This document shows, in pieces, positions 1-30,634 of a stretch of 30,634 nucleotides of DNA. The stretch is from an uncultured Lachnospiraceae bacterium. GTDB taxonomy: Bacteria; Bacillota_A; Clostridia; Lachnospirales; Lachnospiraceae. Made by a program: the position numbers and the translations under genes. Numbering within the stretch: the stretch's first letter is position 1; each line of letters begins with the position of its first letter. The notes under the pieces are model-generated. The model made no database searches and was not told the DNA's origin. It saw only the letters and a program-made list of their open reading frames with translations. The stretch covers positions 1 through 30,634 of the forward strand of contig CANOBT010000059.1 in NCBI GenBank assembly GCA_947564305.1. The letters are read 5' to 3'.

Positions 1-45
1 GTTGCCAGGCATTCCTCCGCCTGGAAATCCACCTCTTTTTGCCAT
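1..45 (-). CDS. ybaB: YbaB/EbfC nucleoid-associated protein, N-terminus only
   Basis: Only the first 15 codons lie in the window; the rest is beyond its left edge. They read MAKRGGFPGGGMPGN, the Gly/Pro-rich, positively charged opening typical of clostridial YbaB/EbfC proteins, which are small dimeric DNA-binding proteins. A GGAGG ribosome site sits inside the last codons of dnaX, with only 2 nt between the dnaX stop and this ATG, so the two are translationally linked. The order dnaX-ybaB (usually followed by recR) is conserved in Firmicutes, and this supports the call more than the short peptide does. Confidence 0.8.
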   Translation of the reverse strand, partial: MAKRGGFPGGGMPGN

Positions 46-47
46 AA

Positions 48-1643
48 CTAATCCTCCACTGTTATTGTCATATTAATTTTCTTTTGTATATCCTCTATAT
101 CAATGAATGTATCTTCAAAGCGCCGTCCCTCTTCTACCTGACGAACTTCCACTTCTACTTTCTTTCCAATCTTCTGTTCTATCAAAGATTCCAGCTCTTC
201 TTTGTGGTCTTCCCTGCCCACGACCGAAGCTCCCAGACTGTCCGGTAGAACAATCAGAAGGCGGTTATCACCTCCCAGGCTCAAACGCGCCTTTTTCAAA
301 TAGATACTTGCAGGAGCGGACACGTCTTCTGCAATAGAACGGAAGTTTTTCACCACTTCCTGTACATCTTCAGGGATGGCAAGAGGTACTTCCTTTTTCA
401 CAGCAGAACCAGGATTCACACCATAAACTCCCTGTGGATTCATCCCTGCCGGATAACCGCCCTGATTTCCCTGCGAAGCCGTCGCCAGTCCTTGCTCCAG
501 CTTCTCCTCCAATGCACGAATCCTGTCCAACAGGCTGTCTGTCCCCACTTCCATCGCAGGCGTACACAGCTTAATCAGCGCAACCTCCAGAAGCACTCGC
601 TTTTGCGTGGCGTATCGGAGCTGCTCTGACAATTCCGAAAAAATGCGGATATACCGCAGCAGCAGGTCAGTCTCAATCATCTCCGCCTCTTCTTTAAGCT
701 GCATCATATTTTCCGTAGATACATCCAAAACATCCTCTATCATATCAGAAGTTTTCACCAGAAGCAAGTTCCTTAGATACCATGTGAAATCCGACGCAAG
801 CTGGGTCAGTTCACGGCCCTGCATAACCAGCTCCTCCACGGTATTCAAAACCTTTGGTACATCCCTGCGAAGTACATTGCGCAAAAGCTGGCTGAATACA
901 TCTGTATCCACTGCCCCCAGCACTTCCAGGACATTGTCGTAGGTCAATTTTTGTCCAAGGTAAAATGCAATACATTGGTCCAACAGACTCAAGGCATCAC
1001 GCATGGAACCATCCGCCGCCTTAGCAATATAGCGTATGGCTTTCTCTTCCACTTCCACCTGTTCTTCTGCCATCAAATCCAGCATACGATTAGAAATCGT
1101 CTCAATCGTAATCCGCTTGAAATCATAGTGCTGGCATCGGGACATGATCGTAACCGGAATCTTGTGCACCTCTGTGGTTGCCAAAATAAAGATGACATAT
1201 TCCGGCGGCTCCTCCAACGTTTTCAAAAGTGCATTAAAGGCCCCCGAAGACAGCATATGCACCTCGTCAATAATATAGACTTTGTACCGCCCTTCTGTGG
1301 GCCGGTATGTCACTTCTTCCTTAATCTCACGGATATTATCCACACCATTATTGGATGCCGCATCAATCTCAATCACATTCATGGATGTGCCGGCCATGAT
1401 AGACCGGCACATCTCACATTCTCCGCATGGGCTTCCGTCCACCGGATGTTCACAGTTGACCGCTCTGGCAAATATTTTCGCCACGGTCGTTTTTCCTGTT
1501 CCGCGTGTCCCGCAGAACAAATACGCATGTCCGATACGGTTTGCCTTAATCTGATTCTGTAATGTCGTAATAATATGATCCTGCCCTTTCACATCTCCGA
1601 ATTCAGTTGGGCGGAACTTCCTGTATAATGCCGTATATGACAT
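48..1643 (-). CDS. dnaX: DNA polymerase III subunit gamma/tau
   Basis: Clamp-loader ATPase of the replicative DNA polymerase (531 aa). Visible motifs: Walker A GTRGTGKT at residues 45-52, a zinc-binding cysteine set at C64, C73, C76 and C79, Walker B with DEVH at 126-129, and the SRC motif at 168-170. The AAA+ core fills about the first 370 residues. After a Gly/Asn-rich linker near residue 400, a shorter tau-like C-terminal domain ends in an acidic tail. The start is preceded by AAGAGGTG. It lies 40 nt downstream of pfkA and almost abuts ybaB, so pfkA-dnaX-ybaB is probably one transcription unit. I saw no slippery A-run that clearly indicates programmed gamma production. Confidence 0.97.
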   Translation of the reverse strand: MSYTALYRKFRPTEFGDVKGQDHIITTLQNQIKANRIGHAYLFCGTRGTGKTTVAKIFARAVNCEHPVDGSPCGECEMCRSIMAGTSMNVIEIDAASNNGVDNIREIKEEVTYRPTEGRYKVYIIDEVHMLSSGAFNALLKTLEEPPEYVIFILATTEVHKIPVTIMSRCQHYDFKRITIETISNRMLDLMAEEQVEVEEKAIRYIAKAADGSMRDALSLLDQCIAFYLGQKLTYDNVLEVLGAVDTDVFSQLLRNVLRRDVPKVLNTVEELVMQGRELTQLASDFTWYLRNLLLVKTSDMIEDVLDVSTENMMQLKEEAEMIETDLLLRYIRIFSELSEQLRYATQKRVLLEVALIKLCTPAMEVGTDSLLDRIRALEEKLEQGLATASQGNQGGYPAGMNPQGVYGVNPGSAVKKEVPLAIPEDVQEVVKNFRSIAEDVSAPASIYLKKARLSLGGDNRLLIVLPDSLGASVVGREDHKEELESLIEQKIGKKVEVEVRQVEEGRRFEDTFIDIEDIQKKINMTITVED

Positions 1644-1682
1644 GAATCACACCTCTTGTTCCAAGTATTTTGGTATAAGAAA

Positions 1683-2918
1683 TCATTCTTCTTTCTGATC
1701 TTTTTCAACTTTATCCTTTTTTTTCTTCTTACTTTTGTCTTTACTTTTATCTTTACTTTTTTCCTTACTGGCTTTGTCCTTTTTTTTCTTATCTTTTTTA
1801 TCTTTTTTCTCTTTATCCTTCTTATCCTCAGCCTTCTTATTCGGATTATCGCCGAAACTGATTCCAACCATTCTTGCTTCTTTAATCAGGCTGCAGTCCG
1901 GGTCTACGAATTTCAGCTTGCCTGCTACATCCTCCAGCGGAACCATCACCGTCTCACCCTTACGCATTCCTACCATATAGCCGTACTGTCCGTTGAGAAT
2001 CATATCTGCTGCCTTTGCACCGACTCTTGAAGAAAATACACGGTCATAAGGAACCGGAGAGCCGCCCCTCTGAGTATGGCCTGGAACGGTAATACGCACT
2101 TCCTTGCCTGTCTTGTTCTCAATCTGCTCCGCCAGTTCATATGCAATAGAAGGATATTTCCTGTTTGCTAATTTTTCTTTATATTCTTTCTTGGACAGCG
2201 CTGCATCCTCTTTGGAAATCGCACCTTCGGCAACCGCCAATATGGTAAATGATTTTCCTGCCGCAGAACGTCCCTGGATTACACTTGCAATCTCATCTAT
2301 ATCATAAGGAATCTCCGGAAGCAGAACAATATCTGCACCGCCTGCAATTCCGGCATGCAGAGTCACATGCCCTACCTTGTGCCCCATTACTTCTATAATA
2401 AATACACGGCTGTGGGAAGTTGCTGTCGTATGGATACGGTCAATCGTATCTGTCGCAACATCCACCGCACTCTGGAAACCGAACGTCATCTCTGTTCCCC
2501 ACAGATCATTGTCAATGGTCTTCGGCAGGGTGATTACATTCAATCCCTCTTCGCGCAGCATATTTGCCGTCTTATGAGTTCCGTTTCCGCCCAGGATTAC
2601 CAGGCAGTCCAGGCTTAATTTATGATAGGTGTGCTTCATCGCCGCCACTTTGTCCAACCCATTATTGTCCGGCACGCGCATCAGTTTAAATGGCTGTCTG
2701 GAAGTTCCAAGGATTGTGCCGCCCCTCGTCAAAATCCCGGAAAAATCTCTGGATGTCAGCATCTTAAAATCTGAATAAATAAGACCCTTGTACCCATCTT
2801 GGAATCCATAAATCTCCACATCATCCCTTGCGGAATAAATGCCTTTCACTACTCCGCGCATAGCCGCGTTCAGCGCCTGGCAGTCGCCGCCGCTTGTCAA
2901 CATACCAATCCTTAACAT
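1683..2918 (-). CDS. pfkA: 6-phosphofructokinase with Lys/Asp-rich C-terminal tail
   Basis: Glycolytic phosphofructokinase, 411 aa. The fold is clear from GGDCQALN (residues 10-17), GGNGT (110-114), PKTIDND (132-138) and PGHTQRGGSPVPYDR near residue 280. Donor-site residues are mixed: Gly at the E. coli 104 equivalent (GGNG) is the ATP-type residue, whereas Lys in PKTIDND is the residue usually seen in PPi enzymes. The Asp before that Gly is Asn, and the usual MGR motif reads MGH (178-180). ATP use is the more likely reading but is not proven. From about residue 360 a 52-residue tail is almost only Lys, Asp, Glu and Ser; it lies outside the catalytic fold and the frame is continuous into it. 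AGGAG is placed 8 nt before the ATG. Confidence 0.93.
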   Translation of the reverse strand: MLRIGMLTSGGDCQALNAAMRGVVKGIYSARDDVEIYGFQDGYKGLIYSDFKMLTSRDFSGILTRGGTILGTSRQPFKLMRVPDNNGLDKVAAMKHTYHKLSLDCLVILGGNGTHKTANMLREEGLNVITLPKTIDNDLWGTEMTFGFQSAVDVATDTIDRIHTTATSHSRVFIIEVMGHKVGHVTLHAGIAGGADIVLLPEIPYDIDEIASVIQGRSAAGKSFTILAVAEGAISKEDAALSKKEYKEKLANRKYPSIAYELAEQIENKTGKEVRITVPGHTQRGGSPVPYDRVFSSRVGAKAADMILNGQYGYMVGMRKGETVMVPLEDVAGKLKFVDPDCSLIKEARMVGISFGDNPNKKAEDKKDKEKKDKKDKKKKDKASKEKSKDKSKDKSKKKKKDKVEKDQKEE

Positions 2919-3008
2919 ATATCTTTCTCCTCTCCTTGTTTTGTATTATTTTATCACACATTTTCATAAAAACATAGATTTTGTTTGGGAAAAAAATACA
3001 GAATATAA

Positions 3009-3042
3009 ATAAGCCTGCCTTTAGCAGTTCAGGCAGACTTAT
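3009..3042 (-). terminator. Intrinsic terminator after sipL
   Basis: A 12-bp stem (3009-3020 with 3031-3042, one G-U pair) with a 10-nt loop lies just downstream of the sipL stop on the minus strand and is followed by ATTTATATT. It separates sipL from pfkA. Confidence 0.7.
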
Positions 3043-3050
3043 CTGTTTTC

Positions 3051-4610
3051 TTATAATATACTCATATTTTCCTTAAATATCAGCAATTTATCCCCCGCCT
3101 TTACTTTCTCGGATTCAAGTCCGTTCATCTCCCGGATACTTTCTTCGGTGGTCATGTATTTTTTCGCAAGGTCCCACAAATCGTCTCCGCTTTTAACAAT
3201 ATAACCTACAATCCCCGGACGTTTTTCCATTTCTTCCATAGATAAGGGCTCAGGTTCCACACTTGTGATTACCTGCATGAACACCGGCTTACGCATGAAT
3301 GTGTCAAATGCCAGAACTGCCTTCACTTCCACGGCCTCGCTCCCCGCCAGGTTCACGGAAAGCTGTTCTACATGGTATGCCAGGTTGTACCGTACATCCT
3401 CCGTAATCCCCGGACATTCCAGGAGCCAGCTAAATGGCACCATTCCCTGCCAGCTTCCAAACGGCATATCGTCATCCGCCCGCAGATACAGGAAGGACAG
3501 ATGTAAAATCCCTTCAATCTGAATTCCTTCTTCGGTCTGCTCCAGATGTTCCAGCTGCACATTCCCTTCACTGTGGCAGATCTGCAGCACATCATCCTTC
3601 AGTTCCGGAAGCGAAAGCCTCTCGGAAACTTTACATTTGGAGTGATTCTGGATCAAAAGCTCCTCATAAACCGCCTCCCTTGTATCAAAGCGGCAGTTCT
3701 GCTCCAGAGAATACAAGTCCTCCAGCAGTTCTAATTCTTCTTCCTGATAAATGTTCATCCGCAGGACCAACGTTCCTTCAATCCCCAGCACTCTCATCTC
3801 TCCGTCTTCATCCAGACGGACGTCCATCAACGTGTCATCCAGGCTGTTCTGCACATGATAATACATTTCCTCGGTGACACCGCTGCACTCAATCCTCCCT
3901 TCGTATGGAACACTTGCTTCCAGCCAGTCAGTCTTGCCCTCATCTGATAAGTACATGCAGAATACCAAAAGTTCCCCGCTCAGCCGCAGTTCATCCTGTC
4001 CCATGCGTATTTCCAGTTTGCGGCTGCTGATATTGCTGAGAAGGAGCTGTCCGACGCTCTCCTTAGTGCCCGGCAGCGTGATTTCCTCCTTGATTCGATA
4101 TGTATCTCTTTTTGTGGTATGAAGCTCCAACAGATTAACCCGGCGTTTTTTCTTGTAGATTTCAATCGGAGCCTCCACGTCAATGACGGTATCCTCATCC
4201 TCCAGCTTCTCCCTGCCAATTTCCATTTCCACCATGGCACGGATACTAAGTTTACGGGAGTGGATCAATGTAGAAGTAAATTCCACCCGGATATTCTGGA
4301 TAAAATACTCCGTCATTTCCCCGCCGTCCATGTAAACCATTTCCTCAAACGGCAGTTTTCCTTCCAGCGCCGCCGGCTGCGGTTCCGCCGTGTCTGTGAT
4401 GTACAAAATCTGGTAGTACAATTTCCCTGAAATCCGCAGATAATTCTCTGTCAGGCGGATTTCCTCCACCTTCGCCGCACCGGTCCCCTGGATAATCTGT
4501 TTTACATCATCTTTCGTGTCCGGAACATTCAATTCCTCGTCCAGATAAAACTGGTCAAACGTCCGCTTGCCCTCCTGAGTATAATGTATCTGCTTTTGAA
4601 TCAATTCCAT
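3051..4610 (-). CDS. sipL: SipL-like spore coat/cortex morphogenesis protein (SPOCS repeats + LysM)
   Basis: 519 aa, no signal peptide or membrane segment. Three copies of a similar motif mark repeated SPOCS (DUF3794) modules: PDTKDDVKQIIQ near residue 30, PGTKESVGQLLLS near 180 and PELKDDVLQICHSEG near 340. A single LysM domain occupies residues 469-513 (GYIVKSGDDLWDLAKKYM onwards). This architecture and length match Clostridioides difficile SipL, the SpoIVA-interacting protein whose C-terminal LysM binds SpoIVA on the forespore during coat assembly. Start supported by GGAGGGG 6 nt upstream. It lies 85 nt downstream of a PrcB-like lipoprotein gene whose upstream region resembles a SigE promoter, which fits mother-cell expression. 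The role is inferred by family; it indicates a spore-forming host. Confidence 0.85.
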   Translation of the reverse strand: MELIQKQIHYTQEGKRTFDQFYLDEELNVPDTKDDVKQIIQGTGAAKVEEIRLTENYLRISGKLYYQILYITDTAEPQPAALEGKLPFEEMVYMDGGEMTEYFIQNIRVEFTSTLIHSRKLSIRAMVEMEIGREKLEDEDTVIDVEAPIEIYKKKRRVNLLELHTTKRDTYRIKEEITLPGTKESVGQLLLSNISSRKLEIRMGQDELRLSGELLVFCMYLSDEGKTDWLEASVPYEGRIECSGVTEEMYYHVQNSLDDTLMDVRLDEDGEMRVLGIEGTLVLRMNIYQEEELELLEDLYSLEQNCRFDTREAVYEELLIQNHSKCKVSERLSLPELKDDVLQICHSEGNVQLEHLEQTEEGIQIEGILHLSFLYLRADDDMPFGSWQGMVPFSWLLECPGITEDVRYNLAYHVEQLSVNLAGSEAVEVKAVLAFDTFMRKPVFMQVITSVEPEPLSMEEMEKRPGIVGYIVKSGDDLWDLAKKYMTTEESIREMNGLESEKVKAGDKLLIFKENMSIL

Positions 4611-4695
4611 GCACTGCCCCTCCGATTTTGCTTTTTTTGCTCCTGAAAATATTGCCTCCAGTCAAAATGAAATTCCACTGTTTTCATTTCCGGGT

Positions 4696-5145
4696 TTAAT
4701 CAAACACCACTGTTTTATCAATTGCTTCCAACATTACTACCACATAGGGAAAGGTCGTAATGTCTTTTGTCTCTTCTCCCTTTTCCGGCCCAAGCAGATT
4801 GGTATGGAAATAGACTGCATTTTCAGTCTCATAAAGTCCAATCACCTCCACACTGTAACCTGTTTTTAACTGCGCACCGTACCCCTCTGCTATATAAAGC
4901 TTCCCTTGATCGGTATAGGTCAGCCGAAATGGTATATGTTGATTTTCTGCAATCTGTCCCTTCAATTCCTCCGGCACATCATCCTTGTTCAGCACCGTAA
5001 ATTCCAAATCCCGCAGTTTCTGCGTCTTCTGCGGCCGCGATATACAGCCTGTGAGCACAAGCAGCAGCAGGAATGCCATCAGGTATACCCGAAGGGCATT
5101 CCTTAACACATGTCCCTTTGGGACGGACGGACTTAACCGCTTCAT
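4696..5145 (-). CDS. PrcB-like lipoprotein
   Basis: 149 aa with a basic N-terminus, a hydrophobic stretch (about residues 18-33) and a lipobox LTGC ending in C34, so a lipid-anchored exported protein is expected. The mature part contains LYIAEGYGAQLKTGYSVEV followed by LYETENAVYFHTNLLGP, resembling the C-terminal domain of the PrcB family (known from the Treponema dentilisin protease complex). No catalytic residues are recognisable and no protease gene is adjacent. GAGGGGC precedes the ATG by about 7 nt. It is directly upstream of sipL on the same strand and probably co-transcribed, which would make it a candidate sporulation-linked lipoprotein. The family call is moderate; the role is unknown. 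Confidence 0.65.
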   Translation of the reverse strand: MKRLSPSVPKGHVLRNALRVYLMAFLLLLVLTGCISRPQKTQKLRDLEFTVLNKDDVPEELKGQIAENQHIPFRLTYTDQGKLYIAEGYGAQLKTGYSVEVIGLYETENAVYFHTNLLGPEKGEETKDITTFPYVVVMLEAIDKTVVFD

Positions 5146-5173
5146 ATACGCCCCTCACACCTATTCTCTCTAT

Positions 5174-5202
5174 AACATATTGAATAAGGGAGGAAAATAT
5201 GA
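5174..5202 (-). promoter_or_regulatory. Possible SigE-type promoter for the lipoprotein-sipL pair
   Basis: On the minus strand TCATATT (5202-5196) matches the SigE -35 consensus kmATATT exactly. After a 14-nt spacer, AATATGTT (5181-5174) matches CATACAnT at the A, T, A and final T positions. It lies 29 nt upstream of the lipoprotein ATG. The -10 match is partial. Confidence 0.35.
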
Positions 5203-5215
5203 GTCTATTTTTTTC

Positions 5216-5244
5216 TTGCATCTCGCCACCGGATATGCTATATT
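5216..5244 (+). promoter_or_regulatory. Promoter of antisense RNA 1
   Basis: TTGCAT (5216-5221), 17-bp spacer, TATATT (5239-5244) with TG one base upstream of the -10 (extended -10). No plus-strand coding sequence follows closely; the short transcript it drives ends at the hairpin at 5297-5330. Confidence 0.65.
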
Positions 5245-5250
5245 AGACAC

Positions 5251-5334
5251 AGAAGAAACAACCGCCCACAAGGGGTTGGCCATTTAGGATAGGATTACCA
5301 CCCGCAACTAGCCAAAGTTTTTAGGGTGGTTTTT
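5251..5334 (+). ncRNA. Antisense RNA 1, candidate antitoxin of a type I locus
   Basis: Predicted transcript of about 84 nt from the promoter at 5216-5244 to an intrinsic terminator (stem 5297-5303 with 5324-5330, inner AACT/AGTT pairing, then TTTTT). It is complementary to the 3' untranslated part of the mRNA for the 31-aa peptide on the opposite strand and stops just before that gene's stop codon. Convergent overlap at the 3' end is the usual arrangement of type I antitoxins of Gram-positive bacteria (TxpA/RatA, BsrG/SR4). Existence is inferred from promoter and terminator only. Confidence 0.6.
5258..5279 (-). terminator. Likely terminator of mini-toxin 1 mRNA
   Basis: On the minus strand CCAACC and GGTTG flank a short GC-rich loop and are followed by TTTCTT. 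The stem is only 5 bp plus a possible two-pair extension. The antisense terminator hairpin (5297-5330) could also slow transcription in this direction. Confidence 0.4.
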
Positions 5335-5344
5335 CTATGTATAG

Positions 5345-5440
5345 CTACTTACAAAATGTAAAAATGAATGTAAGCAACGCCAAAAGGAATATGCCAAAAG
5401 TCAGCAAATCCTTAAAATCAAAATTATTCTGATTTTTCAT
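5345..5440 (-). CDS. 31-aa hydrophobic peptide, candidate type I toxin
   Basis: A 31-codon frame that starts MKNQNNFDFKDLLTFG, continues as a Leu/Phe/Ile-rich membrane segment (residues 12-29) and ends Cys-Lys-stop. GGGGGTGAT lies 3 nt before the ATG. Size, one transmembrane helix, charged ends and the antisense RNA fit the holin-like/TxpA-like membrane toxins of type I systems, although the sequence is not the usual MTxYE form seen at 9305. It has its own promoter (5504-5532) and sits alone between the lipoprotein and plsC. Toxicity is inferred; it could instead be a small membrane regulator. Confidence 0.65.
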   Translation of the reverse strand: MKNQNNFDFKDLLTFGIFLLALLTFIFTFCK

Positions 5441-5503
5441 AGCATCACCCCCATTCTCCAAGAATGAGGCCAACACACCCCGCAACACGGTTGTTCTTTA
5501 CTT

Positions 5504-5532
5504 ATCATAACATATCATGCTGCTTCTCTCAA
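5504..5532 (-). promoter_or_regulatory. Promoter of mini-toxin 1
   Basis: Minus strand TTGAGA (5532-5527), 17-bp spacer, TATGAT (5509-5504) with TG one base upstream of the -10. Predicted start near 5497 gives a leader of about 57 nt that begins with the inverted-repeat arm. Confidence 0.65.
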
Positions 5533-5606
5533 CTATTACCCCCCATTTCCCCTGAAATTTAGGTTATATTCGTATTTTCAATATCCCTCTTACACTTCAT
5601 TTCATC

Positions 5607-5635
5607 TTGCTATTTCCCGCTATTTATGATAGTCT
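5607..5635 (+). promoter_or_regulatory. Probable plsC promoter
   Basis: TTGCTA (5607-5612), 17-bp spacer, TAGTCT (5630-5635) with an extended TGA just before it. The resulting leader of about 75 nt contains a 7-bp hairpin (AGAACTG with CAGTTCT, about 5647-5677). Confidence 0.45.
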
Positions 5636-5717
5636 AAACCCAGAGTACAGAACTGTAAATTTCTACCTCTGCAGTTCTAAAATGCCATATTCTCCAAAGG
5701 AAAAGAGGTTATTACCA

Positions 5718-6452
5718 ATGATTCGTTTTATCTGTGTCGCCGTATTTTTAATTCTGTATCTGATTCTCTCCATTCCTGTTTTTTTCATAGAATGGCTGAT
5801 AGGAAAGTTTAACCGTGAAATGCGGGATTACAGCTCCCTTCGGATTGTCCAGTGGGGTTTCAAAGTCATTTTAAAAATTACAGGCGTAGAAACCACGGTC
5901 ATTGGTGAGGAAAATATTCCTGACGAGCCTGTCCTTTTTGTAGGAAACCATCGCAGTTTCTTTGATATTCTGCTGACATATTCCCGGTGCAGGCGTCTGA
6001 CCGGATATGTTGCCAAAAAGGAAATGGAACATATTCCCCTTCTCTGCACATGGATGCATTTTGTATACTGCCTGTTCCTGGACCGTGAGAATCCAAGAGA
6101 AGGATTGAAAACAATCCTCCAGGCCATTGATTATATAAAAGAAGGAATATCCATCTGTATTTTCCCGGAAGGAACCCGGAACAAAGGTGAAGAACTGAGT
6201 ATGCTGCCGTTCAGGGACGGCGCATTCAAGATTGCAACCCGCACCAACTGTGCCATCATTCCGATTTCAATGAATAATACAAGCGCCATCTTTGAAAATC
6301 AGTTTCCTAAGATTAAAAAAGTGCATGTTGTGATGGAGTATGGTAAACCCATCTACCCGAATGATCTGCCAAAAGAGGACAAGAAAAAAATCGGCGCCTA
6401 TGTGCAGAATATCATTCAGACAACAATTAATAAAAATGCGGAAATAGTGTAA
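5718..6452 (+). CDS. plsC: 1-acyl-sn-glycerol-3-phosphate acyltransferase
   Basis: Acylates lysophosphatidic acid to phosphatidic acid at the membrane. The 244-aa protein has an N-terminal hydrophobic segment (residues 2-28), catalytic motif I NHRSFFD (77-83, His78 and Asp83), motif III FPEGTRN (149-155) and the PIS region near 182. I chose the ATG at 5718 because AAGAGG lies about 10 nt upstream and the hydrophobic segment follows at once; an in-frame ATG at 5607 overlaps the putative promoter and has no ribosome site. It stands alone between mini-locus 1 and the nicotinate phosphoribosyltransferase gene. Confidence 0.9.
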   Translation: MIRFICVAVFLILYLILSIPVFFIEWLIGKFNREMRDYSSLRIVQWGFKVILKITGVETTVIGEENIPDEPVLFVGNHRSFFDILLTYSRCRRLTGYVAKKEMEHIPLLCTWMHFVYCLFLDRENPREGLKTILQAIDYIKEGISICIFPEGTRNKGEELSMLPFRDGAFKIATRTNCAIIPISMNNTSAIFENQFPKIKKVHVVMEYGKPIYPNDLPKEDKKKIGAYVQNIIQTTINKNAEIV

Positions 6453-6476
6453 AGTATAAATAAAGTGTGGTATAAT
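6448..6476 (+). promoter_or_regulatory. Extended -10 promoter for nicotinate phosphoribosyltransferase
   Basis: A perfect extended -10 (TGGTATAAT, -10 at 6471-6476) lies just after the plsC stop. The -35 is poor (TGTAAA, 6448-6453). Predicted start is near 6483, directly before the long hairpin at 6488-6533. Confidence 0.5.
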
Positions 6477-6487
6477 GATGCAAAAAT

Positions 6488-6533
6488 GCAGCAATCCAGA
6501 ACAACAGTCCCGTCTGTTGTTCTGGATTGCTGC
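6488..6533 (+). promoter_or_regulatory. Perfect 20-bp hairpin in the pncB leader
   Basis: Left arm 6488-6507 and right arm 6514-6533 are exact reverse complements (GCAGCAATCC... / ...GGATTGCTGC) around the 6-nt loop TCCCGT. On the plus strand it is followed by GAAAAAAC, not by a T-run, so it is not an obvious terminator for plsC; read on the minus strand it is followed by ATTTTTGC. It sits about 5 nt after the predicted start and 22 nt before the ATG. It may stabilise the mRNA or be regulatory. Confidence 0.6.
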
Positions 6534-6554
6534 GAAAAAACAAAGGAGAGAATT

Positions 6555-8003
6555 ATGAGAACGCAGAACCTTACCCTGCTGACTGATCTCTATGAACTGA
6601 CCATGATGCAGGGCTATTACAAGACACAGGAAAATGATATGGTTGTATTTGACGTATTTTTCCGGGACAACCCGAACAAAGGCGGGTATTCCATCATGGC
6701 AGGGCTTGAGCAGGTGATTGAATACATAAAGAACCTGAATTTTTCTTATGAAGATGTAGATTACTTCCGTAAACTCGGAATATTCAGCGAAGATTTTTTG
6801 CAGTATCTCAGCGGTTTCCATTTCAGCGGGAGCATCTATGCAATTCCGGAAGGCACCGTCATTTTCCCGAAGGAGCCCTTGCTGAAAGTCATCGCGCCAA
6901 TCATGGAAGCGCAGCTTGTAGAAACTGCTATTTTAAATATCATCAACCACCAGTCCCTTATCGCCACCAAGGCTTCACGTGTGGTATACGCAGCGCAGGG
7001 GGATGGGATTATGGAATTTGGGCTTCGAAGAGCCCAAGGACCGGACGCCGGGCTTTATGGCGCAAGGGCGGCTGTCATCGGCGGCTGCGTAGGCACCTCT
7101 AACGTACTGGCTGGACAGCTATTCCAGGTTCCGATCATGGGAACCCATGCCCATAGCTGGATCATGAGTTTTAAAGATGAATATACCGCATTCAAAGAAT
7201 ATGCCAAATTATATCCCGATGCCTGCACTTTGCTGGTAGATACCTATGATACGCTGAAATCCGGTGTTCCCAATGCAATCCGTGTATTTCAGGAAATGCG
7301 TGACGAAGGAATCCATCCCAAGTCTTATGGTATCCGCCTGGACAGCGGTGATTTGGCGTATCTGTCCAAGGAAGCACGCAAGATGCTGGATGATGCCGGA
7401 TTCCCTGACGCGGTTATCGCTGCTTCCAATGATTTGGATGAAATGCTCATCCATGATCTGAAGATGCAGGGAGCAAAAATCACCTCCTGGGGCGTGGGAA
7501 CTCACCTGATCACCTCCAAGGACTGCCCGTCTTTTGGCGGTGTGTACAAGCTGGCGGCCATCCAGAATTCCGAAGGAGAATTTGTTCCAAAGATTAAGAT
7601 TTCAGAAAACACAGAAAAAATCACTAATCCTGGCAACAAAACGATTTATCGTGTATATGATAAAAAGAATGGAAAAATCCGTGCGGACTTAATCTGCTTT
7701 GCCGATGAAACTTTTGATGAAAACGAAGACCTTCTTCTGTTTGACCCCAATGCCACTTGGAAAAAGACGCGTCTGCCGGGTGGAAGCTATGAGATGAGAG
7801 AGATTTTGAAGCCTGTATTCATCAACGGCGAATGTGTGTATGAATCTCCCTCTGTTATGGAAATTGCCGCATTCTGCCGTCAGGAGAAAGATACGCTGTG
7901 GGATGAGACAAAGCGTTTGTTCTTCCCTCACCGGGTATATGTGGATTTATCACAGAAGCTATATGACACGAAAGAACGATTGCTGAATGAAATGAATAAG
8001 TAA
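6555..8003 (+). CDS. pncB: Nicotinate phosphoribosyltransferase
   Basis: Converts nicotinate and PRPP to nicotinate mononucleotide, the salvage entry into NAD synthesis. The 482-aa length fits the long Firmicutes form. Recognisable blocks: TDLYELTMMQGYY near the N-terminus (10-22), EFGLRRAQGPDA (154-165), GTHAHSWIMSF with the candidate phosphorylated histidine (196-206), and later GIRLDSGDL and GVGTHL, which form the phosphoribosyl-binding barrel. GGAGAG precedes the ATG at 6555; an upstream in-frame ATG at 6465 would put the leader hairpin inside the protein and is rejected. It is followed 15 nt later by ddl and probably shares its transcript. Confidence 0.94.
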   Translation: MRTQNLTLLTDLYELTMMQGYYKTQENDMVVFDVFFRDNPNKGGYSIMAGLEQVIEYIKNLNFSYEDVDYFRKLGIFSEDFLQYLSGFHFSGSIYAIPEGTVIFPKEPLLKVIAPIMEAQLVETAILNIINHQSLIATKASRVVYAAQGDGIMEFGLRRAQGPDAGLYGARAAVIGGCVGTSNVLAGQLFQVPIMGTHAHSWIMSFKDEYTAFKEYAKLYPDACTLLVDTYDTLKSGVPNAIRVFQEMRDEGIHPKSYGIRLDSGDLAYLSKEARKMLDDAGFPDAVIAASNDLDEMLIHDLKMQGAKITSWGVGTHLITSKDCPSFGGVYKLAAIQNSEGEFVPKIKISENTEKITNPGNKTIYRVYDKKNGKIRADLICFADETFDENEDLLLFDPNATWKKTRLPGGSYEMREILKPVFINGECVYESPSVMEIAAFCRQEKDTLWDETKRLFFPHRVYVDLSQKLYDTKERLLNEMNK

Positions 8004-8018
8004 GAGAGGTTTATTTTT

Positions 8019-9083
8019 ATGAAAATCATAGTACTGGCCGGGGGCTTAAGCCCGGAACGTGATGTTTCCCTTGTTTCCAGTGCCGGAATCTGCCGCACTC
8101 TGCTGGAAAAAGGGCACGATGTATTTCTCATGGATGTTTTCATGGGGTTCCCCTATGACAAAGAACGGCTTGACGAGGTATTTACCCTGCCCGGCCATGG
8201 CCTGGATATCGTAGATACCATCCATACCGAAGCGCCTGATTTGGCTGCTATCAAGGCTTCCCGCCCTGACCAGTCCGACTGTTTCCTTGGGCCAAACGTC
8301 ATTGAATTGTGCCGCATGGCAGATATCACCTTCTTAGGGCTGCATGGCGGAGAGGGGGAAAACGGAAAGCTGCAGGCAGCCTTTGATCTGCTGGGCATCC
8401 GCTACACGGGTCCGGACTCTCTGGGTTGTGCCGTTGCTATGGATAAAGGGATTACAAAGCATATTTTTCAGGAAACAGGAGTAAGTACTCCCAAAGGGGT
8501 ATGCATCCATAAGAATAAAAACAAAAAATCACTGGAGGATTTGGGATTATCCCTTCCCGTTGTGGTAAAGCCTTGCTCCGGCGGCTCCAGTATCGGCGTC
8601 TATATCACGCATACGCAGGAAGAATATGAGAATGCTCTCGCCGCCTCTTTTAAGACTGAGGATGAAGTCGTGATTGAAGAATACATCAAGGGACGTGAAT
8701 TTGCCTGCGGAATCCTGGATGGCAAGGCGCTTCCGCCAATTGAAATCATTCCCAAAAGCGGTTTTTTTGACTACGCGAACAAATATCAGGCGGGAGCCAC
8801 AGAAGAAATCTGTCCTGCGGACATCAGCGAAGAGATTTCCGAACGCATGAAAGCACTGACAGTACGCGCATTCCATGTATTAAAGCTGAATGTGTACAGC
8901 CGTGCGGATTTTCTGTTGGATGAGGAAGGGAATCTGTACTGTCTGGAAGTGAATACTCTGCCTGGCATGACCCCTGCAAGTCTGCTTCCAAAAGAGGCTA
9001 AAGCCGCGGGAATTGAGTATGGGGATTTGTGTGAGTGGATTATCAGGAAGTCGTTGGAAGAGCGGTACGGAGTTATAGATTAA
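8019..9083 (+). CDS. ddl: D-alanine--D-alanine ligase
   Basis: ATP-grasp enzyme that joins two D-alanines for the peptidoglycan stem, 354 aa. Motifs: SPERDVS (11-17, D-Ala 1 site), GLHGGEGENG (107-116), KPCSGGSSIG (184-193), SRADFLLDEEGNLYCLEVN (294-312, metal-binding Glu/Asn) and LPGMTPASLLP (314-324). The omega loop reads YANKY (252-256). The Tyr at its end is the residue expected for D-Ala-D-Ala rather than D-Ala-D-lactate specificity, so vancomycin-type depsipeptide synthesis is not suggested. GAGAGG lies upstream. The D-Ala-D-Ala product is the substrate of MurF, whose gene follows after a 588-nt gap containing mini-locus 2. Confidence 0.95.
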   Translation: MKIIVLAGGLSPERDVSLVSSAGICRTLLEKGHDVFLMDVFMGFPYDKERLDEVFTLPGHGLDIVDTIHTEAPDLAAIKASRPDQSDCFLGPNVIELCRMADITFLGLHGGEGENGKLQAAFDLLGIRYTGPDSLGCAVAMDKGITKHIFQETGVSTPKGVCIHKNKNKKSLEDLGLSLPVVVKPCSGGSSIGVYITHTQEEYENALAASFKTEDEVVIEEYIKGREFACGILDGKALPPIEIIPKSGFFDYANKYQAGATEEICPADISEEISERMKALTVRAFHVLKLNVYSRADFLLDEEGNLYCLEVNTLPGMTPASLLPKEAKAAGIEYGDLCEWIIRKSLEERYGVID

Positions 9084-9093
9084 GTATCATGTT

Positions 9094-9127
9094 ATAGTTC
9101 GCAGCCGATTAGGCCGTGAACAGTAAT
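9094..9127 (-). repeat. Copy 1 of a dispersed short palindrome
   Basis: Read on the minus strand this is about 85% identical over some 33 nt to the hairpin at 16243-16278 (shared blocks GTTCACGGCCT, CGGC and GCGAACT). It folds as GTTC...GAAC with an inner GGC/GCC. It lies 10 nt after the ddl stop. There is no T-run, so a simple terminator is unlikely. Confidence 0.55.
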
Positions 9128-9167
9128 TTATCCTACAGAATATGTGACAAAAAGCAACGGGAACTGA

Positions 9168-9196
9168 TTGAAATCGTCAAGTATTGATGATATGAT
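9168..9196 (+). promoter_or_regulatory. Promoter of mini-toxin 2
   Basis: TTGAAA (9168-9173), 17-bp spacer, TATGAT (9191-9196) with TG one base upstream. Predicted start near 9203 puts the hairpin GTGGC-GAAA-GCCAC (9204-9217) at the very 5' end of the mRNA. Confidence 0.65.
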
Positions 9197-9246
9197 TATG
9201 AATGTGGCGAAAGCCACCGGAAAAGGACCCATGACAGGGACGGCTG

Positions 9247-9296
9247 CCTCCCGGATTATGAAAACCTGATTTGTCAGGAGTACATAGGAAGGGAGG
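9247..9296 (+). promoter_or_regulatory. Self-masking leader of mini-toxin 2
   Basis: CCTCCC (9247-9252) is the exact complement of the GGGAGG ribosome site (9291-9296). A small hairpin (CCTGA-TTTG-TCAGG, 9265-9278) lies between them. Pairing would hide the ribosome site, as in known type I toxin mRNAs. Confidence 0.55.
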
Positions 9297-9304
9297 TGCG
9301 TAAT

Positions 9305-9421
9305 ATGACTGCTGCAGAAATTATTTTGATATTTATTGGCATTCTTAGCCTCTTAATATCTTTCGGTAGTCTGATTGTTGCGTTTCTGACCTTTCTCGAT
9401 AAGAGAGACAGTAAGAAATAA
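9305..9421 (+). CDS. 38-aa putative holin-like toxin
   Basis: A 38-residue peptide: MTAAEIILIFIGILSLLISF, then GSLIVAFLTFLDKRDSKK. It has one long hydrophobic helix (residues 5-30) and a basic tail, the typical form of the 'putative holin-like toxin' family (Hol-Tox) common in Lachnospiraceae and bacilli. The strong site GGGAGGTG lies 6-8 nt before the ATG. It has its own promoter and a self-masking leader, and its stop codon meets the 3' end of an antisense RNA. It separates ddl from murF, two genes usually close together. Family call is good; toxicity in this organism is inferred. Confidence 0.8.
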   Translation: MTAAEIILIFIGILSLLISFGSLIVAFLTFLDKRDSKK

Positions 9422-9519
9422 AAAATGCCTATCCTGTCTGCACACAGGATAGGCGGTGTCCGCAAGGACACATTCCCCTATCCGGGAGGCATCCATCTTT
9501 GGAATGGGTGCTTTTCCTT
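9420..9519 (-). ncRNA. Antisense RNA 2, candidate antitoxin
   Basis: Predicted RNA of about 100 nt from the minus-strand promoter at 9526-9554 to a strong terminator (11-bp perfect stem 9444-9454 with 9427-9437, then ATTTTTT). It covers the 3' end of the mini-toxin 2 mRNA up to the stop codon. Its 5' part folds as GCACCCAT...ATGGATGC, the mirror of the toxin 3' hairpin. Inferred from promoter, terminator and position. Confidence 0.65.
9489..9515 (+). terminator. Terminator of mini-toxin 2 mRNA
   Basis: GCATCCAT (9489-9496) pairs with ATGGGTGC (9504-9511), with one G-U, and is followed by TTTTCC. It comes after the perfect hairpin at 9427-9454 and the hairpin GTGTCC-GCAA-GGACAC near 9456-9471. 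Confidence 0.55.
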
Positions 9520-9525
9520 GTGTCT

Positions 9526-9554
9526 AATATAACACAAGGGTCAGATAATTTCAA
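9526..9554 (-). promoter_or_regulatory. Promoter of antisense RNA 2
   Basis: Minus strand TTGAAA (9554-9549), 17-bp spacer, TATATT (9531-9526). Confidence 0.65.
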
Positions 9555-9671
9555 CCGCTATTTCTTATCTGCTCATTTCAAACTTTTTCCAATTATAATT
9601 TTTTACAACTTTTAAAAATATAGCCGTTAAAATGATACATAAATTCTATTATTAAGAAAGGTCCACATGCT

Positions 9672-11033
9672 ATGAAACATATGAGTTTGGCGGAAATCAC
9701 TTCCGCATGTCAGGGAACCTACCACGGAGACAGCGATAACTTGACGAAAGAAGTCTCCTCTGTCACCATTGACAGCAGAAAAATCGAAAAAGACAGCTTA
9801 TTTATTGCCATCAAAGGCGCCCGTTCGGACGGCCATGATTTTATTCCGCAGACAATAAAAAACGGCGCATTATGTGCCTTGTCAGAAAAAGACTTAGGGG
9901 ATGCCCCTTATTCGTATATCCTTGTAGATTCCTGCAAGCAGGCGCTGAAAGACCTGGCAGAGCATTATCGCCGCTCCTTGGATATTAAAGTCGTAGGGAT
10001 AACCGGCAGTGTCGGGAAGACCAGCACAAAAGAGATGGTAGCCTCTGTGCTCTCTCAGAAATACCGTGTACTAAAAACCGCAGGTAATTTCAATAATGAG
10101 ATTGGACTGCCTCTGACAGTATTCAACATTCGTGAGGAACATGAAATCGCAGTCCTGGAAATGGGAATCAGTGATTTTGGAGAGATGACTCGTCTTGCCA
10201 AGGTCGCAAGACCAGATATCTGCATTTTTACCAATATTGGATACTCTCATCTGGAGCAGTTAAAATCCAGAGACGGCATCCTGAAAGCCAAGACGGAAAT
10301 GCTGCAGTTTATGAATCCGCAGGGACGCATTCTGTTCAATGGTGATGATGATAAGTTAAATACCTATACTCCTGAAAACGGAATTCATCCTGTTTATTTC
10401 GGGCTTGGTGAAAACTGCCAATTCCATGCAGGTAAGGTGGAAAATAAAGGGCTGCATGGAACAACCGTAGAATTTGTTACGCCAAAAGCCCAATTTTCGG
10501 CACACATTTCCATTCCCGGAAGCCATATGGTCCTCAATGCCCTGGCAGGGACTGCCGCAGGGTTCATGCTGGGACTGACAGCAGAGGAGATTAAGGCAGG
10601 TATCGAAGCCCTGGTTCCTCTGGACGGACGCAATCATCTGATCGAGACCCAGAAATTTACCATCATAGATGACTGCTACAATGCCAATCCCGGCTCTATG
10701 AAAGCCTCTCTGGATGTACTCGCGCAGGCGGATACCCGAACGGTTGCCGTACTTGGAGATATGGGTGAACTGGGAACCGGTTCAAAAGAAATGCACCATC
10801 AGGTAGGGCAATATGCCGCCAAATGCGGAATCCAACTGATTGTCTGTATTGGAGATATGGCAAAGGAAATTGCGGATGGGGCTGCAAAATCCCCCAGTGT
10901 ATTACATTATGACACAAAAGCAGATTTCTTTGCCGATATGAAAACAATACTCAAGCCAGGCGATACGATTCTCGTGAAAGCTTCCCATATGATGGGATTT
11001 TCGGAGATTGTAGAGAAGTTACAAGATTTGTAA
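9672..11033 (+). CDS. murF: UDP-N-acetylmuramoyl-tripeptide--D-alanyl-D-alanine ligase
   Basis: Adds the D-Ala-D-Ala dipeptide made by Ddl to the UDP-MurNAc-tripeptide, the last cytoplasmic step of stem-peptide assembly. The 453-aa protein shows the Mur N-terminal domain with DSRKIEKDSLFIAIKG (34-49), the ATP-binding loop GITGSVGKTSTKE (109-121), NFNNEIGLPLT (139-149), VLEMGISDFGEM (161-172) and, in the C-terminal domain, NANPGSMKASL. AAAGG lies about 10 nt before the ATG. A clear promoter was not found in the AT-rich 110 nt upstream; it may depend on read-through from ddl across mini-locus 2 or on an unrecognised promoter. Confidence 0.95.
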   Translation: MKHMSLAEITSACQGTYHGDSDNLTKEVSSVTIDSRKIEKDSLFIAIKGARSDGHDFIPQTIKNGALCALSEKDLGDAPYSYILVDSCKQALKDLAEHYRRSLDIKVVGITGSVGKTSTKEMVASVLSQKYRVLKTAGNFNNEIGLPLTVFNIREEHEIAVLEMGISDFGEMTRLAKVARPDICIFTNIGYSHLEQLKSRDGILKAKTEMLQFMNPQGRILFNGDDDKLNTYTPENGIHPVYFGLGENCQFHAGKVENKGLHGTTVEFVTPKAQFSAHISIPGSHMVLNALAGTAAGFMLGLTAEEIKAGIEALVPLDGRNHLIETQKFTIIDDCYNANPGSMKASLDVLAQADTRTVAVLGDMGELGTGSKEMHHQVGQYAAKCGIQLIVCIGDMAKEIADGAAKSPSVLHYDTKADFFADMKTILKPGDTILVKASHMMGFSEIVEKLQDL

Positions 11034-11097
11034 CTGTTACGATTTTAAACGGCAGGTCACGGATTCGTCCTTGCCGCATAGTTTCTATTAATCATTT

Positions 11098-11142
11098 ATC
11101 CCCATAAGAATCTCGTTCATCCAAACAGATTCTTATGGGGAT
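11098..11142 (+). terminator. Strong terminator after murF
   Basis: A 16-bp perfect stem (11098-11113 with 11127-11142) with a 13-nt loop is followed on the plus strand by ATTCTTTTC. It lies between the convergent murF and EamA genes. Confidence 0.8.
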
Positions 11143-11167
11143 ATTCTTTTCATCCTGCCGGCTCAAC

Positions 11168-12118
11168 CTACACCGCTTTCTTCTTTTCCGGCAACTGCGC
11201 CAAAATAATCGCCGCAAATACCAGTACACATCCCAACAGTTCTTTTGGAGAAAGCCGTTCATTGAGAATCAGCCATCCGGTCAATACCGCAAATACCGAT
11301 TCCAAACTCATCAGCAGTGATGCCACCGTCGGATTCAGATGTTTCTGCGTGATAATCTGTAAAGTGTACGCCACACCGCTGGAAAGAACGCCTGCATAGA
11401 CCAATGGCAGCCACGCCTGGAAGATATAGTGTATTTCCGGGTGCTCAAACAGCAGCATCGGAATCGCACACAGACAGCCGCAGACAAAAAACTGGATACA
11501 AGACAGTCTGACTCCATCCACCTTAGGAGAAAAATAGTCCACAGTCAAAATATGTAGAGAGAAGACAAATGCACACAAAAGCACCATGAAATCCCCATAG
11601 GAGATTGAAAAGCCCTCCTTAATACATAATAAATACATTCCCAACACTGCCAGGGCAACACCAATCCAGGTTTTCCCTCCTACTTTCTTTCCGAGGAACA
11701 GCCCGAGAAGAGGCACGATTAAAATATAAAGCGCCGTGATAAATCCTGCTTTCCCTGCCGATGTATATATCAAGCCAATCTGCTGCAAAGAGGTGGAGAA
11801 TGTCAAAATCACGCCGCAGCACAGGCCGCCGGTTATGAGGGTCTTCCTGCTCTGAGTATCCTTTACGGCTGCCGCGCCCTTTTCTTCCGGATTATCTAGC
11901 CCAGCCTCCCCTTCATCCACCTTCTCAGCTCCTGCCTGTTTCTGTCTGTCCATAAACCAGATGACCGGAAGCAGCACCACACTTCCCATGAAACTCCTTA
12001 TGGAATTAAACGTAAATGGCCCCAGATAGTCCATTCCGACACTCTGTGCCACAAATGCGCTCCCCCAGATTAAGGCGGCCAGCATCAACAGCAAATTATA
12101 TTTCAATTTATGATTCAT
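11168..12118 (-). CDS. EamA/DMT-family transporter
   Basis: 316-aa membrane protein with about ten hydrophobic segments in two similar halves, the two-EamA-domain layout of drug/metabolite transporters. Family-like features are the start LAALIWGSAFVAQ (residues 12-24) and the second-half stretch SGVAYTLQIITQKHLNPTVASLL followed by an LNERLSPKELLG motif near the C-terminus. An acidic 40-residue loop sits between the second and third membrane segments. AAGGAG precedes the ATG by 6 nt. It follows the MATE gene by 68 nt on the same strand and may share its transcript. Substrate is unknown; amino-acid or metabolite export is usual for the family. Confidence 0.85.
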   Translation of the reverse strand: MNHKLKYNLLLMLAALIWGSAFVAQSVGMDYLGPFTFNSIRSFMGSVVLLPVIWFMDRQKQAGAEKVDEGEAGLDNPEEKGAAAVKDTQSRKTLITGGLCCGVILTFSTSLQQIGLIYTSAGKAGFITALYILIVPLLGLFLGKKVGGKTWIGVALAVLGMYLLCIKEGFSISYGDFMVLLCAFVFSLHILTVDYFSPKVDGVRLSCIQFFVCGCLCAIPMLLFEHPEIHYIFQAWLPLVYAGVLSSGVAYTLQIITQKHLNPTVASLLMSLESVFAVLTGWLILNERLSPKELLGCVLVFAAIILAQLPEKKKAV

Positions 12119-12186
12119 GTTGTACTCCTTATTCTATCAGAATTTTTATCGACTAAAAATATTGGTCCCGCTGACAATCTTCACTT

Positions 12187-13617
12187 CTAAGCTGCAATGA
12201 GATTCTTTTTCTTCCAATTCCCTGTCCGATACCAGAGGTAAGAAATCGCAAAGTTCACGGCCCATCCCATAGGCACTGCATACCAAATCACCTGGATTCC
12301 AAATACAGGTGAACCAAGCTGCGCTACTGACACACGGATTCCTAAGTTCACCAGGTTTGCCAACATATACACTTTCACATCCCCTGCTCCCCGCAGGACT
12401 CCGTCTGTAATCGCTTTAAATCCCAAAAATGCAAAGAACCAGCCGACAAACCGGAAGTATGCCGTCCCTGTTGCAAATGCCACAGGCGAACCCGTCTCTT
12501 TCACGAACATAGAAACAATCGGTCCGTAAAATAGCTGAGAAATCAAAATCAGTCCTGCACCAAACCCAATAATAATCCGAAACGCCGCATGGTAGCCTTC
12601 CCGTACCCGCTGCGGATTCTGCGCCCCTAAGTTCTGCGCGGTAAAGGTAGACATTGCATTTCCGGTGGCAATCATTGGAACGATACACACCGATTCCAAG
12701 CGCATTCCGGCGGAATATCCTGCAACCGCCGAAGACCCGAACTGGTTCACCGCCGACTGCGTCAGAAGCATACCGATACTCACGATTGACTGCTGTATGA
12801 TGGAAGGGACTGCAATCTTGATGCCATTCATAAACATGAAACCATCGAATTTTTTTATTTTTTCTTTGGCCTTCTCTACGGAATGGAACCCGTTCATCTC
12901 ATCAGATGCAGAAGCATCATATTCTCTTTGACTATCCCCATCAGACACCGTATATGTCCCCAAAATCCGTAACAAGATTCCGAAAGAAATCACACACGAC
13001 ACTCCCTGCGCAATCACGGTAGCAATCGCAACTCCGGCCACTCCCAGATGCAGCCCTGCCACCATCCACAAATCCAGTCCAATATTTAAAAGTGAAGAAA
13101 AAATCAGAAGCATCAGCGGGATTTCCGATTTTCCCAGAGCATTAAAATTGGCCGACAGGATATTATACATAAACATAAAAGGAAGCCCTGCAAAATAAAT
13201 CTGCAGGTACAGCACCGCGTCATCAAATATATTGTCCGGCGTCTTCAACGCCCGCAGAATTGATGGATTAAATAAAAATCCAAACAACGCTAACAAGATA
13301 CTTAAGACACCAAACGCAATGAGAAATGTATAAATGGCAGTTTTCATTTCCCCATATTTCTTTGCGCCCAAATATTGGCTTGCAAGGACCGAGGCCCCAA
13401 TTCCGCTTCCAATCGCCACCATAATAAATACCGTAGTGAAGGAGTAGGACGCCCCTACAGCCGCAAGAGCGTCCTCCCCCACAAGGTTTCCGACGATAAC
13501 TGAATCCGCCAGATTATAAAATTGCTGAAACAAATTTCCGATGATCATAGGCAATGCAAAGAAGAACATTGATTGCCCTGGTTTCCCGTTCAGTAAGTCC
13601 AGTTTTCTTTTTACCAT
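12187..13617 (-). CDS. MATE-family multidrug/metabolite exporter
   Basis: 476-aa protein with about twelve hydrophobic segments in two MatE halves. Typical stretches are FALPMIIGNLFQQFYNLADS near residue 30 and the second-half QSIVSIGMLLTQSAVNQFGS. These Na+- or H+-coupled exporters remove cations, drugs or metabolites. A hydrophilic loop of about 45 residues separates the halves. I prefer the ATG at 13617: the upstream ATG at 13629 has no ribosome site, while GAGGAG lies just before the second and overlaps the end of the GH3 gene (TAATATG, 1 nt between stop and start). Translation is thus probably coupled to the beta-glucosidase; a role in releasing a glycoside-derived compound is only a guess. 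Confidence 0.88.
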   Translation of the reverse strand: MVKRKLDLLNGKPGQSMFFFALPMIIGNLFQQFYNLADSVIVGNLVGEDALAAVGASYSFTTVFIMVAIGSGIGASVLASQYLGAKKYGEMKTAIYTFLIAFGVLSILLALFGFLFNPSILRALKTPDNIFDDAVLYLQIYFAGLPFMFMYNILSANFNALGKSEIPLMLLIFSSLLNIGLDLWMVAGLHLGVAGVAIATVIAQGVSCVISFGILLRILGTYTVSDGDSQREYDASASDEMNGFHSVEKAKEKIKKFDGFMFMNGIKIAVPSIIQQSIVSIGMLLTQSAVNQFGSSAVAGYSAGMRLESVCIVPMIATGNAMSTFTAQNLGAQNPQRVREGYHAAFRIIIGFGAGLILISQLFYGPIVSMFVKETGSPVAFATGTAYFRFVGWFFAFLGFKAITDGVLRGAGDVKVYMLANLVNLGIRVSVAQLGSPVFGIQVIWYAVPMGWAVNFAISYLWYRTGNWKKKNLIAA

Positions 13618-13618
13618 A

Positions 13619-16120
13619 TTACTCCTCATAGCAGCCGGAACGCAGGACCACCCTTACCAGCCTGGTAATACATTTGCGCAGTTCTTTTTCCGTAAGCGTC
13701 CCTTGCTCCAGTTCATTTCTCATATTATCATGGTCTGAGAACTGCCCCGGCATGACAATATCATTGCCCGCGCGCATACAGCCGGATGCGGTACAGTCCG
13801 GACCTTTTTCTGTGGTGGTCCAGTCCGTCATGATCACACCGTCGAATCCCCATTCCTGCCGTGCCGCCGTCGTACAAGTATCATAGCAGTTCGCAGCATG
13901 GATTCCATTGATTAGATTATAGCTGGTCATGATTGACATTGGCTTGGATTCCTTAATGGCAATCTCAAAGCCTTTCAGATAAATTTCACGCAATGTACGC
14001 TCTGAAAGAATACTGTCAGAGCCCATCCGGTTATCTTCCTGATTATTACATGCAAAATGTTTAATCGTTGTCCCACATCCTGGTACACTCTGCACTCCTC
14101 TTGTCATGGCTGCCGCGATTTTGCCGCTTACCAGCGGGTCTTCGGAATAATACTCAAAATTCCGTCCGCACAATGGATTTCTATGAATATTCATACCCGG
14201 CGCCAGCCAAAGCGTCACACCGAACAAATCCATTTCCTCAGCAATCATCGCACCTACTTCTTCAATCAGCTTCTCATCCCAGCTCTGTGCCAGAAGAGTT
14301 CCCACCGGAATCGCAGTGCAATACTGATAATACGGTGTTCCCTCTGCCACATAGTCTTCTGCAAAGAATCCATGCTCCATGCTGGCCTCAAAAGGCGGCA
14401 TCTGGATTTTTCCGTCCTTCACTGTATACTTCTGCATCAATCTCAAGCCGGCCGGCCCGTCCGCCAATACAATATTTGCAACTCCCTGCTCATACGCTGC
14501 GGTACTTGTCTCGCCTGCGGAGCCTGGCACGGAAATCCCCGCGGACCCCAGATTGCTCCCCTGGCCTTTCGCCGGGTCACCGGTTGCCAGACAAATCAAC
14601 TGCTCCACATCCAGACCATCTACAATCTGGGCTGCTTCGTCATCATCCGGCTCATAAGGCGCCTCGTAGTCAATCACCTGCGTTTCAACTGCTGATAAAT
14701 CCATCTCAATTTCCACAACCTTCTGTGCACGAGCAGCCTCGATATCGGTCATACAGCGTGTTTCCCGCTTTTCTTTGGAAATAGAAAGCTCCTGCAGCTC
14801 CTCCTGAAGAGGACAGATATTCTTTACCTTGGAAATCACTTTCTTCTCCTGAAGAGTCATCATGGCTTCCAGTCTGCTGTTTGAAAGGGCATTGCCAACC
14901 CACAATCCATAAATTCCATTTTCCAAAATCCACTCTGCTGCCTTGTCATCATAAGAAGCAAACTGATATGCCGGGAAACTGATTTTTAATGTCTCACTCT
15001 CGCCCGGCGCCAATTCAGAAGTCTTCGCAAACGCACACAGCTTGCGGTATTCCTTTTCCAGTATTCCCACCGGAGCCGACACATATACTTGTACAACCTC
15101 TTTCCCGCTGTATGCTGTGCCGATGTTAGTCACCTGGACTTCCACCTCCACATCGGTCCTGGCTGTAACCTTTGTAGTCTCAATCTGGAACTGGGTATAA
15201 GAAAGTCCGTATCCAAATCCATATTTTACAGGAACCTGGAAGGAATCAAAATAACGATAGCCCACATAGATTCCCTCTTCATATCTCTCCTTATAAACAT
15301 CTCCATTGAGATGAGAAAAAGTCATGGCATTTGGATAATCCTCATATTTCACCGCCCATGTGTCTGTCAGCTTTCCGCTCGGTGTCACCTCGCCGCTAAT
15401 CACATCTGCAAGAGCATTTCCGCCCTCCATGCCCGGCTGTCCAAGCTGCAGGATACTGTCGATATTTTCATATTTCTCTATAAAAGAAATGTCCACAGGT
15501 CCGCCTGTATTGATGACAAGCACGACCTTCTCATATAATTTACAGATATCATCAACATTCTTCTCTTCCTGCTCTGTCAAATAATAATCACCCGGCTTAT
15601 TAAAACGGTCCGAACCCTCGCCCGCCACACGGCTCAGCACATAGATGGCAGTCTCCGCATCCGTTTTGGTCACATCCGGTCCATTCGGAATAAAGAACGG
15701 AGTGGTCGAATAAGCCGTAAAAAAGTCCAATGCACTGCCGCTCTCATCCGACTCCATCTTTTTCTTAATGCCATCCCTCCATGCAAGCCTCGCATCCGTA
15801 TAAATCTGATTATATGTATCAATCCAATCTTTACTGGTTACAGTATATCCGGCGTTTAAAAGCCCCTGGTAGATAGTAACCACATCTCTTTCATTGACAT
15901 CCCCTGAACCTGTACCGCCCTTGACCATGTGGGTTGCCCCTGCCCCATACAGCGCTACTTTGCTTCCTGCTGCCAGAGGAAGAGTCTGCCTGTCATTTTT
16001 CAGCAATACGATTCCCTCTGCCGCTGCTTTTCTTGATATTGTGCGATGAGGTGCCTCGTAAGCCGCAATCTCCTGTGTGGCAGCTCCGTAAAGTGGTCTC
16101 CTTTTAATTGTCCTTGCCAT
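13619..16120 (-). CDS. GH3 beta-glucosidase with permuted domain order
   Basis: 833-aa glycoside hydrolase family 3 enzyme. The domain order is reversed relative to most GH3 proteins. The C-terminal-type alpha/beta domain comes first (from about residue 25, with AEGIVLLKNDRQTLPL), then the fibronectin-III-like domain (near 370). The catalytic barrel comes last, with LADGPAGLR, KHFACNNQEDNR and GFDGVIMTDW. The Asp of TDW, near residue 766, is the expected nucleophile. The same permuted layout is known from Butyrivibrio and Ruminococcus albus beta-glucosidases. No signal peptide, so it probably acts on imported glycosides. GGAGG lies 6 nt before the ATG at 16120; an upstream in-frame start at 16204 has no such site. 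It is followed directly by the MATE gene. Confidence 0.93.
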   Translation of the reverse strand: MARTIKRRPLYGAATQEIAAYEAPHRTISRKAAAEGIVLLKNDRQTLPLAAGSKVALYGAGATHMVKGGTGSGDVNERDVVTIYQGLLNAGYTVTSKDWIDTYNQIYTDARLAWRDGIKKKMESDESGSALDFFTAYSTTPFFIPNGPDVTKTDAETAIYVLSRVAGEGSDRFNKPGDYYLTEQEEKNVDDICKLYEKVVLVINTGGPVDISFIEKYENIDSILQLGQPGMEGGNALADVISGEVTPSGKLTDTWAVKYEDYPNAMTFSHLNGDVYKERYEEGIYVGYRYFDSFQVPVKYGFGYGLSYTQFQIETTKVTARTDVEVEVQVTNIGTAYSGKEVVQVYVSAPVGILEKEYRKLCAFAKTSELAPGESETLKISFPAYQFASYDDKAAEWILENGIYGLWVGNALSNSRLEAMMTLQEKKVISKVKNICPLQEELQELSISKEKRETRCMTDIEAARAQKVVEIEMDLSAVETQVIDYEAPYEPDDDEAAQIVDGLDVEQLICLATGDPAKGQGSNLGSAGISVPGSAGETSTAAYEQGVANIVLADGPAGLRLMQKYTVKDGKIQMPPFEASMEHGFFAEDYVAEGTPYYQYCTAIPVGTLLAQSWDEKLIEEVGAMIAEEMDLFGVTLWLAPGMNIHRNPLCGRNFEYYSEDPLVSGKIAAAMTRGVQSVPGCGTTIKHFACNNQEDNRMGSDSILSERTLREIYLKGFEIAIKESKPMSIMTSYNLINGIHAANCYDTCTTAARQEWGFDGVIMTDWTTTEKGPDCTASGCMRAGNDIVMPGQFSDHDNMRNELEQGTLTEKELRKCITRLVRVVLRSGCYEE

Positions 16121-16164
16121 AATGTACCTCCTTAAAAATAGCAGATTTGTGTTCATCTTATCTT

Positions 16165-16180
16165 TCAAAATCGATTCTTT
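16165..16180. promoter_or_regulatory. Possible operator upstream of the GH3 gene
   Basis: A small palindrome centred on AATCGATT (16169-16176) lies about 50 nt upstream of the GH3 start and downstream of a weak minus-strand -10-like TACAAT. A central CG palindrome is common in LacI-family operators, but the match is short. Confidence 0.2.
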
Positions 16181-16242
16181 ATCCAACGTTAAATATTGTA
16201 TCACGTTTCCAGAACCTTATCTACAATAACTTTTACAAACAG

Positions 16243-16278
16243 TTGCAGTTCACGGCCTGACCGGCCGCGAACTGTAAC
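16243..16278 (+). repeat. Copy 2 of a dispersed short palindrome
   Basis: Hairpin CAGTTCACGGCC / GGCCGCGAACTG around TGACC, a 12-bp stem with one mismatch, extended by GTT/AAC. It is about 85% identical to the copy at 9094-9127. It lies between the divergent GH3 and rubredoxin genes, with no T-run on either side. Confidence 0.6.
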
Positions 16279-16317
16279 TATAAACAACCTGTTATATCTT
16301 TATTTACATTTTAAGTC

Positions 16318-16347
16318 TTGCATAACTCTTCATTTATGAGTTATACT
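16318..16347 (+). promoter_or_regulatory. Rubredoxin promoter overlapped by an inverted repeat
   Basis: TTGCAT (16318-16323), 18-bp spacer, TATACT (16342-16347). The arms ATAACTC (16322-16328) and GAGTTAT (16338-16344) form an inverted repeat that covers the spacer and enters both hexamers, as expected for a repressor operator. Confidence 0.55.
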
Positions 16348-16383
16348 GTTTCATTATAAATATCAATTCAGGAGGCAAAGAAT

Positions 16384-16545
16384 ATGAAACGTTATGTATG
16401 TGAACCTTGCGGATATGTTTATGATCCAGAAGTTGGAGACCCGGACAACGGAATCGAAGCCGGTACTGCTTTTGAAGACCTGCCGGAAGATTGGGTATGC
16501 CCGGTCTGCGGACTTGGAAAAGAGGAGTTCGTAGAAGAGGAGTAA
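16384..16545 (+). CDS. Rubredoxin
   Basis: 53-aa iron protein. Two Cys-x-x-Cys pairs, VCEPCGY (C6, C9) and VCPVCG (C39, C42), hold one iron. The conserved core [14 protein letters not shown] and the WVCP motif are present, and the tail is acidic. It carries single electrons in the cytoplasm, in anaerobes often to oxygen- or peroxide-reducing enzymes. AGGAGG (16370-16375) precedes the ATG by 8 nt. It is monocistronic as far as visible; no partner oxidoreductase is adjacent, and the antisense promoter of mini-locus 3 starts 32 nt after its stop. Confidence 0.97.
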
Positions 16546-16576
16546 TTATTTTACAATAATTATTTTAATATCAAAG

Positions 16577-16605
16577 TTGACATTTTCCTTATCGTCGCAT
16601 ATAAT
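16577..16605 (+). promoter_or_regulatory. Consensus promoter of antisense RNA 3
   Basis: TTGACA (16577-16582), exactly 17 bp, TATAAT (16600-16605): a perfect sigma-A consensus promoter. Confidence 0.8.
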
Positions 16606-16611
16606 AGACAT

Positions 16612-16706
16612 AAGAAAGCACTGCAACAAGCGGTTGGCTTTTGTGTAGGTCATTTGATAGTAACTTAAACAACCGTCACTGAGCAGAGTGGCGGTTGTTG
16701 CTTTTT
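16612..16706 (+). ncRNA. Antisense RNA 3, candidate antitoxin
   Basis: Predicted RNA of about 95 nt from the perfect promoter at 16577-16605 to a strong terminator (13-bp stem 16668-16680 with 16687-16699, one G-U, then GCTTTTT). The terminator hairpin contains the stop codon of the 25-aa peptide gene on the opposite strand, so the RNA overlaps the last third of the coding region as well as the 3' untranslated part. There is no plus-strand frame with a ribosome site inside it. Confidence 0.7.
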
Positions 16707-16805
16707 ACAATTATCGTAATCGTGTATTTCCCGATATGTAATGTAATACGCATATGCTTCACCCCCTTTCGAGGGATTAGCCAACCGCCTGACGCTATGC
16801 AGTGC
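16618..16805. repeat. Outer inverted repeat of mini-locus 3
   Basis: Arms 16618-16639 and 16779-16805 share two exact 10-bp blocks as inverted copies (AAGCACTGCA, beginning 2 nt outside the arm, and GCGGTTGGCT), separated by 4 and 9 nt. The 5' ends of the antisense RNA and of the peptide mRNA leader are therefore near-identical. Confidence 0.75.
16676..16753 (-). CDS. 25-aa peptide of unrecognised family, candidate type I toxin
   Basis: A 25-codon frame beginning MRITLHIGKYTITIIVK and ending in a polar SNNRHSAQ tail. The alternating polar/hydrophobic pattern suggests a beta-strand or amphipathic peptide rather than the long Leu/Ile helix of holin-like toxins. The strong site AGGGGGTG lies 6 nt before the ATG. 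It has a near-consensus promoter (16831-16859), a leader of about 70 nt and an antisense RNA entering its 3' end. I prefer this frame to a longer 64-codon frame on the same strand, because that one would start with a TTG inside the -35 hexamer and has no ribosome site. I do not recognise a named family with certainty; toxin function is inferred from architecture. Confidence 0.6.
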   Translation of the reverse strand: MRITLHIGKYTITIIVKSNNRHSAQ

Positions 16806-16825
16806 TTCCTGTCCTGTAAAGGACT
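16755..16825 (-). promoter_or_regulatory. Structured leader of the 25-aa peptide mRNA
   Basis: The predicted mRNA start near 16824 is followed by a 5' hairpin GTCCT-TTAC-AGGAC (about 16808-16821), then the inverted-repeat arm, then CCCT-CGAA-AGGG, which ties up the ribosome site just before the ATG. Both 5' hairpin and masked site recur in the other mini-loci. Confidence 0.5.
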
Positions 16826-16830
16826 TTTTT

Positions 16831-16859
16831 ATTGTATCAATGGACTTACTTTCTGTCAA
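16831..16859 (-). promoter_or_regulatory. Promoter of the 25-aa peptide mRNA
   Basis: Minus strand TTGACA (16859-16854), 17-bp spacer, TACAAT (16836-16831): one mismatch from the sigma-A consensus. Confidence 0.75.
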
Positions 16860-16897
16860 TCACACTTCCCGAATATTTTCCCCACAATATTTGTTAC

Positions 16898-18004
16898 TCA
16901 TCTCCTCCGATACACATAATTCCCCGCCACAACCAGGAGGCTCACCACCAACAAAAAATAGAAGCTGATTCCCCTCGTCACATACAAGGACGGCATCAGA
17001 TACCCTTTGGAAAACACCTGATAAAATACATGACAGTACATCAATTCCGTGATTCCCTGCGCCCCCGGCAGCGGAAGCATATCTACCGCGACAGATACGG
17101 ACGCCTGCAAAAGCAGGATTGTAAATAGATTGGTTCCCTGCTGAGAAAATCCAAAATACACCAAGCCTGTCAAAAGAAATACGCTGCACCTCTGCAAAAG
17201 TGTGACGACTGCCGCCACACATACACGACCCTTTTGTCCTGCCAGAAAATGCACCGCATCCCGATATCCGTCGATAAATCCGTTTATTTTTTCTTTCCGC
17301 TCTCCGGACGTCTTCAAAACCTTGATTCGAGTCAACAAATGTTCCACCCGTAAAATCAGCCCCCGCATCCTTTCCGGAGCCGCCATGAGCGCCAATAGTG
17401 CCACAATCAAAATAACGTGAAGCACAAGTCCCAACAGATATAGCTTAAAATATCCTTGTAAATACATCTTCAACGGTGCACGCCAGAAAATGAGCAGCAG
17501 CACTCCCACAACAGCCAATACAAACTTGAAGAGCAGTCCTACCGTCATCAGCACGACCGAGCTGTCTGCCAGAGAATTGCCGTCTTTTTTCATATAATAG
17601 AGCTGTACCGGCTGTCCTCCTGTAGAAGAAGGGGTGATTCCAGAATAGAAGAATCCGATAAACGAATAGGAAATACATTGCAATAAACCGCTGCTTTGAG
17701 GGTTTACCGCACGCAGCAGATACCAGATCATCCCTCCTTCCGCACACACAAAAAACAAAGCTGCCAAAATCATAAAGATCAGGCATGGAAATGATAACTG
17801 CATCAATGCCGCACGAATCTCTCCCCAATCCTGCCCATGCATCACCGTATAAAAGGTCAGGAACATAATCAGCAGGAACAAAGCCGCATTTCCAATATTC
17901 CGAAGGCATTTGTGCTTTTTCCCAGTACTCATAGTTTTATCAGCACTCCTCATTTTCTCAATACTCATTATTTTTTTAGCACTTGCAATTCTCTCAGTAC
18001 TCAT
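16898..18004 (-). CDS. UPF0104 / LPG-synthase-TM family membrane protein
   Basis: 368-aa protein with about eight membrane segments from residue 40 on. Two signature stretches of the lysylphosphatidylglycerol synthase TM (UPF0104, YbhN-like) family are present: TPSSTGGQPVQLYYM near residue 124 and LPLPGAQGITELMY near 312. The aminoacyl-transferase domain of MprF is absent, so lipid or lipid-linked sugar handling is more likely than lysyl-lipid synthesis. The first 33 residues form a charged extension made of a 12-residue repeat (MSTERIASAKKI, MSIEKMRSADKT, MSTGKK). GGAGG lies 6 nt before the first Met. The start overlaps the previous gene by 11 nt (ATGAGTACTGA), indicating coupled translation; a GT2 gene heads the cluster. 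Confidence 0.82.
   Translation of the reverse strand: MSTERIASAKKIMSIEKMRSADKTMSTGKKHKCLRNIGNAALFLLIMFLTFYTVMHGQDWGEIRAALMQLSFPCLIFMILAALFFVCAEGGMIWYLLRAVNPQSSGLLQCISYSFIGFFYSGITPSSTGGQPVQLYYMKKDGNSLADSSVVLMTVGLLFKFVLAVVGVLLLIFWRAPLKMYLQGYFKLYLLGLVLHVILIVALLALMAAPERMRGLILRVEHLLTRIKVLKTSGERKEKINGFIDGYRDAVHFLAGQKGRVCVAAVVTLLQRCSVFLLTGLVYFGFSQQGTNLFTILLLQASVSVAVDMLPLPGAQGITELMYCHVFYQVFSKGYLMPSLYVTRGISFYFLLVVSLLVVAGNYVYRRR
17915..18004 (-). repeat. 36-bp in-frame tandem repeat, about 2.5 copies
   Basis: Units begin ATGAGTACTGAGAGAAT, ATGAGTATTGAGAAAAT and ATGAGTACTGGGAAAAA at 36-nt steps (minus-strand starts 18004, 17968, 17932). Each begins with an in-frame ATG. It encodes the N-terminal extension of the UPF0104 protein. 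Confidence 0.75.
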
Positions 18005-18566
18005 ACGCTGCCTCCGGTTTCCTAAGCTGCCAATGAGCGTCCATATTTACAAGTTCTTCCAACGCTCCCTCAAACAAAACCCGTTTATCCTCATATTCAT
18101 AAAAATCCTTTGGTGTCACCAGTGAAAAATGCTTTGGAGCAATCTGGATTCCCTGTTCCTCCAAAACCCTCGCAATATAGGAAGAACAGGTATAGTGATT
18201 CGACTGGTAAAATGCTTTTCCCAACAGGATAAAGGGCAGTCCCAACACTGCATAGTGGTATCTGTGCCGCTGTTCCATATCCTGCTCCAGCCTTTTACGA
18301 ATCTCCTCTTTTTGCTGCCGTGTACATTCCACCTCACAGATCATGTAATCCGCCGTTGGAAATGCACGAAAGATTTTTCTTTTGTCCTCCCTCTCAAATC
18401 CGGCCAGCAGCGGAATCAGCGGATTCCGCCTTCCCACACTGTACGCCTCCTCCAATTCTGCGTCCAATGCAAGCACTACATGGATGTATTTTTGTTTTAA
18501 AAAGCGTCTGATGAAATATGCAAAAATCCCTGGTGTGTCTACTAACGCTATGTATATTCGTGCCAA
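17994..18566 (-). CDS. Permuted papain-like (NlpC/P60, YiiX/LRAT-type) hypothetical protein
   Basis: 190 aa, no signal peptide. A His in the N-terminal strand (KYIHVVLALD, H29) is followed by YSVGRRNPLIP and, in the second half, by NHYTCSSYIARVLEEQG with Cys126 at the start of a helix. This His-first, Cys-last order is that of circularly permuted NlpC/P60-type enzymes (YiiX, LRAT), which act as amidases or acyltransferases on peptides or lipids. A third catalytic residue cannot be assigned. The start is TTG with AGGGG 8 nt upstream; no better ATG exists in frame. It overlaps the UPF0104 gene and follows a glycosyltransferase gene, so a role in lipid or glycolipid modification is possible but unproven. 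Confidence 0.5.
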   Translation of the reverse strand: MARIYIALVDTPGIFAYFIRRFLKQKYIHVVLALDAELEEAYSVGRRNPLIPLLAGFEREDKRKIFRAFPTADYMICEVECTRQQKEEIRKRLEQDMEQRHRYHYAVLGLPFILLGKAFYQSNHYTCSSYIARVLEEQGIQIAPKHFSLVTPKDFYEYEDKRVLFEGALEELVNMDAHWQLRKPEAAYEY

Positions 18567-18645
18567 CCTGCATTCCCCTCACTGTAATTTTTTATGTTTC
18601 GTTTCCCTATTGCGTAGTAACAAATAATCCAAACCCTATGTTTAC

Positions 18646-19662
18646 TTACTGGAACTGATATACCTTCTTCGCAATCCGATATCCCCCGATAGTAACCATT
18701 CCTCCAACCTTCCCAGGTAAATATGTAAGCCCGCTGACCGTTCCGTATTTCAACTGATAATACAGTCTGCGGTTATTTGATTTGATCCCCTGCCACAAAA
18801 GTTTTCTCTTCCTTTCCGCCTCTTCAGAGCGGATCAGCAGCAAATGAATCGAAGAAATCGCCATCATAATCGAAATATTTCTTTTCATATAAGCTGCCAG
18901 TTTCGGTGAGGTTTCCTCCGCCACTGCCTGCAGATCCATGCACTGTGCCACAAGCTCCGTCACCTTAATCTGCTGGTCAATCCTGCGTATCAGTACTTTT
19001 TCGTTGACCGACTGGTCATCTCTTCCCAGAAAATAATGATACAAATCAATATCCATATAATATAAGCTCTTCACATAAGGAAGCGGCTGATACGCAAAAA
19101 GATTATCTACATAGAAGGTATGTTCCGGCAGCCGGATTCCTGATTCCCGCAACACCTCCGTCCGGTATACCAGTGCGTGCATAATCAAGTACTGGGATGG
19201 GCTGAAATGATGAATCTCATTCCATGTACATACTGTGTCTGCCGGGAATACATTCCGATAATGCATGGTACGTGAAGTTCCTTCCTCAAGATGGTCATAA
19301 ATATAATTACAAATAATCAAGTCCGGTCCATTATTTTCTTCCTTTATTTTTGATAAGAGTCTGCGGTATGCATTTTCATCCAGCCAGTCGTCCGAATCTA
19401 CCACCTTAAAATATTTTCCCTGTGCCAGCTCCATTCCCTTATTCACACCTGCACCATGTCCGCCGTTCTCCTGGTGGACTGCTTTTACAATGTTAGGATA
19501 TATTTTTTCATAGCGGTCCGCGATTGCCCCCGTATTGTCTGAGGAACCATCATCAATAATCAGGACCTCCACATCCTCTCCACCAATGAGCAGTGAGTCA
19601 ATACAACGCTCCATATAATCCTGCGAATTGTAGCAGGGCACCGTAAATGTAATGTATTTCAT
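18646..19662 (-). CDS. GT2-family glycosyltransferase
   Basis: 338-aa family 2 (GT-A) glycosyltransferase: nucleotide-sugar site PCYNSQDYMERCIDSLL (residues 9-25), DDGSSDNT (37-44) and metal-binding DSDD (89-92) followed by WLDENAY. The C-terminal part, from about residue 200, has no clear membrane helix, so it probably acts as a peripheral enzyme at the inner membrane face. I use the ATG at 19662 because AGGAGG lies 8 nt upstream of it, but only 2 nt upstream of the ATG at 19668. It is the first gene of the GT2 / papain-like / UPF0104 cluster. Sugar donor and acceptor cannot be told from sequence; a surface polysaccharide or glycolipid is likely. Confidence 0.88.
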   Translation of the reverse strand: MKYITFTVPCYNSQDYMERCIDSLLIGGEDVEVLIIDDGSSDNTGAIADRYEKIYPNIVKAVHQENGGHGAGVNKGMELAQGKYFKVVDSDDWLDENAYRRLLSKIKEENNGPDLIICNYIYDHLEEGTSRTMHYRNVFPADTVCTWNEIHHFSPSQYLIMHALVYRTEVLRESGIRLPEHTFYVDNLFAYQPLPYVKSLYYMDIDLYHYFLGRDDQSVNEKVLIRRIDQQIKVTELVAQCMDLQAVAEETSPKLAAYMKRNISIMMAISSIHLLLIRSEEAERKRKLLWQGIKSNNRRLYYQLKYGTVSGLTYLPGKVGGMVTIGGYRIAKKVYQFQ

Positions 19663-19968
19663 AGTCATTTCCTCCTCATATCCGTACCTTCAAAAGATTG
19701 ATTTTTTACTATAAATACTGTACCAGTCAAATCTTAATTATTTCTATAGATTTTTCTAAATAATAAGGGAAGAAAAGTGACGAAATTTAGGAAGTTATTT
19801 TTAAATTACGATATGATGTCTCTCCGAGCCTGGAATATTTTAAAATAATAGACTGCACCCATGGTAAACGCCGCAAAGAAAAAGACATCCGCATTAAGCA
19901 GATGCCTTTTTCCTTACCCGTATTTTCTCTTCATCAAAATACTTTCTCTTTATCCAACACGTTCTTCC
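19663..19968. other. Intergenic region between the GT2 operon and the cytidylate-kinase-like gene
   Basis: AT-rich and without any frame preceded by a ribosome site. On the minus strand a TTGACT with TAAAAA 16 bp downstream (about 60 nt before the GT2 start) may be the GT2 promoter, but the -10 is poor. Near its far end lies the terminator at 19884-19906. Nothing else recognised. Confidence 0.4.
19884..19912 (-). terminator. Bidirectional terminator ending the liv/kinase unit
   Basis: A 9-bp stem (19884-19892 with 19898-19906, two G-U pairs) is flanked by A-runs and T-runs on both strands (TCTTTTTC on the minus strand). It lies about 60 nt after the stop of the cytidylate-kinase-like gene. 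Confidence 0.75.
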
Positions 19969-20589
19969 CTATTCAAACCTTACCTTAATGTACGCCTTAA
20001 TCTCCTCAACGCACTTCTCAAATCCCAACTTTCCGCTGTTCAGGCACAAGTCATAATTTCTTGCATCCGTCCATTCACGGCCGGTATAATGCCGATAATA
20101 TTCCGAACGATATTTATCCGTTGCAGCAATGAATTTCTCCATCTCTGCCGTCGTCATACTGTTGCGCTCCATAGCACGTGCCAGGTTAAATTCCGGTGAT
20201 GCATGGACAAAAACACTCACCACATTGGGATAATCCTTCAGCACAAAATCTGCCGCACGACCGATAATGACGCAGGCTTCTGTTTTGGCAAGGCGCTTGA
20301 TAATCTCCGCCTGATAGTTGAACAGATTTTTCGCAGATACGAAATCCTTATGCCCGGGCGGAATTACTTTTCCGTCATAAACATCTGTTGTCATACGAAG
20401 AAGCGGGCTGTTCTTCAGCTTCTCATCGGACTGCATAAAAAGCTGTTCGTTGATGCCACTCTCCTCCGAAGCCATCTTCAAAAGATTCATCCCATAACAC
20501 GGAATCCCCAATTCCTTCGCATACATTTCCCCCACGGTTTTTCCGCCGCTTCCATACTGTCTTGCGATTGTAACTACAATATTTTCCAT
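19969..20589 (-). CDS. Cytidylate kinase-like family protein
   Basis: 206 aa. It opens with MENIVVTIARQYGSGGKTVG: a P-loop variant (GSGGK, residues 13-17) typical of the cytidylate-kinase-like family (AAK-type fold), common in Firmicutes, often multicopy and of uncertain substrate. A later VIIGRAADFVL resembles the nucleotide-kinase lid and core region. The ATG at 20589 is 9 nt from GGAGG; the upstream in-frame start lacks a ribosome site. It begins 42 nt after livF on the same strand, so it is probably co-transcribed with the branched-chain amino acid importer. It is distinct from the housekeeping Cmk; a direct role in transport is not indicated. Confidence 0.8.
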   Translation of the reverse strand: MENIVVTIARQYGSGGKTVGEMYAKELGIPCYGMNLLKMASEESGINEQLFMQSDEKLKNSPLLRMTTDVYDGKVIPPGHKDFVSAKNLFNYQAEIIKRLAKTEACVIIGRAADFVLKDYPNVVSVFVHASPEFNLARAMERNSMTTAEMEKFIAATDKYRSEYYRHYTGREWTDARNYDLCLNSGKLGFEKCVEEIKAYIKVRFE

Positions 20590-20631
20590 ATCCGCACTCC
20601 TCCTCTCGCTTGAAAGCAATCCCCTTTTCCT

Positions 20632-21342
20632 TTACTCTCCAAGATATGCCTTCTTAATGGAATCATCATTCATCAGTTCCTTCGCATTCCCCTCCAGCAC
20701 AATCCTGCCGGTCTCCAATACATAGGCACGGTCTGCGATGGAAAGCGCCTTTTTCGCATTCTGCTCCACGAGAAGTACCGTTGTCCCTCCGGCGCTCACC
20801 TCCTGGATAATGTCGAAAATCTCATTTACAAGAATCGGCGAAAGTCCCATAGATGGTTCGTCCATCACAATAATCTTCGGGTGCGACATCAAAGCACGCC
20901 CCATTGCAAGCATCTGCTGCTCACCGCCGCTTAACGTTCCGGCGAGCTGATTCTTTCTCTCTTCCAGACGTGGAAAACGCTTGTAAACCATCTCCAGAGT
21001 CTGCGCAATCTCCGCCTTGTCTTTTCTCGTATAAGCCCCCATCCTCAGGTTCTGATATACCGACAGTTCAGCAAACACACGCCGCCCCTCCGGCACATGT
21101 GCCATTCCCAGAGAAACAATCTTGTGAGCCGGAACCTTTGTGATATCCTTTCCCTCAAAGATTACGGAACCCTTTTTTGGGGACAGGAGACCTGTAATCG
21201 TATGCAGAATCGTCGTTTTTCCCGCACCGTTGGCTCCGATCAAGGCGATAACCTCACCTTCATTCACCTCAAAGGAAATGCCTTTGATTGCCTGGATTAC
21301 ACCGTAAAACACTTCAATATCTTTTATTTCAAGCATTGCCAT
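20632..21342 (-). CDS. livF: Branched-chain amino acid ABC transporter ATPase LivF
   Basis: 236-aa cytoplasmic ATPase of the Leu/Ile/Val importer. Walker A GANGAGKTT (36-44), signature LSGGEQQ (137-143) and Walker B IIVMDEPSMGLSP (157-169) are intact. The length and the VPEGRRVF stretch (83-90) are characteristic of LivF. GGGGGTGAGG precedes the ATG. It follows livG by 11 nt and pairs with it as an ATPase heterodimer. Confidence 0.95.
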   Translation of the reverse strand: MAMLEIKDIEVFYGVIQAIKGISFEVNEGEVIALIGANGAGKTTILHTITGLLSPKKGSVIFEGKDITKVPAHKIVSLGMAHVPEGRRVFAELSVYQNLRMGAYTRKDKAEIAQTLEMVYKRFPRLEERKNQLAGTLSGGEQQMLAMGRALMSHPKIIVMDEPSMGLSPILVNEIFDIIQEVSAGGTTVLLVEQNAKKALSIADRAYVLETGRIVLEGNAKELMNDDSIKKAYLGE

Positions 21343-21353
21343 GACCTCACCCC

Positions 21354-22112
21354 CTATTCTCCCAGATATGCCTTAATAACTTCCGGATTATTCAGAACAT
21401 CACTCGTGTTCCCCTCTGCCAGCACCTCACCGAAATTCAATACCGTCAGTTCTTCGCAGATTCCGGACACCAGTTTCATATCATGCTCGATCAGAAGGAT
21501 TGTCATATGGAAATTATCGCGTACAAAGCGGATTGTCTCCATCAGCTCTTTTGTCTCATTCGGATTCATTCCCGCCGCGGGCTCATCCAGAAGCAAGAGC
21601 TTGGGTTCTGTCGCAAGCGCCCTTGTAATCTCCAGCTTTCTCTGCTTACCATAAGGAAGGTTGGAAGCAAGTGTCTTTGCTTCCCCATCCAGATCAAAGA
21701 CCTTCAAAAGTTCCATCGCCTTTTCATCCATTTCCTTCTCCACCCTATAATACTTCGGAAGACGAAGGATTCCCTCAATGGTCGAGTATTGATAATGATT
21801 GTGCAAACCTGCCTTTACATTATCCAACACCGTCAAATCTTTAAACAAACGGATATTCTGGAAAGTCCTTGCGATACCCGCTTTGTTAATCTCAATGGTT
21901 TTCTTTCCGACAATATTTTCCCCGTCCAGAGTAATAATCCCCTCACTGGGTCTGTACACTCCTGTAAGCAGATTGAAAACCGTCGTCTTGCCCGCGCCGT
22001 TCGGTCCGATCAAACCATACAGGCAGCCCTTCTCGATGCACAGATGAAATTCATTCACCGCACGCAGCCCGCCAAAGGAGATTCCAAGATTTTTTACTTC
22101 CAATAATGCCAT
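21354..22112 (-). CDS. livG: Branched-chain amino acid ABC transporter ATPase LivG
   Basis: 252-aa second ATPase of the importer: Walker A GPNGAGKTT (36-44), the LivG hallmark ARTFQNIRLF (81-90), signature LPYGKQRKLEI (152-162) and Walker B LLLLDEPAAGMNP (172-184). The ATG at 22112 has GGAGG 10 nt upstream and starts 5 nt after the livM stop; the in-frame codons further upstream lie inside livM and are not preferred. Confidence 0.95.
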   Translation of the reverse strand: MALLEVKNLGISFGGLRAVNEFHLCIEKGCLYGLIGPNGAGKTTVFNLLTGVYRPSEGIITLDGENIVGKKTIEINKAGIARTFQNIRLFKDLTVLDNVKAGLHNHYQYSTIEGILRLPKYYRVEKEMDEKAMELLKVFDLDGEAKTLASNLPYGKQRKLEITRALATEPKLLLLDEPAAGMNPNETKELMETIRFVRDNFHMTILLIEHDMKLVSGICEELTVLNFGEVLAEGNTSDVLNNPEVIKAYLGE

Positions 22113-22117
22113 AACGC

Positions 22118-23185
22118 CTAAACCTCCTCTGCCTTTGCTTTTTTCTTTGAACGGAATTTCTCCGCGTAACGTTCTCTCCACTCGATTGCTTTGGGACTCC
22201 AGTTAAAGAGCATCATCACAATCAATACAACCGCGTAAATGAGCATACGGTAATCGCTCAGGCTCCGCAGCAATTCCGGAAGCAGTGTCAGAACAATCGC
22301 CGCAATAATGGAACCCCGGATATTTCCAATCCCGCCAAGTACGACAAATACCAGAATCATGATGGACATATTGTATCCGAAGTTTTTCGGCTGTGCGGTC
22401 AGGGTCGCCAGATTGTGTGCGTAGATGACTCCCGCCACGCCCGCCAAAGCCGCCGAGATTGAGAATGCCATCAGTTTGTATTTCGTCACATTGATACCGA
22501 TGGATTCCGCTGCAATCCGGTTATCACGGATGGACATAATCGCGCGGCCGCTCCTGGAATGAATCAGGTTCAATACAATAAACAGCGTCAACAGAATCAA
22601 AATCACCCCAACCGTAAATGTAGAATCCTTCGGCGTTCCTGTGATTCCCTGCGGGCCGTTGATGATGACCACGCCGTCCGGCTCCATATTCAGAGCCATC
22701 ACATCCTTTGTGGAAAAATGGAATCCATTGGCATCCCTGCCCACAAACAGGATGTTCATGATATTTTTGATAATTTCACCAAATGCCAGTGTAACGATTG
22801 CCAGATAATCCCCTTTCAGGCGGAGTACCGGAATTCCAATCAAGATACCGCAGACTCCTGCCGCCGCCGCACCAATCAGCAATGCAATAAAATAGCGCAG
22901 TCCGGCTATCGGAATCGCCTCTGCCGTGCATTTGGAAAAGAACGCGCTGAAGAACGCCCCCACGCACATAAATCCCGCATGTCCCAGACTCAGCTCGCCT
23001 AAGATTCCAACAGTCAGATTCAGAGAAACAGCCAGAATCACATAGGCGCAGAGAGGAACCAACAGCCCCTGCATCAGGCTGGAAAGGTTACCGGACATCA
23101 CCATTGCCTGTACAATAATATAAAGTGCAATTACCATCAAATATGTGATCAGATTACTTCTTGTCGTTTTATTCATCTTCTTCAT
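22118..23185 (-). CDS. livM: Branched-chain amino acid ABC permease LivM
   Basis: About 355-aa membrane permease with nine to ten hydrophobic segments. Family landmarks: LNLTVGILGELSLGHAGFM near residue 57, RLKGDYLAIVTLAFGEI near 124 and the EAA-like cytoplasmic loop SIRDNRIAAESIGIN near 224. It forms the pore with LivH. The start is uncertain: GTG 23194, ATG 23185 and ATG 23176 are all in frame within 9 nt steps of the livH stop; I chose 23185 because AGGTGG lies 5 nt upstream. The C-terminus is Lys/Glu-rich. Confidence 0.93.
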   Translation of the reverse strand: MKKMNKTTRSNLITYLMVIALYIIVQAMVMSGNLSSLMQGLLVPLCAYVILAVSLNLTVGILGELSLGHAGFMCVGAFFSAFFSKCTAEAIPIAGLRYFIALLIGAAAAGVCGILIGIPVLRLKGDYLAIVTLAFGEIIKNIMNILFVGRDANGFHFSTKDVMALNMEPDGVVIINGPQGITGTPKDSTFTVGVILILLTLFIVLNLIHSRSGRAIMSIRDNRIAAESIGINVTKYKLMAFSISAALAGVAGVIYAHNLATLTAQPKNFGYNMSIMILVFVVLGGIGNIRGSIIAAIVLTLLPELLRSLSDYRMLIYAVVLIVMMLFNWSPKAIEWRERYAEKFRSKKKAKAEEV

Positions 23186-23194
23186 CCTGTCCAC

Positions 23195-24079
23195 CTACAC
23201 TTTCTCTTGAATGTTCTTGCCGAGAATTCCGGCAGGTTTCACAAGGAGAACCACGATCAACACACCAAACACAATAGCATCTGCCATCTGTGAAGAAATG
23301 TATGCTTTTCCGAATATTTCGATAACGCCCAACAGAATGCCCCCGATCATTGCCCCCGGAATAGAGCCGATTCCGCCAAATACTGCCGCCACAAATGCTT
23401 TGATACCAGGCATAGCGCCGGTATATGGGGTCAGGGTAGGATAAGCCGAGCAAAGCAGAACACCTGCGATTGCCGCAAGCGCGGAGCCGATGGCAAATGT
23501 CAGCGCAATGGTCCCATTTACATTGATTCCCATAAGCTGAGCAGCCCCCTTATCCTCGGACACCGCCAGCATTGCCTGACCTGCCTTTGATTTCTTGATA
23601 AATAATGTCAGTCCGATCATGATGACAATACATGCCCCGATTGTCATGATCGTTTCCCCAGAAATCGTCAGATTCCCATTCGCAAGCACGACCGGAGGAA
23701 TCGGAACAACTGAAGTAAAGGATTTTGTATTCGCTCCAAAAATCAGCAGTGCTAAATTCTGCAGCAAATAGCTGACGCCAATCGCCGTAATCAGAACTGC
23801 CAGCGGAGAAGCCGCATTACGCAGCGGCTTATAAGCCACGCGCTCAATCAACATTCCGAGCACCGTACAGAAAATAACCGCTGCCAGCACTGCCGCTGCA
23901 GGGGGCAGCCCTGCGCCGGTCATGGCAGTCAACACCACATAAGCACCAATCATGATGACATCGCCATGCGCAAAATTCAGCATCTTCGCGATACCATAAA
24001 CCATCGTATAGCCCAGCGCAATGATTGCATATACGCTTCCCAGGCTGATACCATTAATTAAATACGATATAAAACTCAT
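23195..24079 (-). CDS. livH: Branched-chain amino acid ABC permease LivH
   Basis: 294-aa membrane permease with about eight hydrophobic segments; NGISLGSVYAIIALGYTMVYG near the N-terminus and LNFAHGDVIMIGAY are the LivH signatures, and AVSEDKGAAQLMGIN is the EAA-like loop contacting the ATPases. The ATG at 24079 has AGGTGG 8 nt upstream and is preferred to a GTG 12 nt further up. The gene ends immediately before livM. It is separated from the binding-protein gene by 155 nt that include a terminator-like hairpin. Confidence 0.94.
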   Translation of the reverse strand: MSFISYLINGISLGSVYAIIALGYTMVYGIAKMLNFAHGDVIMIGAYVVLTAMTGAGLPPAAAVLAAVIFCTVLGMLIERVAYKPLRNAASPLAVLITAIGVSYLLQNLALLIFGANTKSFTSVVPIPPVVLANGNLTISGETIMTIGACIVIMIGLTLFIKKSKAGQAMLAVSEDKGAAQLMGINVNGTIALTFAIGSALAAIAGVLLCSAYPTLTPYTGAMPGIKAFVAAVFGGIGSIPGAMIGGILLGVIEIFGKAYISSQMADAIVFGVLIVVLLVKPAGILGKNIQEKV

Positions 24080-24127
24080 ATATCCGCCCACCTGTCTCTC
24101 AATTTCATCTACGTTAAAGATACAAAT

Positions 24128-24155
24128 AGAAGGCTATCCCGAAAGATAACCCTCC
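24128..24155 (-). terminator. Hairpin between binding protein and permease genes
   Basis: An 11-bp stem with three G-U pairs (24128-24138 with 24145-24155) is followed on the minus strand by ATTTGTAT. As a weak, partial terminator it could give more binding protein than permease mRNA, a common pattern in ABC importer operons. Confidence 0.45.
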
Positions 24156-24234
24156 ATCTAGTCTCAGGAGCTGTTTAAGTCAGTTCCTTACATACATTTC
24201 AGCGCCTTGTATAGGGCCTGTGTCATTCTGCTTT

Positions 24235-25470
24235 TTACTCTACTACCGCATAGTCTCCGTCTGCAATCTTCACAACCATAGGAGCTTTGCTCGGCTCGCC
24301 GTCAGCTTCCCATGTCAGGGATTTTGCAGTCACACCGTCAATCTCAATCTCGGTCATAGCAGTCTTCAAAGCATCACAGATATCAGATGCGCTCATATCT
24401 GCCGTAACGCCTGCTTTTTCCATTGCAGCCTTGATTGCATAGATTCCGTCGTATGCATCTGCCGCAAACTGGTTCGGTGTCCCGCCGTAAGCGCTCTTGA
24501 AATCTGTTACAAATTTCTGGATTGCTTCGTCATCGGAGGTCGGTGTAAACGGACTCAGGAACATCAAATCCTGTGCCATATCTGCATCAAATCCATCTAC
24601 TCCAAGGATACCGTCCATACCGTCGCATCCAAAGAAGATTGGTGCATAGTTGATTCCTGCTGCCTGCTGAAGCACCAGAGCTGCCTCAGAATAATAGAAT
24701 GGCAGGAATACCAGTTCTGCCCCGGCATCCTTTGCCTTCTGGAGCTGTACGGAGAAGTCTGTCTTGCTCTCTGATGTAAACGCCTCTGCTGCTACGATTT
24801 CCAGTCCCTGATTCTTCGCCTCTGCTGCAAATGACTGATAAATACCTGTGGAATATACATCAGAGCTGTCATAAATCACTGCAACCTTTGTAGCCAGTTT
24901 ATTTTCACCGATGTACTTTGCAGATTCCAGTCCCTGCATCGGGTCTGAGAAACATACACGGAATGCATTGTCATACTGTACGCACTCTACGGCTGTTCCT
25001 GACGGAGTCAGGAGGAACATGTTGTCACCCTGTGCCACTTCACCGACTGCCACACAAGGAGCAGATGTTACTGTACCAAGCAGCGCCTGCATTCCCCAGT
25101 CTTTCAAAGTATTATAAGCATTGACTGCTTTCTCTGCGTCATTCTCATCATCCTGGAAATTAAATTCAATCTGGATACCGTTGATACCGCCGTCCTCATT
25201 AATCTCCTTCACAGCCAGCTCTGCGCCGTTCTCCACAGCCTCACCGTAAATAGCCGCACCGCCTGTAGTAGGTCCGATACCGCCAATCTTCAGTACAGCG
25301 TCACCGCTTCCTGCATCACTGCCGCTGTCGCTCTCAGCGCTGCTTCCGCTGTCATTACTGCTTCCTGCGCTGCTATTACTGTCATTGCCGCCACCGCCGC
25401 ATCCGGCAAGCAGACCCATTGTCATTGCCGTAACAATTCCAACAGACATAATTTTTTTCCAATTTTTCAT
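24235..25470 (-). CDS. livK: Branched-chain amino acid ABC transporter substrate-binding lipoprotein
   Basis: 411-aa exported receptor that delivers Leu/Ile/Val (or a similar ligand) to the LivHMGF complex. A signal peptide ends in the lipobox LLAGC (lipidated C24). A Gly/Ser/Asp-rich linker (residues 25-64) then leads to a type I periplasmic-binding fold that starts VLKIGGIGPTTGG and contains IYGEAVENGAELAVKEINEDGG. The ATG at 25470 is 9 nt from GGGAGG. It is first in the operon, with the strong promoter at 25523-25551 and a 16-bp palindrome in its leader. The exact ligand cannot be read from sequence. Confidence 0.93.
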   Translation of the reverse strand: MKNWKKIMSVGIVTAMTMGLLAGCGGGGNDSNSSAGSSNDSGSSAESDSGSDAGSGDAVLKIGGIGPTTGGAAIYGEAVENGAELAVKEINEDGGINGIQIEFNFQDDENDAEKAVNAYNTLKDWGMQALLGTVTSAPCVAVGEVAQGDNMFLLTPSGTAVECVQYDNAFRVCFSDPMQGLESAKYIGENKLATKVAVIYDSSDVYSTGIYQSFAAEAKNQGLEIVAAEAFTSESKTDFSVQLQKAKDAGAELVFLPFYYSEAALVLQQAAGINYAPIFFGCDGMDGILGVDGFDADMAQDLMFLSPFTPTSDDEAIQKFVTDFKSAYGGTPNQFAADAYDGIYAIKAAMEKAGVTADMSASDICDALKTAMTEIEIDGVTAKSLTWEADGEPSKAPMVVKIADGDYAVVE

Positions 25471-25491
25471 CTTATCTTTCCTCCCAAATAA

Positions 25492-25507
25492 ACAGAGCAT
25501 GCTCTGT
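25492..25507. promoter_or_regulatory. 16-bp perfect palindrome in the liv leader, candidate operator
   Basis: ACAGAGCATGCTCTGT is a perfect inverted repeat lying between the predicted transcription start (near 25516) and the livK ribosome site. The position suits a roadblock repressor site. No regulator gene is adjacent. Confidence 0.45.
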
Positions 25508-25522
25508 CTTCTTTTTTCAGCA

Positions 25523-25551
25523 ATGATACCGTGGAATCAAGGTTTTGTCAA
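25523..25551 (-). promoter_or_regulatory. liv operon promoter
   Basis: Minus strand TTGACA (25551-25546), 17-bp spacer, TATCAT (25528-25523). Confidence 0.75.
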
Positions 25552-25772
25552 GTAGTTTAGCGTATTTTGAATAATTTTGAATCATTTTCATTTACATCCC
25601 GTTTCTGGAATATTCTGTCTTCTGAAAGGGTCACCCTTGTGAAAACATTTCATATATTATATGGAAGAGCCTAAATTACGGAATAAATGCAGCTTTTTAC
25701 AGCCAGGTAAAATATCAGGCTGTTTTACAGTATTTTTTTAACTGCATCTATATTCCGAAAAAGGAGTTTTAT

Positions 25773-26741
25773 ATGAGTATACAAGGACTTGATGTCAGTG
25801 AATTTCAGGGAAATATCAACTGGACACAGGTAAAAAATTCCGGCCGTCAATTTGCCATGATACGGGCCGGATATGGATTTAACACATTGGACCAGAAGTT
25901 TCGTCAAAATATCACCGAATGCAACCGCATCGGAATGCCCGCAGGAGCCTACTGGTTCTGTTACGCCGTCAGCCCGGAAACAGCCGTGCAGGAGGCGGAC
26001 GGATGTATCAACGCAATTTCTTCCTACCGCATAGAATATCCTGTCTGCTATGATATTGAACAGGCTTCTGTCAACTATGCCGCCCAGAACGGTGTCACGA
26101 TCACGCCTGATCTGGCGGAAGCAATCGTAAAAGCTTTCTGCAACCGCATCGAGGAGCGGGGCTATTTTGCCATGTATTACAGCAACCAGGATTTTCTAAA
26201 TGCATACCTTCCGTGGGAAATGGCAAGGCGGTACGCACTCTGGTATGCCCACTATGACAAACGGTATGACGGAATTGACTGTGGAATCTGGCAGTATACT
26301 AACACCGGGAGTGTTCCCGGAATCAGCGGAAATGTCGATTTAGACCTCAGCTTTACTGACTATGCGGCCATCATCCGCGAGGGCGGATACAATCATCTAA
26401 ACGACACTCCTGCCCCAACGCCTCCGCCGGCAGCCGACTACATTACCTATGTGATACAGCCCGGAGATACCCTGAGTGAAATCGCAGAGCGATACGGCAC
26501 CACATATCAAACTCTGGCAGCATTAAACGGTATTTCTAACCCAGACCGTATTTATGCAGGGCAGACCATACGAATCCCGGAAGATTCCGGCAGTACGTCC
26601 AGATATTACACCATCCGACCCGGAGATACTTTAAGCGAGATTGCCCAAAGGTTCGGCACCACAGTCAACGCACTTGCCGCCTTGAACGGAATCAGCGATC
26701 CGAATCTCATTTATGCCGGGACAACGATACGGATTTCCTGA
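25773..26741 (+). CDS. GH25 lysozyme with two C-terminal LysM domains
   Basis: 322-aa muramidase. The GH25 barrel covers about residues 1-205: GLDVSEFQG with Asp7, and the catalytic pair in CYDIEQ (Asp94, Glu96). A Pro-rich linker (about 212-222) leads to two LysM cell-wall domains, YVIQPGDTLSEIAERYG onwards and YTIRPGDTLSEIAQRFG onwards, each closed by IYAG.TIRI. There is no signal peptide or membrane segment, as in phage endolysins or mother-cell lytic enzymes, yet no holin or phage gene is near. AAGGAG precedes the ATG. Divergent from the liv operon; the sortase gene follows 230 nt downstream with its own promoter. Confidence 0.93.
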   Translation: MSIQGLDVSEFQGNINWTQVKNSGRQFAMIRAGYGFNTLDQKFRQNITECNRIGMPAGAYWFCYAVSPETAVQEADGCINAISSYRIEYPVCYDIEQASVNYAAQNGVTITPDLAEAIVKAFCNRIEERGYFAMYYSNQDFLNAYLPWEMARRYALWYAHYDKRYDGIDCGIWQYTNTGSVPGISGNVDLDLSFTDYAAIIREGGYNHLNDTPAPTPPPAADYITYVIQPGDTLSEIAERYGTTYQTLAALNGISNPDRIYAGQTIRIPEDSGSTSRYYTIRPGDTLSEIAQRFGTTVNALAALNGISDPNLIYAGTTIRIS

Positions 26742-26916
26742 CCGCGGATTCATATCCGCAGGATAAGCAGAAGTATATGAAGCATCCATTACAGGCCCGC
26801 GGCAGTCATCGCGGCGGGCTTGTCAGCTTCTCCCCCTGACCGCAGGCATCCCTTCACATCATCCCCCGTTTGTAAGTTTGAACAAACAATCACCTCAAAT
26901 ACCTCCGAAGTTTTAT

Positions 26917-26945
26917 TTGCGTTTTCGTAAGGTTGATGATAAGAT
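26917..26945 (+). promoter_or_regulatory. Sortase promoter
   Basis: TTGCGT (26917-26922), 17-bp spacer, TAAGAT (26940-26945) with TG one base before the -10. Predicted start near 26952. Upstream, at 26794-26820, a GC-rich hairpin (GCCCGC/GCGGGC) after the lysozyme gene may act as its terminator. Confidence 0.55.
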
Positions 26946-26971
26946 ATCAACGTAGAAGGGAGTATGATATT

Positions 26972-27892
26972 ATGCGCAGAGAAAGAAAAAAGAAAGTCCA
27001 GACAATTTTAATAGCAATCCTTGTCGTTGTCCTTGTAGCAGCACTTTGTACGATTGGAGTGGTCATCGCCCTTGGCTTCAAAAAGAGTAATGAGAAAGCT
27101 GCTGAAAAGGAAAAAAAGCCTGAACCTGTCGCAGTAAAGCAGGTAGAAACACCTCCGGTGGAAGAACCTCCTGCCGTGGAGACCGTAGCACAGAAAATAG
27201 ATTTCCAGGGATTATGGGCAATCAATCCGGATGCCTACGCTTTTATTGAAGTTCCCGGCACTCAGGTAAACTATCCTGTTATGCAAAGCTCAACACAGGA
27301 AGAAGATTATTACCTGAACGTGACCTTCGAAGGGGTGGCTGCACTTCCTGGTTCAATTTATTCACGAATGATAAATGCAAAAGATTTTTCCGACCCAATC
27401 ACCGTCATTTATGGACATGACATGCTGGACGGTTCTTATTTCGGAGATTTAAAAAATTATATTGACAGAGGTTTCTTTGATACATACCGCGACCTGTTTA
27501 TCTATTTGCCGGACAGGCAGCTCCAGTATCAGATTATTGCAGAAGTGGTACATGATGATTCACTCATCTCCAATGCCCACGATTTGAAGGACCCGAATTC
27601 TGTTCCGGCTTTTATCAAGGAGTCCATGGGCATCCAGGAAGCACAGAATCAGTTTGCCGAAGACATGAATGTAACAACGGATGACCGCCTGATTGTCCTG
27701 TCCACCTGTATTGGGGACAGGCCCAATAACCGTCGTCTGGTCATTGCAAAATTTGTAAATGAAAAATACATTGAAACTACGCCTGCCGCCGAAGGCGATA
27801 CATCTGCCGATGCCGGCGCTGCGGATGCTGCCGCGGCACCGGAAAACGCAGGAACACCAGATGCATCCGCTGTTCCGCAGCCGGCACAATAA
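26972..27892 (+). CDS. srtB: Class B sortase
   Basis: 306-aa membrane-anchored transpeptidase. A basic N-terminus and one membrane helix (residues 11-35) are followed by a charged Pro/Glu linker and the sortase barrel. The barrel holds catalytic His149 (VIYGHDM), Cys246 (LSTC) and Arg254/255 (NNRRLVIA). The order and the long insert between His and Cys fit class B. The C-terminus adds about 38 residues of Ala/Pro/Glu/Asp-rich low-complexity sequence not usual in sortases. The start at 26972 has GGGAG upstream and puts the positive charges at the membrane edge. No LPxTG- or NPxTG-type substrate gene lies within the window, so this is an orphan sortase here. Confidence 0.92.
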   Translation: MRRERKKKVQTILIAILVVVLVAALCTIGVVIALGFKKSNEKAAEKEKKPEPVAVKQVETPPVEEPPAVETVAQKIDFQGLWAINPDAYAFIEVPGTQVNYPVMQSSTQEEDYYLNVTFEGVAALPGSIYSRMINAKDFSDPITVIYGHDMLDGSYFGDLKNYIDRGFFDTYRDLFIYLPDRQLQYQIIAEVVHDDSLISNAHDLKDPNSVPAFIKESMGIQEAQNQFAEDMNVTTDDRLIVLSTCIGDRPNNRRLVIAKFVNEKYIETTPAAEGDTSADAGAADAAAAPENAGTPDASAVPQPAQ

Positions 27893-27912
27893 CCGCAGCA
27901 CAATGGCCGCCA

Positions 27913-27943
27913 AAAATCCCCTCAGAAATTCTGAGGGGATTTT
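27913..27943. terminator. Bidirectional terminator between sortase and alpha/beta hydrolase genes
   Basis: A 13-bp perfect stem (27913-27925 with 27931-27943) with loop AAATT is flanked by A/T runs, so each strand ends in a T-run (GGGGATTTTT). Confidence 0.9.
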
Positions 27944-27963
27944 TGATATCGTTTTCCTCTTAT

Positions 27964-28896
27964 TTATGAAGGAAGCCGCTCCTCCATCCAATGATGCAGG
28001 TCTTTTATCACCTGTTCCCGGTCCGTCTCATTGAGCAGTTCATGCCGGTCCCCCGAATACAGGCGCAGGGTTACATCGCGGATTCCTGCCGCCTTATACT
28101 TCTCATAAATCTTCCGTACGCCTTTCCCATATCCGCCTACCGGATCATCCGTCCCTGCGGCAAACACGATGGGCAGAGTCTTCGGAATCATAAACACGCT
28201 CTCCTTTTTCTGCATCTTCAGCATACCGCCCAGCATATGGTAATAGGCATTCACCGTAAACACAAAGGAGCAGAGCGGATCTGCCACATAAGCATCCAAC
28301 TTTTCCACATCACTGGTCACCCAGTCCGCACGAGTCCGTGCAGGCTTGTACTTCTTGTTAAAAGAACCGGTCACCACCTGGTCCACCAGCTTGCTTCGAT
28401 AATGCCACCCTCTCGCCAATGCAATCGTCCGGCACAAAAAACGTCCAAAATGAAGCATCACGGGAGGTTGTTCCGCCACAACTCCAAGCAACAGAGCACC
28501 AGTAAGCCCGCTGCCATACATCTGGATATACTGCCGCAGCATGATGGAACCCATGCTGTGACCGAGCATAAAATAAGGCACATCCGGATATTTTTTCGCC
28601 GTGCGCGTCCGCAGTGTATGCATATCCGCCACGACACAGGCATTTCCATATTTTTCATGGAAAAAACCGTACTCCGTCTTGCTCTGTACGGACTTTCCAT
28701 GTCCCAGATGGTCATTTCCAACAACATAAAAACCCCGCTCACACAGATACTGCGCGAATTCATCGTAGCGGTCAATATATTCCACCATGCCATGGCACAT
28801 CTGGAGCACCGCCTTTACTTCCCCTTCTGGCTTCCACTCTATCGTATGAATCTCCGTATTTCCATCCTTTGACGGAAAATAAAATTCGTTTTTCAT
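27964..28896 (-). CDS. Alpha/beta hydrolase, monoacylglycerol lipase/lysophospholipase type
   Basis: 310-aa cytoplasmic serine hydrolase of the Hydrolase_4 (serine aminopeptidase S33-like) group. CHGMVEYIDRYDEFAQYL (34-51) gives the oxyanion strand, NDHLGHGKS (61-69) is typical of the lysophospholipase group, and GHSMGS (112-117) holds nucleophile Ser114. GTDDPVGGYGKG carries the likely acid and SGDRHELLNE the catalytic His. Such enzymes split monoacylglycerols, lysophospholipids or other small esters; the real substrate is not known. Ribosome site is weak (AGGGAC close to the ATG, or AAAGGA further up). It stands alone between the sortase terminator and the citrate synthase terminator. Confidence 0.87.
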   Translation of the reverse strand: MKNEFYFPSKDGNTEIHTIEWKPEGEVKAVLQMCHGMVEYIDRYDEFAQYLCERGFYVVGNDHLGHGKSVQSKTEYGFFHEKYGNACVVADMHTLRTRTAKKYPDVPYFMLGHSMGSIMLRQYIQMYGSGLTGALLLGVVAEQPPVMLHFGRFLCRTIALARGWHYRSKLVDQVVTGSFNKKYKPARTRADWVTSDVEKLDAYVADPLCSFVFTVNAYYHMLGGMLKMQKKESVFMIPKTLPIVFAAGTDDPVGGYGKGVRKIYEKYKAAGIRDVTLRLYSGDRHELLNETDREQVIKDLHHWMEERLPS

Positions 28897-28948
28897 GTCC
28901 CTGAATATTCCTTTCGCATTGGCAATGAGCTGTCTTGAGATCTATAAA

Positions 28949-28981
28949 CGAAAACTCCCGTCCAGAATCAAAACGGACGGA
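28949..28981 (-). terminator. Terminator of citrate synthase gene
   Basis: On the minus strand CCGTCC (28980-28975) and GGACGG (28963-28958) form a stem with an 11-nt loop and are followed by GAGTTTTCG, just after the citrate synthase stop. Confidence 0.65.
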
Positions 28982-28985
28982 TATT

Positions 28986-30356
28986 CTATCTGTCTTCTAA
29001 TTTTACATATTCACGGTACGGTGCAAGCGGTCTGTATGCAGGACGGATGATCTTGTCCACATTTTTCAGCTCTTCCAGCCTGTGTGCACTCCATCCAACG
29101 ATACGTGCTGCCGCGAAAATCGGCGTATACAATGCCGGCGGCAAATCCAGCATACTGTAAACCAAACCGCTGTAGAAGTCTACATTGGCATTAACGCCCT
29201 TGTACATACGGCGCTTCTCTCCGATAATCTTCGGCGCCATATGCTCTACCTTTTCATATAAAGCGTATTCGTCCTGATGTCCCTTTTCTCTTGCAAGCTG
29301 CTTTACAAACCGCTTAAAAATATCTGCACGCGGGTCAGATATGGAATAGATTGCATGTCCCATTCCATAAATCAGGCCCTTCTGGTCAAATGCTTTCTTA
29401 TCCAGCAGATCTTCCAGATACTGACGTATCTGCTCCTCATCGGTCCAGTCTGTCAGCGTCTTCTTCATGTCCTCAAACATCTGGGTTACTTTGATATTCG
29501 CTCCGCCATGCTTCGGTCCTTTCAATGAAGACATCGCCGCCGCTATGGTAGAGTATGTATCTGTCCCTGATGAAGTTACCACGTGAGTCGTAAATGTAGA
29601 ATTGTTACCGCCGCCGTGATCCATATGGAGCACTAACGCCATATCCAGGATTTTTGCTTCCAGCTTGGTATACTTGCGGTCCTCCCTGAGCATCATCAGG
29701 ATATTCTCTGCGGTAGAAAGAGCCGGATTCGGTGCGTAGATAAATAAATCTTCGCCCCTGCGGTAATTATATGCATGATACCCATAAACCATCAGCATCG
29801 GGAACTGGCTGATCAGATTCAGGCACTGCCGGAGTACATTCGGTATAGATGTGTCATCGGCTTTCGAGTCATAGGAATACAACTGCAGAATACAGCGTGA
29901 AATATTGTTCATCATGTCGCGGCTCGGCGCCTTCATCAGGACATCCCGGAAAAAGTTCGGCGGGAGCATCCTGCGCTCTGCGAGCATCACCTGGAAATCC
30001 TTCAGTTCCTGTGCATTCGGCAGTTCACCGAACAACAGCAGGTACGCCGTCTCCTCAAATCCAAAATGCTTCGCATCCAGAAAGCCTTTTACGATATCCT
30101 TAATATTATATCCGCGGTAGTAGAGCTTCCCTGCACAAGGTACCTCTTCCCCGTTCACGACCTTCTTGGCACACACATCGGAAATATTCGTTAAGCCTGC
30201 CAGCACACCCTTCCCATTTAAGTCACGCAGTCCGCGCTTCACCTCGTATTTCGTGTAAAGCTCTTTGTCGATAGCATTATTTTCTTCGCACTTGCGGGCC
30301 AGTTCCTGAATCTTAGGGCTGTTTTCGAAAAAAATGTTGTCAGTATCTTTGTGCAT
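28986..30356 (-). CDS. gltA: Citrate (or 2-methylcitrate) synthase
   Basis: 456 aa. Condenses oxaloacetate with acetyl-CoA, in clostridia mainly to supply 2-oxoglutarate for glutamate. Expected residues are visible: HMDHGGGNNSTF (His247), GPKHGGAN (His283), GMGHAIYSISDPR (His334, Asp341) and the N-terminal LYYRGYNIKDI substrate-domain motif (79-89). The usual DHE.N.ST motif reads DHGGGNNST, a variant I associate with the longer clostridial citrate/2-methylcitrate synthases. The ATG at 30356 has GGAGGGG 5 nt upstream; in-frame codons further up (to 30524) overlap the promoter. No aconitase or isocitrate dehydrogenase gene follows; a terminator comes at once. Confidence 0.93.
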   Translation of the reverse strand: MHKDTDNIFFENSPKIQELARKCEENNAIDKELYTKYEVKRGLRDLNGKGVLAGLTNISDVCAKKVVNGEEVPCAGKLYYRGYNIKDIVKGFLDAKHFGFEETAYLLLFGELPNAQELKDFQVMLAERRMLPPNFFRDVLMKAPSRDMMNNISRCILQLYSYDSKADDTSIPNVLRQCLNLISQFPMLMVYGYHAYNYRRGEDLFIYAPNPALSTAENILMMLREDRKYTKLEAKILDMALVLHMDHGGGNNSTFTTHVVTSSGTDTYSTIAAAMSSLKGPKHGGANIKVTQMFEDMKKTLTDWTDEEQIRQYLEDLLDKKAFDQKGLIYGMGHAIYSISDPRADIFKRFVKQLAREKGHQDEYALYEKVEHMAPKIIGEKRRMYKGVNANVDFYSGLVYSMLDLPPALYTPIFAAARIVGWSAHRLEELKNVDKIIRPAYRPLAPYREYVKLEDR

Positions 30357-30399
30357 GAAACCCCTCCTTCTTCTTGAATTTAATGAAATATACCTTTCT

Positions 30400-30428
30400 A
30401 TTATACTAAAAAGTGTGGATTTATACAA
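30400..30428 (-). promoter_or_regulatory. Citrate synthase promoter
   Basis: Minus strand TTGTAT (30428-30423), 17-bp spacer, TATAAT (30405-30400), about 40 nt before the ATG. Confidence 0.65.
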
Positions 30429-30474
30429 TGAAATGTGTATAAAAAATTTATGAAGTGGGACGGAAATATTTCTG

Positions 30475-30503
30475 TTGAATTGAGTGGAAAAAAGTGCTAA
30501 TCT
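30475..30503 (+). promoter_or_regulatory. Promoter of mini-toxin 4
   Basis: TTGAAT (30475-30480), 17-bp spacer, TAATCT (30498-30503) with TG one base before the -10. The palindrome CATGGTA-T-TACCATG (30511-30525) would sit at the 5' end of the transcript. Confidence 0.55.
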
Positions 30504-30549
30504 GTTTTTGCATGGTATTACCATGTAGGAAAGTGTCCATGACAGGGTG

Positions 30550-30598
30550 GTAGCCTCCCGAACTTACATAACCGGCTTGCCGGTGAGAAGAAGGGAGG
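30550..30598 (+). promoter_or_regulatory. Self-masking leader of mini-toxin 4
   Basis: The leader shares CCATGACAGGG and GCCTCCCG with mini-locus 2. CCTCCC (near 30555) can pair with the GGGAGG ribosome site (near 30594), with the hairpin ACCGGC-TT-GCCGGT between them. Confidence 0.5.
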
Positions 30599-30606
30599 TG
30601 CGTAAC

Positions 30607-30634
30607 ATGACAGCTTATGAAATCATTACGATTT
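30607..30634 (+). CDS. Putative holin-like toxin, N-terminus only
   Basis: Nine codons, MTAYEIITI, before the window ends. Strong GGGAGGTG site, same spacing and same leader motifs as the 38-aa toxin at 9305, and the MTxYE opening typical of holin-like toxins. Whether an antisense RNA follows cannot be seen. Confidence 0.65.

Follow-up and report, generated by a model that had tools for sequence, protein, structure and literature searches.

In the Fst/RNAII (par) system of Enterococcus, the toxin and antisense genes are convergent and have a common terminator, and direct repeats form the second complementary region. Pairing of the two RNAs is reported to start loop-loop (PMC6562991). In the bsrG/SR4 and bsrE/SR5 systems of Bacillus subtilis, the antitoxin is described as pairing with the 3' part of the toxin mRNA and as having the stronger promoter, and the mRNA as holding its Shine-Dalgarno site in a 4–5 bp hairpin and forming a helix termed P1; for bsrG, helix P1, the masked site and the stronger antitoxin promoter are reported in PMC6562991 and PMC7430163, with the sr4 promoter given as 6–10 times stronger than the bsrG promoter (PMC7430163). 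Loci like bsrG/SR4 but with other toxins are noted in other Bacillus species (PMC6562991), which provides a precedent for toxin exchange on a common chassis. For Helicobacter pylori, the aapA/IsoA system is reported to encode a short cationic peptide, AapA1 being a helix by NMR (PMC8309996), and to lock its full-length mRNA through a long-distance interaction between the 5' and 3' ends (PMC6733600).

The locus described here, from an uncultured Lachnospiraceae bacterium, is like bsrG/SR4 and bsrE/SR5 in the pairing of a more strongly promoted antitoxin with the 3' part of the mRNA, in its masked Shine-Dalgarno site and in its helix P1, all of them predicted features, whereas its peptide is unrelated and beta-patterned and its RNAs are of ~215 and ~95 nt rather than 294 and 180 nt. 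Judging by sequence, we consider it very probable that the chromosome carries here a type I toxin-antitoxin locus with the build of bsrG/SR4, its transcription and toxicity being predicted.

Within the window, which is the whole 30,634-nucleotide stretch of DNA that was analysed, the locus is flanked by a rubredoxin gene on one side and a gene with an LPG_synthase_TM domain on the other. On the plus strand, a promoter matching the consensus at 12 of 12 positions (TTGACA-17-TATAAT, 16577–16605) would drive a ~95-nt antisense RNA, the putative antitoxin (about 16612–16706, its start placed from the -10 box). This RNA begins with a 5' hairpin (16614–16642), the reverse complement of which would form the 3' end of the toxin mRNA, and stops at a putative one-way terminator of 13 pairs followed by GCTTTTT (16668–16699), with G·U on the antitoxin strand and C·A on the toxin strand. 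On the minus strand, a promoter with one mismatch to the consensus (TTGACA-17-TACAAT, 16831–16859, 11 of 12, with a 17-nt spacer and a TG ahead of the -10 box) would produce the toxin mRNA, the proposed full length of which is 16611–16824, with a presumed U-rich 3' end, UUUCUUA, at 16617–16611. Read along the minus strand, this mRNA would contain a 5' hairpin (GTCC..GGAC, GTCCTTTACAGGAC, 16811–16824), the 5' arm of the long-range helix P1 (AGGAAGCACTGC...GCGGTTGGCT, 16779–16810), a hairpin masking the Shine-Dalgarno site (CCCTC-GAAA-GGGGG, 16762–16775), the toxin frame of 25 codons (MRITLHIGKYTITIIVKSNNRHSAQ, 16753–16679, with its TGA at 16678–16676), the stop codon of which is overlapped by the antisense terminator, and the 3' arm of P1 (AGCCAACCGC...GCAGTGCTTTCT, 16613–16639). 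The predicted fold of 16606–16824 has an energy of −79.9 kcal/mol (z = −7.3, 200 shuffles), and that of the window mRNA includes P1 together with the hairpins at the 5' end and at the Shine-Dalgarno site.

A first-pass annotation of this DNA had correctly located both promoters, the elements of the ~95-nt RNA with its 13-pair terminator, the 5' hairpin, the masked Shine-Dalgarno site, the 25-codon frame and the position of the antisense terminator over the stop codon. One point is corrected, the toxin mRNA most likely running past the shared hairpin to about 16611, and the annotation contained neither the one-way terminator nor the 5'-3' helix of the mRNA nor a link to BsrG-like systems. Neither the locus nor its peptide matched an entry in Rfam, Pfam, NCBIfam or PHROGs, and an Rfam search of 16500–16900 up to E 10 gave chance-level matches only.

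Relatives, for which the same annotation had proposed a search, turned out to form a large family in gut Clostridia. The first were found by distant BLAST, at five sites within a Vescimonas plasmid record and a human-gut phage contig, and yielded the search pattern GCGGTTGGC-(gap)-GGRGGTGA-(gap)-ACCGCCA. This pattern matched at least 120 stretches in a species-genome collection and five in viral sequences; the pooled cores numbered at least 130 distinct ones, with the peptide motif in 111 of 130 among the matches listed, including one chance match (L107). The 19 of 130 pattern matches without the RH motif were left out, many of which (e.g. Streptomyces, Bradyrhizobium) look like chance, and L002, without the motif, was kept by name. 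The true matches come mostly from Lachnospiraceae and Oscillospiraceae, among the matches listed (80 titles), and the family has two types of peptide, MRITLHIG[KR]FTVTIIVKSNNRHSAK and MPITLTFHVFGxTITVRVKSNNRHSAK. A longer variant of ~40 aa, MRLTFHI..WTVTIIV..TSKKAK.., with a lysine-rich tail, occurs at L287, L290–L292, L294 and L295, all in one genome.

With a covariance model at E 1e-6, matches turned up in 53 of 200 genomes from the family to which an uncultured Oscillibacter belongs, in 11 of 200 from that of a Lachnospiraceae metagenome-assembled genome and in 7 of 398 drawn across the phylum, counts that include the centre genome and were obtained with a strict filter for large sets that loses some matches. 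Several copies per genome are common (in 20 genomes picked for having one), and copies are dispersed, sometimes tandem; in Vescimonas fastidiosa, an orphan antitoxin is followed by two near-identical complete copies in tandem (L001 1320–2030). No recurrent neighbour gene was found in the few loci looked at, the neighbours at the Vescimonas locus being LysR and nadE, and among 200 genomes sampled from a single family, the DNA matches listed span either the toxin-antitoxin part or the flanking gene, never both together.

Both promoters recur in the family. Among 103 related loci with full flanks (including the chance match L107, which was removed later), the antisense promoter scored on average 11.42 of 12, with 65 perfect, against 8.06 in shuffled flanks (one mononucleotide shuffle per flank), and the toxin promoter 9.62 against 7.69. 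The promoters in related loci are not due to chance. The antitoxin promoter is stronger than the toxin promoter in 80 of the 103 loci, equal in 18 and weaker in 5. By sequence, a predicted antisense gene with its own promoter and complementarity to the toxin mRNA is found in the window and in related loci. The antisense promoter is lost at L117 (score 6), where the frame extends past the usual stop, and at L211 (score 7), with L193 (score 9) a doubtful case; L117 and L193 were excluded by name from later sets, the antitoxin side being lost or doubtful, and L211 was removed for an antisense promoter below 9.

The frame is under purifying selection, judging from its codons. Over codons 2–17 of 45 distinct 25-aa frames, pN/pS is 0.154 and the entropies at codon positions 1–3 are 0.37, 0.23 and 1.28; the N-terminal part gives 0.32 in the 27-aa group and 0.42 in the 29-aa group, with the 26-, 28- and 20-aa frames (14 of 106) set aside. 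Homologous loci that keep the RNAs and lose the frame would have spoken against the first-pass annotation, which had also pointed to synonymous bias as a test; what is found is mostly the opposite. For the C-terminal codons, which lie inside the terminator stem, pN/pS is 0.85 with few synonymous changes, so that the RNA rather than the peptide seems to be constrained there.

In 91 of 94 distinct peptides, compared with 42 of 94 shuffles, the hydrophobic moment is larger at the strand angle of 170 degrees than at the helix angle of 100 degrees, which supports a strand-like (beta-patterned) peptide, as first proposed, by residue periodicity only. By contrast, strand periodicity occurs in 2 of 8 peptides of the Hol_Tox type and 1 of 5 of the KxC type described below, and mean hydrophobicity is 0.35 in the beta-type peptides versus 0.63 in the 8 Hol_Tox-type ones. 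In periodicity and hydrophobicity, the peptide is unlike the hydrophobic transmembrane helix that is usual, though not universal, among type I toxins. Against Pfam Hol_Tox (PF16935), the window peptide gave no match at E 1 and MRITLHIGRFTVTIIVKSNNRHSAK none at E 10; as to a resemblance to Fst, searches of Pfam and NCBIfam that did not single out an Fst model by name gave no hit at all for the window peptide. Residues 6–17 of the MPITLTFHVFG variant weakly match the YrzI family (PF09501 / TIGR02413; 14.6 and 14.8 bits, below the cut-offs of 23 and 47), which is a lead only, the window peptide itself having no such match. The titles and abstract beginnings of the literature searched contain no description of this peptide family, and six peptide-family strings do not occur in the literature text searched. 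The predicted peptide is new and beta-patterned, and none of the libraries searched has a name for its family.

The shared hairpin is predicted to fold differently on the two strands. In 94 of 110 loci it has exactly one C·A mismatch on the toxin strand and an unbroken stem on the antitoxin strand, the antitoxin stem being flawless in 101 of 110, and the C·A position is unpaired on the toxin strand in all 37 rows of the alignment. On average, the stem has −21.1 kcal/mol on the antitoxin strand versus −14.7 kcal/mol on the toxin strand, and it is stronger on the antitoxin strand at every locus (110/110). A TTTT tail follows in 82 of 110 cases on the antitoxin strand and 12 of 108 on the toxin strand, although only such unbroken runs differ, the mean T count over the 14 nt after the stem being 7.2 and 6.5. 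Departures from Watson-Crick pairing in the terminator comprise 1 G·U on the toxin strand and 46 A·C, 37 of the 46 in one conserved column, as expected if the terminator works in the antisense RNA. These features indicate that the shared hairpin is a one-way terminator, formed with G·U on the antisense strand and broken by a C·A mismatch on the toxin strand.

A type I pair in which the toxin mRNA instead ends at this hairpin, so that the overlap is the terminator only, as in Fst/RNAII, would fit the stability left on the toxin strand and the T counts being so close. Against this stand the conserved C·A mismatch and the rarity of TTTT tails on the toxin strand, and also the 3' arm of P1, which is situated past the hairpin and shows covariation with the 5' end of the mRNA, as described below; we therefore regard such an ending as quite unlikely. 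The locus also differs from Fst/RNAII in its peptide, and in that its repeats are inverted and pair within the mRNA.

Read-through of the shared hairpin, with the toxin mRNA ending at the antisense start, is probable. The end is placed there because the 5' domain of the antisense RNA, which forms a hairpin more stable than one shuffle of itself in 69 of 72 loci, reads on the toxin strand as a hairpin with a U-rich tail, the toxin-strand version being the weaker in 67 of 72; the antisense start is often A-rich (AAA in 57 of 72). Depending on this predicted 3' end, the overlap of the two RNAs would be ~95 nt, as against ~40 nt for an mRNA that stops at the shared hairpin.

The 3' end of the toxin mRNA probably closes a 22-pair helix, P1, with its own 5' end. 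Across 72 loci, the pairing between the 5' and 3' domains of the same locus averages −43.2 kcal/mol, versus −34.1 kcal/mol when domains are swapped between loci (minimum −36.1 in 2000 permutations, which do not control for relatedness). In alignment A2 (alignments A2–A4 hold 37 of the 72 loci, with 35 left out), all 12 outer pairs of P1 show compensatory changes on both sides, and 97 cells are compensated, against 27.0 ± 5.5 when shuffled and at most 37 with slid partners, a control that keeps relatedness; 92.2% of cells are paired, and the inner 10 pairs are almost invariant, the last excepted. Departures from Watson-Crick pairing in P1 are G·U on the toxin strand in 51 cells and A·C in 9, with other mismatches in 54, which is what a helix acting in the toxin mRNA rather than in the DNA or the antisense RNA would give. 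The Shine-Dalgarno hairpin is paired in 85.4% of cells, with changes one-sided in 4 of its 5 pairs. RNAalifold on a short version of the mRNA missed P1 because the 3' arm was absent from that alignment. As in aapA/IsoA, a short cationic peptide would go together with a full-length mRNA locked by a 5'-3' interaction, but there the long-distance pairing is reported to hide the Shine-Dalgarno site, which here would be done by the local hairpin.

The pairing of the mRNA with its own 3' end also explains the matched 5' ends of the two RNAs, which at a given locus start with the same ~10-nt box (own score 10.3 versus 6.3). This shared box was considered as a common ligand site or a trans kissing contact and rejected, direct complementarity between the two 5' domains being only weakly locus-specific (rank 28.0 versus 35.5). 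At the DNA level, there is an inverted repeat whose two arms, one at each transcription start, match within a locus, and with copies of the locus dispersed and sometimes tandem, this could suggest a small mobile element with terminal inverted repeats, in which the promoters and complementary ends would be features of the element and the frame incidental. Such an element is highly improbable in our view: the frame is under purifying selection, and a function in the DNA does not explain why departures within the repeat are so much more often G·U than A·C on the toxin strand.

A toxin-antitoxin pair that decays is predicted to lose its toxin and keep its antitoxin. Two models, R2 for the toxin part and R3 for the antitoxin, were run separately on 40 genomes, drawn from 64 with covariance matches in two sampled families and hence chosen for having hits. 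They gave 93 toxin and 101 antitoxin matches, which form 80 pairs within 40 nt, the promoters of the paired loci not being checked one by one. For 12 of the 13 unpaired toxins, an antisense promoter scoring 11 or 12 of 12 is present and had escaped the model search (three of these, L296–L298, carry KxC-type peptides), and the other, L286, is without one and has lost the terminator stem, its frame being two codons longer. The 21 unpaired antitoxins include three opposite an intact toxin that belongs to a different type (L307, L312, L313), two that face a divergent frame of the beta type, seen by eye (L305, L310), and one cut by a contig end (L301). The remaining 15 face no intact toxin gene, as judged by a frame scan that recovers 71 of 73 intact loci, and often a stub of the last toxin codons is left; among them, L279 has an 18-codon frame with the N-terminal half lost and L314 an unrelated frame, both judged not intact by eye, and at L300 the frame is kept while leader and ribosome site are lost.

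Antitoxins without an intact toxin (15/100) are thus far more frequent than toxins without an antitoxin promoter (1/93; Fisher p 0.00035), where orphan promoters score 9 to 12 of 12, with four of the 15 at 9, several loci were classified by eye, and two pairs that share flanks (L282 and L302; L308 and L309) are not independent. This direction of decay gives the predicted toxicity indirect support only. Outside this comparison, toxin frames without an antitoxin promoter occur in the 103-locus set at L211, L117 and perhaps L193. Orphan antitoxins with promoters of 9–12 of 12 were seen at L276–L280, L282–L285, L299, L300, L302–L304, L306, L308, L309, L311, L314, L315 and L001 1320–1450. In one of them, L311, the C·A mismatch is lost and the terminator stem is now perfect on both strands, as expected, in this single case, if the mismatch serves the toxin mRNA only. 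Orphan antitoxins could protect against related toxins in trans.

A small peptide that is controlled by antisense RNA but is not a toxin, such as a competence or membrane-stress regulator, for which antitoxin loss would be harmless, would follow the same RNA logic as far as the sequence goes. It would also suit the intact frames with a lost antitoxin promoter (L211, L286), as well as two of the Hol_Tox-type peptides on the same chassis that weakly match the competence inhibitor ComI of NCBIfam (27.6 and 17.8 bits, below the cut-off of 55). However, a harmless peptide does not predict that antitoxins outlive toxins in decayed loci, and the copies are multiple, scattered and tied to no single neighbourhood in the cases looked at; we consider a non-toxin unlikely. 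The type I toxin-antitoxin reading that the first-pass annotation had put forward is supported instead, its named parts recurring across the family.

The same RNA chassis is found with other peptides. A leader scan of viral contigs yielded loci with the same leader and terminator but different peptides. Those with putative holin-like toxins of the Hol_Tox type (PF16935; 3 of 5 tested above cut-off) share with the window locus the leader GGCGGTTGGC, the masked Shine-Dalgarno site, the ACCGCC terminator arm at the stop codon and P1-like pairing, but their peptides are more hydrophobic and without strand periodicity, and the window peptide has no Pfam match. Additionally, KxC-type peptides, often ending KAC or KVC, occur on this leader and terminator; helical peptides of this type, ending KAC, KVC or NAC, some with R, were seen at L008, L040, L090, L296, L297, L298, L307 and L313, and that of L008, the sole one tested, had no match in Pfam, PHROGs or NCBIfam. 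In all 10 Hol_Tox and KxC loci analysed, the 5'-3' pairing is −36.7 to −56.2 kcal/mol, as computed without a swapped control, and the antitoxin-strand terminator is the stronger in 9 of 10, a result favoured by choosing the stem on antitoxin-strand energy.

Two of eight such contigs score above the Rfam gathering score for BsrG (RF01412) at the locus (L057, 70.2 bits; L091, 74.6 bits; cut-off 55), while two further pattern-found contigs, L274 and L275, had no Rfam BsrG match, nor did RF01412 match the window locus or three other sources with beta-type loci. By score, the window locus is a member of neither RF01412 nor Hol_Tox. Since the Hol_Tox and KxC sister loci share the leader and the P1-like pairing, and two of them match BsrG, the predicted RNA architecture is that of bsrG/SR4-type systems, and by analogy the window locus would work like bsrG/SR4.

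The window itself holds a second toxin-antitoxin-like locus on the minus strand (5252–5532), with a promoter TTGAGA-17-TATGAT, a masked GGGGGTGA site and a helical-looking 31-aa peptide, MKNQNNFDFKDLLTFGIFLLALLTFIFTFCK, that reaches 14.6 bits against Hol_Tox, below the cut-off of 23.3. An ACCACCC stem follows the stop codon, the 5'-3' pairing uses a different sequence, and the fold has z = −5.4; a scan of this locus for an antisense promoter gave none that passed.

Comparison between loci supports the promoters, the frame, the P1 helix, the strand-specific hairpins and the orphan antitoxins, and suggests how the window locus may work. Transcription from the strong plus-strand promoter would give an excess of the ~95-nt antisense antitoxin, which stops at the one-way terminator. 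From the weaker minus-strand promoter, the toxin mRNA would pass the shared hairpin, owing to the C·A mismatch and the usual lack of a four-U run on the toxin strand, and would end at the antisense start site. The finished mRNA would be closed by the 5'-3' helix P1 with its Shine-Dalgarno site in the local hairpin, and little peptide would be made because of these two structures. The antitoxin would be complementary to the entire 3' part of this mRNA, comprising the last codons, the terminator and the 3' arm of P1, and its pairing may open P1 and mark the mRNA for decay by RNase III, a route that we infer. Were the antitoxin lost, the stable mRNA would eventually be translated into the cationic, beta-patterned 25-aa peptide, which we infer to be toxic, probably at the membrane.

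We see an even balance for and against a broader reading, in which these loci would be the first type I toxin class of beta-strand peptides, placed on a common bsrG-like chassis on which at least three unrelated peptides have been swapped, with the RNAs kept apart by a wobble code. That code, part of the same evenly balanced reading, would consist of G·U where a helix must form and A·C where it must not, giving a one-way terminator and a self-locking mRNA. If this is true, the strand-specific G·U and A·C pattern would serve as a computational test of which of two overlapping RNAs uses a helix, and would explain how one hairpin halts one polymerase and lets the other pass. Similarly, orphan antitoxins would provide a sequence-based test of toxicity for other candidate families. 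For the bacteria themselves, it would mean that a widespread class of toxin-antitoxin loci, unnamed in the libraries searched and with a peptide unlike known type I toxins, is present in major gut bacteria.
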